Shown: positions 1-64,000 of the stretch, one piece after another | Numbering within the stretch: the first letter of the stretch is position 1 | Layout: each line of letters begins with the position of its first letter | From: Limisphaerales bacterium | Lineage (GTDB): Bacteria > Verrucomicrobiota > Verrucomicrobiia > Limisphaerales > UBA1100 | DNA length: 64,000 bases | Direction: 5' to 3' | Assembly (NCBI GenBank): GCA_014382585.1 | Contig: JACNJL010000036.1 | Span: 1 to 64,000 of the forward strand | Position numbers and translations under genes: made by a program | Notes under the pieces: generated by a model | The model's input: the letters and a program-made list of their open reading frames with translations, nothing else | What the model was told of the DNA's origin: nothing | Database searches by the model: none

Positions 1-2
1 AT

Positions 3-668
3 GCACGCGCGGCAATGATGCAGCTCATCGGCATGTTCGCTAACTATGTTTCGCACCAAGTCATCCTCGTCAAGCGGTTGCCCGATGGCTTGTTAGTGGA
101 CAACCGCGCTACCGAAGGCGGCTTGATGGCCGGTGGCGGAGGAGGTGCCGGCACCGTGGCCACGTTGGGCATTCTCTCCAGCATGCTGCTCCCCGCGTTG
201 GCCAAGGCTAAGGCTAAGGCCAATGCCATCAAGAGTGTGAATAATACTAAGTCTCTGGGCAGGGCGCTCATATGGACCGCAGAGGTTAATGATGGAAAAC
301 TTCCTGTAGCCAATCGCTGGTGCGACGCCATTATGCCGGAGGCACAGACGCGCAAGATTTTCATCTCGCCTCAGGATCCGTTGGCCAATGCGCACATGGA
401 AAGAAATAAGGCATTCAGCTCCTACGCGATGAATGCCGCTGTGGCGGGCAAAAACTTGGATGAATTGTCGCCTGATACGGTGATGGTTTTCGAGTGCCCG
501 TTGGGCTGGAACGGCTCGGGCGGCTTGGTGGACATTCAGCGTGCCCGCGCCCGTCCGGGCAATTATGGCAGTTTGTCGACCATCGCCGTGACGATGGCTG
601 ACGGCTCCAGCCGTCAGGCGCGCTTCGTGGAATTGGGCCGGTTTAACTGGACCGGCCAACGGCGCTAG
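3..668 (+). CDS. Pseudopilin-like C-terminal fragment, 5' end outside window
   Basis: The reading frame is open from the left window edge, so the gene is probably cut; internal ATGs at 15 and 18 exist but need not be real starts. The visible part has a hydrophobic stretch followed by an Ala/Lys-rich helix (ALAKAKAKANAIKSVNNTKS), then a domain ending MADGSSRQ...FNWT. This matches the C-terminus of the next gene (shared LGWNG.GG and ADG motifs), so the two are tandem paralogs. The layout resembles the pseudopilin-like DUF1559-type proteins common in Planctomycetes and Verrucomicrobia. Function is unknown. A strong terminator follows directly. Confidence 0.6.
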   Translation, partial: ARAAMMQLIGMFANYVSHQVILVKRLPDGLLVDNRATEGGLMAGGGGGAGTVATLGILSSMLLPALAKAKAKANAIKSVNNTKSLGRALIWTAEVNDGKLPVANRWCDAIMPEAQTRKIFISPQDPLANAHMERNKAFSSYAMNAAVAGKNLDELSPDTVMVFECPLGWNGSGGLVDIQRARARPGNYGSLSTIAVTMADGSSRQARFVELGRFNWTGQRR

Positions 669-685
669 TTTTTTGTTCCCACACC

Positions 686-717
686 GCCAGCGGGATTTTT
701 TCCCGCTGGCTTTTTTT
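686..717 (+). terminator. Rho-independent terminator
   Basis: A perfect 10-bp stem (GCCAGCGGGA at 686-695 and its complement at 701-710) with a 5-T loop is followed by seven T residues. It lies 17 bases after the stop of the first gene and separates it from the downstream GYF_2 gene. Confidence 0.9.
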
Positions 718-749
718 GTGTCCTTTTGTCAGAGTGATCACCTCCACCG

Positions 750-2927
750 ATGGAAATTTATGTCAAACGTGATGACGGGCAGTTTGGGCCATTTTCGCCC
801 GAGCAAATTGAGGAATGCCTTGCGAGCGGGGCGTTGATCGAGACAGACATCGCTTGGCACGCAGCCTTGCCGGATTGGGTGCCGGTGACGGAAATTCTGG
901 GCACGTTGGATGGCGGTGACGCATCGGTTCCATCAAAGAAGGACGCACCCGCCAAAGCATCACCCGCTAAAACGTCACCTGTCAAAAAGGGTGGAAGTAA
1001 AAAATTACTGGTTGCCGGCGTGGCAGCAGTCGTGGTGCTGGGTGCGGCGGCGGCGGTATTGATTCCTAAATTTCTTGGCGATCAAGAGGGGAACCCCCCT
1101 TCGGAGAATCAGCCGGGAAAGATTGCCGGTACTCCTAAAACCAACGCGCCGTCAGTGGGCGTTCCTGATCGGGTTGGAAACACAAATTCGCTCTCCGTGC
1201 CGCTCGCGCCCAACGGACCTTCGAGCACTTCCTTTGAAGCGGTCACCCAACACCTCGATACCGGCGGCAGTTTTTATTTTTACCTCAGCACCGATGAAGC
1301 GCAGGGCTGGGTACGGACGGGTTTTGATGAAGGCGGAAAATTGCTGGAGCAGTTTGGCCCGATGCTCGGCGAGGACGGCGCGGGGCAGGCGGCAACGGGA
1401 TTGGCTGCCGCCAAGGCATTGTACACGGGCATCGGATTGGACGCCATTGACGGCATCGGCGCAAGCACGCGCAGCCTCGGCGGCGGTCTCAAGCGAAACG
1501 TGGCCATGCTCCATCGCGATCCCGCCAAGGGCGAGGGCATTTTGTGGAAAGCCCTCGGCGCCGCGTCGCACGATTTGGACGGACTGAATCTGATGCCCGC
1601 AGATACCGTGTACGCCTATCACGGCGATCTTGATGTGGCAGCCATACTCGCTTGGGCGAAAACGATGGTAGCCACCCATCTGCCCGTTGAGGTTACGGAG
1701 CAATTCGATGCGATACTCGCCCATCCTCCGGCACAACAAGCCCTCGGCACATACGACGGCGAAGTGGGGGTGTATTTCACGTTGGACTCAGAGAAGATGT
1801 TGAAACTGCCCAATCGAGTTGTCGGCGCCACATTGCCCGGCGATGCGCCTGCAATTCCCGGCGGCGTGCCCGCCGTGCCTGGCGAAGGTGGAAAGGAACT
1901 CGAAATCCCCGAACCGGGATTGGTGCTCACTCTTAAAGTGAACAACGGTGATTTGATCGCTATGCTCCAGGGCATTACCGAATCGATGGGAATGCCTTTG
2001 GTGGAGGTTGATCTCGGTGGAGTGAAAGCATTTCAATTTCCCCAACCCATGCCGTTGCCAGCGCCGGGGATGATCGTGCAGCCGGTGGCATTTCAATCGG
2101 GCGGCTACTTGGTGCTGGCAAGCAGCCCCGCACTGGCGGCCAAAGTGATCGCCGCCCAAGCCAATCCGGATGCCGGCCTGCGCGGGACAGCTGAGTTCAA
2201 AAAACTTACCAAAGGTATGGAGTTAAAAGGTAACCAGTTCACCTTCATGAGCAGTCGCGTCAAAGGATTGTACAGCGGCATGATTAAACAGGCTCTGGCG
2301 GCCGAGGCTGCAATGTTGCCGGAGTCCGTGAAAAATCTGGCGGTGCGCTTAATGACCCTTGGCATGAGCGGGCAAGTATCCATCCTGAAAATATTACCCG
2401 AAGGATTCCTCATTCATTCGCACACCGAAGGCATGGGGTACGATTCGGCAGTGCTCGGGGTGGGCGCCGTGGTGCCCGTCGCCGTGGTGGCGGCATTGGT
2501 ACTGCCAGCGATTCAGAATGGCCGTTCCCAGGCGCGGGAAATTCATAGTATGAACAACCTCAAACAACTCGGCGTTGCGATTCACGCTTTCCATGCCGAC
2601 CACGATCAACTGCCCGACGCCGCCAAGTGGAGCGATGCCCTGTTGCCAATCGTGGGCAATGAAAGAGCGGTGTTCAATTCGCCCGCCGATCCCGGTGCTG
2701 AAGGGAGTTCGTATGCATTCAACAAAAACCTCAGCGGCATCAAGCTCGAGACCCTTCGCGAGGCTGCGCGCACCGTGGTGTTTTTCGAAAGCGACCTTGG
2801 CTGGAACGGTGCCGGTGGCATCGAAGACGTGTTTACTCTAAATGATAATTACCTCATCGGCTTCGCCGACGGCCATGTGGAACGGGTGTCGTTTGATGCT
2901 CTCGAAAAATTAAACTGGACCCCATGA
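750..2927 (+). CDS. GYF_2 (DUF4339) domain membrane protein with pseudopilin-like C-terminus
   Basis: The 725-residue protein begins with a GYF_2-type domain (residues ~1-50, with GQFGPFSPEQI and the W...PDW pattern), then a Ser/Lys/Pro linker and a transmembrane helix around residues 90-110. A long extracytoplasmic region follows, then a second hydrophobic helix (~565-590) with an NxLKQLG-like helix and a terminal domain ending GFADGHVERV. GYF_2 domains are thought to mediate protein binding; the C-terminus resembles DUF1559/pseudopilin proteins. The stop codon overlaps the next sulfatase start by ATGA, so the two are probably co-translated. The physiological role is unknown. Confidence 0.7.
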   Translation: MEIYVKRDDGQFGPFSPEQIEECLASGALIETDIAWHAALPDWVPVTEILGTLDGGDASVPSKKDAPAKASPAKTSPVKKGGSKKLLVAGVAAVVVLGAAAAVLIPKFLGDQEGNPPSENQPGKIAGTPKTNAPSVGVPDRVGNTNSLSVPLAPNGPSSTSFEAVTQHLDTGGSFYFYLSTDEAQGWVRTGFDEGGKLLEQFGPMLGEDGAGQAATGLAAAKALYTGIGLDAIDGIGASTRSLGGGLKRNVAMLHRDPAKGEGILWKALGAASHDLDGLNLMPADTVYAYHGDLDVAAILAWAKTMVATHLPVEVTEQFDAILAHPPAQQALGTYDGEVGVYFTLDSEKMLKLPNRVVGATLPGDAPAIPGGVPAVPGEGGKELEIPEPGLVLTLKVNNGDLIAMLQGITESMGMPLVEVDLGGVKAFQFPQPMPLPAPGMIVQPVAFQSGGYLVLASSPALAAKVIAAQANPDAGLRGTAEFKKLTKGMELKGNQFTFMSSRVKGLYSGMIKQALAAEAAMLPESVKNLAVRLMTLGMSGQVSILKILPEGFLIHSHTEGMGYDSAVLGVGAVVPVAVVAALVLPAIQNGRSQAREIHSMNNLKQLGVAIHAFHADHDQLPDAAKWSDALLPIVGNERAVFNSPADPGAEGSSYAFNKNLSGIKLETLREAARTVVFFESDLGWNGAGGIEDVFTLNDNYLIGFADGHVERVSFDALEKLNWTP

Positions 2928-4339
2928 TTCGAAGCGCTCTGATCGCGTTTATGTGTGTCGTGCCATTCTTGGTCACAGCGGCAACCCCCAACATTATTCT
3001 CGTCATGTGCGACGACCTCGGCTGGGGTGATGTGGGGTTTAACGGAAACAAAATAATCCAAACGCCGCACCTCGATGCGATGGCGAAAAACAGCCTACGT
3101 TTCGAGCGGTTTTATGCGGCGGCACCCGTGTGCAGTCCCACGCGCGGCAGTTGCCTCACCGGACGCCATCCCTTCCGGTACGGTATTTATTTTGCCAATA
3201 CCGGCCACATGAAAACGGAAGAGCTGACTTTGGCCGAGTTGCTGCAAAAACATCATTACGCCACCGGCCACTTTGGTAAATGGCATCTCGGCACGCTTAC
3301 CCAAATCGAAAAGGACGCCAACCGCGGCGGCCCGCGCGGCGCGAAAAATTTTTCGCCGCCACAGGTCAACGGGTTTGATGTGTGTTTTTCCACTGAATCC
3401 AAAGTGCCCACGTGGGATCCGATGCTCCGCCCCGAAACCAGCAATAGCCGCACGTGGTGGGATCCGGCCAAACACAACGTACCGTACGGCACCGCGTATT
3501 GGAACGAGAAGGGCGTGCGCATCACAGAGAATCTGCGCGGTGACGACTCACGCGTGATCATGGATCGCGCCGTTCCGTTCATCCGCGCAGCGGCAAAAAA
3601 AGAGCAACCTTTTTTCACCATCGTGTGGTTTCACGCGCCGCATCTTCCTGTGGTTGCCGGACCGGAACACACCAAGCTCTACGCCAAACACAAAAAATTC
3701 GAGCAACATTATTTTGGCTGCATCACCGCGATGGACGAACAAATCGGTCGGTTGCGAAAAGAACTTCGCACGCTCGGCATCGCCGATAACACACTCGTGG
3801 CCTTTTGCAGCGACAACGGCCCCGAAGGGCAGGCCGGCAAAAACCCCGGCAGTGCCGGTCACCTAAGCGGCCGCAAACGCTCGCTGCTCGAAGGCGGCAT
3901 TCGCGTGCCCGGCCTCATCGAATGGCCCGCCAAAATTAAACCCGGCAAAACCGATATCCCCGCCGTCACCAGCGATTATTTACCGACAATCTTGGAAATC
4001 ATAAGCGCGAAGCGCGCCGATAAACGCCCGCTCGATGGAATAAGTTTGCTGCCACTCTTCGAGGGCAAAATGAACGAACGCAGCCAGCCCATTGGATTCC
4101 AATCTGGAAACCAAGCGGCGCTCATCAGCGATCGCTACAAAATATACAGGAACGGCGACCGGAAAAAAGAATCGGGTAATGCTTCGAAAATAAAATTATT
4201 TGATCTCAAAAGAGATCCATCAGAGAAAAACGACATAGCCCATCAACACCCGGACCTCATCAAAAAAATGATCGCGACTCTCGAGCAATGGCGCAAATCC
4301 TGCCGCCACAGCGACGTCGGCGGGGATTACAAAAATTGA
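2924..4339 (+). CDS. Exported Cys-type sulfatase
   Basis: A 471-residue type I sulfatase. It has an N-terminal signal peptide (to about residue 20), the metal-binding DD near residues 30-31, and the formylglycine motif CSPTR with Cys70, followed by LTGRH. GKWHLG and FCSDNGPEG motifs complete the family signature. The Cys would need conversion to formylglycine by FGE or an anaerobic maturase, neither of which is in the window. It probably removes sulfate esters from a polysaccharide or glycan outside the cytoplasm; the exact substrate cannot be read from sequence. It overlaps the upstream GYF_2 gene by four bases. Confidence 0.93.
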   Translation: MIRSALIAFMCVVPFLVTAATPNIILVMCDDLGWGDVGFNGNKIIQTPHLDAMAKNSLRFERFYAAAPVCSPTRGSCLTGRHPFRYGIYFANTGHMKTEELTLAELLQKHHYATGHFGKWHLGTLTQIEKDANRGGPRGAKNFSPPQVNGFDVCFSTESKVPTWDPMLRPETSNSRTWWDPAKHNVPYGTAYWNEKGVRITENLRGDDSRVIMDRAVPFIRAAAKKEQPFFTIVWFHAPHLPVVAGPEHTKLYAKHKKFEQHYFGCITAMDEQIGRLRKELRTLGIADNTLVAFCSDNGPEGQAGKNPGSAGHLSGRKRSLLEGGIRVPGLIEWPAKIKPGKTDIPAVTSDYLPTILEIISAKRADKRPLDGISLLPLFEGKMNERSQPIGFQSGNQAALISDRYKIYRNGDRKKESGNASKIKLFDLKRDPSEKNDIAHQHPDLIKKMIATLEQWRKSCRHSDVGGDYKN

Positions 4340-4367
4340 GCTGGAGAAATTGAACACAGATACTCAC

Positions 4368-4408
4368 GATGTGCAGGATAACACCCCATCCTGTATATCC
4401 TGCACATC
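4368..4408. repeat. 13-bp perfect inverted repeat between convergent genes (repeat family B)
   Basis: GATGTGCAGGATA (4368-4380) is perfectly complemented at 4396-4408 across a 15-base loop. It sits between a plus-strand sulfatase and a minus-strand flavoprotein gene, so it may act as a bidirectional terminator. The flanking text (TTGAGCTG...ATTGAACACAGA...CACGAT...TTAAAAT) recurs in degenerate form at about 26993-27072. Confidence 0.65.
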
Positions 4409-4416
4409 AGTTAAAA

Positions 4417-5595
4417 TCAAACCGCTTCCCCGGCCGCGTGGCCGCTGGCCCAGGCCCATTGGAAGTTGTAGCCGCCGAGCCAGCCGGTGACGTCCACCAC
4501 TTCGCCGATGAAATACAGCCCCGGTACCGAGCGACATTCCATTGTTTTGGAGGACAACGTATCGGTGTCCACGCCGCCCACGGTGACTTCCGCTTTGGCG
4601 TAGCCTTCGGTTTTGGAGGCCAACAATTTCCATTCGCACAAATGTTGCACGAGTCGCTGGCGGTCGGTTTGTTTCATTTGGGCCATTGGTTTGTACGGCG
4701 AAAATTGTTTTGCAAATTCATATGCGAAGCGTTTGGGAAACCATTGTTCCAGCCAGCGATCGGGCGTTTGGCGAAAATGCCGCGCGGCTTCCATTAGCGA
4801 TCCGGTGTTTTCATCCGGCAATAAATTCAGCGTGAATGATTCCCCATCCGCGCAGTAATTGGACACCTGCAAAATCGCCGGGCCACTCAGGCCGCGATGG
4901 GTGAAGAGCAGGTTTTCGCGAAAGGACTGCCCGCCCGCGGTGGCAATGCAGTCAGCCGAAATGCCGGTGAGTTTGATGAATGGCCATGGCGCGCCATCTT
5001 CGAGCCGCGGAATGATGGGCACCAAACCCGGGCGCGGATCAATGATGGGCACGTTGAATTGCTCCGCAACTCGATACCCGAAATCCGTGGCGCCCAACGC
5101 GGGAAACGAAAGTGCGCCAGTGGCGATCACCAGCGATTTGCATTCAACATCGCCCTGTGAAGTTTGCAGCCGGAATCCGTTGTTCGCTTCGAGCGAATCC
5201 ACCTCGCAACCCGAGAAAATTTTAACGCCCGCATCGCGACATTCGTGATTGAGCAATCCCACAATTTCCTTTGATGAGAATTTGCAAAAAAGTTGGCCCA
5301 ACGTTTTCTCGTAAAACTCAATACCGTGTTTGCGAACTAACTTAATAAATTCACTCGATGGATAACGCGACAGCGCCGAGCGACAAAAATTCGGGTTATT
5401 GGAAATATAATTATCCGGCCCCGCATCGAGGTTGGTAAAGTTGCAACGGCCTCCGCCGGAGATCAGAATTTTTTTACCAATCCGTGCGTTATGTTCCAAC
5501 ACCGCCACCGAGCGCCCGCGGTGCCCGGCGGTCATCGCGCACAACAGCCCCGCGCCTCCCGCGCCAATGATGATGGCATCGAATCGTTGGTTCAT
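4417..5595 (-). CDS. BaiN/YhiN (HI0933) family FAD-dependent oxidoreductase
   Basis: A 392-residue flavoprotein with an N-terminal Rossmann dinucleotide-binding motif (IIIGAGGAGLLCA), a Glu-like segment at the end of beta-2 (VLEHN), and the family hallmark ISGGGRCNFTN around residue 47. A C-terminal GEVVDVTGWLGGYNFQWA segment is typical of the HI0933/YhiN (aminoacetone oxidase-like) family. Length matches the family (about 390-400). No signal peptide, so cytoplasmic. The natural substrate of most members is uncertain; bile-acid BaiN enzymes belong here but nothing suggests that role in this setting. It converges on the upstream sulfatase gene. Confidence 0.88.
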   Translation of the reverse strand: MNQRFDAIIIGAGGAGLLCAMTAGHRGRSVAVLEHNARIGKKILISGGGRCNFTNLDAGPDNYISNNPNFCRSALSRYPSSEFIKLVRKHGIEFYEKTLGQLFCKFSSKEIVGLLNHECRDAGVKIFSGCEVDSLEANNGFRLQTSQGDVECKSLVIATGALSFPALGATDFGYRVAEQFNVPIIDPRPGLVPIIPRLEDGAPWPFIKLTGISADCIATAGGQSFRENLLFTHRGLSGPAILQVSNYCADGESFTLNLLPDENTGSLMEAARHFRQTPDRWLEQWFPKRFAYEFAKQFSPYKPMAQMKQTDRQRLVQHLCEWKLLASKTEGYAKAEVTVGGVDTDTLSSKTMECRSVPGLYFIGEVVDVTGWLGGYNFQWAWASGHAAGEAV

Positions 5596-5732
5596 TTTAA
5601 ATCAAGTGGACTCACAATCACGGAATCAGTCATACGCCGTCACCTTTTCGGCGCATGGAGAAAGCGTCAAGCGCGGAGGATGAAATTTTAGCCTTTTGAC
5701 CGCGCCTCCAGCCCACTAAATTTGGGCCGCTT

Positions 5733-7145
5733 ATGAAAAGTTTTTTCTTCACATTCATCGCGTGGATGGCTTTGGGCACAATTGCTTTCGCTGCCAAGCC
5801 ACCCAACATTGTCTTTTATTTCATCGATGACCTCGGCTGGACGGATGTGTCGTTTATGGGGTCGAAATATTATGAGACGCCGCACGTGGATCGGTTGGCG
5901 CGGGAGGGGATGAAGTTTATGAGTGCGTATTCCAATGCACCTAATTGCGCTCCGAGCCGCGCGTGCCTGATGAGCGGCCAGTACGGCCCGCGGCACGGGG
6001 TTTACACGGTGGCCAATTCCGATCGCGGCAAGGCAGAGTTTCGCAAGTTGATCCCCATCAAAAACAAAACTGTGCTCGAGGATAAATTCGTAACTCTCGC
6101 CGAATCGTTGAAAGCTGCGGGCTATGTGACCGCCACGATGGGTAAATGGCATCTCGGCACGGATCCCACCACGCAGGGTTTCGATGTGAACATCGCCGGC
6201 AAACAATGGGGCAGCCCCAGCGGCGGCGGTTATCATAGTCCGTACCATTACCCGAACCTCGTTAATCGCGAAAAGGGCGAGTATCTCACCGACCGCCTTG
6301 GCGCGGAGGCGTGCAAATTCATCGAGGCCAATAAGGACATACCATTCTTTTTGTACCTCACGCATTATGCCGTTCACACGCCCATTCAGGCAAAGGCGGA
6401 ACTCACGGCGAAATACAAAAAAAAGAAACCCATCGGCGGCCACAACAATCCGGCATACGCGGCAATGGTTGAAAGTATGGACGACAGCATCGGCGCGGTG
6501 CAGGCAACGCTCAAGCGATTGAAGCTCGATGACAACACGATTGTGATTTTCTTTGCCGACAACGGCGGGCACGGCGGCGTGACGTCAAATGCTCCGCTGC
6601 GTGGTTCCAAAGGAATGCTTTACGAAGGCGGCATCCGCGAACCGCTCGCGGTGAAATGGCCGGGCGTCACCCAACCCGGCAGCACCTGCCACGTGCCGGT
6701 CATCGCCGTGGATTTTTATCCCACGCTGCTGGAAATCGCCGGAGCCAAGCGGCCAAAGAATTATCAACTCGATGGAGTCAGCCTAACGCCGTTGCTGCGT
6801 GATGCCTCCGGATCACTTGGGCGGGACGCGTTGCACTGGCATTTTCCGTGTTACCTTCAGGGCTACACTCCCCGCCACGGTCCGTTTCGTACCACACCTG
6901 CTGCGGCCATCCGTATGGGCGATTGGAAACTTATCGAGTTTTTTGAAGACGGCAAACTGGAGTTGTATAATTTGAAAAACGACCTCAGTGAAAAAACCGA
7001 TCTTGCCAAAGAGATGCCTGCGAAAATCAAAGAACTACACACCGCAATGTTGAAATGGCGCAAAGCCACAAACGCCCCTGTGCCCACGGAGAAAAATCCG
7101 TTATTTGATCCGCAGGCCGTTTCTAAAATTCACGGACGTAAATAA
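5733..7145 (+). CDS. Exported Cys-type sulfatase
   Basis: A 470-residue sulfatase with signal peptide (cleavage probably after AFA near residue 20), the DD metal ligands (YFIDDLGW), and the formylglycine motif CAPSR with Cys72, followed by LMSGQ. GKWHLG and FFADNGGHGG are also present. The C-terminus (DWKLIEFFEDGKLELYNL) is the standard sulfatase subdomain. It resembles the arylsulfatase A/GALNS-like groups abundant in marine PVC bacteria. The next gene, another sulfatase, starts about 40 bases downstream on the same strand, suggesting one transcript. The specific sulfated substrate is not inferable. Confidence 0.93.
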   Translation: MKSFFFTFIAWMALGTIAFAAKPPNIVFYFIDDLGWTDVSFMGSKYYETPHVDRLAREGMKFMSAYSNAPNCAPSRACLMSGQYGPRHGVYTVANSDRGKAEFRKLIPIKNKTVLEDKFVTLAESLKAAGYVTATMGKWHLGTDPTTQGFDVNIAGKQWGSPSGGGYHSPYHYPNLVNREKGEYLTDRLGAEACKFIEANKDIPFFLYLTHYAVHTPIQAKAELTAKYKKKKPIGGHNNPAYAAMVESMDDSIGAVQATLKRLKLDDNTIVIFFADNGGHGGVTSNAPLRGSKGMLYEGGIREPLAVKWPGVTQPGSTCHVPVIAVDFYPTLLEIAGAKRPKNYQLDGVSLTPLLRDASGSLGRDALHWHFPCYLQGYTPRHGPFRTTPAAAIRMGDWKLIEFFEDGKLELYNLKNDLSEKTDLAKEMPAKIKELHTAMLKWRKATNAPVPTEKNPLFDPQAVSKIHGRK

Positions 7146-7185
7146 GTTTGCTCGCCCGGGTGGATTGCGCGAGCATTGCGCATCC

Positions 7186-8655
7186 ATGAAACATTCTGTG
7201 ATTCACTTATTGGGCCGGCTGTTGTTGGCGATTCTATTGGCCGCGCCATTGCTTTCCCGCGCGGCGGGCAAGCCGAATGTGCTGTTCATCTTCGCCGATG
7301 ATATGTGCTACGAAGCGGTTGGCGCGATGGGGCTCACGGATATTGACACGCCCAATCTCGACCGGTTGATGAAGCGCGGCACCACGTTCACGCGCGCGTA
7401 TAATATGGGTTCGTGGAGCGGCGCGGTGTGTGTGGCCAGTCGGCATATGCTCATCACGGGTCGTTACATTTGGCGCGCGCAGGCGGCTTCCAATCTCTTC
7501 GCCGGCAAGGCAGATGCGGCGAAGCTTAAGGCGCGGCAAACGGAATTTGACGGTCTTTGGCCGCAAACAATGAAGCGGCAGGGTTACCAAACTTTTTTCA
7601 CGGGCAAATGGCACATCCGCGCCAAGGCCGATGATGCCTTTGAGGTGGCACGAAATATTCGACCCGGGATGCCGAACCAAACGCCCGCCGGTTACAATCG
7701 ACCCTTACCCGGCAAGCCCGATCCGTGGAGTCCGTTTGACAAAAAATTCGAGGGCTTTTGGAAAGGCGGAAAGCACTGGAGCGAGATTGTCGCCGATGAC
7801 GCCATTGATTACCTCGGCATTGCAAAGAAGGACAAGCGCCCATTTTTTATGTACATCGCCTTCAACGCGCCGCACGATCCGCGCCAGGCGCCGAAGGAGT
7901 ACATCGACAAGTATCCGCTCAAGCGCATCGAGTTGCCGAAAAATTTCCTGCCGCAGTATCCGTACAAAGATCAAATCGGCAACCCGCATAGCTTGCGCGA
8001 TGAACGCCTCGGACCGATGCCGCGCACGGAGCATTCGGTGAAAGTTCATCGCCAAGAATACTACGCTATCATCGAGCACCTCGACGCGCAAATCGGGCGC
8101 GTCCTCGACACGCTCGACAAAAGCGGCCAGGCCGACAACACCTACGTTTTCTTCAGCGCCGACCACGGGCTCGCCGTCGGTCATCACGGTTTGTTTGGTA
8201 AACAAAATTTGTACGAGCACAGCACCCGCGTGCCCTTCATCGCCGTCGGCCCGGGCATCAACGCGGGCACGAAAATTGATGCCCCCATCTATTTGCAGGA
8301 CGTCCATCCCACTTCGCTCGAAATCGCCGGCGCCAAGCCCGCCGATAAAGTGGAATTCCACAGCCTCCTCCCGATGCTCAAGGGCAAGTCAACGAAGCAC
8401 GCCTACAATGCCATCCACGGTGCTTATCTCGGTGTGCAACGCAGCGTGACGGTTGATGACTGGAAGCTCATCCTCTACCCCGCCGTCAACAAGGCCCGCC
8501 TTTACAACATCAAAGCTGACCCGCTGGAAATGAACGACCTTGCCCACGACGCCAAACAGGAAAAGCGTATCTCTCAACTCTTCGCGCGGATGCTGAAGCT
8601 CCAAAAAGAAATGGACGATAAGCTCGACCTAAAAAAATCGTTCCCGAAATTGTAG
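7186..8655 (+). CDS. Exported sulfatase with CxAxR active-site variant
   Basis: A 489-residue protein when started at the ATG at 7186, which gives a clean signal peptide (LLGRLLLAILLAAPLLSRA); the frame is open further upstream to 7105 but that extension is not signal-like. The metal pair is in FIFADDMCY. The formylglycine site reads CVASR (Cys82), the permitted CxAxR form rather than the common CxPxR. GKWHIR and SADHGLAVG follow, as in choline-sulfatase/iduronate-2-sulfatase-like enzymes. It sits between another sulfatase and a VOC gene four bases downstream. Confidence 0.9.
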   Translation: MKHSVIHLLGRLLLAILLAAPLLSRAAGKPNVLFIFADDMCYEAVGAMGLTDIDTPNLDRLMKRGTTFTRAYNMGSWSGAVCVASRHMLITGRYIWRAQAASNLFAGKADAAKLKARQTEFDGLWPQTMKRQGYQTFFTGKWHIRAKADDAFEVARNIRPGMPNQTPAGYNRPLPGKPDPWSPFDKKFEGFWKGGKHWSEIVADDAIDYLGIAKKDKRPFFMYIAFNAPHDPRQAPKEYIDKYPLKRIELPKNFLPQYPYKDQIGNPHSLRDERLGPMPRTEHSVKVHRQEYYAIIEHLDAQIGRVLDTLDKSGQADNTYVFFSADHGLAVGHHGLFGKQNLYEHSTRVPFIAVGPGINAGTKIDAPIYLQDVHPTSLEIAGAKPADKVEFHSLLPMLKGKSTKHAYNAIHGAYLGVQRSVTVDDWKLILYPAVNKARLYNIKADPLEMNDLAHDAKQEKRISQLFARMLKLQKEMDDKLDLKKSFPKL

Positions 8656-8659
8656 CGGC

Positions 8660-9118
8660 ATGTTTGAACCGCGCATCAGCATCATTACGCTGGGAGTCGC
8701 CGATATGGCGCGGGCCATCGCCTTCTACCGCGACGGCCTTGGCTTCTCCACCGACATCACCGAAGCCACCGCAGACTGGGCCATCTTCCGCACCGCCGGA
8801 ACGCGTTTCGCATTGTATCCGAAAAAATTGCTTGCGAAAGACATCGCCGCCGATCATCCACAAACCGGCACCGGCTTTGGCGGCATCACCCTCGCGCACA
8901 ATGTCCGCACCGAGGCAGAAGTTGCCGAGGTGCTCGCCTTTGCCAAATCGGCTGGCGGAAAAATATTGAAGCCCGCTCAAACAGCAGAGTGGGGCGGCCA
9001 TAGTGGTTACTTTGCTGATCCCGATGGATACCCGTGGGAAATCGCTTTTAATCCGAATAACATTTTTTCCGATGACGGCACAATTTGGGGCGGTTCTCTT
9101 GGCCCGATGCCTAAATGA
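8660..9118 (+). CDS. VOC (glyoxalase/bleomycin resistance) family protein
   Basis: A 152-residue cytoplasmic protein with the vicinal-oxygen-chelate fold signature: MFEPRISIITLGVADM at the first strand, a paired AIAFYRDGLGF segment, and a second module ending SGYFADPDGYPWEIAFNP, which supplies the usual C-terminal Glu metal ligand. Family members include glyoxalases, dioxygenases and antibiotic-binding proteins; this one has no feature that selects among them. It begins four bases after the sulfatase stop, so it is almost certainly in that operon. Confidence 0.85.
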   Translation: MFEPRISIITLGVADMARAIAFYRDGLGFSTDITEATADWAIFRTAGTRFALYPKKLLAKDIAADHPQTGTGFGGITLAHNVRTEAEVAEVLAFAKSAGGKILKPAQTAEWGGHSGYFADPDGYPWEIAFNPNNIFSDDGTIWGGSLGPMPK

Positions 9119-9200
9119 AATCAACTCTGAGAATGGCTCAACTGGAAATCCGGTGGCAAAGAAAAATAAACCAAACAAAAACAACAACCCAAAGAAAACA

Positions 9201-9758
9201 ATGAAACTAAACATCATCATCACCCTCGCCCTGATGCTGGGCGCATTCGATGCGTCCGCCCAACAACAATCGAAAAAAGAGGCCAAACTTTTGGCGCTGC
9301 TCGACAAATCGTTTGATAAGGAACAGACGCGCATTTTTAATGGACGCGACAAAAACAAAGACGGCGCAATGTCACTCGGCGAATTCAACAGCCTTTACGG
9401 CGAAGGTGGTGCCAAAAAGTGGTTGGCCATCTTCAAAAAGCACAGTGGCAAAGACAACGCTTTGAGCGTGACTGAATTTCAGGCCGTGCGACGCGACATT
9501 CATCTTGGCGGAGGTAATGGCGAACGCGGCCCCTCATTGGAGGCAAGGATTCGCGGCGACAAACGAGCGCGGTTGTTTAGCACATACGACAAAAGCAGCG
9601 ACGGTAAAGTGACCGAGGCCGAATGGGGCCGGATGTTCGAAGGCGGCGCCAATGCCGGACGGAAGGCACAATTCCGTGGAGGCGACAAAAACAGCGACGG
9701 CTCGTTGGATATGATCGAGTGGCTTGAAATGCTACTTTCCCCGCCAGGCCGTGAGTAA
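9201..9758 (+). CDS. Secreted EF-hand protein
   Basis: A 185-residue protein from the ATG at 9201, chosen because it gives a signal peptide (IIITLALMLGAFDASA). The frame is open upstream to 9003 but overlaps the VOC gene. Three EF-hand loops are readable: DKNKDGAMSLGE near residue 50, DKSSDGKVTEAE near 130 and DKNSDGSLDMIE near 155, each with Asp at positions 1 and 5 and Glu at 12. It probably binds calcium outside the cytoplasm. A strong terminator follows. A role in matrix or enzyme stabilisation is only a guess. Confidence 0.85.
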   Translation: MKLNIIITLALMLGAFDASAQQQSKKEAKLLALLDKSFDKEQTRIFNGRDKNKDGAMSLGEFNSLYGEGGAKKWLAIFKKHSGKDNALSVTEFQAVRRDIHLGGGNGERGPSLEARIRGDKRARLFSTYDKSSDGKVTEAEWGRMFEGGANAGRKAQFRGGDKNSDGSLDMIEWLEMLLSPPGRE

Positions 9759-9781
9759 TTAATCCTCGGAAAAATGTTCAC

Positions 9782-9814
9782 CGTCTCCCGGCGATGTCGG
9801 GAGACGTTTTTTTT
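9782..9814 (+). terminator. Rho-independent terminator
   Basis: A perfect 9-bp stem (CGTCTCCCG at 9782-9790 with CGGGAGACG at 9798-9806) and 7-base loop are followed by eight T residues. It lies 24 bases after the EF-hand gene and ends that operon. Confidence 0.92.
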
Positions 9815-9850
9815 GTCTTGGAGGCGGTGTCAAAAAATCATGATTCTTTT

Positions 9851-9882
9851 CTCTGTGCTCTCTGTGCCTCAGTGGTTAAAAT
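9851..9882. repeat. Single arm of the CTCTGTG intergenic repeat (family A)
   Basis: CTCTGTGCTCTCTGTGCCTC followed by AGTGGTTAAAAT matches the right arm of the family A palindrome found at five other places in the window. No matching left arm is visible here. It lies immediately upstream of the SGNH hydrolase start. Confidence 0.7.
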
Positions 9883-9888
9883 CCCCGC

Positions 9889-11058
9889 GTGAAAATCCTG
9901 ATATTCCTAGCAACACTGTGCGCGGTTTCCAGCCAAGCGGTTGCCGCAAATCGCAACATCATTTCGCGTGGCAACTTGACCAATTCACAGTTGCAGTTTG
10001 CGAGCGGCACGGGGCGCGTGGCCTTTATGGGGGGGTCAATCACACAGATGAACGGATATCGGCCGATGGTGATGGCTTGGCTGCAAAAGCGATTTCCGAA
10101 GACAAAGTTTGAATTTATCAATGCGGGAATTTCGTCGACGTGCTCTACGACAGGCGCGTTTCGGTTGCGATCGCAAGTGCTGGCGGAGGGGCGGGTGGAT
10201 TTATTTTTTATCGAGTTCGCCGTGAACGATGATCAGGACGCGGCCCACGCGCGGCGCGATTGCATCCGGGGATTGGAAGGCATCATCCGCCAAGCGCGAA
10301 AAGCGCAGCCGAATATGGACATCGTGGTCACACATTTTGTGAATCCCGGAATGCTCGCCCAACTGCGTGCCGGCAAAGTGCCGCTCGCCATTGCGGCGCA
10401 CGAGACGGTTCTGAAGCGGTACAACGTCTCCACGATTTTCCTCGCGCGCGAAGTGGCCGATCGCATTGACGCGGGCACGCTCACGTGGAAGGAATTCGGC
10501 GGAACGCATCCCAAGCCTCCGGGCAACGCGATTGCGGCCGCGATGATTGGGCAGCTTCTCGATTCTACGTGGGCCAAAAAATTAGACAAGAAACCTGTCG
10601 CTCACGTTCTGCCCGCGAAGCCGCTGGATGAGGGGAGTTATTTTGACGGCCATTTTCGTTCGCCTGCCGAATCTGCAAATGCGGCGTGGACGTGGCACGT
10701 GCCGGATTGGAAAAAGATTCCCGGCAGTTTTCGCAGCAACCCTTTTGGCGGGATGAAATTGCTGACGTCAACGGAGCCCGGAAAAGGGACCACGGTGAAA
10801 TTCAAAGGCCGTGCCCTCGGCGCGTATGTTTTAGCGGGGCCGGATGCGGGTGTGCTGGAAGTGAGCGTCGACGGCGGCGAATGGAAGCGCGTGGATTTAT
10901 ATCATCATCACAGCCGTGGTCTGCATTACCCGCGCACGGTGATGTTCGCCGCCGATTTAAATGCCGGCACCCACACGGCCAAGCTTCAATTGAGCTCCAA
11001 ATCCAACCCGCTTAGCAAAGGCACGGCGGCCCGGATTTTGCAGTTTGTTGTGAATTGA
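9889..11058 (+). CDS. Exported SGNH/GDSL-type hydrolase
   Basis: A 389-residue protein starting at GTG 9889, which gives a signal peptide (LIFLATLCAVSSQAVAA). Block I is FMGGSITQ with the candidate nucleophile Ser50; block III reads FIEFAVND with the conserved Asn; block V is GGTHPKPPGN carrying the catalytic His. These mark the SGNH esterase superfamily, whose members often remove acetyl groups from glycans. The C-terminal ~150 residues (from about 245) form an additional beta-rich domain. A carbohydrate-esterase role is inferred from the neighbourhood. An isolated right arm of the CTCTGTG repeat lies just upstream. Confidence 0.82.
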   Translation: MKILIFLATLCAVSSQAVAANRNIISRGNLTNSQLQFASGTGRVAFMGGSITQMNGYRPMVMAWLQKRFPKTKFEFINAGISSTCSTTGAFRLRSQVLAEGRVDLFFIEFAVNDDQDAAHARRDCIRGLEGIIRQARKAQPNMDIVVTHFVNPGMLAQLRAGKVPLAIAAHETVLKRYNVSTIFLAREVADRIDAGTLTWKEFGGTHPKPPGNAIAAAMIGQLLDSTWAKKLDKKPVAHVLPAKPLDEGSYFDGHFRSPAESANAAWTWHVPDWKKIPGSFRSNPFGGMKLLTSTEPGKGTTVKFKGRALGAYVLAGPDAGVLEVSVDGGEWKRVDLYHHHSRGLHYPRTVMFAADLNAGTHTAKLQLSSKSNPLSKGTAARILQFVVN

Positions 11059-11127
11059 CCACAAAGCACAGCGAACACAGAGAATTTTAAAAAGTATTTC
11101 ACTGTGTTCTCTGAGCCTCTATGGTGA
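11058..11127. repeat. Family A intergenic inverted repeat
   Basis: The left arm (ACCACAAAGCACAGCGAACA, continuing CAGAG) at 11058-11082 pairs imperfectly with the right arm CACTGTGTTCTCTGAGCCTC at 11100-11119, continuing to 11127. It fills the gap between the SGNH hydrolase and the dioxygenase. It may form an RNA hairpin in either direction. Confidence 0.75.
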
Positions 11128-11130
11128 AAA

Positions 11131-12159
11131 ATGAAAGCCACCATTTCAAATTCGATAATTGATCACCCTGGTCTCTGGCGGGGCGAGGAATTGTGGCGGC
11201 GGGATGACTGGGAGGTGCGGCTTTCGGACGATGAATTGCGGCAGCTTGAATCGGCCGCGGCCAACTGCGCCAACATAGAGGTGGAGGCGATCGGGCCGGA
11301 TGATTTTGTGCTCAGCGATTTGACTGGCCGATTGGAGGCGATGCAACGGCGGCTGGAGGACGGGGCGGGGTTTGCCTTTGTGCGTGGTCTGCCGGCGAAC
11401 TGGCTTGATGAAGGGCAGTTGCGGCGAATGTTCTGGGGCATTGCGTTGCACTTGGGCTCGGCGGTTTCGCAAAGCGCGGAGGGCGATCGCCTCTTCAGTG
11501 TGGCGGATGCAGGTTACGCGCCGGAGGACGCCCGCAGCCGCGGGCCGAACACCAGCCGCAAGCTCAGCTTCCACACGGATCGATGTGATGTAATTGGCTT
11601 TTGCTGCCACCGGCAGGCGAAGAGCGGCGGCGAAAATTACGTGGTGAATTCGATGGCGATTTACAACGCCATCCTCAAGCAACGGCCGGACTTGCTCGCC
11701 GTGTTGCGCGAGCCGTTTTATTACCTGCGCCACACTGTGGATGGCGGCAACGACCGGTCGTGGTGCCGGCAGCCGATCTTCTCTTTTTGCGAAGGGCACT
11801 TTGCGGCGAACCTGTTGAGGGTGTTGATCGATCGTGCCCATACGCATCCGGATTTGCCGGACCTCACGCCCGAACAAACCGAGGCGCTCGATCTTGTTGA
11901 GTCGCTGGCGAGCGATCCGGCATTACACGCCACCTTTCGGCAGGAACCCGGGGATATGGTGTTCCTGAACAACTGGGTGACGTTACACAAACGTTCGGCC
12001 TTCGAGGATTGGCCGGAGCCCGAGCGGCGTCGCCACATTCTGCGCATCTGGCTGAGCATGCCCAACAGCCGCCCGCTTGACCCGATGTTTGCCGACAACT
12101 ACGGTTCGGTAGAGGCCGGTGCCTTGCGTGGGGGTATGAAGGCAAAGATGGAGAATTGA
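11131..12159 (+). CDS. TauD/TfdA-family Fe(II)/2-oxoglutarate dioxygenase
   Basis: A 342-residue cytoplasmic protein without signal peptide. The facial-triad HxD is in LSFHTDRCD (His148, Asp150) and the distal His is probably in NNWVTLHKRS near residue 290, followed by an Arg in RRRHILRIWLSMP that would bind 2-oxoglutarate. This is the TauD/TfdA pattern, whose enzymes hydroxylate taurine, phenoxyacetates, gamma-butyrobetaine and other small acids. The substrate here is unknown; a sulfonate would fit a sulfur-rich setting but is speculation. The esterase gene begins four bases after the stop. Confidence 0.85.
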   Translation: MKATISNSIIDHPGLWRGEELWRRDDWEVRLSDDELRQLESAAANCANIEVEAIGPDDFVLSDLTGRLEAMQRRLEDGAGFAFVRGLPANWLDEGQLRRMFWGIALHLGSAVSQSAEGDRLFSVADAGYAPEDARSRGPNTSRKLSFHTDRCDVIGFCCHRQAKSGGENYVVNSMAIYNAILKQRPDLLAVLREPFYYLRHTVDGGNDRSWCRQPIFSFCEGHFAANLLRVLIDRAHTHPDLPDLTPEQTEALDLVESLASDPALHATFRQEPGDMVFLNNWVTLHKRSAFEDWPEPERRRHILRIWLSMPNSRPLDPMFADNYGSVEAGALRGGMKAKMEN

Positions 12160-12163
12160 TTTT

Positions 12164-13009
12164 ATGAAGCTACTTGCAACCGGATTAATGCTGATCTTGG
12201 CCGGCGTGTTGGCCGCGCAGGATGCGCCCAAGGAGGTGCGGCACGCCACCTTCAGGAGCCCTTCGATGGGAGTGGAGGTGGGTTACTGCATTTATCTGCC
12301 GACACAGTATGCGGCGAACAAAAAAAATCGGTTTCCGGTGGTCTACTATTTGCATGGGGGTAGGCCTGGTAGCGAGATCAAGAGCGTGAAACTGGTGTCT
12401 TGGATTCATGCCGCCATGAAAGCAGGCAAGGTGGCACCGGCACTTTATGTTTTTGTTAATGGAGGCCCGGTGAGTCACTACAATATGGGGAAGAAAGGCC
12501 AGATGGGCGAAGACGTCTTCATCAAGGAGCTCATCCCGCACGTGGACGCAACCTGCCGCACCATCCCGAGGCGCGAAGGACGGGGGGTGGAGGGCTTCTC
12601 GCAGGGTGGGCGCGGCACCGCTCGAATTATGTTTCGCCATCCGCACCTTTTTGTTTCAGCAGCACCCGGTGGGGGCGGTCATGCGACTGAGAAAAGGATC
12701 TCTGAGGAAGGAGGTCGCGAGAGTGACAAGCTTATCTTTGCCAAGGGTGACAATACGTGGGACTTGGCCCGGAAATATGCACGCAACCCCAAACCCAAAC
12801 TCAATATTTTGGTTCATGTGGGTAGCAAGGGATTTAATTACCAGAACAACCTCGAATGGATGGAACACCTGAAGCAACTCAAGATTCCCTTTGAGCATCT
12901 TATTATTCCCGATGCTCCGCATAGTGCCACAAAGATTTATGAGAAAAATGGACTGGAAATCATGCGTTTTCATGCCGCACATTTTAAAAAGGCACTCTCC
13001 AGCAAGTAG
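12164..13009 (+). CDS. Exported esterase (alpha/beta hydrolase, putative esterase family)
   Basis: A 281-residue protein with a signal peptide (LLATGLMLILAGVLAAQ). It has an oxyanion-type YYLHGGRPG segment and a nucleophile elbow GFSQGG with Ser146; a catalytic His is likely in PDAPHSATK near the C-terminus. These match the esterase D/feruloyl-esterase-like family (PF00756), which hydrolyses acyl esters on glycans or antibiotics. It is four bases downstream of the TauD-like gene. The substrate is not inferable; deacylation of polysaccharide is plausible given the neighbours. Confidence 0.82.
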   Translation: MKLLATGLMLILAGVLAAQDAPKEVRHATFRSPSMGVEVGYCIYLPTQYAANKKNRFPVVYYLHGGRPGSEIKSVKLVSWIHAAMKAGKVAPALYVFVNGGPVSHYNMGKKGQMGEDVFIKELIPHVDATCRTIPRREGRGVEGFSQGGRGTARIMFRHPHLFVSAAPGGGGHATEKRISEEGGRESDKLIFAKGDNTWDLARKYARNPKPKLNILVHVGSKGFNYQNNLEWMEHLKQLKIPFEHLIIPDAPHSATKIYEKNGLEIMRFHAAHFKKALSSK

Positions 13010-13138
13010 TCCGCTCATCTCTTCTCCCCCCAACAGCATTTACACCCGTGTTGGTGAGGCGTAGGGTGGCGGTGGTGGGGTTTGACTTCGATCTTCAAGC
13101 GAAGGAAAGGCCAACAAACGTTGAGTGACTGAATAATT

Positions 13139-14479
13139 ATGATGCAATGGAGTTTAATACTAGCAGGATGTCTGGCGTTGCTGTTGCCCGCAGCGGAACG
13201 GCCGAATGTCGTGCTCATCTTCACTGATGACCAGGGGATGAATGATGTGGGGGCGTATGGCAGTGAGATCGCCACGCCGCATATCGATTCACTGGCGCGG
13301 GATGGGGTGAAGTTTTCGCAGTGGTATGTGGCGTCCTCGATTTGCACACCGTCGCGGTTTGGGTTGTTGACGGGACAGTTTCCCACGCGGTCGCGTGACG
13401 GGCTGTTAAGTGCGCTGATGTTTCTCGGGGATAAAAAACGGGGGATTCAAAAAGGCGAGGTGACGTTTCCGACGTTGTTGCGCAAGGGAGGCTATCATAC
13501 GGCGCTGATTGGCAAGTGGCATCTCGGCCACGGCGCGAATGCGTTTCTGCCCACGCGGCATGGGTTCGCGGAATTCATTGGGCACACGGGCGGGTGCATT
13601 GATTTTTACACCATGCGGTACGGCATTCAGCGGGACTGGTATCACGGCGAGAAACACGTGGACGAATACGGCTACGCGACGGAATTAATCACCGATGAGG
13701 CGGTGGCGTTTTTGAAGCGGCAGAATAAGGGCCAGCCGTTTTTCCTGCACCTCGCTTATAACGCGCCGCACTTCGGCAAGGGCTGGGATCCGACGAAGAA
13801 ACTGGCGGTGAATATCATGCAGCCGCACCCGAAGGATTTGTCTCGCGTCGGGCACATCACCGATCCCATCCGGCGGGCGTTCGCGGCGAAGGTGGTGAAT
13901 TTGGACGACGGCATCGGCCGCGTGTTGGCGGCGCTGAAAGCCAACGGGCAGGAGCGTGACACGCTGGTGATTTTCATGACCGACCACGGTGGTGATTATG
14001 AATTCGGCGGGAGCAACAAGCCCTTCCGCGGCGAGAAGGCGACGCTCTTCGAGGGCGGCATTCGCGTGCCCTGCCTGATGCGTTGGCCGGGAAAAATCAA
14101 GGCCGGCAGCATGAGTGATGCGGTGTTGAGCGCGCTGGATTTGTTCCCGACGCTCTGCGCGCTTGGGAAAGTAAATCTCGGTGACCGGCCGGTGGATGGC
14201 CGAAATATCACCGGTATTTTATCGGGCGTGCAGAAGACTTTGCCCGCTCGCGAGCTCCTCTGGCACACCGGCTCCCACGCCGAGTTGAAGCGCGGCGAGT
14301 GGACGGCATTGCGACAGGGGGACTGGAAATTTTTGGAGACGGCGGAGGGGGAACAGTTTCTCTTCAATCTCGCGCAGGATCCGCATGAGAAGGCGAATCT
14401 CAAGGCGCAGCATCCGAAGCTCTTCAACGATTTGCGTAAGCGGAGAGATGCGTTGTTGAAGGAGTGCTTGCCGAAATAA
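13139..14479 (+). CDS. Exported Cys-type sulfatase
   Basis: A 446-residue sulfatase with short signal peptide (LILAGCLALLLPAA), metal ligands in LIFTDDQGM, and the formylglycine motif CTPSR with Cys69 followed by GLLTGQF. GKWHLGHG and FMTDHGGDYEFGG complete the catalytic core. The C-terminal subdomain carries WKFLETAEGEQFLFNLA. It is monocistronic as far as can be seen, and its stop directly abuts the stop of the convergent aldolase gene with no spacer, so no terminator is visible between them. Confidence 0.93.
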   Translation: MMQWSLILAGCLALLLPAAERPNVVLIFTDDQGMNDVGAYGSEIATPHIDSLARDGVKFSQWYVASSICTPSRFGLLTGQFPTRSRDGLLSALMFLGDKKRGIQKGEVTFPTLLRKGGYHTALIGKWHLGHGANAFLPTRHGFAEFIGHTGGCIDFYTMRYGIQRDWYHGEKHVDEYGYATELITDEAVAFLKRQNKGQPFFLHLAYNAPHFGKGWDPTKKLAVNIMQPHPKDLSRVGHITDPIRRAFAAKVVNLDDGIGRVLAALKANGQERDTLVIFMTDHGGDYEFGGSNKPFRGEKATLFEGGIRVPCLMRWPGKIKAGSMSDAVLSALDLFPTLCALGKVNLGDRPVDGRNITGILSGVQKTLPARELLWHTGSHAELKRGEWTALRQGDWKFLETAEGEQFLFNLAQDPHEKANLKAQHPKLFNDLRKRRDALLKECLPK

Positions 14480-15514
14480 TTATACTGTCCCGGCGATGGA
14501 TTTGCCGGTGCTCTCAAGATCGTCACAGGCTTCCACAAGGCGAGCGGCCATCGCTTCCTCGCCCTTCTTCAGGTAGGAGCGCGGGTCATAAACCTTTTTG
14601 CTGCCGACTTCTCCGTCGATTTTCAGCACGCCTTCGTAATTCGTCATCACGTGGTCGGCAATGGGGCGGGTGAAACTGTATTGCGTGTCGGTGTCGATGT
14701 TCATTTTGATGACACCGTATTCGAGGGTCTCTTTAATTTGATGTTTCTCGGAGCCGCTGCCGCCGTGGAAAACCAAATCGAACTTCGCGGTCTCGCCGTG
14801 TTTACCGATGACGGCGTCCTGCCCTTGCTTGAGAATCTCGGGGCTGAGCTTCACCGCGCCGGGTTTGTACGCGCCGTGCACATTACCGAAGGTGGCGGCG
14901 AACATGTACCGGCCAAGGCCGTTGAGGCTTTCGTACACGGTGAGCATATCCTCGGGCGTGGTGTAAAGTTTTTCGGCGGGCGTGTCGTCGCTGCCGGCGG
15001 AGCCATCTTCTTCGCCGCCGACGACGCCGGCTTCGACTTCGAGAATGATCTCATTGGCGGCGCACAGCTCGAGGTATTCCTTCGAGATCGCCATATTTTC
15101 TTCTAATGGCAAAATCGAGGCATCGAGCATATGGCTTTGGAAAAGATTTCCATTTCCGGCAGCGCGGCGCTTGGCGGTTTCGGCGATGAGCGGTTTGAGA
15201 AAATCAGCGGCTACTTCCGGTTGGCAATGATCGGTGTGCAGACCGATGAGCACGTCATATTTTTCCGCGAGCCGATGGGCTGCCTCGGCGAGGACGATGC
15301 AGCCAAAGGTGGCGTCCTTCACATTGAGGCCCGAAGCGAACTGGCCGCCGCCGGTGGAGAACTGAATGATGCCATCGGATTTCGCGTCGGCAAAGGCCTT
15401 GAGCGCGGCGTTGATGGTGGTGATGGAGGTGACGTTAACGGCGGGATAAGCGTAGTCGCCCGCTTGGGCGGCATCGAGCATCGCAGCGTATTGCGTGGGT
15501 GTGGCAATGGGCAT
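14480..15514 (-). CDS. fbaA: Class II fructose-bisphosphate aldolase
   Basis: A 344-residue cytoplasmic enzyme of the class IIa (E. coli FbaA-like) type. Zinc-ligand motifs are readable: LIGLHTDHCQPE, a Glu-rich LEVEAGVVGGEEDG segment, FGNVHGAYKPG and LVFHGGSGSE. NIDTDTQYSFT near the C-terminus binds substrate. It catalyses reversible cleavage of fructose 1,6-bisphosphate to glyceraldehyde-3-phosphate and DHAP in glycolysis and gluconeogenesis. Length matches the family. The gene is single and converges with a sulfatase gene, with no intergenic bases. Confidence 0.93.
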   Translation of the reverse strand: MPIATPTQYAAMLDAAQAGDYAYPAVNVTSITTINAALKAFADAKSDGIIQFSTGGGQFASGLNVKDATFGCIVLAEAAHRLAEKYDVLIGLHTDHCQPEVAADFLKPLIAETAKRRAAGNGNLFQSHMLDASILPLEENMAISKEYLELCAANEIILEVEAGVVGGEEDGSAGSDDTPAEKLYTTPEDMLTVYESLNGLGRYMFAATFGNVHGAYKPGAVKLSPEILKQGQDAVIGKHGETAKFDLVFHGGSGSEKHQIKETLEYGVIKMNIDTDTQYSFTRPIADHVMTNYEGVLKIDGEVGSKKVYDPRSYLKKGEEAMAARLVEACDDLESTGKSIAGTV

Positions 15515-15602
15515 AATGGGTTCCGCGCCATTCGAGGGCGGAAAGCGCCGGAAAGTAGGGGGTTAGCGGAGAAAAGGGAATCAAAAAATCCGCGGTCAAT
15601 TT

Positions 15603-18600
15603 TTAGAACGGTGGATATTCGCTAGGGAACCGCACGAGCAGGGACTTTTTCTCGTGGGCTTGCCATTCAGTCCAGCCGATTTTACCGAGGAGTTCGGCAC
15701 GTTTTTCGTAATGAGCCCGGGATTCGGGGGATTTGGAAATCTTGGCGGCGAGAATTTTTACGGCGTTTCCGAGGCGTTCGTGGAGCAGTTCGCTTTCGAG
15801 CAAGAGCTCCGCATTGGCGGCATCGGTGGCGGGGCTCCAGCGGATGAGTTTTTTCCAAGCGGCTTCAAATGCGGCGATGGTTTTCTTGTCGGCTTTGGCT
15901 TGGGCGAGTCTCACCCGGGCTTGGGCGCGGAGGGCGGTGATGAGCGCTGCTTTGTGAGCATCCCATTTCTTCTTCAAAGCATCTTTGTCGGCAGCAGTTT
16001 CATCGGCGGGGGTGCCGAGATATTGCTGGAGTCCGTCAAGGTCGAGAAGTTTGAGGACGGCATCGGTGGCCTTCAGGATCGCATCGGCGTCCTTGACGGG
16101 GTCAAGCGGTTTGAGTTTGGCCAGTGCGAGTTCGAGATTTTTTTCTGCGAGCTTTTCTTCGTCGGTGAGTTTTTTGGGTTCCGGTTTTTTGGCGGGCACG
16201 ACTTTGGGTTGGGTGGAGGGGAACGAATTGCGCGCGGCGGGCACGATGTATTGCACGGGGAAACCACCCGGCTTTTGGCCGACACCGTTGAGGCCGTCGG
16301 TGTTGCCGCCGTACTGAATTTCGCCGCGCAATATGTCGCCGGGCTTTACACCGGAAGACAGTTGCGCGTGTTTTGGGATGGCGAAGTGAAGACGAATTGA
16401 ATCGCCGCGCCGGAGTGTGCGTGCGGCAAAGCGCGCCGTGCCGCGGATCGCTCCTTCGGCGTGTTCGTGGAAGGCCAGTGAAACGGCGCGCGAGGCGGGT
16501 TGATCGAGCATCAAAAGCGAATGTTGAAAACGCTCGAGTAATTTTTTGTCCGGATGACGCACGTGATAGCGCAGCACGTGTTTGCCTTTGGCGAGGCTCA
16601 CAGGATCATTGTGTGAGCCGCTGCCGAGGCGGCGCTTTTGTGCATCGAATAACTGCCATACGCCGGACTCAAAAAAATAATCCGAGCCATCATTGTAATC
16701 CACCGTGAGCACGGGCGTCACTCGCGCAGGATTGGCTTGGTCGAAGTTGTATGTGATCATCATTTCGTGGATTTGCTCCTCGTCATCCAAGCGATCGCGC
16801 ACGGGATCCAGCGGCCGGATTACCGCATTCGTCGGACGCACCGAGCGGCGCCACGTTTTGAATGAGCCCGAAGGTGAGACTCGTTCATCGCGCAGCGGTG
16901 CGGTGACCACCACGCTGTCGGTCAAATCATTTCCATCCATCGAAACCACTTCGCTGGCGGGAACGAGCCCGTGAAATTGCAGCGTGAATTCCGCTTCCGC
17001 CTCGCCGAGGCTGGACCAATATTGCGCGAGGCAAAGTTCCAACGTACGGCCGCCGGTAACGGCGAAACTCTCCACGCGCTCTGCACCTTCGCGCAGTGTG
17101 ATGTAGCGTTCCGCTTCGCCAGCGCGGAAAGACAACCCCGGCAACAACTGCACCGCGTGCATTGTGATCCGCTGATCCGTGCCGGCCCTGATCGTGCGCA
17201 CGTGGAGATCGGCCCACGTGGCCCCCGTCGGCACAGCGAGAAACCGGCGCGTGGTATCGCCGCCTTTGAACGTAAGCGTTGCTTTCCATTTTGCGCCCTC
17301 AACTTGTTCAGGAATGATGACCGTGACCGGCACGCGCACGAGCGCGCCGCCTTGGGGCGCATCGGCGTCGGTACCCACCACTTCGGTATAATGCACGCCG
17401 GGCGCGAGGCCGGTGGGGTCGACTTCTACCGTGATCCGTTCGGAATCATTGGCGAGCAGGATTTGGCTGGCGTGTTCCACCCAGTCGGCTTCGCAATGGA
17501 GCAGTAAACGTTTTTCAAAATTGATTTTCTCCGTGGGCTTTGTGTCCCGATGAAACACCGGTTTTAATGTTACTGAAACAGAATGAACACGTTTCACCTC
17601 AAAAGGCTCGCGCAAATAAATTCCACGGGCATTGCCGCGTGACCGAATGCTGACGTCAAATTTGAAATCACTGTCCGTCACGGCCGGATTATTTTTCAGC
17701 CAATCATACGCCTTGTGAATTTGGATCATTCCGCGCCCTTGTTCGTGCGGCGACAAACCGCCAATCGGCTTGGCCGTGTTTTCCAGCGCGCGGCGCACGC
17801 GATGGGGCGTGCAATTGGCTTTTTCAGATTTCAGCGCGGAGAGCAGCAGCGCGATGTTGCCGCAGGCATTGGGGGAGGACATCGAGGTGCCGTTCATTTG
17901 CGTATTGCGGCGCAGCAACCAATTGGGCACGGGGGCGATGGCACCGCCGGGCGCGGTGAGATCTACGCCGAGGTCGCCATCGAGCGCGGGCCCGCGCGAG
18001 CTCCAGGTGTATTGCATATCTTTGCGTGTGGCGCGCATGCCGTATTGGTCGAGCATCATTTGTGGGGTGACACTCGCCCCAATGCCGAGCAGCGCGCTGG
18101 TGGTGCCGCCGGGGGAACCGACGGTGGACAACGCCGGGCCGTTGTTGCCCGCGCTGGCGCAAAAGATGACGCCGTGGCGGTTTACGATGTTCGCGTATTC
18201 GGTGTAAATGCGGCCGACATTCGGGCGCGATGACGGGCCACCGTAGCTCATATTGATAAGGTCACATTTGTTTTGCAACACGGAAATGATCCCGCGCATT
18301 TGGCCGGTAGCGGTGGAGCTGGAGCCAAGACGGGTGTCGCCGATTTTCACAGAAACAATCTGCGCGCCGGGCGCGAGGCCGTTGAGCTCGGGTTGCTTGG
18401 GAAAATGCGCCGCCACAATGCCGGCCACGTGGGTGCCGTGCGCGCCGCAATCGACCACGATCGAAAGTAAATCGCCATCGCGATAAATGTTGGTGGCAAA
18501 ATTCATCTGCGCCTCGCCGCCGAAGGTGCCGTAATCGCGGTTCACGCGGAAATTGGTCATTTGTTTTTCGTTGGAGAAATCGCCGTCCTCATCAGTGTCC

Positions 18601-19319
18601 ACGCTGGCGTTCCACTGTTTGCCGTCGTGGAAAACAAGGCAGTCGTAAATGGGGCCGGGATCGCGGTACTTGGCTTGCAGCGATTTGAGCTGGACGAGTC
18701 TGGCGTTCAGGTCATCGCGTTGGAGCATTTGTTCTTGGGTGGGCTTCGGGTTGGCTTTGTCCCAATTAGCGATGGTGCGCTCAATCCCCTCGGTGCGTTT
18801 GCGTTGTTGGATGTCCCACGCTTCGCGGCGTTTGGTTTTGAGGCGGCTGACGAGATCGCGCGGGAAAATGCGCCACGCTTCCACCATGCCGACGCGGTAT
18901 GTTTTATCGCGACTCTTCCACGCTTTGGGCAGCGTGAGCGTGCGGCCGGTGAGGCCGGTGAGTTTGCCGTTTTTGAGTTCGCGCACGGTGGTGGTGCGCA
19001 CGTCGCCACTGCCGGAACCATCAATGACGTCCACAATCTTGGGCCGGCCGTCGGGAGTGGTTTGCAGTCCGGGCGCGCCGGGATCCACGCCGGTATCGAA
19101 GATGGCCACCACCACGCCGCGGCCATCGTACTGCGGATGTTCCTTGAGAAACTGCGCTGCGCCGGTGGCCTTTTTGGGGATGAGTGCGGTGAAGGGCAGG
19201 TTGCCTTCCTTGCCGGGGGCAGCGTGGGAAATGTATTTGGCGTACGCGCTAACGTTGGCCGGATCGGGCGTGTGACAGCCGACCAGCAGCACGGCAAACA
19301 CTGGGATGAATCGTTTCAT
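15603..19319 (-). CDS. Tripeptidyl-peptidase-II-like subtilase, predicted lipoprotein
   Basis: A 1238-residue S8 peptidase. The N-terminus has a lipobox (LLVGC, Cys15), so it is probably membrane-anchored outside the cytoplasm. The catalytic triad is readable: Asp75 in FDTGVDPG, His in CGAHGTHVAG near residue 300, and Ser in NGTSMSSPNA near residue 480. The long insertion between Asp and His, the GLQTTPDGRPKIVDVIDG stretch and total length close to eukaryotic TPP II (about 1250) point to that family rather than ordinary subtilisins. TPP II removes N-terminal tripeptides. The C-terminal ~200 residues are Lys/Ala-rich and helical. It is monocistronic. Confidence 0.85.
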   Translation of the reverse strand: MKRFIPVFAVLLVGCHTPDPANVSAYAKYISHAAPGKEGNLPFTALIPKKATGAAQFLKEHPQYDGRGVVVAIFDTGVDPGAPGLQTTPDGRPKIVDVIDGSGSGDVRTTTVRELKNGKLTGLTGRTLTLPKAWKSRDKTYRVGMVEAWRIFPRDLVSRLKTKRREAWDIQQRKRTEGIERTIANWDKANPKPTQEQMLQRDDLNARLVQLKSLQAKYRDPGPIYDCLVFHDGKQWNASVDTDEDGDFSNEKQMTNFRVNRDYGTFGGEAQMNFATNIYRDGDLLSIVVDCGAHGTHVAGIVAAHFPKQPELNGLAPGAQIVSVKIGDTRLGSSSTATGQMRGIISVLQNKCDLINMSYGGPSSRPNVGRIYTEYANIVNRHGVIFCASAGNNGPALSTVGSPGGTTSALLGIGASVTPQMMLDQYGMRATRKDMQYTWSSRGPALDGDLGVDLTAPGGAIAPVPNWLLRRNTQMNGTSMSSPNACGNIALLLSALKSEKANCTPHRVRRALENTAKPIGGLSPHEQGRGMIQIHKAYDWLKNNPAVTDSDFKFDVSIRSRGNARGIYLREPFEVKRVHSVSVTLKPVFHRDTKPTEKINFEKRLLLHCEADWVEHASQILLANDSERITVEVDPTGLAPGVHYTEVVGTDADAPQGGALVRVPVTVIIPEQVEGAKWKATLTFKGGDTTRRFLAVPTGATWADLHVRTIRAGTDQRITMHAVQLLPGLSFRAGEAERYITLREGAERVESFAVTGGRTLELCLAQYWSSLGEAEAEFTLQFHGLVPASEVVSMDGNDLTDSVVVTAPLRDERVSPSGSFKTWRRSVRPTNAVIRPLDPVRDRLDDEEQIHEMMITYNFDQANPARVTPVLTVDYNDGSDYFFESGVWQLFDAQKRRLGSGSHNDPVSLAKGKHVLRYHVRHPDKKLLERFQHSLLMLDQPASRAVSLAFHEHAEGAIRGTARFAARTLRRGDSIRLHFAIPKHAQLSSGVKPGDILRGEIQYGGNTDGLNGVGQKPGGFPVQYIVPAARNSFPSTQPKVVPAKKPEPKKLTDEEKLAEKNLELALAKLKPLDPVKDADAILKATDAVLKLLDLDGLQQYLGTPADETAADKDALKKKWDAHKAALITALRAQARVRLAQAKADKKTIAAFEAAWKKLIRWSPATDAANAELLLESELLHERLGNAVKILAAKISKSPESRAHYEKRAELLGKIGWTEWQAHEKKSLLVRFPSEYPPF

Positions 19320-19410
19320 TTTCGAGATAGGGTAATGATGGACGTCGGCTTTGCCAACATTGTTCGTTGAATTTGTGCGGGGTTTGCTTTACTCATCAGT
19401 CAGTTTTTGT

Positions 19411-20352
19411 ATGGAACGTACTTGGGAAATTATTCGGGATATTCTGACTTATCCGCTCATTAAAATGGGCGACGGCAGTCTCACGCTGCAAAGTTTGCTG
19501 ATTTTAGGGCTGCTGTTTGCGGTGGTGTTGGTGATGGAAAAAGTGGTGCGCGAGCGGGTGATTATGCGCATTTTTGAGAAGACGGATTTTCCTGAGGCGC
19601 TCGAATACGGCATCGCGCGCATTCTTGGTTACGTGTTCATTGTCATCGGCTGGTACATGTCGATGCAGTTTGTAGGGATCGACCTCAGCTCGCTGGCGCT
19701 CATCGCCGGCGGCATCAGTGTGGGTGTGGGCTTCGGCCTGCAAAATATCATCAACAATTTTGTGAGCGGCATCATTATTTTTGCCGAGCGGCCCATCACC
19801 ATTGGCGATCGGGTGGAGGTGAGTGGCATCGCCGGGCGCGTGGTAAAAATCAGCCTTCGTAGCACGACGGTGATTACCAATGACAACATCACGATGATCG
19901 TGCCCAACGCGGATTTTATTTCGCAAACGGTCACCAACTGGAGTCACGGTGATCCGAAAGTGCGTATTCGCGTGCCGGTGGGCGTGGCGTATGGGTCGGA
20001 CATCGAGTTGCTGAAAAAACTGTTGCTGGAAATTGCCGATGAAAATCCGAAGACGTTGAAAGATCCGAAGCCGTCGGTGCTGTTTTCCGAATTCGGCGAC
20101 AATTCGCTGAATTTTGAATTGGCGCTGTGGACGGCTTCGATGACCACGCGACCGCGGCGATTTATCAGCACCATCAATTTCGCCATCGAGAAAAAATTGC
20201 GCGAAAATGATATCGAGATTCCCTTCCCGCAACGTGATTTGCATATTCGTTCGAGTGATGTGAGCAATGTGGGCGCGGTGGAAATAAAAAGACCGGAGGA
20301 AGCGGAACCTCCCACCGGCCTTGGTGATCGTCCGGAGAAAGATTCCCGCTAG
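19411..20352 (+). CDS. MscS-family mechanosensitive channel
   Basis: A 313-residue membrane protein from the ATG at 19411; the frame is open to 19351 but that adds a non-conserved stretch. Two or three transmembrane helices are followed by the pore helix LALIAGGISVGVGFGLQNII and FVSGIIIFAERPITIGDRVE, the hallmark of MscS channels. The cytoplasmic vestibule (VPNADFISQTVTNWSHGD, then IPFPQRDLHI) is complete. It would release solutes on hypo-osmotic shock. The last ~25 residues are a hydrophilic tail. It is transcribed divergently from the subtilase gene and converges on the PDZ gene. Confidence 0.9.
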   Translation: MERTWEIIRDILTYPLIKMGDGSLTLQSLLILGLLFAVVLVMEKVVRERVIMRIFEKTDFPEALEYGIARILGYVFIVIGWYMSMQFVGIDLSSLALIAGGISVGVGFGLQNIINNFVSGIIIFAERPITIGDRVEVSGIAGRVVKISLRSTTVITNDNITMIVPNADFISQTVTNWSHGDPKVRIRVPVGVAYGSDIELLKKLLLEIADENPKTLKDPKPSVLFSEFGDNSLNFELALWTASMTTRPRRFISTINFAIEKKLRENDIEIPFPQRDLHIRSSDVSNVGAVEIKRPEEAEPPTGLGDRPEKDSR

Positions 20353-20370
20353 ACAGATCGGGATTATTAA

Positions 20371-21471
20371 TTACGCATCCGAGCGCGGTTTCTTTGGCGC
20401 TTGCTTTGGCGCAGGTTTGAACGGTTCGATTTTGAAATCAAAATTTTTGTCGAACTTGAAATTGCCGCCATTCAGGTTCAGCCCGTTCAGCCGGATGCCG
20501 CCTTTGCCGGCGCCCATGCCCTCGAGTTGCTCGAGTTTTTTGAAGAGATCGCGGTCGAGCGAGTCGCGTTGTTTCTTCGTATCCACCGGGCCGGTGAATG
20601 ATTCCGCGCCGTCGGGATCCTTTGCGCTGAAGGTTTTTTTGCCGTTCTTCGTGGTGAGCGTGTACGAGCCGGTGTTATCGCTGATGGTGACGCTGGTCAT
20701 CACTTGTTTGCGGACGTTGACGTTCGGGTCTTTGGGGTCGAGGTCGCCCTTATTTCCTCCACCAGGAAAGTTGAAGTGGAACTTGAATTCTCTGGCGCCA
20801 TTTCCGTTTGGCCCGTTCGGGATAGCGGGACCGAATTGCAGGCCTTGAGCTTCGAGCATTTTTTTCAAATCCGCCGGATTCACGCCGGGGATGTTTTTCA
20901 ACTGCTCGTTCAACTGATTGAGATTTTGCGGGTTCAGTTTGAACATTCTCATTTGCCCCTGGCCCAGTCCGTTGGGAAAATTGAATTGTTTCCACTGGCC
21001 TTCTGCGCCGTTGGGCAGATTGAAGGGCCTCAACTGGCCGTTCTGCAAACGCAAGGCTTGCGGCGTACGCGCGGCGAGTGACCCCTTGGCGAGCTTGGCT
21101 TTGGCCTTGTGCTCTTTGCCTTTGCGCAAAAAAGTGAGCGTCACTTCGTCGCCGGGTTTCTTGGTGTGGATGAGCGTCTGTAATTGCTGACTATTGATAA
21201 TGAGCTGATCTTCAAGCTGGGTGATGATGTCATTCACCTTGAGGCCGGCTTTTTCTGCCGGGCTTCCTTTGGCCACGTGTCCTACGGATACGCCAATGCC
21301 TTCGGGCAGGCCGAGCTGCGCGCGGGTGAGAGGCGGAATTTCGCCCATCGCAACCCCAAGGTAGGTGCCGGAGGCTTCTTTGGCGGAGGGTTCCTGAATC
21401 TTATTTTTGTCAGCTGCCAAGGCGGGCAACGCGATGGCTGCAGCGATTATTGGGAAAAGCAGTTGTTTCAT
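20371..21471 (-). CDS. Exported PDZ-domain protein
   Basis: A 366-residue protein with signal peptide (LLFPIIAAAIALPALAA). A PDZ domain covers roughly residues 35-125 (YLGVAMG, GIGVSVGHVAKGSPAEKAGL, VNDIITQLEDQLI), of the kind found in HtrA/DegP C-termini, but no protease domain is present. The rest is Asn/Gly/Phe-rich low-complexity sequence plus a segment (VTISDNTGSYTLTTKNGKK) that may be a beta hairpin. It is probably a periplasmic adaptor or scaffold; no partner can be named. It converges with the mscS gene. Confidence 0.8.
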   Translation of the reverse strand: MKQLLFPIIAAAIALPALAADKNKIQEPSAKEASGTYLGVAMGEIPPLTRAQLGLPEGIGVSVGHVAKGSPAEKAGLKVNDIITQLEDQLIINSQQLQTLIHTKKPGDEVTLTFLRKGKEHKAKAKLAKGSLAARTPQALRLQNGQLRPFNLPNGAEGQWKQFNFPNGLGQGQMRMFKLNPQNLNQLNEQLKNIPGVNPADLKKMLEAQGLQFGPAIPNGPNGNGAREFKFHFNFPGGGNKGDLDPKDPNVNVRKQVMTSVTISDNTGSYTLTTKNGKKTFSAKDPDGAESFTGPVDTKKQRDSLDRDLFKKLEQLEGMGAGKGGIRLNGLNLNGGNFKFDKNFDFKIEPFKPAPKQAPKKPRSDA

Positions 21472-21581
21472 TTGCGCGATTTTAAGTCTGTTTTGTTGCT
21501 TAATGCAAGTGGAAAGCGGTCGGGAGCAAATTATTTTTTAAAAAAATTGCAGAACCATTGCAGCTCGGCCCATAATCATAT

Positions 21582-22715
21582 ATGCGCACGTTTTCACTGA
21601 TTCTAGCCAGTATTTTTGTTTTCCACCTTCAGGCGGCTCCAAAGGAGTTTCTGGTTTATATCGGCACCTACACCAAGACAGAGGAGCAGGGCATTCATTG
21701 GCTAAAGCTGGAATTGGCAACGGGCAAACTTGCGGCGGTTGGCAAATTGGCCGGGCAAAAGAACCCTTCATTCCTCGCCATCCATCCCAATAAAAAATTT
21801 CTCTATGCGGTTAATGAGATTGGCAATTACAAGGGTGAGAAAGCCGGAGGAGTGAGTGCGTATTCAATTGATCCAAAATCCGGTGCGTTAACGTTCCTCA
21901 ACCAACAATCCTCCAAGGGTGGGGCACCATGTCATCTGGTGGTTGATGCCACCGGCCGAAACGTTCTCGTGGCCAACTATACCGGCGGCAGTGTGGCTAG
22001 TTTGCCGATCTCACGAAAAGGGCGGTTACTTAAAGCTTCCTCGTTTGTCCAGCATAAGGGTTCAAGCGTATTGAAACCTAGGCAGGCTTCTCCCCACGGC
22101 CATTCCATTAATGTTTCACCGAGTAACAAGTTTGCGGTGGCAGCGGATCTTGGTCTAGATAAGGTTCTGGTTTACGGTTTTGATTCGAAAGGCGGTAATC
22201 TGACTCCCGCAGGTTTTGCCAAGGTGGCTCCCGGAGCCGGGCCAAGGCACTTTGCGTTTCACCCTAATGGTAAATTTGCTTATGTAATCAATGAGATTAC
22301 GCTTACCGTGACCGCTTTCGCATGGGACGAGAGGAAAGGTAAGCTGGGTGAGTTGCAGACCATCACCACGCTACCGGTAGAACGAGGGAAGGGGATGAGC
22401 ACGGCGGAGGTTCGGGTGCACCCAAGTGGAAAGTTTTTGTATGGCTCAAATCGTGGTCACAATACGATTGCTGTATTCCAAATTAATCAGGATACCGGAA
22501 CGCTTAAAGCCGTTCAGCATCAGTCCACCTTGGGAAAGACACCTCGCAATTTTGGCATTGATCCCACGGGAAATTTTCTAATTGCCGCTAATCAATCCAG
22601 CGGTGATGTTTTCACTTTTCATATTAACCAAGATACCGGCGAGCTGAAGCCCACAGGCCATTCAGTTAAAATCCCTATGCCGGTTTGCGTTCAGTTTTTG
22701 GATTTAGGTGAATGA
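21582..22715 (+). CDS. Exported lactonase-family seven-bladed beta-propeller
   Basis: A 377-residue protein of the 6-phosphogluconolactonase-like (YbhE/Pgl) propeller family. Typical motifs are VYIGTYTKTEEQGI at the start, PSFLAIHPNKKFLYAVNE, SPHGHSINVSP and PSGKFLYGSNRGHNTI. A signal peptide (LILASIFVFHLQA) means this copy is exported, so it is more likely to act on an external sugar lactone than in the cytosolic pentose-phosphate pathway. That role is inference. It converges on the AraC-type regulator with only three bases between stops. Confidence 0.85.
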   Translation: MRTFSLILASIFVFHLQAAPKEFLVYIGTYTKTEEQGIHWLKLELATGKLAAVGKLAGQKNPSFLAIHPNKKFLYAVNEIGNYKGEKAGGVSAYSIDPKSGALTFLNQQSSKGGAPCHLVVDATGRNVLVANYTGGSVASLPISRKGRLLKASSFVQHKGSSVLKPRQASPHGHSINVSPSNKFAVAADLGLDKVLVYGFDSKGGNLTPAGFAKVAPGAGPRHFAFHPNGKFAYVINEITLTVTAFAWDERKGKLGELQTITTLPVERGKGMSTAEVRVHPSGKFLYGSNRGHNTIAVFQINQDTGTLKAVQHQSTLGKTPRNFGIDPTGNFLIAANQSSGDVFTFHINQDTGELKPTGHSVKIPMPVCVQFLDLGE

Positions 22716-22718
22716 GGG

Positions 22719-23513
22719 TTAGAGGAACTGCTTGCGGTACTGCAGCGGCGTAAGGCCCATGGCTTTCTTAAACTGCACGGTGAAGGAGCTTTGGTCGTAA
22801 AAGCCAAGGTCAAGCGCGATGGTGCCAATGTTCAGGTTGGGTTGCATCAACAAATCACATGATTCATGAATGCGCAGCTTGATGAGATACTGCTGCGGGG
22901 TCAGGTTGAAATGATCCTGAAACCGTCGCTCAAACTGCCGCAACGAAATTCCGCCCATTTCAGCCAATTTACGGATGGACAGCTTGTCGCGAAATTGAGC
23001 ATGCAAATGGTTCATCACGCGGGCCATGCTTTGCTCGCCGGAGAATAATTCGAGACGTTGGTGATAGTCCTGAATGATACCCATCACGCCGAGCACTTGG
23101 CCGGTCTTGGAGAGGATGGGATATTTTGATGTGATAAACCACGACGGGATGCCCTGACGATTGAGGAAAATTTCCACAATCTTGGTGACCGGCTTGCGGC
23201 GTTCCATGATCTGCAGGTCATCGCGACGGAATTTTTCCGCCAACCGGCGTGGCAGCAGGTCGAAATCCGTATGGCCGATCAACTCCGCTTCGGTTCTAAA
23301 TTCATACAACTCAACCAGAAACTGATTGGCCGCCAAGAGCACCCCTTCGCGATCCTTGGCAAAGAAGGAGATATTCTCAATACAGTCGAAAAGATGATAG
23401 ACAGGAGTAGACGAACTGAGCGCATTCAACAAAACGCGGCGCCGTTTTTGAACCTCTCTGGTGCTTATCATAGCTGAAATTGAGCTGGAGACAATTGCCC
23501 TCGCATGTCGCAT
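22719..23513 (-). CDS. PAS-sensor AraC-family transcriptional regulator
   Basis: A 264-residue protein (or 250 from the in-frame ATG at 23471; neither start has a clear Shine-Dalgarno). A PAS domain spans about residues 40-155 (FFAKDREGVLLAANQFLVEL, then PILSKTGQVLGVMGI). The C-terminus carries two helix-turn-helix motifs of AraC type (RKLAEMGGISLRQFERRF and GTIALDLGFYDQSSFTVQFK). The PAS may sense a small ligand or redox state. It is divergent from the PSD1/DUF1501 genes with about 70 bases between starts, so it is a candidate regulator of them. Confidence 0.87.
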   Translation of the reverse strand: MRHARAIVSSSISAMISTREVQKRRRVLLNALSSSTPVYHLFDCIENISFFAKDREGVLLAANQFLVELYEFRTEAELIGHTDFDLLPRRLAEKFRRDDLQIMERRKPVTKIVEIFLNRQGIPSWFITSKYPILSKTGQVLGVMGIIQDYHQRLELFSGEQSMARVMNHLHAQFRDKLSIRKLAEMGGISLRQFERRFQDHFNLTPQQYLIKLRIHESCDLLMQPNLNIGTIALDLGFYDQSSFTVQFKKAMGLTPLQYRKQFL

Positions 23514-23584
23514 TAATAATAAAAAAGGCCGAAAGAATGCAAGACAGATTTTCCCGTTTGAGGTATATTCAAAGTGTTCCGCGA

Positions 23585-26554
23585 ATGACCAATCCGATGA
23601 AATACTGGATACGATTGTTACTGACTATTCTGGTGATGCCCGTGGTGCTATCGGCACAGGAACTTTCCGATGCAGCCAAGGCTGAGTTTTTTGGCCAAAA
23701 GATTTTCCCCATTCTCAAAGCCAATTGTTTCAACTGCCATGGGGCGAAAGAGAAGCTCAAGGGCGACTTCCGCATCACCAGCCGCGCTGGGCTTTTGAAG
23801 GGGGGCGAGATTGGGCCGGCGATTAATCTCAAGGAGCCGGAGAAGAGCCTTTTACTCGACATGATTTCCTATCGCGATGGCGACCACGAAATGCCGCCCA
23901 AGGCGAAGCTGCCGCAAGCGCAAATCGATGCACTTACGCAATGGGTGAAGCTGGGCGCGCCATTCAATCCCAAGCTGGAAATCGCCGGCAACGACGAGCC
24001 GCACAAGCTGCCCAACACGCAGATCAATGCCCGCACGCGCGCTTACTGGGCGTACCAAAAAATCGCCCGCCCGTCCGTGCCCAAGGTGGCCAACGCAGAC
24101 TGGAGCCGAACCGCCATTGATGCATTTGTGTTCGACCAGTTGCAGCGCAAAAAACTTTCGCCCAATGGACCGGCCGACAAACGCCAGCTCATTCGGCGCG
24201 CGTATTACGATCTCATTGGCCTGCCGCCTTCGCCAAAGGAAGTGACGGCCTTTGTGAACGACAAATCGCCCAAGGCGTTTGAGAAAGTCATCGACCGGTT
24301 GCTGGCCATGCCGCAGTACGGCGAGAAGTGGGGCCGGCATTGGCTCGACCTTGTGCGCTTCGCCGAGACCAACGGCTACGAGCGCGACAGCAAAAAGGAT
24401 CTCATCTGGAAATTTCGCGACTACGTCATTCGCGCCTTCAACGAAGACAAGCCGTATGACCGATTCATCATGGAACAAATCGCCGGCGATGAATTACCCG
24501 ATATGACGGGCGACTCCATCACGGCCACGGGTTTTTATCGGCTCGGCATTTGGGACGACGAACCCGCCGACCGGCCGCTGGCACGCTACGATTATCTCGA
24601 TGATATTTTGCGCACAACGAGCGAGACGTTTCTCGGCATGACGGTCGGCTGCGCGCGTTGCCACGATCACAAGATCGATCCCATTCCACAGAAGGACTAC
24701 TATTCGCTGCTGTCGTTTTTCAGCGACATTTCTCCGCATGGCAAGGGCGCGACCAATCACGTGCCTATTACTGACCCCAATACAAAGAAGGAGATGGCGG
24801 TAAAACGCACTGCGCATCAGAAGCAAATCCAGCAGGTTCAGGCCAAGATTGATCCAATCGAGGAACAGTTGCTTGATGAACTGGCCAAGAAAAACCCCGC
24901 CCTCAAGGAGAAGGCTCCCAAGGATACCAAGAAGTTAAACAACCCGTTTGCTTTGCCGGACGCCTCGCGCGGCAAGGGCCAGATCTGGGAGTACACATTT
25001 GAGAAGCCCGGCGACAACTGGTTCGAAATTGCCTACGACGATCGCGCGTGGAAAAAAGATTGGTCCGGCTTTGGCCGCAAAGGCACCCCCGGCAGCCACG
25101 TGCGCACAGAGTGGCACACGAAGGATATTTGGTTGCGCAAGGATTTTCGGCTGGTGGAAATTCCCGGCAAGCTCGTCCTGCGTATCCACCATGATGAGGA
25201 TGCGCAAGTCTACCTGAACGGCAAGCTCGTCAAGACGCTCAAGGGTCACACCAATCGCTACCATGATTTGGATATCACCGCGGCTGCGATCGACGTAATG
25301 CAGACCGGCCGCAACACGCTCGCCATTCATTGCCAACAAACCGTCGGCGGTCAATACATCGATGCCGGATTGCTGGTGGATTACAATATCACGCCCGTGC
25401 CTTTGCTCGCGCGGCTTCACGGCAAGGAGATTCTCGGGGAAGCCAAGCTCGCTGAGTACAATCAACTGAACCAGCAGTTGGCCAACCTTGAGAAACAAAA
25501 ATTTGAGGTGAAGGATGAATTTGCCATGGCCGTTGCAGAGCGTGGCCGGCAACAAACTTGGGTGCTCAAGCGCGGCAACCCGCAATTGCACGGCGATGAA
25601 GTGGGGCCATCGTTCCCGCAAATCCTGGGTGTACCCGAGGCGAGCATCCCGAAGGATTACGACTCCGGAAAAACCTCGGGCAAACGCCGCGTGCTTGCCG
25701 AGTGGATCGCCAGCAAGAATAATCCAATGACCGCCAAGGTGATGGCTAATCGCCTCTGGCAGCATCACTTCGGTCGCGGCATCGTGCGCAGCTCAAATAA
25801 TTTCGGATTCATTGGCGAACAACCCACGCATCCGGAGCTGCTTAACTGGCTTGCTGCTGACTTGGTCGAAGGCGGTTGGAAACTCAAGCGCATGCACAAG
25901 GTCATTATGCTGAGCCGCACTTATCAAATGTCCACCACCGGTAACAAGGCCGCGCTGGCTGCCGACCCGAACAACGACTTCTTCTGGCGGTTCGATATGC
26001 GTCGCCTTACCGCCGAGGAAATCCGCGACTCCATTCTCAACCTCACCGGTCAGTTGAACTTAAAAATGTCCGGCCCCAGCATTTACACCGAGATCCCCGC
26101 CGAAGTTGCTAATACCGCCTCGCGCCCCGGCGCCGCGTGGGGCCGCAGTTCCAAGGAAGACGCCGTTCGCCGCAGCGTTTACATCTTCGTGAAACGCTCC
26201 CTAAACGAACCCTTCCTCGCCGCCTTCGACTGGGCGGACACCGACAACACCTGCGACGTCCGCTTCGTCACCACCGTCCCCACCCAAACCCTTACGATGA
26301 TGAACAGCAAATTCCTGAATGACTCCGCCGAAGTCCTCGCCCTCCGTCTGCAGGAAGAACAACCCAACGACCTTCGCGCCCAAGTCACCCGCGCCCTAAC
26401 CCTCGCCACCAGCCGCCCTGCCACCCAAACCGACATCACCGACGGACTGAAGCTCATCGAACATTTCACCAAAAAAGGCGCTGACAAAAACAAAGCCCTG
26501 CAACGCTTCTGTTTGTTGGTGCTGAACCTGAATGAATTTGTATACTTGGATTGA
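23585..26554 (+). CDS. PSD1-type protein (planctomycete cytochrome C, DUF1549, DUF1553)
   Basis: A 989-residue exported protein starting at ATG 23585 (MTNP) or 23597; both give a signal peptide ending near VLSAQ. An N-terminal planctomycete cytochrome c module has a haem-type CFNCH motif (residues 48-52). The DUF1549 region follows, with a second GCARCHDHK motif near residue 360. A beta-jelly-roll insert with QVYLNGKLVKTL looks carbohydrate-binding. The C-terminal DUF1553 region contains NRLWQHHFGRGIV. Such proteins are abundant in Planctomycetes and Verrucomicrobia and nearly always pair with a DUF1501 protein, as here. Their biochemical role is not established; polysaccharide oxidation has been proposed. 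Confidence 0.9.
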   Translation: MTNPMKYWIRLLLTILVMPVVLSAQELSDAAKAEFFGQKIFPILKANCFNCHGAKEKLKGDFRITSRAGLLKGGEIGPAINLKEPEKSLLLDMISYRDGDHEMPPKAKLPQAQIDALTQWVKLGAPFNPKLEIAGNDEPHKLPNTQINARTRAYWAYQKIARPSVPKVANADWSRTAIDAFVFDQLQRKKLSPNGPADKRQLIRRAYYDLIGLPPSPKEVTAFVNDKSPKAFEKVIDRLLAMPQYGEKWGRHWLDLVRFAETNGYERDSKKDLIWKFRDYVIRAFNEDKPYDRFIMEQIAGDELPDMTGDSITATGFYRLGIWDDEPADRPLARYDYLDDILRTTSETFLGMTVGCARCHDHKIDPIPQKDYYSLLSFFSDISPHGKGATNHVPITDPNTKKEMAVKRTAHQKQIQQVQAKIDPIEEQLLDELAKKNPALKEKAPKDTKKLNNPFALPDASRGKGQIWEYTFEKPGDNWFEIAYDDRAWKKDWSGFGRKGTPGSHVRTEWHTKDIWLRKDFRLVEIPGKLVLRIHHDEDAQVYLNGKLVKTLKGHTNRYHDLDITAAAIDVMQTGRNTLAIHCQQTVGGQYIDAGLLVDYNITPVPLLARLHGKEILGEAKLAEYNQLNQQLANLEKQKFEVKDEFAMAVAERGRQQTWVLKRGNPQLHGDEVGPSFPQILGVPEASIPKDYDSGKTSGKRRVLAEWIASKNNPMTAKVMANRLWQHHFGRGIVRSSNNFGFIGEQPTHPELLNWLAADLVEGGWKLKRMHKVIMLSRTYQMSTTGNKAALAADPNNDFFWRFDMRRLTAEEIRDSILNLTGQLNLKMSGPSIYTEIPAEVANTASRPGAAWGRSSKEDAVRRSVYIFVKRSLNEPFLAAFDWADTDNTCDVRFVTTVPTQTLTMMNSKFLNDSAEVLALRLQEEQPNDLRAQVTRALTLATSRPATQTDITDGLKLIEHFTKKGADKNKALQRFCLLVLNLNEFVYLD

Positions 26555-26558
26555 ATGA

Positions 26559-26617
26559 ACCACAGAGAGCACAGAGATTAAAAACCAAATTCTCTGTGCT
26601 CTCTGTGTCTCTGTGGT
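26559..26617. repeat. Family A intergenic inverted repeat
   Basis: Left arm ACCACAGAGAGCACAGAGAT (26559-26578) and right arm TCTCTGTGCTCTCTGTGTCT (26591-26610, extending to CTCTGTGGT at 26617) form a nearly perfect long hairpin with a short AT loop. It lies directly after the PSD1 stop and may terminate or stabilise that transcript. Confidence 0.85.
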
Positions 26618-26631
26618 AAAAAAAAGAAAAA

Positions 26632-26976
26632 GTGAGATGGGTAAACAAACAGCGTGTGCGTGAATGTTTGGAGGAGCTCAGCAACAAGGAGCTTCAGGAA
26701 AAGCTATGGTTGTCCACAGGAGAGGCGGGGAGTAATGTTTCCTCATTCGTTGAGGCTCATTGCCAATTGTATGATGATTGTGGGCTGGGGGACGCATTGG
26801 AAAAAGGGTCCGTGTATGGTGATTCGATTGATAAACAACTCCTCTTTCTGGAAGTGCAAATGAAAGATGTCGACGCCGACAGATATCCATCCGAAATAAT
26901 TGACTCCCCGGAGATGCAAGGGATTCGAGAGTTAGCGGCTAAGATTCAGGCTGAGATTGAGGCGAAGGAAAGATGA
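26632..26976 (+). CDS. Small hypothetical protein
   Basis: A 114-residue reading frame starting at GTG 26632 between the PSD1 and DUF1501 genes. The product is acidic and helical (ECLEELSNKELQEKLWLS, ending IQAEIEAKER), with no signal peptide and no recognised domain. The start is weak because no Shine-Dalgarno is visible. The even amino-acid composition and position between two co-directional genes make a real gene likely, but it could be a remnant. Function unknown. Confidence 0.5.
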   Translation: MRWVNKQRVRECLEELSNKELQEKLWLSTGEAGSNVSSFVEAHCQLYDDCGLGDALEKGSVYGDSIDKQLLFLEVQMKDVDADRYPSEIIDSPEMQGIRELAAKIQAEIEAKER

Positions 26977-26992
26977 ATGAATTTATTTACTT

Positions 26993-27072
26993 GAGCTGAA
27001 CACAATTGAACACAGAAAAGCACGATATTTAGGATTCATTATCCTGTTCATCCTGCCCATCATTGTTAAAAT
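26993..27072. repeat. Degenerate family B repeat
   Basis: TGAGCTGAACACAATTGAACACAGA...CACGAT...AGGAT...ATCCTG...ATCCTGC...TTAAAAT resembles the element at 4337-4417, but its stem is eroded. It fills most of the space before the DUF1501 gene. Confidence 0.45.
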
Positions 27073-27082
27073 AAAAAAGCTA

Positions 27083-28558
27083 ATGGCAAACACAGACAAA
27101 CCAACGAACACGTTCTGCGGGCAGACCTCGCGACGGGAATTTTTGCATCAGGTGGGCGGCGGCTTTTCGTCGTTGGCGTTGACGGGGATGATGGCGGGGG
27201 ACGGCTTTCTCGCACGCCAAGCGATGGCGGCAGATGGCAAGACGCCGTGGGCGAATCCGCTCGCGCCTAAGAATCCGCCGTTGCCGGCGAAGGCGAAGCA
27301 CGTGATTTTTCTGTTTATGTACGGCGGCCCGAGCCATATGGATACGTTTGACTACAAGCCCAAGCTGTATCCGCTCGATGGCAAAACGATTGAGGTGAAA
27401 ACCTTCGGGCGCGGCGGCAAGAAAAAGGGCGGGCGCGTGGTGGGCCCGAAATGGAAGTTCAAGCAATACGGCCAATGCGGCAAACACATCAGCGATCTTT
27501 TCCCGCACGTCGGTCAGCAAGCGGATAAGATTGCGTTTTTGCATTCGATGACCGCCGACTCGCCCATCCACGGCTCGGCGATGTTGATGATGAATTCCGG
27601 CCACTTGCTCAGCGGCAAACCTTCGTTGGGTTCGTGGGTAAATTACGGCCTCGGCAGCGAAAATGAAAACCTCCCCGGCTACGTGGTGATGCTCGATCCC
27701 ACCGGCGGCCCCATCAGCGGCGCAAAGAATTGGACGAGCGGTTATATGCCCGCCGCGTATCAAGGGGTCACTGTGAATGCCAGCGGCACGGCGATTCTGG
27801 ATTTGAAAAACGCGCGCGGCATGAAGCGCGAGGAACAGCGCACGATGCTCGACGCGTTAGGCCGCTTCAACAACCGCCATCTCAGCACGCGCACGGACAA
27901 TTCCAACCTCGCTGCCCGCATTGCCAGTTATGAGCTGGCGTACAAAATGCAAATGAGCGCGCCCGAGGCGGTGGATTTTGATAGCGAACCAGCGCACATT
28001 CACAATCTCTATGGCCTCGACCAAAACCGAACGCGTGATTTTGGCCGCAAATGTTTGCTCGCACGACGGCTCGTGGAACGCGGCGTGCGGTTCATTCAAA
28101 TCTACAGTGGCGGCAACCACAACGACGCCAACTGGGACGCTCACGGCGACCTCGAAAAAAATCACAATTACCACGCCGGCAACACCGACCAACCGATCGC
28201 CGGTTTGCTGAAAGATCTTGAACAGCGCGGTTTGCTCGACGAAACGCTCATTATTTGGGGCGGCGAATTCGGCCGCCAACCCACCGCCGAATACGCCAAA
28301 GGCACCGGCCGCGATCACAACAGCTACGGCTTCACCATGTGGATGGCCGGCGGCGGGATCAAAGGCGGCACGAGCGTCGGCCAAACTGACGAACTCGGTT
28401 CGGCCGCTGTGGAAGATCGTTTTCACGTGAAAAACCTCCACGCAACGGTGTTAACCCAACTCGGATTCGACCCCAATAAGTTGTCGTATTTCTACCGCGG
28501 CCTCGACCAACGGTTAGTCGGCGTTGAAGGCGCAGAGCCGATTCGGCAGATTATATAG
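27083..28558 (+). CDS. Tat-exported DUF1501 protein
   Basis: A 491-residue DUF1501 family protein. The N-terminus has a twin-arginine signal (SRREFLHQVGGGF) and a hydrophobic stretch ending AMAAD. Alkaline-phosphatase-superfamily-like motifs follow: IFLFMYGGPSHMDTFD, HSMTADSPIHGSA, GGNHNDANWDAH and LIIWGGEFGRQP. DUF1501 proteins accompany PSD1 proteins throughout Planctomycetes and Verrucomicrobia; their reaction is unproven. Tat export suggests folding, perhaps with a metal cofactor, before secretion. It lies about 500 bases after its PSD1 partner on the same strand. Confidence 0.92.
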   Translation: MANTDKPTNTFCGQTSRREFLHQVGGGFSSLALTGMMAGDGFLARQAMAADGKTPWANPLAPKNPPLPAKAKHVIFLFMYGGPSHMDTFDYKPKLYPLDGKTIEVKTFGRGGKKKGGRVVGPKWKFKQYGQCGKHISDLFPHVGQQADKIAFLHSMTADSPIHGSAMLMMNSGHLLSGKPSLGSWVNYGLGSENENLPGYVVMLDPTGGPISGAKNWTSGYMPAAYQGVTVNASGTAILDLKNARGMKREEQRTMLDALGRFNNRHLSTRTDNSNLAARIASYELAYKMQMSAPEAVDFDSEPAHIHNLYGLDQNRTRDFGRKCLLARRLVERGVRFIQIYSGGNHNDANWDAHGDLEKNHNYHAGNTDQPIAGLLKDLEQRGLLDETLIIWGGEFGRQPTAEYAKGTGRDHNSYGFTMWMAGGGIKGGTSVGQTDELGSAAVEDRFHVKNLHATVLTQLGFDPNKLSYFYRGLDQRLVGVEGAEPIRQII

Positions 28559-28593
28559 ATGCGGATTCCACGCGTGAACCCCGTGCCTTCACT

Positions 28594-29706
28594 CTAATAA
28601 AGAATCTCAAAATCACCGTTCGGCAACGCGAACGCCGCGGTAAAACTCCAGACCGGTAATCCTTTTTGGCTGCCGTGAGCGGGTTGGATTGTGCCATTGC
28701 TTCCCAAAACCGACCACGAAAGGTTGCCCCCTTTATTCCAGCCGGTATTTTCGCTCCACGCCAGCAGCACGTCGCCCGCTTTATTCACCGCAAGCGCGGG
28801 ATGACGTTGACGGTCATCTTTGGCAATTTTCACGGCATCGGATTTGCCATCCAGTTTGCCGACAAAAACATTCCCTTCCGCTTCCCACGCGCCGAGCACG
28901 CCGGTGGGCGTTTGTACGAATGCGGCGCTGCTCATCACGCATTGGCCGATGCGCCACGGGCCCACGATTTTTTCGTTTACCTTGCCGGTTTCGCTGCCGA
29001 CTAACAGTGTCATGTCGCGATTCACAAATTTCTGCGCGCCGCGATACAGGGTGTGCAGTTTGCCATCCGCATTCACAAAACTTTTCAACCCGCAACAACC
29101 GCACGTGCCTTTTTTTGTGCTGATGATTTTCTCTTTCGCAAACGTCTTGCCGCCATCGGTTGAGGTCGCAACAAAAACGCCGCGCACATTCTCGCCCTTC
29201 GGGGTGTTCTTTGGCGCAGCGTGCCACACGACGTACACGTTGCCTTTGCCATCGGCGGCCACCGAGCCGCCGCCATCGAGCGCGGTGGTCCATGTCATCA
29301 AATTGCGTTCATTTTCAAACCCGCTTCCGTCGATGCGCATCCGCGTGTAAAACATCGGCGACCCGTGATGCGGCGAACCTCCGCCCGCTTGCGAACCATT
29401 CCAAGCCACGTGCACGCGCCCGTATTTCCCCAACGTAATATGCGGCCCGCGAATCGTCCCCACTGCCACCGCGCTGCCGGCGATTTGATTCACCTTCATT
29501 GGCCTGGAAAATTTCCCGCTGCTGCGCGTCACATAATAAACATCCGTGGCCCGTTCCTTGCCCGATAGAAAAACAATATGCGCAGTGCCTTTTGCATCGG
29601 TGACAATTTGAGGTTGTTTCCCGTGCATCGGCAGATGGACAAGCGAAACTTTCGGAGCGGCAACGAGCGTGCCGGCAAAGAGAATGGAAAGGAGAGTGGC
29701 TTTCAT
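28594..29706 (-). CDS. Exported sialidase-like (BNR) beta-propeller protein
   Basis: A 370-residue protein with signal peptide (LLSILFAGTLVAA). Repeated blades contain Asp-box-like segments (STDGGKTFAKEK) and strands such as GTAHIVFLSG, GRVHVAWNGS, GNVYVVWHAA and GDVLLAWSEN. This is the exo-alpha-sialidase/BNR-repeat fold. A Cys cluster GTCGCCGL around residue 203 is unusual and might bind metal or form disulfides. Classical sialidase Arg triad residues cannot be assigned confidently, so enzymatic activity is uncertain. It converges on the DUF1501 gene. Confidence 0.68.
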   Translation of the reverse strand: MKATLLSILFAGTLVAAPKVSLVHLPMHGKQPQIVTDAKGTAHIVFLSGKERATDVYYVTRSSGKFSRPMKVNQIAGSAVAVGTIRGPHITLGKYGRVHVAWNGSQAGGGSPHHGSPMFYTRMRIDGSGFENERNLMTWTTALDGGGSVAADGKGNVYVVWHAAPKNTPKGENVRGVFVATSTDGGKTFAKEKIISTKKGTCGCCGLKSFVNADGKLHTLYRGAQKFVNRDMTLLVGSETGKVNEKIVGPWRIGQCVMSSAAFVQTPTGVLGAWEAEGNVFVGKLDGKSDAVKIAKDDRQRHPALAVNKAGDVLLAWSENTGWNKGGNLSWSVLGSNGTIQPAHGSQKGLPVWSFTAAFALPNGDFEILY

Positions 29707-29760
29707 AGGATTAGAGTAGAGGGAATCTGGAGGTTGTCGATGAGGTTTTTTGGGTATCCG

Positions 29761-30804
29761 TCATTCCTCCCCGCTGGGTTGCAAAATCACTTTCATCAAC
29801 CCCGCCTCCGCAGCGAATAGGCGGTCAAACCAATCCGGCCCTTCCTCGAGTGTGGCTTTGGCGGTGATAAGCGGTTCAACTTGGAAGGTGCCATTCGCAA
29901 GCAAATCGATGCACTCGGGGTATTCGCCGTTGGAGGCGCATGATCCATAAACGGTCAACTCGCGGGTGACGACCGATTGCAGCGGGAAATCAACCGTCGG
30001 CGCGAGATTGCCGATGAGGGTGACGTGGCCGCCTTTGCGGGTGGCTTCGATGGCGGTTTGTACGGTGGGTGTGGCTCCGACAACTTCCATCGCGATGTCC
30101 GCGCCGCGCCCGTCGGTAGCGTCGTGGATGGCGGCAACAGCGTCGGAAGTCTTGGGGTTGATGCCGATGTCCGCGCCGAGGGTTTGGGCGAGTGCGAGTT
30201 TTTCATCGGCCAAATCAACGGCGATGACTTTGTCACAACCGGCCGCCTTGAGCGCTTGCACGACGAGCAGGCCAATCATGCCCGCGCCGACGACCACCGC
30301 CGTGTCGCCCGCCGCGATGGGTGTTCGCTTCACCGCGTGCACGGCGACGGATACCGGCTCAATCATCGCCGCGTGTTCGAAGGGGAGGTTGTCGGGCATC
30401 GGATAAATGATGTGCTCGGGCACTACGGCGTATTCGGCGAAGCATCCGTGTTGGCGGTAATCCTCGCACGAGACGCCCAGCACGCGGCGGTCATCACACA
30501 AATTCATTTGACCGCGCGCACAGAAATCGCACGCGCCGCAGGACACCATTGAGTCGAATGTCACACGATCGCCTTCCTTCACGTTCGTGACTTCGCCGCC
30601 GATGCCAGACACTACGCCGCTAGCTTCGTGGCCCATGATGAGTGGCGGAACGCGCCGACCACTCGAACCATCGAAGCCGTGGATGTCGCTCCCGCAAATC
30701 CCGCACGCGCGAATCTGCACGAGCACATCACGCCCGCCAACTTCCGGCAGCGGCATTTCGGTGACGGTCAGTTTTTTGTATTCTTCGAGCAATAGGGCTT
30801 TCAT
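29761..30804 (-). CDS. Zinc-dependent medium-chain alcohol/sugar dehydrogenase
   Basis: A 347-residue MDR-superfamily enzyme from the ATG at 30804 (frame open to 30843). The catalytic zinc ligand is in RACGICGSDIHG, with GHEASG following; the structural zinc site is CGACDFCARGQMNLC. The Rossmann motif is VVGAGMIGLLVVQAL and an Asp (VIAVDLAD) suggests NAD preference. It resembles sorbitol/threonine/galactitol dehydrogenases, so it probably oxidises a polyol or sugar derivative. It is cytoplasmic. The downstream sialidase-like gene is on the same strand, 54 bases away. Confidence 0.9.
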   Translation of the reverse strand: MKALLLEEYKKLTVTEMPLPEVGGRDVLVQIRACGICGSDIHGFDGSSGRRVPPLIMGHEASGVVSGIGGEVTNVKEGDRVTFDSMVSCGACDFCARGQMNLCDDRRVLGVSCEDYRQHGCFAEYAVVPEHIIYPMPDNLPFEHAAMIEPVSVAVHAVKRTPIAAGDTAVVVGAGMIGLLVVQALKAAGCDKVIAVDLADEKLALAQTLGADIGINPKTSDAVAAIHDATDGRGADIAMEVVGATPTVQTAIEATRKGGHVTLIGNLAPTVDFPLQSVVTRELTVYGSCASNGEYPECIDLLANGTFQVEPLITAKATLEEGPDWFDRLFAAEAGLMKVILQPSGEE

Positions 30805-30954
30805 TGTGGGCAGGATGATACGGAAGTAAAACACGCGATTCAAACACGGATGTTTATGATGATTGAGGTGGACCCGAAAATATTAGTGTATTTTCGACGA
30901 TCGGTTTTCTAAATAAATCGTAGAGCAATTCAGCAAATAATACGTCTGACTCAC

Positions 30955-32055
30955 ATGAAAATGAATGCAAAATCCTTTGTTTTATTCTGTTTTAGCCTAA
31001 ATTTGATTCTGGCTCCGCTCCAAGGTTGGACTGTTGAGCCCCTGCGTAATCAACCTGTGACGAGCCCCATTCCGAGCCCAACGCTGGAGCAGAAAGCTGT
31101 TCGCCCAACCCCCGCCATTCGTCCATTGCCGGGGCGCTTTCCCGGTCGAGGGCCAGTCAAGCCGCAGCCGGTCAATTGGGCTGAGAAACAAATCGTTGCC
31201 ACCGGCACCATAAGCGACATCAAAGAAGGGCCGACAGCCCGCTCGTTGCCGCCCATTTATAATCACAAGCTCACCATTGACATTGATGGCGTGTTGCGTG
31301 GCGACCTCAAAGCGGGCGCGCAATTGACGGCGAACCATTCCGCGCGCCAAATGCAAAAGCCGGCTTATCCGAAAGGCAAAGTGATCGTCGCTCTGTCCAA
31401 CGTGCGCGGTAACCTGCGCATCGAAGCGGTGGAAGCGCTGGACGCCAAGAAGCTCGCCGCCATCAAGCTGGCCTGCGAATTGCCGATGGGTTGGAAAAAA
31501 ATGAATGGAAAACTCACCTCCCCATGGGTCGCGCAAAAAGAACGGGCCTGGCCCAAGGCGCAAAAAGTTGACGCCAAACATTTCTGTTCCGTGACCGGTC
31601 GGCCCGCGTTGTTGGCCAGTGGTGCGGTGAATTTCAATGTGGAAAAAGTACCGCCCATCAAAGCTATCAAATGGACCAACCCCGATGGCGATGGCCAATA
31701 CAAAATCACCGTCATCAACCCGACCGCCAAACCGGTGACCATTAACGCCCTCCGCCAAGCCGGCAAACGCATCCTGTGGAAAGAAAGCCTCGTTATTTTG
31801 TGCCAAGGCAAATCCTACCCCGTGCCCGGCTCCATTGGCCTGTTGAGCAGCACGAAGCCGGTAACCCTCAAGCCCGGCCAGAGCCTCGGCACTACCGTCA
31901 ACGCGCTCGCGCTCGAAGGCCCGTCGTGGCCGAAAGGCGGCTCTCGCATTGAGTTCCAATTCTGCCTCGGTGAACGCAGCAGCAAGCAGAGCTTCTATTA
32001 CATGTCCCGCCATCACGACGCCATCCGCGCGGCGGTCAAGAAGCCGGTGAATTGA
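30955..32055 (+). CDS. Hypothetical exported protein
   Basis: A 366-residue protein with a signal peptide (FVLFCFSLNLILAPLQGW) and then a Pro/Arg-rich linker (about residues 30-72). Two beta-rich segments follow: residues ~75-165 (IVATGTISDIKEG, KLTIDIDGVLRGDLKAGAQL) and ~225-340 (YKITVINPTAKPVTINALRQ). The second resembles an immunoglobulin-like fold, which is a weak impression. No catalytic motif is visible. It is divergent from the dehydrogenase and convergent with the Gfo/Idh gene. Function unknown. Confidence 0.65.
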   Translation: MKMNAKSFVLFCFSLNLILAPLQGWTVEPLRNQPVTSPIPSPTLEQKAVRPTPAIRPLPGRFPGRGPVKPQPVNWAEKQIVATGTISDIKEGPTARSLPPIYNHKLTIDIDGVLRGDLKAGAQLTANHSARQMQKPAYPKGKVIVALSNVRGNLRIEAVEALDAKKLAAIKLACELPMGWKKMNGKLTSPWVAQKERAWPKAQKVDAKHFCSVTGRPALLASGAVNFNVEKVPPIKAIKWTNPDGDGQYKITVINPTAKPVTINALRQAGKRILWKESLVILCQGKSYPVPGSIGLLSSTKPVTLKPGQSLGTTVNALALEGPSWPKGGSRIEFQFCLGERSSKQSFYYMSRHHDAIRAAVKKPVN

Positions 32056-32127
32056 ATTCACCACAAAGGGAACGACGGGTTCTCAAAACTGACGTGGCAC
32101 GCTCGGTGAGCGCGCTCTGAATTTTAA

Positions 32128-33198
32128 TTATTTCGAAGCGATTGCACACTCCACACGTCGGGCGGTGTTGGAAGCCTCGTAAATTGTATCGATGGTTTCT
32201 AAAACGGCCACCGTGCTTTCGGGTGTGTTGCGGCAGTCGGTCCCTTCGCGAATCGCGCGTAGCCAATCTTCGAGCAAATTCACCATTGCTTTGCCGCCGT
32301 AACCGGTTGTGGTATCGGGGGGCAACTCGAAGGATTCTTCCATCGCCAAAAACTGTGGCTGTGGCCCGTGGATTTCCAATGCGCCGCCTGTGTTGCTGCG
32401 GCTCGGATCCCAGTGCACCCAGCGTTGTGTGCCGCGGAGGTTCCACTGGATGTCGTTTTGCCAGCGCGGATGCCAGTAGCCGCCGGTGAACGTGGCGAGC
32501 CCGCCGCCAGCTAAATCCAGAATCGCGCTGCCGCCATCTTCAACCTCGGCCTCGCTGCCGCTGAAGTTTCCCACGCGTGCGGTGATGCCGGTGATGGTTT
32601 CGCCGGTTATGTAATGAAGCAAATCAAGATGATGGCAGCCGAGCCAGTTAAAAAATCCGCCGCCCGATTGCGCGGAGTCAAACAGGTAATGGCCGGGATC
32701 GCGCCGGAAAATGTTGCTGGTGGTCCATGTCATTTCCACGCTAATGAGCTTGCCGAAACTGCCTCGAGCCACCATGGCGCGCAGGCGGTTGGCCAATTCA
32801 TCGTAGCGCCACAGGTAGCCGCTCTGAAAAGCCACCTTGTTTGCGCGGACCGCATCGGCCATTTGGCGCGCATCGTTGGCGTTGGCCGCGCCGGGTTTTT
32901 CGAGCACAATATGTTTGCCGGCTTGGGCGAGTTGGATGACGGCGTCCGGCCCCACATTATTTTGCAGGCAAACTAATGCCGCATCAAATAAATGACCGCC
33001 TTCGGCCAACAAAGCTTCTACCGTTTCAAATCGGGGCAAGTGGGTTAATCGCTCTTCAAGACTCGCGGTGCCATTGTCGAAGGCCGGCATGATCGCAGTG
33101 ATTTCTAATTCATTCGCGACGTGTGTCAGTGACTCACGCCAACCCATGCCGTGCGGATGATCAACACCCAATATTGCGATGCGTAATTTTCCAGCCAC
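32128..33198 (-). CDS. Gfo/Idh/MocA-family oxidoreductase
   Basis: A 356-residue cytoplasmic protein. It has an N-terminal NAD(P)-binding Rossmann segment (LRIAILGVDHPHGMGW, an unusual replacement of the GxGxxG pattern) and the family EKP signature (HIVLEKPGAANAND) near residue 96. The C-terminal alpha/beta domain includes FNWLGCHHLDLLHYITG, which carries the likely catalytic His region. These enzymes oxidise or reduce sugars, inositols and sugar amines; some act as glycosidases. The altered glycine motif makes cofactor handling a point of interest. It is divergent from the PIG-L gene. Confidence 0.88.
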   Translation of the reverse strand: MAGKLRIAILGVDHPHGMGWRESLTHVANELEITAIMPAFDNGTASLEERLTHLPRFETVEALLAEGGHLFDAALVCLQNNVGPDAVIQLAQAGKHIVLEKPGAANANDARQMADAVRANKVAFQSGYLWRYDELANRLRAMVARGSFGKLISVEMTWTTSNIFRRDPGHYLFDSAQSGGGFFNWLGCHHLDLLHYITGETITGITARVGNFSGSEAEVEDGGSAILDLAGGGLATFTGGYWHPRWQNDIQWNLRGTQRWVHWDPSRSNTGGALEIHGPQPQFLAMEESFELPPDTTTGYGGKAMVNLLEDWLRAIREGTDCRNTPESTVAVLETIDTIYEASNTARRVECAIASK

Positions 33199-33294
33199 GC
33201 GCGGAGCGTAACGTTGGGCGGCTCTCTTGTCATTTTTAAACGTGGCAAACCGGTCTTGCCTCGCAGTGGCGAATCCCGGATGCTTTTGCCAACC

Positions 33295-34194
33295 ATGAAA
33301 TATATTTTTTCAATTCTGTTGGTTCTTTCTTTACTAACCCCGCTCGCGGAAGCTGCCGCCCAACCCAAGCGCGTACTGCGCATCATTGCCTTTGGCGCGC
33401 ATCCGGATGATGCCGAGTTTCAGATCGGCGGTTGCGCTATCAAATGGGCGCAGCTCGGCCACAAGGTGAAGCTCGTCTCGGTGACTAATGGCGACATCGG
33501 TCACTGGAAAATGGCCGGCGGCCCGCTCGCCAAGCGCCGCACCGCCGAGTCCAAGGAAGCCGCCAAGCGCATGGGGGTGGAATCGCTCGTACTCGACATC
33601 CACGACGGCGAAATCATGCCCACACTCACGAACCGAAAAACCATCGCGCGGCTCATTCGCGAATGGCAGGCGGACCTTGTCTTCACCCATCGCCCGCACG
33701 ATTATCATCCGGATCACCGCAACGCCGGGCTGCTCATTCGCGATGCCGCCTTCATGGTGGGTGTGCCATTTTACGTGCCCGACACACCACCGGTGAAGCG
33801 TAATCCCGTTTTCATGTATTTCCCCGATCGATTCAAGCGCCCCTATCCATTCCAAGCTGACATCGCGATTTCCATCGATGATGTGTTTGATAAAAAAATG
33901 CACGCGCTTGATGCGTTGGAATCGCAAGTTTACGAAGGCGGTGCAAATGGCTCCGCGCAGACGCTCATCATCCGCAAAGCCCACGACCCCGTGGCGCGCA
34001 AAGAAATTCTCAAAGCCAGCTGGACCGCACGCAACGGCCGCATCGCCAATTTATTTCGTGATTCGCTGGTGAAATGGTACGGCCCCGAAAGAGGCAAAGC
34101 CGTTAAAACCGCCGAGGCATTCGAAATTTGCGAATACGGTCGCCGTCCGAACGAGGCGGAAATGAAAGAACTTTTCCCATTTTTCAAAAAATAA
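33295..34194 (+). CDS. Exported PIG-L (LmbE) family deacetylase
   Basis: A 299-residue protein from ATG 33295, which gives a signal peptide (FSILLVLSLLTPLAEAAA). The zinc site is in FGAHPDDAEF (His36, Asp38/39) with a further metal region HRPHDYHPDHRNAG near residue 140. PIG-L/LmbE enzymes remove N-acetyl groups from glucosamine conjugates; the exported location suggests an external amino-sugar substrate. It is four bases upstream of the alpha/beta hydrolase, forming a likely operon. Confidence 0.9.
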   Translation: MKYIFSILLVLSLLTPLAEAAAQPKRVLRIIAFGAHPDDAEFQIGGCAIKWAQLGHKVKLVSVTNGDIGHWKMAGGPLAKRRTAESKEAAKRMGVESLVLDIHDGEIMPTLTNRKTIARLIREWQADLVFTHRPHDYHPDHRNAGLLIRDAAFMVGVPFYVPDTPPVKRNPVFMYFPDRFKRPYPFQADIAISIDDVFDKKMHALDALESQVYEGGANGSAQTLIIRKAHDPVARKEILKASWTARNGRIANLFRDSLVKWYGPERGKAVKTAEAFEICEYGRRPNEAEMKELFPFFKK

Positions 34195-34198
34195 AACC

Positions 34199-35050
34199 AT
34201 GAAACTCACACTACTCCTACTTTCAATGATGTTGCCGCTGGCAGCCTCCGCTCAATTAGTAAAATTCGATGGCGCGAAGGCCGTTCAGTACAAACACGTG
34301 GGCGATACCAAACTGTTTATGCACATATTTGAACCGCAGAACCGCCCTTCCGGCGGGCAGTTTCCGGCAATTGTATTCTTCTTTGGCGGCGGATGGAATG
34401 GCGGCACCCCAAAGCAATTCGAACCGCACTGCCGCCACCTTGCCGCGCGCGGGATAGTGGCCATCACGGCGGAGTACCGCGTGAAAAGTCGCAACCAAAC
34501 AACGCCGTTCGAATGCGTGGCCGATGGCAAATCCGCCATTCGATGGGTGCGCGCAAATGCGGCCAAATTTCACATCGACCCCAATCGCATCGCGGCCGGT
34601 GGCGGCTCGGCGGGCGGTCACGTGGCAGCGGCCGTCGGCAATTGCCCCGGGCTCGAGGGAAAAGGCGAGGACTTGAAAATCAGCAGCAAGCCCGATGCGC
34701 TCGTGCTGTTTAATCCCGTTTATGATAACAGCGAAAATGGTTACGGTTACTCTCGCGTAAAGCCGCGTTGGAAAGAAATTTCGCCGATGCACAACCTCCG
34801 AAAAGGCGCGCCGCCCACGATTGTGTTTCTCGGCACCAAAGACAAACTCATCCCCGTGGCCACCGGTGAGGAATTCGACAAACGAATGAAAGCCATCGGC
34901 AGCCGCAGCGAGTTGCATTTGTACAAAGACGCCCCGCACGGGTTTTTCAACAAAGGCAAACCCGGCAATCATTACCCCGATACGATTGAGAAAATGGATA
35001 AGTTTCTCGCGGTACTTGGGTGGCTCAAGGGCGAGCCAATTGAGAAATAA
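34199..35050 (+). CDS. Exported alpha/beta hydrolase (carboxylesterase-like)
   Basis: A 283-residue protein with signal peptide (LLLLSMMLPLAASA). It shows an oxyanion-hole FFGGGWNGG (residues ~61-69), the nucleophile elbow GGGSAGG with Ser137, an Asp in LGTKDKLIP and His in DAPHGFFN. This is the BD-FAE/hormone-sensitive-lipase-like group, commonly acetyl or feruloyl esterases of glycans. It follows the PIG-L gene by four bases and is followed by a related esterase with an EF-hand N-terminus. Confidence 0.88.
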   Translation: MKLTLLLLSMMLPLAASAQLVKFDGAKAVQYKHVGDTKLFMHIFEPQNRPSGGQFPAIVFFFGGGWNGGTPKQFEPHCRHLAARGIVAITAEYRVKSRNQTTPFECVADGKSAIRWVRANAAKFHIDPNRIAAGGGSAGGHVAAAVGNCPGLEGKGEDLKISSKPDALVLFNPVYDNSENGYGYSRVKPRWKEISPMHNLRKGAPPTIVFLGTKDKLIPVATGEEFDKRMKAIGSRSELHLYKDAPHGFFNKGKPGNHYPDTIEKMDKFLAVLGWLKGEPIEK

Positions 35051-35111
35051 AGTAACCACACTTACCAACGCCCGTCTGCTTTACAGACCAACTTTCACTG
35101 CTAAAATAATT

Positions 35112-36221
35112 ATGATGAATGCGTACAGGATTTCAATGAGGCGAGTTTTTATTGCAATGATGTGGGTGACGCTCGCGTCGGCGGCAATGGCGCAGCAACG
35201 TTCGCCGGAGGGATTGTTCAAGCGTTGGGATAAAAATGGGGACGGCAAGCTCGTGTTGGCCGAGGTGCCGCAGGGTACCCAGCGAAATTTCAAGCGTGCG
35301 GATGCCAATGGTGACGGCAGCATTTCGCTGGCGGAACATTTGAAACTTTTTAAGCGTCAGCCAAAAGCGCCGGGAGAGGTGGCCGGCGTGAACGTGCTGC
35401 GCGATCTCCCGTATGCCGGCACGAAAAATCCCCGGCAAATGTTGGACTTGATGCTGCCCGAAAAGCGCGCCGACAAAAAGCCACTGCCGGTGCTGGTGTG
35501 TATCCACGGCGGCGGCTGGCGCGGTGGCCACAAAAGCGGCGGTGCCAACCAAATCGCCGGCTACATTCGGCCGGGGCGGTTCGTCGGCGTGTCCATCGGC
35601 TATCGGCTCACCGGCGAGGCGCAATGGCCGGCGCAGATTCACGATTGCAAGGCGGCCATCCGCTGGATTCGCGCCAATGCAAAAAAATACAACCTCGACC
35701 CCAACCGCATTGCCGTCATCGGCTCCTCGGCGGGAGGGCATCTCGTGGCGATGCTCGGCACCAGCGGCGACGTGAAGGAACTCGAAGGCAAACTCGGCCC
35801 GCACCTCGACCAATCCAGCCGCGTGAAATGCGTCATCGATTTGTTTGGCCCGACCGCACTGTTGCAAATGGGCGAGAAGCAAAACGCGCCCACTTCGCCA
35901 GAGAGTCGGCTCATCGGCGCGCCCCTTCAATCGGCTAAAGCCAAAAGTCTGCAAGCCTCGCCGCTCACGCACGTCACCAAAGGCGACGCCCCGCATCTTA
36001 TCATCCACGGCACGAACGACCGGACCGTGCCTTTTTCGCAATCGGTCATCCTCCACGCCGCTTTAAAAAAAGTCGGTGTTGAATCGACACTCATCACCGT
36101 GGAAAACGGCGGCCACGGCATCCGGCGCGCGATGACCGACATACAGGTTGGATTGTTTTTGGAGTGCCACATTTTCGGTAATGGCAATAAACTGCCGGAT
36201 GAAACTGTGCGCGCGCGATAA
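35112..36221 (+). CDS. EF-hand/alpha-beta hydrolase fusion, exported
   Basis: A 369-residue protein from ATG 35112, chosen for its signal peptide (MRRVFIAMMWVTLASAAMAQ); the frame is open upstream into the preceding gene. Two EF-hand loops (DKNGDGKLVLAE starting at residue 40, DANGDGSISLAE at 64) precede a BD-FAE-type hydrolase domain with IHGGGWRGG (~131-139), nucleophile GSSAGG (Ser206), an Asp in HGTNDRTVP and His in ENGGHGIRR. The calcium-binding module may anchor or stabilise the enzyme outside the cell. The substrate is probably an acylated glycan, by analogy with the neighbours. Confidence 0.87.
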   Translation: MMNAYRISMRRVFIAMMWVTLASAAMAQQRSPEGLFKRWDKNGDGKLVLAEVPQGTQRNFKRADANGDGSISLAEHLKLFKRQPKAPGEVAGVNVLRDLPYAGTKNPRQMLDLMLPEKRADKKPLPVLVCIHGGGWRGGHKSGGANQIAGYIRPGRFVGVSIGYRLTGEAQWPAQIHDCKAAIRWIRANAKKYNLDPNRIAVIGSSAGGHLVAMLGTSGDVKELEGKLGPHLDQSSRVKCVIDLFGPTALLQMGEKQNAPTSPESRLIGAPLQSAKAKSLQASPLTHVTKGDAPHLIIHGTNDRTVPFSQSVILHAALKKVGVESTLITVENGGHGIRRAMTDIQVGLFLECHIFGNGNKLPDETVRAR

Positions 36222-36247
36222 GTTCCACCTTGCCCCAAATAGGATTC

Positions 36248-36402
36248 ACCACAGAGGCACAGAGAACACAGAGGTTTTGAATTGGTAGGGCGGTTTCTCC
36301 GAAACCGCCACGGCGCGCTCGGAGAGCACGCCCTACCTCTCTGTGTTCTCTGTGCCTCTGTGGTAAAAAAGAAAACGGGACGAGGAGGAACTCATCCCTC
36401 CC
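36248..36402. repeat. Composite intergenic repeat: family A arms, nested hairpin, GGGACGAG hairpin
   Basis: Outer arms ACCACAGAGGCACAGAGAAC (36248 on) and CTCTGTGTTCTCTGTGCCTC (to 36364) enclose a nested element at 36284-36337 bounded by GGTAGGGCG and CGCCCTACC, itself containing the hairpin GGCGGTTTC/GAAACCGCC. A third hairpin (GGGACGAG...CTCATCCC) follows at 36377-36402. The same three-part order appears at 47532-47665 and, lacking the left arm, at 37192-37320. No transposase is linked to it. Confidence 0.88.
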
Positions 36403-36454
36403 TTGCGGACAACTTTGGCTCGATTGGATTTTGGGGCGGCGATAACCTCACAGA

Positions 36455-37177
36455 ATGAAAGCGGGGCGATGGATTGTGGGTGTGATTTTGATGGGCGCGT
36501 TGGCAGTGCTGGCGTGGCAACGCTTGCCCAAGCCGGATCGCGCTCCGGCGGCGGCCCAGCGGGTGAAGCCTGCGCTGGAAAAAGCGTTGGCGGCTAAGGG
36601 ATTGCGTTGGGGGGCACCGGTTTTTATTCGGATTTTCAAGGAGGAAAAACAACTCGAGTTGTGGGTGGATAATGGAAAGCAATTTCAACTGTTCAAAACG
36701 TGGGCCATTTGTAAATTTTCCGGCGAGCTCGGGCCCAAGCTGAAGGAGGGCGATGGGCAAGCGCCGGAGGGGTTTTATTTTGTGCCGCGCACGCGAATGA
36801 ATCCGCGCAGTCGCTTTCATCTTTCTTTCAATCTTGGTTATCCGAACACCTACGATCGCGCCCGCCAACGTACCGGCAGCGCCTTGATGGTCCACGGCAA
36901 TTGCGTGAGCATCGGCTGCTATGCGATGACGGATGCGCGCATTGAAGAAATTTATTCGTTGTGCGACGCCGCGCTGAAAAACGGTCAGCGCTTTTTTCGT
37001 GTGCACTCTTTTCCATTTCGGATGACCGAGGCCAATATGAAACGCCACGGGAAATCCAAGTGGATGAGTGAATGGAATAATCTTAAACAAGGATTTGATT
37101 GGTTTGAAAAAACCAAGCGCCCGCCGAATGTGACGGTGAGCGGGAAAAAATATCAATTCAGTGCCGACGCGCACTGA
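36455..37177 (+). CDS. YafK-like L,D-transpeptidase
   Basis: A 240-residue protein with an N-terminal membrane anchor or signal (residues 5-21). The YkuD-type catalytic motif is MVHGNCVSIGCYAMTD, with His147 and Cys155, the form typical of murein L,D-transpeptidase YafK/DpaA-type proteins. Upstream segments VFIRIFKEEKQLELWV and APEGFYFVP also match. It probably acts on peptidoglycan stem peptides or cleaves lipoprotein attachments in the periplasm. It is flanked on both sides by copies of the composite intergenic repeat. Confidence 0.88.
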   Translation: MKAGRWIVGVILMGALAVLAWQRLPKPDRAPAAAQRVKPALEKALAAKGLRWGAPVFIRIFKEEKQLELWVDNGKQFQLFKTWAICKFSGELGPKLKEGDGQAPEGFYFVPRTRMNPRSRFHLSFNLGYPNTYDRARQRTGSALMVHGNCVSIGCYAMTDARIEEIYSLCDAALKNGQRFFRVHSFPFRMTEANMKRHGKSKWMSEWNNLKQGFDWFEKTKRPPNVTVSGKKYQFSADAH

Positions 37178-37191
37178 TTGGGAGGCTAAAT

Positions 37192-37320
37192 GGTAGGGCG
37201 GTTTGGCGGTTTCTTCGAAACCGCCGCGGCGCGCTCGGAGAGCACGCCCTACCTCTCTGTGTTCTCTGTGCCTCTGTGGTAAAAAAAAGAAAACGGACGA
37301 GGTGGAACTCGACCTCTCCC
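37192..37320. repeat. Composite intergenic repeat, left arm missing
   Basis: The nested GGTAGGGCG...CGCCCTACC element (37192 on) is followed by the family A right arm (to 37280) and the third hairpin (GGACGAGGTGGAACTCGACC region, to 37320). The inner hairpin has an extra GGCGGTTT duplication relative to the other copies. It lies between convergent genes. Confidence 0.85.
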
Positions 37321-37321
37321 T

Positions 37322-38290
37322 TCATCGCATCGCCCGTTGAGCCGCGAGCCAGCCGGCGGCGACTCCAACCACGAGCCCCAGCGTGTGGGCGGTGTTGGCG
37401 ATGGGGCCGACGAGGCCGGTGAAGCAAACGGCAAACCAAATGAGCAGCATCATGATGGTGCCTTGATCCAGTTGTAGGCCGAAGCCGGGATCGCGGTTGC
37501 CGCGAATCCAAAGGTATCCGAAGAGCGCGTAATTGACACCGGACATGCCGCCGAAATTGGGGCCGGAAAGCAGATATTGGCCGAGGTTGGAAAGAACGGC
37601 CGCTAACAAAATGAACCCCAGAAATCGTCCTGTCCCGAGTTTGCCTTCCATGCCGCCACCTAAAAAATATAGCCAGTACAGGTTGAAAATAAAATGCATC
37701 CAGCCGAAGTGCAAAAGAATGGGCGTCACCAGCCGCCATACTTGGCCTTGGCCCACGACTTTTTCTTCTTTGGAGAGTTGCACTTTTTGGCCGGTGATCT
37801 CGGGCAGGAATATTTCTTTCAACCGGTATTGCAATTGCTGGCCGCCGGTCATTTTGCTTTTGGTTTCTAAAGTGAGATCAATGCCGGAAATGTGCAGGTG
37901 GGAAAGATCTTTTTCCGCCACCGCCAACATTTGGACAATGAAGCAGAGGCCGATTAGGAGAAACGTAAAATACGGAGTGCCCGATGTGCTTTGCCCGAAC
38001 ACCTGCGTGCGCACATCCACTTGGCGCTTGGCGGCGCGCGCGTTTTGTTCGGCTTCCTTTTTGCGTAAAGTTGCCGCTTGACGCGCGCCTTTGGCAAACT
38101 CGCTGGCGGAGGGGTTGGCGCGGAAGGCGTTCAGCTCAGCTGCGGCCTCGGCGAGTTGGTCGTCGTCGTGAATCCACAGCGTCCATTCACCGTCATCCTC
38201 ATCCACGTCATTGCCGATGCCCTTAGCGTACAGGTAATCGCCCAGCCGTCGGGCGTCCTGTTCATTTGAAAATTCACCAATCTCGCGCAT
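37322..38290 (-). CDS. Rhomboid-family intramembrane serine protease
   Basis: A 322-residue membrane protein. The first ~90 residues are a soluble domain (FSNEQDARRLGDYLYAKGI, DDDQLAEAAAELNAF), like the N-terminal domain of GlpG. Six hydrophobic segments follow. The catalytic dyad is Ser250 in GGMSGVNYALFG and His302 in NTAHTLGLVVG, in membrane helices as expected; the WR-like pattern VWRLVTPILLHFGWMHFIFN is present. It cleaves membrane proteins within the bilayer. Substrates are unknown. The gene reads away from the AT-rich island. Confidence 0.92.
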   Translation of the reverse strand: MREIGEFSNEQDARRLGDYLYAKGIGNDVDEDDGEWTLWIHDDDQLAEAAAELNAFRANPSASEFAKGARQAATLRKKEAEQNARAAKRQVDVRTQVFGQSTSGTPYFTFLLIGLCFIVQMLAVAEKDLSHLHISGIDLTLETKSKMTGGQQLQYRLKEIFLPEITGQKVQLSKEEKVVGQGQVWRLVTPILLHFGWMHFIFNLYWLYFLGGGMEGKLGTGRFLGFILLAAVLSNLGQYLLSGPNFGGMSGVNYALFGYLWIRGNRDPGFGLQLDQGTIMMLLIWFAVCFTGLVGPIANTAHTLGLVVGVAAGWLAAQRAMR

Positions 38291-38842
38291 CGCCGCGGAT
38301 TGAAAACGAAATGCGGCCCGGAGTCAGGCTTTTTTGGAAACGCACCCCTAGGATCCTCCGCGTGCCACGCTTTCATCGTGATGTGTTCATTTGCCAAACC
38401 AGTTCCGCCAATGAGTTTCAGGTTGGATTGAAACGAGGCCAAATTCACGACCGAAAACTTCCCCCAAGGAAGTAGTTTTATAAACGTAAAACAGCAGAAA
38501 CGCCGAGAAGAATTCAGGCAATTAATTGTGAATAACTTGTGAATAGTTTGTGTGTAACTTTTTAAGGGGGGGGGGCTTGACTCAATTCAGCCCTTTAGAT
38601 ATATTTATTTCAACACAACTCAGAGTGTCCAAACAATAACAGTGCATTGAGGATTACCTCGTCCTTGACGCAGTAAAAAAGCGAGTTTTCTGTCCCGAAC
38701 AGGGCGGTGAATCTGGTATGGATATGATGAAGAGAGCAATCGTAAAAAGATTGGCTGATGTGTTTTCGGGAAATTCAATTCCATTCTGTCCCCACTTTTC
38801 TCGGGAGGGAAAATCCCACGAGTTAACCGTGAAGTTTCCATC
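38291..38842. other. 552-base intergenic region at the left edge of the AT-rich island
   Basis: No convincing gene is visible. The left ~170 bases resemble the neighbouring chromosome. From about 38470 the sequence becomes AT-rich and contains repeated TTGTGAATA-like words, a run of ten G, and a promoter-like element (separate entries). A small hairpin (ACTTCC/GGAAGT) lies at about 38457-38472. The region probably carries the promoters of both the rhomboid gene and the island. Confidence 0.6.
38566..38605 (+). promoter_or_regulatory. G10 tract next to a sigma-70-like promoter
   Basis: Ten consecutive G residues (38566-38575) end one base before TTGACT (38577-38582), which is separated by exactly 17 bases from TATATT (38600-38605). 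Both hexamers are close to sigma-70 consensus. If active, it would transcribe toward the gene at 38843 with a leader of about 230 bases. Assignment is by eye only. Confidence 0.4.
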
Positions 38843-39919
38843 ATGATTACTTTGGGGAAAATGAAGTTATCCGGGCTAATGTTGGTCGTTGGAGCGATCT
38901 CGTTTGCAGTTGGGTTCACTTACCACAACCCCGGCGATCCAGCGAACCGCGAAAACTCAAAACGCGAAGAATCGTCCGTTGTGGAATTACGCCAACAATT
39001 AAACAAAGCCAATGCACGCGCCAACTGCGTGGAGGTCACCGAAATTCAAACGGAAGTCCGCGTCATTCGCCCCGTCGGCGTGATTACCAATCCCATTGAT
39101 ATCATCGATGCCCTCATCGCCATCGAGAAAAATACCCCCCCTTTAACCAACAAACGCATCATCATTCATCACTTCCAATCCCTCCGCGATCAGGGCGATG
39201 CAGCGTTGGTCCCCATCGAAGCCTTTCTCAAGCGCAACGTGGATCGCGAGTATTATATGGAGATGGGCACCTGGCGTAAGCATCTCTACAACGTCAGTGC
39301 CAGCAGCGTTTTGGTAAGACCCATAGACCCCGAGCCCGCTTTGTGCCCGCGCACCCTGCGGCTGGGCCTCATCGATGTGCTCGCGCAGCACGGGGAACAA
39401 AAGGCCGAAACCATTCTAGCAGCAACATTAAGAACCACCGCCTCCGGCGCAGAACTAGCCGTGATCGCACAGCACCTCGAAAAATTGGCCCCCGGTCAAT
39501 ACACCCAAATGGCTTTGGAAAATGCCGCGACATTATTGCTCAAATTACCTCACATCGCCGAGCCCAACCGGTTTGATGATTTATCCCGCAACTTTCTCGT
39601 GGGATTACTCCTCAAACACAAAGATCAAACCTACCTCATCCACGCCCGCAAAAACCTCTTTGATGCCAATGACCGACTCGACACCCTGCACCTCAACTAC
39701 ATCAACGCCCTCCAACACGAAGCCTGCATCCCCCTGCTGCGCGAACTTTATAACAACTACGACCTCAATAGAGCCGACCGAGGCGTAGCCCGCGATCTTG
39801 CCCTGCGCCAATACCTTGGGGTGGATAACGATGTAACCCGAGATTTCCTCACTCACATTCAGGCGTGCTGCAATGTATATCCCGCAGGGAAGCGGGGGAT
39901 CTCTTGCGTATGTCTATGA
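38843..39919 (+). CDS. Hypothetical HEAT-like helical protein, possibly frameshifted at its 3' end
   Basis: A 358-residue product with an N-terminal hydrophobic anchor (LSGLMLVVGAISFAVGF). ATG 38861 is an alternative start and has a better GGGG Shine-Dalgarno. The body is a run of amphipathic helices with Leu/Ala spacing suggestive of HEAT-type repeats (LRLGLIDVLAQHGEQKAETI, VARDLALRQYLGV). The last ~20 residues (CCNVYPAGKRGISCVCL) look unlike the rest. The adjacent frame continues with helical sequence, so the gene may be frameshifted in the G5 tract near 39895. Function unknown. Confidence 0.6.
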   Translation: MITLGKMKLSGLMLVVGAISFAVGFTYHNPGDPANRENSKREESSVVELRQQLNKANARANCVEVTEIQTEVRVIRPVGVITNPIDIIDALIAIEKNTPPLTNKRIIIHHFQSLRDQGDAALVPIEAFLKRNVDREYYMEMGTWRKHLYNVSASSVLVRPIDPEPALCPRTLRLGLIDVLAQHGEQKAETILAATLRTTASGAELAVIAQHLEKLAPGQYTQMALENAATLLLKLPHIAEPNRFDDLSRNFLVGLLLKHKDQTYLIHARKNLFDANDRLDTLHLNYINALQHEACIPLLRELYNNYDLNRADRGVARDLALRQYLGVDNDVTRDFLTHIQACCNVYPAGKRGISCVCL

Positions 39920-40161
39920 GCAACAAAATTAGCTACCTCATCGATCTCGTGGCCCAGCCACCCACGGGTACGGGTTGGGATGAGCACACCCTGTATCAAC
40001 GCGCCAAAGTAGGCGCCCATGTAATTCGCCGCCTCAAAGATCCTCATTTCAAAGAACGCATGGAAAAACGCCGCGAAGCAGTCATCATCAAGTTAATCAA
40101 AATGAAAAAAATAAAAGAAATGCGGGAAGCAATCGAGAAACAAAGAAAGAGCAAAGACTGA
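39910..40161 (+). CDS. Small basic helical protein or frameshifted C-terminus of the preceding gene
   Basis: An 83-residue product from ATG 39910 (frame open from 39865, overlapping the previous gene). It reads KISYLIDLVAQPPTGTGWDE, then a highly basic helix rich in Lys, Arg, Glu and Met ending EKQRKSKD. The 3' end of this frame is duplicated in front of the second and third leader genes (about 41916-41962 and 43861-43965), so it belongs to the repeating unit. It may be the true C-terminus of the HEAT-like gene. Function unknown. Confidence 0.5.
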   Translation: MSMSNKISYLIDLVAQPPTGTGWDEHTLYQRAKVGAHVIRRLKDPHFKERMEKRREAVIIKLIKMKKIKEMREAIEKQRKSKD

Positions 40162-40585
40162 AATAATCCGCCAATCCAACCAACCAAAAAAAATGAAAAC
40201 ACAAAAACTCATCCCAACGATGATGGCCCTAACTGCGGCCATACTCATAGGCTATGCCCCCACAACCACGGCTGATGAAGCAGACCACCGTGAATCCGGC
40301 GAAGCACTTCTGATTTTAGTGCCACTCGAACCCGAAGCCAACGACGAGGAAATCGCTTCCTTCGATGTGGGTACAGAAACCGGAGAATCCGAATGGCAGG
40401 ATTATCTGGCCAGTACAGGAATGGAGGAAGCCGACCTCAAGGAACTGGAATCAGCAGGTTATACCGGAACTGAAGGTGAATATCTCAATGAGTTGCCAGG
40501 AATCGAAGAAGGATTTGAGTACGGACTCGAAAAAAAAGAGATATTTCCAGATGAAGGTGATGGTCAGGGTTTGAGTTTCCCAGAT
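40057..40585 (+). repeat. Island direct repeat, copy 1
   Basis: This copy covers the 3' end of the basic helical gene, the CCAATCCAACCAACC spacer and codons 1-~131 of the first leader gene. It is highly similar to copies at about 41916-42413 and 43861-44416. Downstream of the repeat the three sequences are unrelated. Confidence 0.85.
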
Positions 40586-41155
40586 GAAATCGTTCTTAAT
40601 GAAGGTAAAGAAGATGACAAAAAGGACTTACTGAAACTCTTTTCAGTTGAAGAGATCGCGTATATTTTTGCTGAACCCTTTAGCATTAATCGAGTGATTA
40701 TACCAGGTGAACGAGCAAAATGGGAAATAGTGCTCCCGTTTTTGGTGCACTTTGAATATGGGAAAAAGTGGGAGGATGTGGCCGGAGATGTTTTCTATGA
40801 ACAGTTAGTCAATATGAAATTGATAACAAACGGAATTGAGGTGCTAAATGACGATTATTTCATGGTCCCAATGAAGGGCGTAATTGATCAATACAGCAAA
40901 GAACCATTGCATGTATCACTAAAGGGTGAGGTTTCAAGTGGTCCAGTTATTTTTGACGGCAATAAAATTAATTACCAGATACAATTTGGGTCAGATGTAA
41001 CTGTGCGCAGCATGGATGAGGTTATATTTTCATCCAGAGGTGATTATTCAGCATGGGTTGCTGGTGTTGTGTTTGATGTTGACAGCCTTAGGGCAGAGCC
41101 AGGTTTATTTCAAGAAATAAAACCAAGGATCGTTAGATTGGATATAGAGAATTAA
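40193..41155 (+). CDS. Constant-leader/variable-tail exported protein, cassette 1
   Basis: A 320-residue protein. Residues 1-~131 are nearly identical in three tandem genes: a signal peptide (LIPTMMALTAAILIGYAPTT, likely cleaved before DEADH), then a strongly acidic segment. Residues ~132-320 are unique to this copy and look beta-rich (WEIVLPFLVHFEYGKKW, then a C-terminus with VAGVVFDVDSL). No catalytic motif or known domain is recognised. Base composition is visibly more AT-rich than flanking genes. The stop overlaps a downstream lipoprotein start frame (TAATG). A polymorphic effector role is inference from architecture only. Confidence 0.75.
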   Translation: MKTQKLIPTMMALTAAILIGYAPTTTADEADHRESGEALLILVPLEPEANDEEIASFDVGTETGESEWQDYLASTGMEEADLKELESAGYTGTEGEYLNELPGIEEGFEYGLEKKEIFPDEGDGQGLSFPDEIVLNEGKEDDKKDLLKLFSVEEIAYIFAEPFSINRVIIPGERAKWEIVLPFLVHFEYGKKWEDVAGDVFYEQLVNMKLITNGIEVLNDDYFMVPMKGVIDQYSKEPLHVSLKGEVSSGPVIFDGNKINYQIQFGSDVTVRSMDEVIFSSRGDYSAWVAGVVFDVDSLRAEPGLFQEIKPRIVRLDIEN

Positions 41156-41172
41156 TGGAAGTTTTAATCGAT

Positions 41173-41832
41173 ATGAAAATATTAATAATAATCGTTTCCT
41201 TGATATCCATTAGTCACATTGGGTGTCAATCTGTAGGAGTAGATCATCCTCATTCAAAGGCGCAAACAATAATCAAGTTGTATCGATTGGGTTGCAAATT
41301 TACCTATCACTCAAACTCGCCAATTTCAGGCAGGCAGCCTTCAGTGTATGAGGTGGAAGGGGAGCCGTATGGAGAAATTCGGTTTTCAAAGTATATAGAT
41401 GAAAACCAGATGGATTTGAATTATAAAATATCAGTACCCGCATCTCAAATGCAGATTGTATTAAATGCCCCTTTAATTGCGCTTACAGCTGGGCACGATG
41501 TGGCCACTACGTTTCCTGTAAATAAATGGGCGAAGTTCAATCAGTTGAAGCGATTGACTATTCATGGGAAAGGTTGGAGTGATCGCTCTATTCTTGAAAT
41601 TAAATCATCATTTGGGAGGCATATTAAAGAACTTTGTTTGATTAGGTGCACCCAAGTTACAGAGGGCGCCTTAAGGGAAATCGTTATGATGAATTCGCTT
41701 GAAAAGGTAATGTTCTTTCGCTGTAGGCTCTCAGAACAGTCCGTCCGTTTATTGCAGGTGAAACGCCCCGATTTGAAAGTATATTATTCAAATGCAAAAT
41801 TTCCTCCGGAAGAATTGAAAGGGGTCGAATAA
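41173..41832 (+). CDS. Small LRR-like lipoprotein, partner of cassette 1
   Basis: A 219-residue protein from ATG 41173, chosen because it gives a lipoprotein signal with lipobox (ISHIGC); an upstream in-frame ATG at 41155 overlaps the previous stop. The C-terminal half has leucine-rich-repeat-like turns (LKRLTIHGKGWSDRSILEI, IKELCLIRCTQVTEGALREI, LEKVMFFRCRLSEQSVRLL), similar to the LRR pattern of F-box/AMN1-type proteins. It probably sits in a membrane leaflet facing the periplasm or exterior. It shares no sequence with the lipoproteins of cassettes 2 and 3. A cognate-partner role is inferred. Confidence 0.7.
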   Translation: MKILIIIVSLISISHIGCQSVGVDHPHSKAQTIIKLYRLGCKFTYHSNSPISGRQPSVYEVEGEPYGEIRFSKYIDENQMDLNYKISVPASQMQIVLNAPLIALTAGHDVATTFPVNKWAKFNQLKRLTIHGKGWSDRSILEIKSSFGRHIKELCLIRCTQVTEGALREIVMMNSLEKVMFFRCRLSEQSVRLLQVKRPDLKVYYSNAKFPPEELKGVE

Positions 41833-41915
41833 TGTCTGGAATCGTAAGCTAAGAAACTTCGTGTTTTCCGAATGTGGAAAAATGTGAGTCGGACAGATTC
41901 ATATAAAGAAAACTG

Positions 41916-42413
41916 AAGAAATGCGGGAAGCAATCGAGAAACAAAGAAAGAGCAGAGACTGAAATAATCCGCCAATCCAACCAACCAACCAAAAAAATGA
42001 AAACACAAAAACTCATCCCAACGATGATGGCCCTAACTGCGGCCATACTCATAGGCTATGCCCCCACAACCACGGCTGATGAAGCAGACCACCGTGAATC
42101 CGGCGAAGCACTTCTGATTTTAGTGCCACTCGAACCCGAAGCCAACGACGAGGAAATCGCTTCCTACGATGTGGATACAGAAACTGGAGAATCCGAGCGG
42201 CAGGAATATCTGGCCAATACAGGGATGGAGGAAGCCGACCTTGAAACACCAGATTCAACTGATAATACCGGAACTGAAGGTGAATACCCCAAAGAGTTGC
42301 CGGGAATCGAGAAAAGCTTTGAGTACGGATTCGAAATCGGAGAAACGATTCCAAATAAAGGCGATGATCAAGATTCAGATTTTCCAGAAACTGGCGAATG
42401 GGAAGTGGCGGAT
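41916..42413 (+). repeat. Island direct repeat, copy 2
   Basis: It begins within a short remnant of the basic helical gene (EMREAIEKQRKS...), followed by the same spacer and leader codons 1-~139. It is shorter at its left end than copies 1 and 3. Confidence 0.85.
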
Positions 42414-43079
42414 AATGTAAAGCTGCCAGTGAATTGGGGTAATTGCGGGGCGTTTTTGGTCAGTGGAATTAATCAAAACAACAAGGAGTTTTTGGATCGA
42501 CTGTTCATTGATGTTAACCTTAACGAGAAAAAACTTGTGAAATTAGCAATTCAATATTTTTCTGATGAGAAAAAGTATGAAAAGTATGGGTTTCCATTCA
42601 AGAATTTGCACTCTTTAGGTGAGAATTATTTATCGAACGAAAGATTTCCTGAAGTGGGCGGAGTGAATTTGAAGAGGGGAGATGTTATTCTTGGGGTGAA
42701 CATTTCTGCATTGGTAACATATGTGCATATTGTAGGCGGCAAACTGTTTGCGGCGAAACATTCTGCTAAAGGCAAACTGAAAAAGTTAAATCTAGGGCCT
42801 AAAATTTCAATCGAAGAGTACGTAGGCAAACTAATCAAAAAGAAGGGGAAATGCCAGTTTGCAATCGTGGAAGTTCTTGTTGTGGAGCACATTGGAAACA
42901 TACATGATCCTGAGAGCGCAAAGCCTGAGGTTATTTATGATGGGAGTATATACAGGGATTTATTTGTTGTCGGGCGTGTTGACGCGATCGGAATATTAAA
43001 GACCAGAATCAGGGCAGACGCAACCATAGATGTCAAAGCGGGCCCAAAATTTTCATCAATTGAGTTCAAACTTCCGTAG
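41997..43079 (+). CDS. Constant-leader/variable-tail exported protein, cassette 2
   Basis: A 360-residue protein with the shared signal peptide and acidic leader (residues 1-~139, extending further into EVAD as in cassette 3). Residues ~140-360 are unrelated to the other two tails; they begin with PVNWGNCGAFLVSGI and are Lys/Ile/Val-rich with probable beta strands (RIRADATIDVKAG near the end). No enzyme motif is seen. The gene is AT-rich. The partner lipoprotein starts 11 bases downstream after an AGGGAGGG Shine-Dalgarno. Exported effector or surface-antigen roles are both possible. Confidence 0.75.
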   Translation: MKTQKLIPTMMALTAAILIGYAPTTTADEADHRESGEALLILVPLEPEANDEEIASYDVDTETGESERQEYLANTGMEEADLETPDSTDNTGTEGEYPKELPGIEKSFEYGFEIGETIPNKGDDQDSDFPETGEWEVADNVKLPVNWGNCGAFLVSGINQNNKEFLDRLFIDVNLNEKKLVKLAIQYFSDEKKYEKYGFPFKNLHSLGENYLSNERFPEVGGVNLKRGDVILGVNISALVTYVHIVGGKLFAAKHSAKGKLKKLNLGPKISIEEYVGKLIKKKGKCQFAIVEVLVVEHIGNIHDPESAKPEVIYDGSIYRDLFVVGRVDAIGILKTRIRADATIDVKAGPKFSSIEFKLP

Positions 43080-43090
43080 GGAGGGCAATT

Positions 43091-43771
43091 ATGACAATGA
43101 AATTGTGCTTAATTATATGTTGCCTCCTCATGTTATGTGGGGGGGGTGGTTGTGTAGTGGCGCCAAAAGATGAACTTGCGGAATTCCCTGGATTTTTGGC
43201 GAAAATACTAAACGAATCCCCGCTTGATCATGATGCAATCGGTGAAATTATGTCACGTGATTTTGTAAGAATGGGAGGCAGGCGAGTGGGAAGAATTGGT
43301 GGCGAGGTTTTTGCTTATGAATTCAAAAATTGTGTTGTGTTTGGTACGCTTGGAAGTTGTGCTGGGGTATTCAGCAAAAAAGAAATTAATCAGGTCATCC
43401 AAGAATTCGATAATTACAGGAACCACTTGATCGGAATATTAAAAACTTCACCATGGCACGCTCTTAAGATTGCAGAGGCAGAATATGAATGGGAAAAGGA
43501 GATTATCGCCGATTGCCCTCCTCGCCCAGATAGTAAATATTTACTAGATATAGTTTGTCAAAGAGATCCACCGGGCACTTATCTTCGTTCCGAATCAATT
43601 CTTCTGGTGGTTGGTGGCAATCAATTGTGCGCTATTTCAGCACGGCTTAAACCAAATATATCCGTGCCGCCAAAAGTGAAGCGTGAGGATTTGTTAAGAG
43701 GTGGGAAATATGCTGTCTGGAGTGATCAGGGTACTAAATATCCCGAGGCCGCTCGCCCAAGTCGGCGGTGA
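43091..43771 (+). CDS. Small lipoprotein, partner of cassette 2, with G8 tract in the signal peptide
   Basis: A 226-residue protein with a Cys-rich hydrophobic signal and lipobox-like GGGGC. The Gly codons are written as eight consecutive G (43139-43146); loss or gain of one base would shift the frame, and one of the other frames meets TAG within a few codons. The mature part has several Cys (KNCVVFGTLGSC, IVCQRDPP) and no recognised domain. It shares no sequence with the other two lipoproteins. A protective-partner role for the cassette 2 protein is inferred from gene order. Confidence 0.68.
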   Translation: MTMKLCLIICCLLMLCGGGGCVVAPKDELAEFPGFLAKILNESPLDHDAIGEIMSRDFVRMGGRRVGRIGGEVFAYEFKNCVVFGTLGSCAGVFSKKEINQVIQEFDNYRNHLIGILKTSPWHALKIAEAEYEWEKEIIADCPPRPDSKYLLDIVCQRDPPGTYLRSESILLVVGGNQLCAISARLKPNISVPPKVKREDLLRGGKYAVWSDQGTKYPEAARPSRR

Positions 43772-43999
43772 AGGGAATGAAGAACGGCAACAGTATGGCG
43801 GGCCTCATTTTGGCAGTCGCTCCTATGAGTTGCCGGCATGGCTAGGCTCGTATTTGCAAACGTATGGAAAAACGCCGCGAAGCAGTCATCATCAAGTTAA
43901 TCAAAATGAAAAAAACAAGAGAAATGCGGGAAGCAATCGAGAAACAAAGAAAGAGCAAAGACTGAAATAATCCACCAATCCAACCAACCAACCAAAAAA
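43772..43999 (+). other. Intercassette spacer with a remnant of the basic helical gene
   Basis: The left ~80 bases have no recognisable content. From 43861 the sequence repeats the last ~34 codons of the gene ending at 40161, including its TGA at 43963-43965, then the CCAATCCAACCAACC spacer. It has no start of its own and is best read as a partial duplicate carried with the leader repeat. Confidence 0.7.
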
Positions 44000-44416
44000 A
44001 TGAAAACACAAAAACTCATCCCGCCGATGATGGCCCTAACCGCAGCCATACTCATAGGCTATGCCCCCACAACCACGGCTGACGAAGCAGACCACCCCGA
44101 ACCCGGCGAAGCACTTCTGATTTTAGTACCACTCGAACCCGAAGCCAACGACGAAGAAATCGCTTTCTACGATGTGGATACAGAAACCGGAGAATCCGAA
44201 TGGCAGAAATATCTGGCCAGTACAGGAATGGAGGAAGCCGACCTCAAGGAACTGGAATTAGCAGGATATACCGGAACTGAAGGTGAATACCCCAAAGAGT
44301 TGCCAGAAAACCCGGAAGGATTCGAGTACGGATTTGAAATCGGAGAAACGATTCCAAATAAAGGCAATGATCAAGATTCAGATTTTCCAGAAACTGGCGA
44401 ACGGGAAGTGGCGGAT
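43861..44416 (+). repeat. Island direct repeat, copy 3
   Basis: This is the longest upstream match to copy 1: it includes about 105 bases of the basic helical gene's 3' end, the spacer, and leader codons 1-~139. A few substitutions distinguish it (for example PPMM for PTMM in the leader). Confidence 0.85.
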
Positions 44417-45070
44417 AAACCTGTTCAAAAACAAATCTGCAAGGTTGGTGGGTATCAATTGTTATATGAGGGAACCATCGCTGATGGCAATGCTAAATTT
44501 TTAGATAAAGAAGGCCCGATATCTAAACTAGCAAAAGATTCAATGGTTTATTTAAATGACAAATATGCAAAACAAAAAATGACTTTCAAGCCTTTTGTAA
44601 ATATGGGAAAGCAAGAAGCATTTAACCTTAAATTCAAGGATAAGGGCGGGAAAGAGTGGAAAGCTGGGTCCCTAAAAACGGTCGCATTTTACGTAGGAAT
44701 TGTAGTTCAATTTTCCGGTGAATGCGATTTTTACTCGAGTGAGACATTTTCCACAGCGCATTTAGTTGCAGGAAAACGGGTAAACGAAAAAGTCGTAAAA
44801 AATGAATTGAGAAAAGTCGAAGACGGAGGGATCTGGACTGTGTCAACATTAAGGAATCCGAAAGCAGGATTTACCGGTGCAATGATTGTTGCCGATGCGG
44901 CAACTGTACATTCTGCAATTGGAATAAGTGGGAGTGAGAATGAAATAAAGCACAATATTTATTCGTATAAAACAGGCACGAAAATCCCTGTTGGTTTAAT
45001 CACGCTTTGGCATAAATATACAATTGATGCAAACGGGAAATTTTCTTGGAAATGGGGGAAGAAGAAATGA
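44000..45070 (+). CDS. Constant-leader/variable-tail exported protein, cassette 3
   Basis: A 356-residue protein with the shared leader (residues 1-~139) and a third unrelated tail (~140-356), starting VQKQICKVGGYQLLYEG. The tail contains GIVVQFSGECDFYSSETFS and ends IDANGKFSWKWGKKK, with probable beta structure and a basic C-terminus. No known catalytic motif is seen. The stop overlaps the lipoprotein start by ATGA (45067-45070), implying translational coupling, which would ensure the partner is made with the exported protein. Confidence 0.75.
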   Translation: MKTQKLIPPMMALTAAILIGYAPTTTADEADHPEPGEALLILVPLEPEANDEEIAFYDVDTETGESEWQKYLASTGMEEADLKELELAGYTGTEGEYPKELPENPEGFEYGFEIGETIPNKGNDQDSDFPETGEREVADKPVQKQICKVGGYQLLYEGTIADGNAKFLDKEGPISKLAKDSMVYLNDKYAKQKMTFKPFVNMGKQEAFNLKFKDKGGKEWKAGSLKTVAFYVGIVVQFSGECDFYSSETFSTAHLVAGKRVNEKVVKNELRKVEDGGIWTVSTLRNPKAGFTGAMIVADAATVHSAIGISGSENEIKHNIYSYKTGTKIPVGLITLWHKYTIDANGKFSWKWGKKK

Positions 45071-45708
45071 AGTTTTCATTTTTGCTTTTATTATCGATTG
45101 GTTGCGCTGTGCAGGATAGGGCGGTCTCTAACGGAGCAGTTGGCCACCCATTCTCTCCCGCAATAGCAAATCTTAAAATTGGCATGACTTGGTCTCAAGC
45201 TAATCTCTACTTGCCTGATTTTACATCGGCAAGTTCTACACTTGTTTTAACGAGGCGTGAAGTAATATTCTCCACAGCCGAAGAGAAGTTGATTGTTCAA
45301 TTTGGGCCACACGTTGACGGTGAATCCCCCCTAATAGATTGGCGTGTAATTAGTAATAAATTGGAATCGGAATTAACCTTTCCAAAGGATCCAGTATTCG
45401 AGCCAACGGGTTTGAGGCGGATTCAAACTGACAACGGAGCTGTCCTTTATCAAGGAATTGGTTTTAAGAAATTTAGCCCTGAAATTTCAGATGGATGGGA
45501 CTTTCTTATCGAAATGAGGACGTATTCATTCTGGGAAAATATGAGCGGTTTGCAAGTTGGCGATCTTCATAACTTCGTATACAATCCTAGGAATTATCTA
45601 AAAGTAGCTAAGTGGTTGAAAAAGAAGGACAGGAACGAGAAGGCTGCGGTGGCGTTTTTGAAGGTGAACGTTCCTCGTCTGATGGAAAAAGGGCGAGTTA
45701 TCCGTTGA
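45067..45708 (+). CDS. Small lipoprotein, partner of cassette 3
   Basis: A 213-residue product from ATG 45067, selected because it directly gives a lipoprotein signal (MKFSFLLLLSIGC) and four-base coupling to the upstream gene; an upstream in-frame ATG at 45046 would spoil the signal. The mature protein has an early segment ANLKIGMTWSQANLYLPDF, which resembles the start of a BamE/SmpA-like fold, but that is a weak impression. The final ~40 residues are basic. It is unrelated in sequence to the other cassette lipoproteins. Confidence 0.7.
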   Translation: MKFSFLLLLSIGCAVQDRAVSNGAVGHPFSPAIANLKIGMTWSQANLYLPDFTSASSTLVLTRREVIFSTAEEKLIVQFGPHVDGESPLIDWRVISNKLESELTFPKDPVFEPTGLRRIQTDNGAVLYQGIGFKKFSPEISDGWDFLIEMRTYSFWENMSGLQVGDLHNFVYNPRNYLKVAKWLKKKDRNEKAAVAFLKVNVPRLMEKGRVIR

Positions 45709-45726
45709 GGGTTTTTATGGGAGGTT

Positions 45727-46983
45727 CTATTCCGCAAGAATCGCCGACTCCAGTTCGGGTTCCTCGGCTGGCAGCACTCCGAGGGATTGCGTGGCGTGGG
45801 CGTGTTGGCGGAGGGTGGCGGCGAGGCGATCGAGGGCTTCGTTGGGGATGCCGGCGTAGACGGGGACGTACACGGTGCCGTCCATAAAATCTTCGCAATC
45901 GACTGCCGCGCCGTCTTCGCCTTCCATCGCGCAGAGTTGGGATGAGGATGCGGTGGCGTCAAAGCCTTGGGCGCGCAGGTCGGTTACTAATTCGGTTTTG
46001 TTCTCGGTGAAAACTGGAAAGAGCCACCACGTGTTGTGCGGGTTAGCGTGGCCGGCGCAGCGGAGCGGAGTGGGTAGCTGATGGTTCACTCGCTGGCCGG
46101 CTTGTCGACGGGCGGTGAGGCGGGCACGCGGGCATTGGCGCAGTCGCCGCCGCAAGAGTGCCAGCTGGGGCAGGGCGGGTTGGCGGCGCAGGAGGGGGAT
46201 GAGGTCGCCCATAAATCCGCGCACGGCATTGACCACGAGCAAATCATAATCCACCCCAAACATTTTGCAGGCTTGGGTGAAGGCAGTGTAAATCCAGTTG
46301 AGGCCAAGCGTTTTGAGCGCGGCAAATTTCAGGGCGCGTTTGAAAAAATACGCGCGGCGTTGCGCGGGGTAATCGGCCATCATCGCGCGCATCCGTTCGC
46401 GCACAGCGGCATCGCGCACGCGGGCCATCGCGCCGCCGAGTGCGCTGGCGGTTTTGATGGCGCCGAAGCTGAAGAGGCTGAGATCGCTGCGGGCATCGCC
46501 GCGATAGCCTTCGCATCCATCAAACGCTTGCGCGCAATCTTCCGCCACCAAAATTTCCGGATGTTGGCCGGTGATTTCAAAAACCGGATCCAAATCCATG
46601 CGCGAGCCGAAGAGGTGAGCGACGAGTACTAGTCGCGTGCGCGGGGTGATGGCGTCCTCCAATTCGTCGGCGAGGATTTCCATCGTGGCAAGGTCCACAT
46701 CCACCGGAATCATTTGCAGCCCGTGATGCTCGAGGATGCGCGCCATATCGGGAATGTTGATGCCGCTAACAATGACCTCGCTGCCGCGCGGAAGATTTTG
46801 AGTGGACAGCCAGCAATCGAAGGCGGTGCGAACAGAAAGCGCGGTGACCGCATCGCCATCATCAGACCAAAGCCGCGTGAGCTCCGTCTCAAGGCGTCGT
46901 CGACTCAAGCTCGGCCAAAGGCAGTAGCCCAAGGCCGCAGCCAAGTCGCGGTAACCGATGTCGATCTGTTTGCGGGCAAACAT
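45727..46983 (-). CDS. DegT/DnrJ/EryC1/StrS-family PLP aminotransferase-like protein
   Basis: A 418-residue protein. The PLP Schiff-base lysine is probably Lys177 in FSFGAIKTASALGG, preceded by VAEDCAQAFDG, whose Asp contacts the PLP ring nitrogen. These motifs mark the sugar aminotransferase family that makes amino sugars for lipopolysaccharide, capsule or glycans. The middle region (about 275-310, RRRLRQCPRARLTARRQAGQ) is unusually Arg-rich. It marks the right boundary of the AT-rich island; GC-rich composition resumes here. The substrate is unknown. Confidence 0.83.
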   Translation of the reverse strand: MFARKQIDIGYRDLAAALGYCLWPSLSRRRLETELTRLWSDDGDAVTALSVRTAFDCWLSTQNLPRGSEVIVSGINIPDMARILEHHGLQMIPVDVDLATMEILADELEDAITPRTRLVLVAHLFGSRMDLDPVFEITGQHPEILVAEDCAQAFDGCEGYRGDARSDLSLFSFGAIKTASALGGAMARVRDAAVRERMRAMMADYPAQRRAYFFKRALKFAALKTLGLNWIYTAFTQACKMFGVDYDLLVVNAVRGFMGDLIPLLRRQPALPQLALLRRRLRQCPRARLTARRQAGQRVNHQLPTPLRCAGHANPHNTWWLFPVFTENKTELVTDLRAQGFDATASSSQLCAMEGEDGAAVDCEDFMDGTVYVPVYAGIPNEALDRLAATLRQHAHATQSLGVLPAEEPELESAILAE

Positions 46984-47052
46984 TAAAAACCTGCCGGCCA
47001 GCGCGGAGCCGTTGTGGATAAGTAGCAGAACAACTGTCGGAAAGCCATCTTT

Positions 47053-47442
47053 TTATGGATAGTTTAGGGGAGTGGTTTTTTTACTCTCACCAATCGCTCG
47101 GCCCCAACTTCCACCGCGTAATTCAAATGGCAACGTGACGGTTGCGGCAGCCCAATCCGCAAGATGAGTAATTGGCTTTGAGATATCGCGGCGTGTTTGG
47201 CGGGCGGTCTTGCGGTTTTCGTAGCGTTGCGCCTCTTTTGTCACGGCCGCTTTGCCTTCGGTGGATAATCGATAAATCACCCGGCCATTTTCACGCGTCT
47301 CAATATAGTGCGACCGTTTGAAAGAGGTGGTTTGGCGCTCCACCCGTTTGCCGACAAATGTTTCTTCCGAAATGATGGTGCAACCCGTGCCGCCCAACAG
47401 GATGAGGCTGGTGGCGGATAGGATGATCAGCTTTGCTTTCAT
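47053..47442 (-). CDS. Small hypothetical lipoprotein
   Basis: A 129-residue protein with a signal peptide and lipobox GGTGC (Cys21). The mature part is basic with a predicted helix (AAVTKEAQRYENRKTARQTR) and no known domain. It is monocistronic, between the aminotransferase and the composite repeat upstream of the SDR gene. Function unknown. Confidence 0.65.
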   Translation of the reverse strand: MKAKLIILSATSLILLGGTGCTIISEETFVGKRVERQTTSFKRSHYIETRENGRVIYRLSTEGKAAVTKEAQRYENRKTARQTRRDISKPITHLADWAAATVTLPFELRGGSWGRAIGESKKTTPLNYP

Positions 47443-47531
47443 GCCCTCAAGGTAGCCCCGAATGGCGATTGGGCGTTAATTGATAAAACCAATGCAACTA
47501 TCGATTGAATCAATGGCGCGTTTGATGATTC

Positions 47532-47665
47532 ACCACAGAGGCACAGAGGGCACTGAGAATGAATGGTAGGGCGGTTTCTCCGAAACCGCCGCGGCGCGCT
47601 CGGAGAGCACGCCCTACCTCGCTGTGATAAAAAAGAATTGGGACGAGGCGGAACTCGTCCCTCCC
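47532..47665. repeat. Composite intergenic repeat, third copy
   Basis: The left arm (ACCACAGAGGCACAGAGGGC from 47532), nested GGTAGGGCG...CGCCCTACC element, degenerate right arm (CTCGCTGTGATAAAA) and third hairpin (GGGACGAG/CTCGTCCC at about 47640-47665) occur in the same order as at 36248-36402. It ends three bases from the SDR stop. Confidence 0.88.
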
Positions 47666-47668
47666 GCG

Positions 47669-48394
47669 CTACACAAACAATTGCGATGCGGGCTTGATGG
47701 TGAGTTCCGGCACGTGGGCGCGGGCGGGGAGCTTGGCGACGGCGAGGACCATTTGGGCGACGTCGGTGGCTTTCAAAATCGTGGCGCGATGCTCGGCGTT
47801 GGGTGGCACGGGGCGGTCATCGAGGATGGGCGTATCCACTTCGCCGGGACAAATGGTGGTGATGCGGATGTTGTTTTCCAGTTCATCGCCCGAGGCGGAT
47901 GTGCCCAGCGCGTTCATGGCGAATTTGCTGGCGTTGTAACCCACGCCGCCGAGGTGACTCGCGCGCAAGCCGGCGATGGACGAGATATTGATGATTAATC
48001 CCGCCTTGTGCGGTCGCATCAGCGGTAGGCCGAAGTGCATGCAGTTGAACGCGCCGGTGGCATTGATGCGGATGAGCTTGTCCCAGTCTCCCGGTGACAG
48101 CTCGCTCATCGAGCGCTTGGGGACATTGACGCCGGCGCTGTTTACCAGCAAATGCAGCCGATCAAATTTGCCCGCGAACCATTCAAATAACTCGCGCACA
48201 CTTTCGCGGTCGCCCACGTCGGCGGTGTGCGTCAACATTTTGGTGTCCGACTGTGCCGCCACGGCCTCGAGGTTTTCGAGCCGCCGACCGGCGATCACCA
48301 CGTTCATTCCTTCCGCGGCCAGGGCTAACGCAATCGCCTCGCCCATCCCTGAGCCGCCGCCCAGAACCAGTGCATTTTGTTCTGCCAAACTCAT
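47669..48394 (-). CDS. Short-chain dehydrogenase/reductase
   Basis: A 241-residue classical SDR. It has an N-terminal GGGSGMGEA cofactor loop, NSAGVN after beta-4, INISS with the catalytic Ser near 138, and YNASK with Tyr153 and Lys157. It reduces or oxidises an unknown alcohol, ketone or sugar using NAD(P)(H). An Arg pair after beta-2 (AGRRLEN) suggests NADP preference. It is divergent from the NHL-repeat gene. A sugar-acid reductase role would fit the uronate genes nearby but is not shown. Confidence 0.9.
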   Translation of the reverse strand: MSLAEQNALVLGGGSGMGEAIALALAAEGMNVVIAGRRLENLEAVAAQSDTKMLTHTADVGDRESVRELFEWFAGKFDRLHLLVNSAGVNVPKRSMSELSPGDWDKLIRINATGAFNCMHFGLPLMRPHKAGLIINISSIAGLRASHLGGVGYNASKFAMNALGTSASGDELENNIRITTICPGEVDTPILDDRPVPPNAEHRATILKATDVAQMVLAVAKLPARAHVPELTIKPASQLFV

Positions 48395-48460
48395 GCGCCA
48401 GACGATACCGGTTCAAGCGCGCATTGCCAAGCCCGCCTGCACCTGTGACAATCCGCGCAC

Positions 48461-49492
48461 ATGAAAACCATCCTTTCACTTTTGGTCGTACACCTCATCG
48501 CGCTGGCTGCCGATGGCGTTGAACCCAAGGTTACCCTGATTTATGGCAGTTGGTATCCCGGTGAGGGCAGGCCGATGACCACCCAGCCGAATCCATTGAA
48601 GCAACCTTTCGGTGTTGATTTTGATGCCGAGGGAAATATGTGGATTGTGGAACTCGGTGGCGGGCGCGTGCATCGATTGTCTCCCGGCAATCTCTTCACA
48701 ACCATCGGCGGCGACGGCAGCAAAAGTTATACGGGCGATGGTGGGCCCGCGAAAAGAGCCACCTTCAACGGCATGCACAACGTTGCCGTGATGCCGAAAG
48801 GTGATGTGCTTATCGCTGATTCGTGGAATTTTTGCGTGCGCAAGATTGCTGCCGAGACCGGCCGCATTAGCACTGTGATCGGTACGGGCAAAAAAGGCTT
48901 CAGTGGCGATGGCGGTCCGAGCGGCAAAGCGACGTTCACCAACGTGATGTGCATCACCACGAACGCCACGCACGATAAGATTTATATCGCGGACATCGGC
49001 AACAAGCGCGTCCGCGTGGCGGATTTGAAAACCGGCAAAGTCAGCACCCTTGCCGGCAACGGCAAGAAGGGTGTGCCCAAGGATGGGGTGGAGGCTGCGA
49101 AAGCACCGCTGTTTGATCCCCGTGCTGTTGCGCCAGACTCCAAGGGGAATGTTTACATCCTTGAACGCTCCGGCCATGCCTTACGCGTGGTGCGATCGAA
49201 TGGGAAAATTTACACCGTTGTGGGTACGGGCAAAAAGGGTAGGAAGGATGGATCAGGCAAACAAGCCACGCTGGGTGCTCCCAAGCATATTTGTGTGGAT
49301 GATAAGGACAATGTCTATATTGCGGATGAGGCGAATGATCTCATTCGGAAATTTGATCCCAAGACCGGACAAGTCTCAACAGTTTTGGGTCATGGGAAAG
49401 TGAAGCTCGATTACCCACACGGGGTGACTTGGGAAAAGGGAAGGCTTTACGTTGTCGACACCGGTCACAACCGCATCTTGCGGATTGATTAA
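48461..49492 (+). CDS. Exported NHL-repeat beta-propeller protein
   Basis: A 343-residue protein with signal peptide (LSLLVVHLIALAADG). Five or six NHL-type blades are readable, including QPFGVDFDAEGNMWIVE, GMHNVAVMPKGDVLIADS, DPRAVAPDSKGNVYILE and APKHICVDDKDNVYIADE, with recurring STVIGTGKKG linkers. It is probably a ligand-binding or scaffolding propeller outside the cytoplasm. Such genes are common next to sulfatases and PSD1 genes in PVC bacteria. The stop overlaps the convergent uxaC stop by four bases. Confidence 0.85.
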   Translation: MKTILSLLVVHLIALAADGVEPKVTLIYGSWYPGEGRPMTTQPNPLKQPFGVDFDAEGNMWIVELGGGRVHRLSPGNLFTTIGGDGSKSYTGDGGPAKRATFNGMHNVAVMPKGDVLIADSWNFCVRKIAAETGRISTVIGTGKKGFSGDGGPSGKATFTNVMCITTNATHDKIYIADIGNKRVRVADLKTGKVSTLAGNGKKGVPKDGVEAAKAPLFDPRAVAPDSKGNVYILERSGHALRVVRSNGKIYTVVGTGKKGRKDGSGKQATLGAPKHICVDDKDNVYIADEANDLIRKFDPKTGQVSTVLGHGKVKLDYPHGVTWEKGRLYVVDTGHNRILRID

Positions 49493-50895
49493 TCCGCCAC
49501 ATTCAGGGCCAGATACTCCTTCGCATTCTGGTAGCTGATGCGTTTCACCATGTTGCCCACGAGGTCGTAATCATCGGGCAGCTGGCCGTTGTGCATGAAT
49601 TTACCAATGAGGCTGCAGAGGGTGCGGCGGAAGTATTCGTGGCGCGGGAAGCTCAGAAAGGATCGGGAGTCGGTGAGCATCCCGATGAAGCGAGAGAGCA
49701 GGCCGGTGTTGGCCAGCGCTTTCATTTGCCATTCCATTCCCTCTTGCTGATCGGCGTGCCACCAGCCGCTGCCAAACTGCATTTTGCCGGCGATGCCGCC
49801 CTGAAAATTTCCGATCATCGTGGCGAAGGTTAGATTGTCCATCGGATTGTTGTTGTACAAAATCGTTTTGGGCAACGTGTTGTTCTGGTCAAGGCGATCG
49901 AGAAACGCGGAGAGCGGCGCGGCTTGTTGCCAGTCGCCGATGGAATCGCAGCCGATGTCGGGGCCGATGGCCTGGAACAGGCGCGTGTTGTTATTACGCA
50001 GCGGGCCGATGTGCAATTGCATCGCCCAGCCTTTGGCGGCATAAAATTTGCCGAGATGCTCCATCACGTGCGCGCCGAATTGTTCCTGTTCCTCCGGCGT
50101 GGCGGCGGTGCCGGCACGAGTCTGGTCGAAGATTGCCGCGGCCTTTGTGCCGCTGGGAAAATTGGCGTAGGCATAGGGGAAACTATGGTCGCTAAGTCGC
50201 GAGCCGATGGCGTGAAAATCTTCCACGCGTTTTTCCAGCGCGGCGAGGAATCCGGCCAGCGTGCTGGTATCGCCATCAGCGGCACCGGCAAGCTTGTCGG
50301 CCCACGCATTAAAGCGTTCCGGCTGGTCAACGTTCCATGCTTTATCGGGGCGGAATGTTGGGTAAACTTGGGTGTTGATTCCAAGCGCGGCGATGGCCTT
50401 GTGTTGGTTGAGGCTTTCGGTGGGGTCGTCAGTGGTGCATAGCGCGCGCACATCAAACTGCTTTAAAATCCCGTGCACGGACAATTCCGGCTGGGCGAGT
50501 TTTGCGTTGGCGGTTTCCCAGATTTCCTCTGCCGTCTCTTCGTTTAACAAAGTATCGATGCCGAAATGCCGGCTCAGCTCCAGATGTGTCCAGTGATAAA
50601 GCGGGTTGCCCAGCGTATGCGGAACCGTGCGCGACCACGCGAGAAATTTTTCCTTGGCTGATGCATCGCCGGTGATAACTTCCTCTGCTTCACCATTGGC
50701 GCGCATGGCCCGCCATTTATAGTGATCGCCTTCGAGCCACACCTCGCCGAGATTGGCGAACTGCCGGTTGTCGGCTATCTCCGCCGGCGGCAGGTGGTTA
50801 TGATAATCCAGAATCGGCTCGCCCGCCGCGTACTCGTGGTACAACCGGCGCGCCGCCTCATTGCCCAACAAAAAATCGTCGTGAATAAATGCCAT
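49489..50895 (-). CDS. uxaC: Glucuronate/galacturonate isomerase
   Basis: A 468-residue cytoplasmic enzyme matching UxaC: N-terminal AFIHDDFLLGNEAARRLYHE, metal-binding DYHNHLPP near residue 30, TTDDPTESL, QLHIGPLRNNN and the C-terminal DSRSFLSFPRHEYFRR. It converts D-glucuronate to D-fructuronate and D-galacturonate to D-tagaturonate, the first step of hexuronate catabolism. It is divergent from the IlvD/Edd-family gene with 95 bases between starts, so the pair may share regulation. No operator could be identified. Confidence 0.95.
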   Translation of the reverse strand: MAFIHDDFLLGNEAARRLYHEYAAGEPILDYHNHLPPAEIADNRQFANLGEVWLEGDHYKWRAMRANGEAEEVITGDASAKEKFLAWSRTVPHTLGNPLYHWTHLELSRHFGIDTLLNEETAEEIWETANAKLAQPELSVHGILKQFDVRALCTTDDPTESLNQHKAIAALGINTQVYPTFRPDKAWNVDQPERFNAWADKLAGAADGDTSTLAGFLAALEKRVEDFHAIGSRLSDHSFPYAYANFPSGTKAAAIFDQTRAGTAATPEEQEQFGAHVMEHLGKFYAAKGWAMQLHIGPLRNNNTRLFQAIGPDIGCDSIGDWQQAAPLSAFLDRLDQNNTLPKTILYNNNPMDNLTFATMIGNFQGGIAGKMQFGSGWWHADQQEGMEWQMKALANTGLLSRFIGMLTDSRSFLSFPRHEYFRRTLCSLIGKFMHNGQLPDDYDLVGNMVKRISYQNAKEYLALNVAD

Positions 50896-50990
50896 GCGAG
50901 CCGGTCGTTTAAAAGAAACAGGCTGGATTTGCGAGGAAAAAGGCCATCGCCTCGGGGAGGGTTATCCGTTACAAACCCGCATCTACTTGC

Positions 50991-52733
50991 ATGAGTGACG
51001 AATCTTTAACACAAAAAAATCCGGATAATCTCCGCAGTGCACGGTGGTTTGCGCCGGATAATTTACGGGCGTTTGGGCATCGGTCGCGGGTGAAGGGGAT
51101 GGGGGTTGCGGATGAGGATTTTCGAGGCAAGCCGGTTGTTGGCATCCTCAATACTTGGAGCGACCTCAACACGTGCCATTCGCATTTGCGCGAGCGTGCC
51201 GAGAAAGTGAAGCAGGGAGTGTGGCAGGCGGGCGGGTTCCCGGTGGAGGTGCCGGTGATGTCGCTCAGCGAAACGTTGATGAAGCCCACCACGATGCTTT
51301 ACCGCAACCTGCTCTCGATGGAAACCGAGGAGGTGCTGCGCTGCCACCCCATCGATGCAGCGGTGCTGATGGGCGGTTGCGACAAGACGACACCGGCTCT
51401 GCTAATGGGTGCTATTTCGGCGAACGTCCCTGCATTATTTCTTCCGGCGGGGCCGATGTTGACGGCGCGTTGGGGCAAGGAAACACTCGGAAGCGGGAGC
51501 TCGGTCTGGGATTTTTGGGCGGAACGGTGCGCAGGCAATTTTTGTGATGAAGAATGGACGAAGTTCGAAAACGCCATCGGCCGCTCGCCCGGCCATTGCA
51601 TGACGATGGGCACGGCGTCGACGATGGGGGCCATCGCCGAAAGTCTGGGCTTCACGCTGCCGGGCGCTTCGAGCATTCCGGCGGTGGTCAGCGAACATCA
51701 TCGGATGTCCACCGCCTGTGGCCGGCGCGCGGTGGAAATGGCGTGGGAAGATTTGAAGCCATCGGACGTGCTCACGCGCGAGTCCTTCGAGAATGCCATC
51801 ACGGTGGACATGGCCATCGGTGGCTCCACCAACGCTATCGTGCATCTCATCGCGATGGCGGGTCGTGCGGGCATTGATATTTCGTTGGAAGATTTTGACC
51901 GCCTCTCGCGCACCACGCCCGTACTCGCCAACATTCGCCCCAACGGCGAGCAGTATTTGATGGAGGATTTTTATAACGCCGGTGGGCTGCGCGCATTGAT
52001 GGCGCAGCTCGGCGATCAACTCCACGGCGATTGTGTAACGGTCAACGGCGACACGCTCGCCGCGAACATCGCCGACGCGGAGTTGATTGATGATGACGTC
52101 ATCCGCACGCCGGACAATCCCGTCGCCGTCGAGGGCAGCACCTTTGTGTTGCGTGGCAATCTTGCCCCGCACGGTTGCGTAGTGAAACCCGCCGCCGCCG
52201 TCGAATCACTCTTCACCCATTGTGGCCCCGCGCTGGTGTTTGATAATTATCCCGACCTCAAGGCACGCCTCAACGACCCCGACCTCGACGTCACCAAAGA
52301 CACCGTGCTCGTGCTGCGCAGCGCCGGTCCCGAAGGCGCGCCCGGTTTTCCCGAATGGGGAATGCTGCCCATTCCTGACAAGTTGCTGAAGGAAGGCGTG
52401 CGCGACATGGTGCGTCTTTCCGACTCCCGAATGAGCGGCACCAGCTACGGTATGTGCGTGCTGCATCTTTCGCCCGAAAGTCACGTGGGCGGCCCCTTGG
52501 CGTTCGTACAAACCGGCGACGAAATCGAGCTCGACGTCCCCAACCGAACAATCCATCTGCACGTGGATGATGCCGAACTCGAAACCCGACGCACCGCATG
52601 GAAAAAACCTGAGCCCAAATACGCCCGCGGCTACGGCCAGCTTTACATCAACCACGTTACCCAGGCGCACGAAGGCTGCGATTTTGATTTTTTGCAACAC
52701 GGCCCGGCAACACCCGAGCCACCGATTTTTTGA
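50991..52733 (+). CDS. IlvD/Edd-family sugar-acid dehydratase
   Basis: A 580-residue Fe-S dehydratase. Conserved motifs include ILNTWSDLNTCHSHL near residue 55, MGGCDKTTPA (cluster Cys), MTMGTASTMG with a further Cys upstream, AIGGSTNAIVH and SDSRMSGTSYG. The N-terminus (SARWFAPDNLRAFGHRSR) is of the pentonate/hexonate dehydratase subgroup rather than biosynthetic IlvD. The expected reaction is conversion of an aldonate such as arabinonate, xylonate or gluconate to its 2-keto-3-deoxy product. It overlaps the DapA-family gene by TGATG, so the product is probably passed to that enzyme. Confidence 0.88.
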   Translation: MSDESLTQKNPDNLRSARWFAPDNLRAFGHRSRVKGMGVADEDFRGKPVVGILNTWSDLNTCHSHLRERAEKVKQGVWQAGGFPVEVPVMSLSETLMKPTTMLYRNLLSMETEEVLRCHPIDAAVLMGGCDKTTPALLMGAISANVPALFLPAGPMLTARWGKETLGSGSSVWDFWAERCAGNFCDEEWTKFENAIGRSPGHCMTMGTASTMGAIAESLGFTLPGASSIPAVVSEHHRMSTACGRRAVEMAWEDLKPSDVLTRESFENAITVDMAIGGSTNAIVHLIAMAGRAGIDISLEDFDRLSRTTPVLANIRPNGEQYLMEDFYNAGGLRALMAQLGDQLHGDCVTVNGDTLAANIADAELIDDDVIRTPDNPVAVEGSTFVLRGNLAPHGCVVKPAAAVESLFTHCGPALVFDNYPDLKARLNDPDLDVTKDTVLVLRSAGPEGAPGFPEWGMLPIPDKLLKEGVRDMVRLSDSRMSGTSYGMCVLHLSPESHVGGPLAFVQTGDEIELDVPNRTIHLHVDDAELETRRTAWKKPEPKYARGYGQLYINHVTQAHEGCDFDFLQHGPATPEPPIF

Positions 52734-53644
52734 TGAACACAAACGTCATTACTCCAGAAATGTTAGCCAGCTCGGTCATCGCCGTGCCGCCTTTGGCGCG
52801 CGATGCGGACCTGAAAATTTGCGCCACCGAAAATGCGAAGGTGATTCGCCATCTCGAGGCCGGCGGCGTGCGCACGTTGCTCTACGGCGGCAACGCGGTG
52901 TTTTACCACATCGCCCTCGCTGAGTTTGCCGATTCGTTGACGATGCTGCGCGATCACGCCGGCGCGGATACAACCGTCATTCCCTCCGTCGGTCCCGCCT
53001 TTGGCACGGCGCTCGACCAAGCGGCCGTACTGCGCGAGTTTGATTTCCCCACCGCGATGGTGTTGCCCGCGCGCGATATCGCCACGCCGAAAGGGGTTGC
53101 CACCGGCATTCGCAAATTCGCCGAGGCTTATGGCAATCCCATCGTGCTATACATCAAATTCGAAGGCTACCTCGAGCCGGAGCACGCGCGCGCGCTGATG
53201 GACGACGGCGTGGTGAGCTGGATTAAATACGCTATCGTCCGCGACGATCCCGCGCACGATGATTATCTCCGTCAACTTGTGGACTGCGTGGATCCGAAAC
53301 GCATCGTCAGCGGCATTGGCGAGCAACCGGCAATCGTCCACCTCCGCGATTTCGGCGTGCAAGGATTCACCAGCGGCTGCGTGTGCGTCGCGCCAAGCCT
53401 CTCAATGAAAATGCTGACCGCACTGAGGGCGGGCGACGACGAAACCGCCGAAACCATCCGCCAAACCTTTGAGCCTCTCGAGGATTTTCGCAATGCCATC
53501 CACCCCATCCGTGTCCTTCACGCTGCCGTAGCAGAAGCCGGCATCGCTGACACGGGGCCGATCCTGCCGCTGCTGAACGATGTGAATCGGGATGAACGTG
53601 CTAAAATTGCACAAGCGGCAAAAACATTGTTGGCGCACAATTAG
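52733..53644 (+). CDS. DapA-family lyase/dehydratase, probably acting on a 2-keto-3-deoxy sugar acid
   Basis: A 303-residue TIM-barrel protein started at ATG 52733 (a TTG three bases earlier is possible). The Schiff-base lysine is probably Lys165 in GVVSWIKYAIVRDD, with a conserved Tyr near 140 (NPIVLYIKFEGYL). The GG-x-x-A motif (LLYGGNAVFYH) replaces the usual GTTGE loop. Family enzymes include dihydrodipicolinate synthase, KDG aldolase and 5-keto-4-deoxyglucarate dehydratase; coupling to an aldonate dehydratase argues for the catabolic group. The exact reaction is inferred. Confidence 0.85.
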   Translation: MNTNVITPEMLASSVIAVPPLARDADLKICATENAKVIRHLEAGGVRTLLYGGNAVFYHIALAEFADSLTMLRDHAGADTTVIPSVGPAFGTALDQAAVLREFDFPTAMVLPARDIATPKGVATGIRKFAEAYGNPIVLYIKFEGYLEPEHARALMDDGVVSWIKYAIVRDDPAHDDYLRQLVDCVDPKRIVSGIGEQPAIVHLRDFGVQGFTSGCVCVAPSLSMKMLTALRAGDDETAETIRQTFEPLEDFRNAIHPIRVLHAAVAEAGIADTGPILPLLNDVNRDERAKIAQAAKTLLAHN

Positions 53645-53698
53645 TTGGGTTGTTGGCTTCCACCTTGCTCCTCCTGCGTCGTGATGCTTCAATTGCGC

Positions 53699-55531
53699 AT
53701 GCACCGTTTTTTTGCCATTGGATATTTGTTCATTGCCTTTGTGGCTTCCGCGAATGACCGGGCACCTAACATTGTGATTATTCTGGCTGATGACATGGGG
53801 TACGGCGATGCGCGCTGTTACAATCCAAAGTCCAAGAATCCCACGCATAATATCGACCAGTTGGCACGTGAGGGAATGAGGTTTACTGACGCGCATGCGC
53901 CGGCGTCGTTTTGTGTGCCGACTCGATACGGACTGCTCACCGGACGTTATCCGCACCGGATCAAGCTGGATTGGCGCAGCCGGGCGTTGGTCGAGAAAGG
54001 GCGATCAACCATTCCCTCGGCATTGCGCGGGCAGGGGTATGCGACGGCGATGGTCGGCAAGTGGCATCTCGGGTTTGATGGCGGGCCGAAATATGATTAC
54101 GCCAAACCGCTCGTGGGAGGGCCGTTGGACCGCGGGTTTGATTCGTACTTTGGCATCGCACATTCGCTGGACATTGTGCCGTACTATTACATCAGCGGTC
54201 GTCAGGCGGTAATGGCACCCACAGGGACCGTTGGTCCCCGCAACACGAAGGGTTGGAGTCCTATCCAAGGAGAGTTTTGGCGTGGCGGCCCGATTGCACC
54301 AAACTTTAAACATGAGGAAGTGTTGCCACGATTCACGATGGAGTCAGTGAAATACATTGAGGGACGAAAGGGTAATGAGCAACCGTTCTTTCTGTATGTG
54401 GCTTTACCCGCACCACATACCCCGTGGTTGCCCACGAAAAAATTCCAAGGTAAAACGAACAATAGGTATAGTGACTTTGTGGCAATGGTGGACGACACCG
54501 TGGGCCAAATCCTCGGCGCCATCGACCGTTCAAAACTCGCGAAAAATACACTCGTCATTTTCACCAGCGACAACGGCCCCGTGTGGTATCCCGCCGATAC
54601 CAAACGCTTTGACCACAGCGCTGTCACGCCTTTACGCGGGATGAAGGCCGACGCGTGGGAGGCGGGCCATCGGATGCCGTTCATCGTTCGCTGGCCAGGC
54701 AAGGTGAAGGCCAACTCGACAAGTGATGCACTGATTTGCCAGACGGATTTGATGGCGACCTTGGCCGCACTTACCGGACGCAAATTGGCCGATGACGAGG
54801 GGGAGGATAGCGAAAATTTCCTGCCGGTATTGGTGGGGCAACGGGAAACCGCACGGCAACAGCTCATCACCGGCACGAAGCCAACGCATATGGCTGTACG
54901 TCAGGGTCAGTATAAATACATCCCTTCACTCGGATCCGGTGGTTTTTCCAAACCGAGCCGTGTGCAACCGGAGCCGAAGGGGCCGCGCGGCCAACTCTAC
55001 AATTTGGCCAGGGACATTGGCGAAACACGGAATCTATGGCTCGATGAACCGAGGCTGGTTGAATCCTTTGAAAAGCAAATCATAAAACAAAAAACATCAG
55101 GCCGAACGCGTCCGCCCATGAAGCTTTTTGGTAAACTGATCTCTGAGTCAGCGCAAATTACCACTCACCGACTCAACGCTGAACCTAATGATAAACGATT
55201 CCTCTATTATACCGTCAGTCGGGATGGCCGCACGCTCAGAGGTAAAGCCACAAGTCGCCTGCGCAGCTTGTTGATGGCCACTGCGGACTCGACCACTCGC
55301 CATGACGAAAAATCACACTTTGACCCGGGCGTCCTGTTGCGCTTTCGCCACGGTGACCACACGGCGCAGGTTGCAATTTGTTTTATATGCAACAAGTGGG
55401 CGCTATACCTCAATGGCGAGACGGTCAGTTACACGTCGCTAGCCGATGATCGCGCAGCGGTTTTGGCGGAAGTAAAGATGATGTTTCCCAATGATCAAAT
55501 CATCCAAGGCATCCCGGAGAAATTACAATGA
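53699..55531 (+). CDS. Exported Cys-type sulfatase with extra C-terminal domain
   Basis: A 610-residue sulfatase from ATG 53699, which gives a signal peptide (FFAIGYLFIAFVASA). Metal ligands are in IILADDMGYGD and the formylglycine site is CVPTR (Cys72) with GLLTGRYPHR; GKWHLGFDGG and FTSDNGPVW follow. It is about 130-150 residues longer than the other sulfatases here: after the usual C-terminal subdomain (to ~475) there is an additional beta-rich segment (GVLLRFRHGDHTAQVAICF, WALYLNGETVSYTS). It is the first of three sulfatase genes linked by four-base overlaps. Confidence 0.92.
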   Translation: MHRFFAIGYLFIAFVASANDRAPNIVIILADDMGYGDARCYNPKSKNPTHNIDQLAREGMRFTDAHAPASFCVPTRYGLLTGRYPHRIKLDWRSRALVEKGRSTIPSALRGQGYATAMVGKWHLGFDGGPKYDYAKPLVGGPLDRGFDSYFGIAHSLDIVPYYYISGRQAVMAPTGTVGPRNTKGWSPIQGEFWRGGPIAPNFKHEEVLPRFTMESVKYIEGRKGNEQPFFLYVALPAPHTPWLPTKKFQGKTNNRYSDFVAMVDDTVGQILGAIDRSKLAKNTLVIFTSDNGPVWYPADTKRFDHSAVTPLRGMKADAWEAGHRMPFIVRWPGKVKANSTSDALICQTDLMATLAALTGRKLADDEGEDSENFLPVLVGQRETARQQLITGTKPTHMAVRQGQYKYIPSLGSGGFSKPSRVQPEPKGPRGQLYNLARDIGETRNLWLDEPRLVESFEKQIIKQKTSGRTRPPMKLFGKLISESAQITTHRLNAEPNDKRFLYYTVSRDGRTLRGKATSRLRSLLMATADSTTRHDEKSHFDPGVLLRFRHGDHTAQVAICFICNKWALYLNGETVSYTSLADDRAAVLAEVKMMFPNDQIIQGIPEKLQ

Positions 55532-56811
55532 AACCCTTCCTGTTTCTAATACTTACGAGCCTGTCCTTGATTGCCGCGAAAGTGCAGCCCAATATCGTAT
55601 TGATTATGGCTGATGACGTCGGCTGCGAACCGATTGGTGCGTACGGCGGGCAGCGCTGGAAGACGCCACACATTGACGCGTTGGCGAAGGGCGGCATGCG
55701 GTTCGATTATTGCTTCAGTATGCCGGTGTGCCATCCCTCACGCATTTGTTTGATGACCGGCAAATATCCGTTTCGGCTCAAATCGGGCTGGGGGACCTTC
55801 CCGAAGACGGAAGAGAAAAACTCCATCGCACAGGTGCTCAAGCGCGCGGGTTATTCGACGGCCATTGCCGGCAAATGGCAGCTTTGCCTCATGAAGAATG
55901 ATTTGAACCAACCGGCGCGAATGGGCTTTGACGCGTGGAGCGTTTTTGGTTGGCACGAAGGCGCGCGGTTTCACGAGCCGATGGTGTATGAGAATGGTCG
56001 GTTGCGCACGGACGGAAAGGGGAAATATGGCCCGGAATTGTACGTGGATTTTCTCGGCGAATTTATGGAGAACAGTGCTGTGGCGAAGAAACCATTTTTT
56101 GCGTATTACTCCATGGCACTGGCGCACGACGTGACCGATGACATTCCCACGCAAGTGCCGTACGCGCCGGGCAAGGATCGCTGGATGAACTACGGCGAGA
56201 TGATTGAGAGCATGGACGCGATGGTGGGTAAACTGGTCGCCAAGATTGATCAACTTGGCCTGCGCAACAATACGATCATCCTTTTTACCGGCGACAATGG
56301 CACCGCGCGCCGTTCCAAGCTGCGACACATCGCGGGGCGCAAGTACGAATACGAAAATGTATTTTCCATCCGTAACGGCAAACGCGTGCCCGGCGGAAAA
56401 GGCACGCTGCTGGATATCGGCACCAACGTTCCGCTCATCGCCCACTGGCGCGGGCACATTCAGGGCGGCAGTGTGGGCCACGAACTGGTGGATTTCAGCG
56501 ATTGGCTGCCCACACTGGCAGCCATCGCGGGCGGCAGGATAGAAAATAAAATCGATGGCGTAAGTTTTTACAGCACACTGTTCAGCACGCGCCGACATCA
56601 AGCGCGCGTCGTTGCATTTTCTGAAAGTAAAGGCGGCCGGGCATGGGTTCGAACGAAACAACATAAACTTTATCGGAACGGAAATTACTACGACGTTCGC
56701 GCTGACGCGATGGAAAAGAAGCCGCTGACAAAGGTAACGGGTCACGCGGCAAAAGATCTTCAATTACTGCAGGCCGCCCTTCAAAAATTGAATATTCCAA
56801 TTCAAAAATGA
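55528..56811 (+). CDS. Exported Cys-type sulfatase
   Basis: A 427-residue sulfatase with short signal peptide (FLILTSLSLIAAK), metal ligands in LIMADDVGCEP and formylglycine motif CHPSR with Cys68 (His at the second position is less common). The usual GKWHLG is replaced by GKWQLCLMKND, so a conserved His is Gln here, which could alter activity or substrate choice. FTGDNGTARRS is the metal-binding DN motif. The gene overlaps its neighbours by four bases on both sides (ATGA), indicating translational coupling. Confidence 0.9.
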   Translation: MKPFLFLILTSLSLIAAKVQPNIVLIMADDVGCEPIGAYGGQRWKTPHIDALAKGGMRFDYCFSMPVCHPSRICLMTGKYPFRLKSGWGTFPKTEEKNSIAQVLKRAGYSTAIAGKWQLCLMKNDLNQPARMGFDAWSVFGWHEGARFHEPMVYENGRLRTDGKGKYGPELYVDFLGEFMENSAVAKKPFFAYYSMALAHDVTDDIPTQVPYAPGKDRWMNYGEMIESMDAMVGKLVAKIDQLGLRNNTIILFTGDNGTARRSKLRHIAGRKYEYENVFSIRNGKRVPGGKGTLLDIGTNVPLIAHWRGHIQGGSVGHELVDFSDWLPTLAAIAGGRIENKIDGVSFYSTLFSTRRHQARVVAFSESKGGRAWVRTKQHKLYRNGNYYDVRADAMEKKPLTKVTGHAAKDLQLLQAALQKLNIPIQK

Positions 56812-58211
56812 AATTACGAACATTTTTCTCACTACTCATTGCAGCCTCGATCTGCACCATTCAGGCAGCAAATAAACGTCCTAATATCATCCTCGCCATG
56901 GCCGATGATCAAGGCTGGGGCGACATGGGCTACATGGGGCACAAGGTTTTGAAAACGCCGGTGTTCGATGCGATGGCAAAAACAGGGCTGCGCTTTGACC
57001 GCTTTTATTCCGCTGCACCGGTTTGTTCGCCCACGCGCGCGAGTGTGCTGACGGGACGGCATCCCAATCGGATGGGCTGTTTTCAATGGGGCCACACGTT
57101 GCGGAACAATGAAATCACTGTCGCCGAGGCACTGCAAAAAGCGGGCTACACAACGGGGCATTTTGGCAAATGGCACTTGGGCTCGGTGCGTTCAGAGAGC
57201 GATGTGGCACCGGGGAAGAACGGATTTGATGAATGGTTTTCCGCGCCGAATTTTTACGAAAACAATCCGCTCTTTAGTCACAATGGAAAAGTGATTGAAA
57301 CGAAAGGCGAAAGCTCGGAAGTCACGGTGGAGCTCGCGCTGAAGTGGATGGCGAAGGTGAAGGACAAGCCGTTCCTCGCCGTGGTTTGGTTCGGCAACCC
57401 GCATAGTCCGCATCAGGGTGGGGAAGAATTTTTGAAACAATACAAAGACGAGCCCAAGGCGATGGCGAACTTTTATGCGGAGATCGCCGGGATGGATTCC
57501 GCGATGGGCAAACTCCGCAACGGCATTCGCAAGCTCGGCGTTTCGGATAACACCGTGCTTTGGTACTGCAGCGATAACGGCGGGCTCAAGCCCAATTCGA
57601 TGGGCGGATTGAGCGGCAAGAAAGGGGTGCTGCTCGAAGGCGGCATTCGCGTGCCGGCAATCATTGAGTGGCCGGCGGTCATCAAAAAAAATCGCATCAC
57701 TCAGGTGCCCGCGAATACAGTTGATATTTATCCCACCGTGCTGGAGTTGGCCGGAGTCAAACTGCCTGAACACCAGCCGGTGCTCGATGGCGTTAGTCTT
57801 GCGGGATTGTTGCGGGGCAAATCTTTTCGCCGCGCCAAGCCGATGGGTTTTTGGAATTATAAAACGGGCGGGCGCGGGATGCACGCGCGCAAGATGTTGG
57901 AGGCACTTCGCAGGGAACAGTCCGCCGGCGAAATTTCACCTGTGCCCAAGGCGGGTTTTGTGGACAAGGAATATCCGCTCGACGAATTCGCGCACGCGGC
58001 GGCGTGGATTTCCGGCGACTGGAAATTGCACCGCATCCCCCACAAAAATGGAACCTCCGTGCAATACAAACTCTACAATCTCCGCCGCGATATGGCCGAA
58101 AAATTGGACCTCGCCCACGTGCAGCCCGAGCGCCTCATTCGGATGAAAACCGAACTTGCGACGTGGCAAAAGAGCGTGATCAACAGCCTCAATGGCAGCG
58201 ATTACAAATAG
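56808..58211 (+). CDS. Exported Cys-type sulfatase
   Basis: A 467-residue sulfatase with signal peptide (FFSLLIAASICTIQAA), metal ligands in LAMADDQGWGDMG, formylglycine motif CSPTR with Cys73 followed by VLTGRHPNR, then FGKWHLGSV and YCSDNGGLKPN. It is close in layout to the sulfatase at 2924-4339 (shared FYxAAPVCSPTR and SGxKxxLLEGGIRVP patterns), so the two may be paralogs. It is the last gene of the three-sulfatase operon and converges on selB six bases away, with no visible terminator. Confidence 0.93.
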   Translation: MKLRTFFSLLIAASICTIQAANKRPNIILAMADDQGWGDMGYMGHKVLKTPVFDAMAKTGLRFDRFYSAAPVCSPTRASVLTGRHPNRMGCFQWGHTLRNNEITVAEALQKAGYTTGHFGKWHLGSVRSESDVAPGKNGFDEWFSAPNFYENNPLFSHNGKVIETKGESSEVTVELALKWMAKVKDKPFLAVVWFGNPHSPHQGGEEFLKQYKDEPKAMANFYAEIAGMDSAMGKLRNGIRKLGVSDNTVLWYCSDNGGLKPNSMGGLSGKKGVLLEGGIRVPAIIEWPAVIKKNRITQVPANTVDIYPTVLELAGVKLPEHQPVLDGVSLAGLLRGKSFRRAKPMGFWNYKTGGRGMHARKMLEALRREQSAGEISPVPKAGFVDKEYPLDEFAHAAAWISGDWKLHRIPHKNGTSVQYKLYNLRRDMAEKLDLAHVQPERLIRMKTELATWQKSVINSLNGSDYK

Positions 58212-58217
58212 CGCGGA

Positions 58218-60110
58218 TTATTTTTCCGGCCGCAACACGCGCACATCGCCTTGGCGCAGTGTCACGCCGTCGCGATCCATCTTTTCCAGCAACGGAATCA
58301 AAATACGTCGCGTCGTTCCCAGCGCCTGGCGCAATTCGCTGGCCGTGGCTTGTGTGTGAGTGCGTAAATGTTTTTTCAGCAGCATCCGAAAGCGATTAAG
58401 CTGCCCCGCGCTCATTGCCAATTCGGGGCTGACCTCAATCACTTCGCCCGCTTCGATGAGAAACCGCAACGCCTGCGAGCCTTCGGAAGTGCCGGCCAGA
58501 ATTTTACGCGCGGGCGGATCCGCCTCCGCAAGTGCCTTGCGAATTTTTTCGCCCGCCGCGCGCAAATGCGGCGGCAATGCCGGTTTATGCGTGAGCGCTA
58601 CTAAATATTTTGCCTGCCGCTTGAATCCGTTTTGGCAAAGACTGTCCAGCAATTCCGCAAACACATCGCCAATCGGAAACGCCTTTTGCGCCAGTGGCCG
58701 CAGTGCTTCCATCGCCAATCCCGGTCGTTCGGGATGGGCGCGGTGTTCCGCGTTCACCGCGGTCGCCATTGCCTCGCGCGCTTTTTTCCAACGCGATGAA
58801 TCAGCAATCCAATCGCCGGCGGCCAGTGCAGTCTCGGCGGTGGACAGCGCGGTAACGGCGGCGTCAATTTCAGCAGTGGAAAAAGTGGAGGGGCGAAGCA
58901 GTGCATTTCGCCGCGCAATGCCATCGCGCGCGAGTTGTGAGGTAATCCAAGCTTCGGCGTCTTCGTGCGCGTCGGCGCGGGTTTGCAAAAAAAGTTTGTG
59001 GGCCGCCGAGCGCAAGCCTTGTCGATTGCCCTGTGTATCGAGCACTCGACCGCCGGCGAGCGTGGCGCTTTCGGGCCAGTTGCGGATGACGATGCGATCG
59101 CCGGGCCAAACGCACGCGGGGTGTTCGAGGCGCAGTTGGGCGAGTTGCGTCGCGCCGGGTGCGAGGGTTTTGCCTTCCACCAAAACCAATCGCGCGGGCC
59201 AATGGCCGCTGCCGTGGTGCACGCGCACGCGGGTGTCGTTGCGTAGCGGGGCGCATTCCTGGCCGAGGCGCGCGGAGCGTTCGAGCAACACGTCGAGCGT
59301 GCGCGTGGTGGCGGCGAGCGTGGGGAGGGTGATGGTCGCGCCGCGAGGCAATTCGCCTCGCGCGGCATCGGCGAGATTCAGCGCGGTGCGCGTGCCGGGC
59401 TGCGCGGTGTCCTGCGCGCGGTTGTGCGATTGTAATGTGCGGATGCGCGTGTCGCGTCCGGGTGGATGCGCGGTGACGGTGTCGCCCTTGCTCATTGTGC
59501 CGCCGGTGAGCGTGCCGGTGACGATGGTGCCAATGCCTTGCAGCGAGAACACGCGGTCGACGGCGAGACGCGGTTGGCCGTCGTCGGTGTGGGGCGGCAT
59601 TGTTTCGGCGGCGGCGGTGAGAGCGGTTTTTAATTCGTCCAAACCGGTGCCGTTGTGGGCGGACACCGGAATGATTGCGGCACCGGCAAGCGGACTGTTT
59701 TGCAATTGCTGGCGGATTTCGTTTTCGCGCGCGGTGGTGTCCTCCACGAGGTCGGCTTTGGTGAGGGCCACCACGCCGCGCGTTGCGCCGAGGTAGCTGA
59801 GAATTTGTAAGTGCTCTTCGGTCTGCGGCATCCAGCCGTCGTCCGCCGCAACGACAAGCAGCGCGAGATCAACCGCGCCAACGCCGGCCACCATATTTTT
59901 CACAAAATCCTGATGGCCGGGCACGTCCACGATGCCGAGGCTGTGCCCGGACAATTCAAGATGCGCGAAGCCGAGATCGATGGTGATGCCGCGCAGTTTT
60001 TCTTCCGGCAAACGGTCGGGATCATTGCCGGTGAGCGCCTTCACGAGCGCACTCTTGCCGTGGTCAATATGACCGGCTGTGGCGAGGATGGCGTGGCGGG
60101 AGGGCATCAA
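58218..60110 (-). CDS. selB: Selenocysteine-specific elongation factor SelB
   Basis: A 630-residue translational GTPase. The P-loop is GHIDHGKS (residues 13-20), followed by DVPGHQDF and TKAD, then EF-Tu-like domains II/III. The C-terminal ~250 residues contain the winged-helix modules that bind the SECIS hairpin, including ATASELRQALGTTRR near the end. Length matches bacterial SelB (about 610-640). It delivers Sec-tRNA to the ribosome at UGA codons with a downstream SECIS. It is the last gene of the sel operon and overlaps the transglutaminase gene by four bases. Confidence 0.95.
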   Translation of the reverse strand: MMPSRHAILATAGHIDHGKSALVKALTGNDPDRLPEEKLRGITIDLGFAHLELSGHSLGIVDVPGHQDFVKNMVAGVGAVDLALLVVAADDGWMPQTEEHLQILSYLGATRGVVALTKADLVEDTTARENEIRQQLQNSPLAGAAIIPVSAHNGTGLDELKTALTAAAETMPPHTDDGQPRLAVDRVFSLQGIGTIVTGTLTGGTMSKGDTVTAHPPGRDTRIRTLQSHNRAQDTAQPGTRTALNLADAARGELPRGATITLPTLAATTRTLDVLLERSARLGQECAPLRNDTRVRVHHGSGHWPARLVLVEGKTLAPGATQLAQLRLEHPACVWPGDRIVIRNWPESATLAGGRVLDTQGNRQGLRSAAHKLFLQTRADAHEDAEAWITSQLARDGIARRNALLRPSTFSTAEIDAAVTALSTAETALAAGDWIADSSRWKKAREAMATAVNAEHRAHPERPGLAMEALRPLAQKAFPIGDVFAELLDSLCQNGFKRQAKYLVALTHKPALPPHLRAAGEKIRKALAEADPPARKILAGTSEGSQALRFLIEAGEVIEVSPELAMSAGQLNRFRMLLKKHLRTHTQATASELRQALGTTRRILIPLLEKMDRDGVTLRQGDVRVLRPEK

Positions 60111-61048
60111 TCCTTGAGAGTCAAGCGCTTGAATTTGAAATTTGCTTTCACGGGCACTGTCTTTCCATCCACTTCGAGATGCGGCCCAAAAAAGTAATTA
60201 AACGAACCGGCCTTGGGTGCGGGCATGACAGTAATGTCTCGGCCGCGGCTAAGTTCGAGGCGGTTGGCGGGATGATGCCCGAAATAATATCCGGCCAGTT
60301 TGGGCTGTTTGTCGGCCTCACTGATGTCCACCGGCGTCCATTTGCCGTTGGCGAAAAATTCCGCCCAACAATGATAGCCGCTGATGGCGCCCGCGTTGCG
60401 ATCAGCTGGAATCGTGAAGCCGATGGCGAAGCGCGCGGGAATGTTTGCCGCGCGGCAAAGCGCGATGAAGTAGGCGTGGTAATCAGTGCAGTTTCCAGTG
60501 CGCGCGTTGCAGGCGTAGAGGGCATCGCCGCGTCCCCAGCCTTTGCCGGTTTTATCGTAACGCATATGCGCGAGCACGTGGTCATAAAGCGCCTTGCCGC
60601 GCGCGCGATTGCCCGGAGCATTCGCGGTAATGCGCTTGGCGATGGCGGTGAAACGCGGGTCAAGCGGCACGAGTTTTTCGGCCTTGAGATGCAGCGCCGC
60701 ATTGCCGGCTTCGGCGTGAGCGGCTTTTTCTTTGCGCGTGACTTGGTAGCGAATGGTGATGCGTTTGCCGCTGTCGGCGGGTGTGGGGTGTAGCACGAGA
60801 ATTTCATTTTCGCCGGTGACATCACGCGTTTTGCGCCACGGCACGGGTGAGGTGATATCGCGTGTTTGAAATTTTTGAAAGGCATCGCCGCCCGCAAGCG
60901 GAACCCAAAGCGTACCGTTGGCGGGGAGCTTGGGCAGCGCCATTTCATAAATTAATTCAAAATGGTCCGTGCCGCGCACGATTGTTTTGTCCGCCGCGAA
61001 AATAGGCGAAAGGGTCAATAGTGTGATGAGTGTCAGTTTTTTTTTCAT
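60107..61048 (-). CDS. Exported transglutaminase-like protein inside the sel operon
   Basis: A 313-residue protein with signal peptide (KLTLITLLTLSPIFA). The transglutaminase-core catalytic triad is readable: Cys in TGNCTDYHAYF near residue 195, His in SGYHCWAEFF near 230 and Asp in WTPVDISEAD near 245. Such bacterial proteins act as proteases or amide-bond enzymes as well as crosslinkers. It overlaps selA upstream and selB downstream by four bases each, so it is translated with the Sec machinery. It has no known role in selenium metabolism, which makes its position odd. Confidence 0.88.
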   Translation of the reverse strand: MKKKLTLITLLTLSPIFAADKTIVRGTDHFELIYEMALPKLPANGTLWVPLAGGDAFQKFQTRDITSPVPWRKTRDVTGENEILVLHPTPADSGKRITIRYQVTRKEKAAHAEAGNAALHLKAEKLVPLDPRFTAIAKRITANAPGNRARGKALYDHVLAHMRYDKTGKGWGRGDALYACNARTGNCTDYHAYFIALCRAANIPARFAIGFTIPADRNAGAISGYHCWAEFFANGKWTPVDISEADKQPKLAGYYFGHHPANRLELSRGRDITVMPAPKAGSFNYFFGPHLEVDGKTVPVKANFKFKRLTLKD

Positions 61049-62385
61049 AAAAGAGATTTGTGGATGGACTGGAGTAGTTGCTTTTCCTGCTCAGGAAAAA
61101 TGGTCCGAAAGTCGAGGCGAAAACGTTGGCCGCTGATGACGCCAATCACCGGCGTGGGCGCGCGGCGTAAACGCGTGGCGAAATCTTTAAGGTTCATTTC
61201 GTTGGGCACCAAATTGAGCGTGATGCTCGGGAGAGTCGCCTGCGGCAACGCGCCACCGCCCACTTGGGATTCGCCTTCGGCGACGGCGACGGACACGGGG
61301 AGTTTCGCCAATGCTTTGGCCAGTTTGGTGGCGCGGCGTTTGAGTGTTTTTGGGTCGGCTTGGAGGCTATGGTTTAAGGGCAGCGTGTGGCCTTCACCGC
61401 GCAGATATTTTTCTGCGGCGGATTGCAGCGCGGTGAGGATAAGTTTGTCGCAGCGCAGTGCACGGAAGAAGGGATGTTTTTTCAGGGCGGCGATGTGTTT
61501 GGCTTTGCCGGCGATGATTCCCGCTTGCGGGCCGCCGAGGAGTTTATCGCCACTGAAACAAACAAGGGCTGCGCCGCTTTTGATGACCTCGCGTGGAGTG
61601 GTTTCGTGATGGCCGTTGGCCCAGTTTTCGGTGTCGGTCAGCACGCCGCTGCCGAGATCTTCAACGAAGAGAGTGCGGTTTTTTTTTGCGAGCGCGGCGA
61701 GTTCGCGGCGGTCGGGCGTGGCGACAAAGCCGTCCATAAAAAAATTACTGCGATGGACTTTGAGAATGAGGCCGGTGTTTTTGTGGGTGGCCTTGGCGTA
61801 GTCGTTGAGCGTGGTGCGGTTGGTGGTGCCGACTTCGCGCAGTTGAGCGTCAGTGGTTTCGAGGATATCCGGAATGCGAAAGCCGCCGCCGATTTGCACG
61901 AGTTCACCGCGCGAAATAATGACTTCTTTTTTGTCTGTCGTGAAGTGGCGCAGAATGAGCACGAGTGCGGCGGCGCAATTATTGGTGACCATCGCGGCCT
62001 CCGCGCCGCAGAGTTCGGCAAGGCATTGCTCGACGTACGCGGCGCGTTTGCCGCGTCGGCCGGTGGCGAGGTCGATTTCGAGATTGGTGTAGCCGCTGTT
62101 GTCCGGCGGCGCGATGGGCGCGCGGCCGAGGTTGGTGTGGACGACCACGCCGGTGCCGTTGATGACCGGTTGCAATCGCGACAGCGCGAGGTCTTCCAAA
62201 CGCAGTCGAAGGCCGGAAATAATTTCGGCGGGTTCGGGAATGGATTTTGATTTGCGCAGCAAAGCCAATTCCGCGCGAATGGTGGCCACGACGAGCGGGC
62301 GGGGCAGGGCGCAGTCGGCCACCGCGTTGAACAGCGTGTCCACGCCGGGGATGGCGCGCAGGTTTTTGTTTTTCGCCTTGGCCAT
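61045..62385 (-). CDS. selA: L-seryl-tRNA(Sec) selenium transferase SelA
   Basis: A 446-residue PLP enzyme. It has the family stretch VINGTGVVVHTNLGRAP near residue 74, VEQCLAELCGAEAAMVTNN, the PLP-contacting VEDLGSG and the Schiff-base lysine Lys281 in CFSGDKLLGGPQAG. It converts Ser-tRNA(Sec) to Sec-tRNA(Sec) using selenophosphate from SelD. Length is close to the E. coli enzyme (463). The start overlaps the selD stop by one base (TAATG) and its stop overlaps the transglutaminase start, so it lies in the same operon. Confidence 0.96.
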   Translation of the reverse strand: MAKAKNKNLRAIPGVDTLFNAVADCALPRPLVVATIRAELALLRKSKSIPEPAEIISGLRLRLEDLALSRLQPVINGTGVVVHTNLGRAPIAPPDNSGYTNLEIDLATGRRGKRAAYVEQCLAELCGAEAAMVTNNCAAALVLILRHFTTDKKEVIISRGELVQIGGGFRIPDILETTDAQLREVGTTNRTTLNDYAKATHKNTGLILKVHRSNFFMDGFVATPDRRELAALAKKNRTLFVEDLGSGVLTDTENWANGHHETTPREVIKSGAALVCFSGDKLLGGPQAGIIAGKAKHIAALKKHPFFRALRCDKLILTALQSAAEKYLRGEGHTLPLNHSLQADPKTLKRRATKLAKALAKLPVSVAVAEGESQVGGGALPQATLPSITLNLVPNEMNLKDFATRLRRAPTPVIGVISGQRFRLDFRTIFPEQEKQLLQSIHKSLL

Positions 62386-63422
62386 TAGTTGACGGTGATG
62401 AGGGGTTCGGTGGCTTCGGTGAGTTGGCCGAAGGATTTCAATTCCAATTCGGCAGTGGCTTCGTGGAATGCCGCGAGGCCCTCGGGAGCCACGGCGACGA
62501 GCAGGCCGCCGCTGGTTTGGGGATCGCAGAGGAGGGCGCGTTGGGCATCGGTGAGCGGGCCGAGGTGGTGGCCGTAGCTGTCGAAATTGCGATCAGTGCC
62601 GCCGGGGGCGCAGTCCTCGGCGATATAATGTTCGGTGTTCGGCAGGCGCGGCACTTTGGCGCTGTCGATGATGGCGCTCACGCCGCTGCCTTCGCACAGC
62701 TCGGTGAGATGGCCGAGCAGGCCGAAGCCGGTCACATCGGTCATCGCCTTCACGCCGGGCAACGCGCTGAGGGTGCTGCCGATTTGGTTGAGCGCGGTCA
62801 TTTGGTCGATGGCGCGTTGGACGTCGGCGTTCTCGGCGATGCCGCGTTTTTGGGCGGTGGTGACGAGGCCGACCCCGAGGGGTTTGGTGAGGAACAGCTC
62901 GCAATCGACTTCCGCGCCGTCATTGCGTTTCAAATCGGTGATGGCGACTTGGCCGGTGACCGCGAGGCCGAAAATCGGTTCCGGCGCGTCGATGCTGTGA
63001 CCGCCCGCCAGCGGGATGCCGGCGCGTTCGCACGCGGCGCGGCTGCCTTCGAGTACACGACCGGCCACGGCGGGCGGCAGTTTTTCAATCGGCCAACCGA
63101 GCACCGCAATGGCCATCAACGGTGTGCCGCCCATCGCGTAAATATCGCTGATGGCGTTGACGGAAGCGATTTGGCCGAAGTCGAAGGGATCGTCCACGAT
63201 GGGCATGAAAAAATCCGTGGTGCTGATGACTGCTTGGCCATTGCCGAGATCGAACACGGCGGCGTCGTCCTTGGAGTCGTTGCCGACGAGCAGCTGCGCG
63301 CTCGGCGCGGCCTTGCCGGCGACGCTGAGAATTTCGTCGAGCACCTTGGGCGAAATTTTGCAACCGCAACCGGCGCCGTGGCTGTATTGGGTGAGGCGGA
63401 TGGGATTGGTGGAATCAGTCAT
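62385..63422 (-). CDS. selD: Selenophosphate synthase SelD (Cys form)
   Basis: A 345-residue enzyme making selenophosphate from selenide and ATP. The N-terminal catalytic loop is [13 protein letters not shown]; the active-site position (Cys19) is Cys, with Cys21 and Lys22 following, so this SelD is not itself a selenoprotein. ATP/metal-binding motifs ([31 protein letters not shown]) and the FGLLGHL and [10 protein letters not shown] segments are intact. The start is 15 bases from the tRNA-Sec 3' end, so the two are probably on one transcript. It supplies both SelA and the downstream Sec pathway. Confidence 0.96.
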
Positions 63423-63437
63423 GGCAGAAATAAAAAT

Positions 63438-63533
63438 TGGCGGAGAGGGTAGGAATCGAACCTACCTCGGCCCGTTCACGAACCGACAACGGTTTTGAAG
63501 ACCGCGGGGACCACCAGGCACCCTTCACTCTCC
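63438..63533 (-). tRNA. selC: tRNA-Sec (anticodon TCA)
   Basis: A 96-nucleotide tRNA read on the minus strand. The 5' end GGAGAG pairs with CTCTCC before a discriminator G and an encoded CCA (63438-63440). The anticodon loop CTTCAAA gives anticodon TCA (63496-63498), which reads UGA. A long variable arm and a TTCGATT T-loop between GTAGG and CCTAC are present. The extra length and UGA-reading anticodon distinguish it from tRNA-Ser and tRNA-Trp. It lies between the selW-like gene and selD. Confidence 0.95.
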
Positions 63534-63583
63534 GAGGAATTTTCTGTGCGCGTAGCGCGGTTGGGAAGGCAACGCGCCGCCGT

Positions 63584-63811
63584 CTACAATCGCTGGATGG
63601 ATTGCAGCACGGCGTTGGGCTCCGGGAAGGTTCCCGTTTCCCGCTTGGAATACACCAGTTGATCATCGGCTGTGACCTCGAACACTCCGCCGGAACCGGG
63701 TATCAGTTCCAATGACGAAATGCGCTGCTTCAGCTTCAAAAGTTGGTCCGCCAAACTGACGGCCTGCGGCTCGTAATTTCAAGCCGCGCAATATTCAATG
63801 CGCACCTTCAT
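63584..63811 (-). CDS. SelW/Rdx-family selenoprotein with in-frame TGA (Sec)
   Basis: A 75-residue thioredoxin-like selenoprotein. The frame starts at ATG 63811 and runs to TAG at 63584-63586, with one in-frame TGA at codon 11 (63779-63781). Read as Sec, the start is MKVRIEYCAAUNYEPQA, the CxxU redox motif of the Rdx (SelW/SelT/SelH) family. Downstream it keeps the family PGSGGVFEV and YSKRETGTFP segments, so conservation on both sides of the TGA argues against a stop. Rdx proteins are small redox proteins whose natural partners are mostly unknown. The tRNA-Sec and selDAB lie immediately downstream on the same strand. Conventional gene calling would miss this gene. Confidence 0.93.
63748..63781 (-). 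promoter_or_regulatory. Candidate bacterial SECIS downstream of the TGA
   Basis: Counting the U of UGA as +1, a short stem can form between CCGC (+13 to +16) and GCGG (+31 to +34). Alternatively GCC (+19 to +21) pairs with GGC (+30 to +32) around an 8-base loop beginning GU. The GU-starting loop and its distance (about 18 bases after UGA) fit the bacterial SECIS consensus, but both stems are short, so the exact structure is uncertain. Confidence 0.45.
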
Positions 63812-63896
63812 GGTTCCCGGAAATATACGCCCACTTCGCCGGATTGGCCAGCCCAATGCGCTTGCTTCGATTCCGCTATTTCGGCAAACTAACCGC

Positions 63897-64000
63897 GTGA
63901 ATCGCATTCTTCTTTTTATCGTGGGCTTTTGCCTGTTTGCACAAACTGTTTCCGCAGCCAAAGCGCCGCGGCCAAATATCATCATTGCGATGGCCGATGA
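63897..64000 (+). CDS. Exported sulfatase, cut by the right window edge
   Basis: From GTG 63897 the frame reads a signal peptide (ILLFIVGFCLFAQTVSAA), then RPNIIIAMADD, the sulfatase N-terminal strand and metal-binding Asp pair. The formylglycine motif lies beyond the window. It is divergent from the selW-like gene with 85 bases between starts. The start codon is the only in-frame candidate close to the signal peptide. Confidence 0.85.
   Translation, partial: MNRILLFIVGFCLFAQTVSAAKAPRPNIIIAMAD

What the first reader, a model, noticed from the sequence alone, without database searches (positions are those of the whole stretch)
63584..63811. Selenoprotein of the SelW/Rdx family hidden by an in-frame TGA
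A 76-codon frame has TGA at codon 11 within YCAA-TGA-NYEP, exactly where Rdx selenoproteins carry CxxU. Family motifs GSGGVFEV and YSKRETGTFP follow in the same frame up to a TAG stop. Automated annotation would leave only a spurious upstream stub or nothing. The gene sits directly beside tRNA-Sec and selD, a compact pairing of a selenoprotein with its own decoding genes.
Basis: partly seen in the sequence, partly recalled or inferred. Interest (0 to 1): 0.85.

Follow-up and report, generated by a model that had tools for sequence, protein, structure and literature searches.

The report
Ordinary bacterial SelW selenoprotein, confirmed
A marine-type Verrucomicrobia bacterium carries a small redox protein whose key residue is selenocysteine, read from an in-frame TGA next to the genes that make selenocysteine decoding possible; the gene is real, but it belongs to a well-known family.

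Summary
Confirmed. On the minus strand, 63811→63584, lies a 75-residue Rdx/SelW-like protein (MKVRIEYCAAUNYEP…GSGGVFEV…YSKRETGTFPEP) with TGA at codon 11, at the Sec/Cys column of CxxU. It matches PF10262, TIGR02174 and NF041051 above their cut-offs. TGA is kept in all 30 closest relatives read, downstream dN/dS is about 0.10, and two order-level relatives carry TGC (Cys) at that column. A hairpin 22 nt after the TGA fits the bacterial SECIS model: its stem covaries, four of its codons show no synonymous variation among the 30 relatives, and it has decayed in both Cys versions. The gene heads a same-strand cluster selW–tRNA-Sec–selD–selA–transglutaminase-like–selB, conserved across the bacterial family. 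The genome also encodes FdhA and probably several peroxiredoxin/thioredoxin-like selenoproteins. SelW-like CxxU proteins are the most abundant selenoproteins in marine metagenomes, so this is a new member of a known kind. Function (thiol/selenol oxidoreductase) is inferred from family and fold.

The parts
63584..63811 (-). selW-like (Rdx family) selenoprotein gene, 75 residues with Sec at position 11, TAG stop
   Evidence: translation; PF10262 E 3.8e-22; TIGR02174 and NF041051 above cut-off; dN/dS 0.10 downstream of the TGA
63779..63781 (-). in-frame TGA (Sec codon 11 of the CxxU motif)
   Evidence: TGA in 30 of 30 closest relatives read; Cys TGC in two others
63748..63762 (-). bacterial SECIS hairpin CCGUC-AGUUU-GGCGG with a GU tip, apical G 22 nt after the TGA
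   Evidence: 98.9% of cells paired, 3 pairs with changes on both sides, 0/500 shuffles as high in covariation score; synonymous diversity 0 at codons +6,+7,+8,+10
63438..63533 (-). tRNA-Sec (selC), anticodon TCA
   Evidence: ARAGORN; RF01852 67.4 bits at 63442-63533
62385..63422 (-). selD, selenophosphate synthetase
   Evidence: TIGR00476 E 1.1e-128
61045..62385 (-). selA, Sec synthase; its ATG overlaps the TAA of selD
   Evidence: TIGR00474 E 1.7e-141; overlap read
60107..61048 (-). transglutaminase-like protein inside the sel cluster, role unknown
   Evidence: PF01841 E 2.8e-25; same place in the relatives' clusters
58218..60110 (-). selB, Sec-specific elongation factor
   Evidence: TIGR00475 E 2.3e-99

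Best explanation
The frame is a real gene for a SelW-like selenoprotein of the Rdx family. When the ribosome reaches UGA at codon 11, the SECIS hairpin just downstream in the mRNA recruits SelB carrying Sec-tRNA-Sec, and selenocysteine is inserted, giving a CxxU active site at the start of the first helix of a thioredoxin-like fold. The protein most likely acts as a small thiol/selenol oxidoreductase, cycling between reduced and selenenylsulfide forms, with unknown partner. Gene, TGA conservation, hairpin and decoding genes are shown; Sec insertion and the redox role are inferred from the family.
For: Family: PF10262 E 3.8e-22, TIGR02174 65.2 bits over a 34.2 cut-off and NF041051 90.4 over 88. 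Fold: AlphaFold2 model pLDDT 89, beta-alpha-beta-beta-beta-alpha; best solved matches are all SelW/Rdx proteins, 3dex TM 0.90, with mouse SelW 2npb lower at TM 0.64. Codon: TGA in 30 of 30 relatives read, from 96% down to about 49% identity; TGC in two others. Selection: family dN/dS 0.10 downstream. SECIS: fitting the published model (PMC13188914). Decoding genes: tRNA-Sec, selD, selA and selB on the same strand just downstream. Co-occurrence with tRNA-Sec in the order: 29 of 33 TGA-selW genomes against 18 of 84 others.
Against: No expression, selenium labelling or mass-spectrometry data. The hairpin of the window sequence alone is not remarkable: 13% of synonymous recodings give one at least as stable; its support comes from comparison. 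The ATG has no clear Shine-Dalgarno sequence. Biochemical function of bacterial SelW-like proteins is not established.
Confidence: 0.97

Rival explanations
1. The gene is a pseudogene or truncated SelW in which Cys codon TGC/TGT mutated to a true stop.
For: A Cys-to-stop change needs one base.
Against: TGA is fixed in 30 relatives down to about 49% identity with no TAA or TAG; purifying selection continues past it, dN/dS 0.10; the hairpin covaries.
Confidence: 0.01
2. TGA is read as another amino acid (Trp or Cys) throughout the genome, or by unassisted read-through.
For: The frame is open when TGA is read as a residue.
Against: 18 of 42 long mechanically called ORFs of the window end in TGA, selA among them; a complete Sec decoding set lies next door; the column is Cys in relatives without TGA, not Trp.
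Confidence: 0.01
3. The selW-first arrangement makes the TGA and hairpin mainly a selenium-sensing leader that tunes expression of the downstream selC-selD-selA-selB genes, in addition to making SelW.
For: selW is first on its strand, tRNA-Sec follows 50 nt after its stop, and the order is conserved across the family.
Against: In several relatives outside the family selW lies away from tRNA-Sec with the same hairpin, so the hairpin is explained by Sec insertion alone; no terminator-like element was found between selW and selD.
Confidence: 0.05

Closest known systems
SelW-like / Rdx family selenoproteins of bacteria (PF10262, TIGR02174; 427 Sec forms in GOS, PMC2398784)
   Same: Length, CxxU motif, in-frame TGA, SECIS just downstream, thioredoxin-like fold.
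   Different: Only in lineage; sequence 44% identical to the best solved relative 3dex, which carries CTQC.
NF041051 SelTWH_Campy (Campylobacter-type SelT/SelW/SelH family (seleno)protein)
   Same: Scores 90.4 bits over an 88 cut-off.
   Different: Score barely over the cut-off and found in another phylum.
fdhA next to selA-selB-selC in Proteobacteria (PMC1794560)
   Same: A selenoprotein gene beside the genes that decode it.
   Different: Here the partner is selW, tRNA-Sec lies between it and selD, and it is not the only selenoprotein of the genome.

Membership tests
Rdx / SelW-like (PF10262, TIGR02174) | profile score above curated cut-off | tested here: met
   PF10262 78.7 bits over 22.6; TIGR02174 65.2 over 34.2, with Cys in place of Sec
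Rdx / SelW-like (PF10262, TIGR02174) | CxxC or CxxU at the N-terminal active site | tested here: met
   C8-A-A-U11; C8 and position 11 invariant (Cys/Sec) in alignments
Rdx / SelW-like (PF10262, TIGR02174) | thioredoxin-like fold of SelW proteins | tested here: met
   AlphaFold2 pLDDT 89; Foldseek 3dex E 4.4e-8 TM 0.90, 2fa8 TM 0.92
Rdx / SelW-like (PF10262, TIGR02174) | thiol/selenol redox activity | not testable with these tools
   needs enzyme assays
Bacterial selenoprotein gene | SECIS hairpin 16-37 nt after UGA, 3-9 nt loop with G in the first two places, stem 4-16 bp, MFE at most -7.5 (PMC13188914) | tested here: met
   22 nt, 3-5 nt loop beginning with or next to G, 5-6 bp; fold of 45 nt -10.3 kcal/mol, though the 15-nt hairpin alone is -5.9
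Bacterial selenoprotein gene | Sec/Cys exchange among homologues at the UGA | tested here: met
   TGC in L061/L072 and L073, both without an intact hairpin
Bacterial selenoprotein gene | genome encodes selA, selB, selC, selD | tested here: met
Bacterial selenoprotein gene | selenium present in the protein | not testable with these tools
   needs 75Se labelling or mass spectrometry

The most novel reading that the evidence does not exclude
The selW-selC-selD-selA-selB arrangement, conserved across a Verrucomicrobia family, is a feedback circuit in which Sec insertion at the first gene reports selenium supply and tunes expression of the decoding genes behind it.
Probability: 0.05. Interest if true: 0.55.

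Novelty: new member of a known kind. Interest (0 to 1): 0.22.

Why it matters
It adds a clean, well-supported SelW-like selenoprotein and its sel gene cluster for a little-studied marine Verrucomicrobia lineage, and gives a set of relatives in which Sec-to-Cys change goes together with loss of the SECIS hairpin. Standard ORF calling hides such genes.

Tried and rejected
'Only selenoprotein in the genome' was considered and rejected: FdhA and peroxiredoxin/thioredoxin-like frames with TGA at motif positions were found. A single-sequence test of the hairpin against synonymous recoding was not significant (13%) and is not used as support. Conservation of a UxxU thioredoxin-like protein was looked for in 20 relatives and not found. 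An AhpD-like (CMD) selenoprotein was looked for in the genome and not found.

Full report
Observation. Read on the minus strand, 63811 to 63584 gives MKVRIEYCAAUNYEPQAVSLADQLLKLKQRISSLELIPGSGGVFEVTADDQLVYSKRETGTFPEPNAVLQSIQRL followed by TAG, with TGA at codon 11 (63781-63779). tRNA-Sec with anticodon TCA lies at 63438-63533 on the same strand and selD at 62385-63422.

Family. With Cys in place of Sec the protein matches Pfam Rdx PF10262 (78.7 bits, cut-off 22.6), TIGR02174 CXXU_selWTH (65.2, cut-off 34.2) and NF041051 (90.4, cut-off 88). Solved relatives by sequence are 3dex, 2fa8, 2oka and other Rdx proteins. An AlphaFold2 model from 20 relatives has mean pLDDT 89; its best structural matches are the same proteins, with TM-scores about 0.90-0.93, then MIEN1 and mouse SelW at lower scores (0.72 and 0.64 by query length).

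TGA conservation. Among 117 genomes of the same genus, family and order, 34 have a match. In the 30 read out, codon 11 is TGA in all, never TAA or TAG, and the frame continues to the same end. Two order-level relatives have TGC at the column (G054 = L061/L072, G036 = L073). A scan of species genomes added Planctomycetes, Latescibacterota and Binatia MAGs with TGA at the same column. In the window's family, mean dN is 0.068 and dS 0.656 over codons +1 to +60 after the TGA, ratio 0.10.

SECIS. Twenty-two bases after the TGA is the apical loop of a hairpin, CCGUC-AGUUU-GGCGG here and CCGUC-GGUCU-GACGG in others. Codons +6, +7, +8 and +10 show no synonymous variation among the 30 relatives while the remaining codons average 0.43; none of 200,000 random sets of four codons is as low. 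The serine AGT at +8 goes with leucine TTG at +9 (19 rows), and glycine GGT with CTG (11 rows), without exception in those rows. On a wider set of 30 distinct sequences, 98.9% of cells are paired, three pairs change on both sides, and none of 500 shuffles reaches the covariation score; the alternative apical pairing gives 99.4%. L060 and L074, which seem to use other hairpins, were left out of that count; L063 and L065 break one pair each. The element meets the published bacterial SECIS model (PMC13188914). In both Cys versions the hairpin is lost: one has no qualifying hairpin, the other only a weak different one. The hairpin of the window sequence by itself is not statistically special (13% of synonymous recodings are as stable), so the claim rests on comparison.

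Neighbourhood. On the same strand follow tRNA-Sec, selD, selA, a transglutaminase-like gene and selB; selD/selA, selA/transglutaminase and transglutaminase/selB overlap by 1 to 4 bases. The whole order recurs in nine relatives whose contigs reach far enough (L034, L035, L036, L038, L041, L042, L044, L045, L049). Outside the family, tRNA-Sec is still near selW in some genomes and not in others. Genomes with TGA-selW have a long, high-scoring tRNA-Sec in 29 of 33 cases against 18 of 84 others, Fisher p 3e-11. The threshold (at least 56.5 bits and 90 nt) was chosen after seeing the table because RF01852 also hits what appear to be serine tRNAs, and the test ignores relatedness; the four exceptions are fragmented or incomplete assemblies.

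Rest of the selenoproteome. The same genome has an FdhA with NCSRAUHAPTVAGL, a peroxiredoxin with TPGU, a Prx-like protein with TGGU, and TlpA/Prx-like proteins with UGGC and ULTU. So selW is one of several, and UxxC/UxxU Prx-like proteins are themselves known (PMC9312934).

What it is and how it works. A SelW-like selenoprotein: UGA recoded to Sec by SelB and the hairpin, giving a CxxU redox site. Gene, conservation, hairpin and decoding genes are shown; Sec insertion and redox activity are inferred. SelW-like is the most abundant prokaryotic selenoprotein family in the GOS (427 Sec forms) and Sargasso Sea data (PMC2398784, PMC1088965), and SelW genes missed by annotation have been reported (PMC4607533). 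The finding is correct and ordinary: a new member of a known kind.

Noticed in passing
L076 (G000:C28:49500-52500), match C28:50425-51693 +: Formate dehydrogenase alpha-like frame with in-frame TGA in NCSRAUHAPTVAGL, followed by a GCCGGTCTGGCGGC hairpin sharing the GGTCTGGCGG stretch of the selW element.
   Followed up: partly
L078 (G000:C37:38360-38710 -): TlpA/AhpC-TSA-like protein with two TGA codons in the motif place (YFWMEYULTURAHWP), a candidate UxxU selenoprotein; not found in 20 relatives.
   Followed up: partly
L066/L080 (G000:C58:91190-91573 -), L077 (G000:C37:30245-30622 +), L079 (G000:C48:55972-56403 +): Peroxiredoxin or thioredoxin-like frames with TGA at TPGU, TGGU and UGGC positions, probable further selenoproteins of the genome.
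   Followed up: partly
window 60107-61048 -: Transglutaminase-like gene lodged between selA and selB, overlapping both, and kept there across the family; no known role in selenium use.
   Followed up: no
L074 (G015), L075 (G054), L071 (G039): A second, divergent TGA-containing SelW-like subfamily (30-36% identical to the window protein), with its own hairpin after the TGA.
   Followed up: partly
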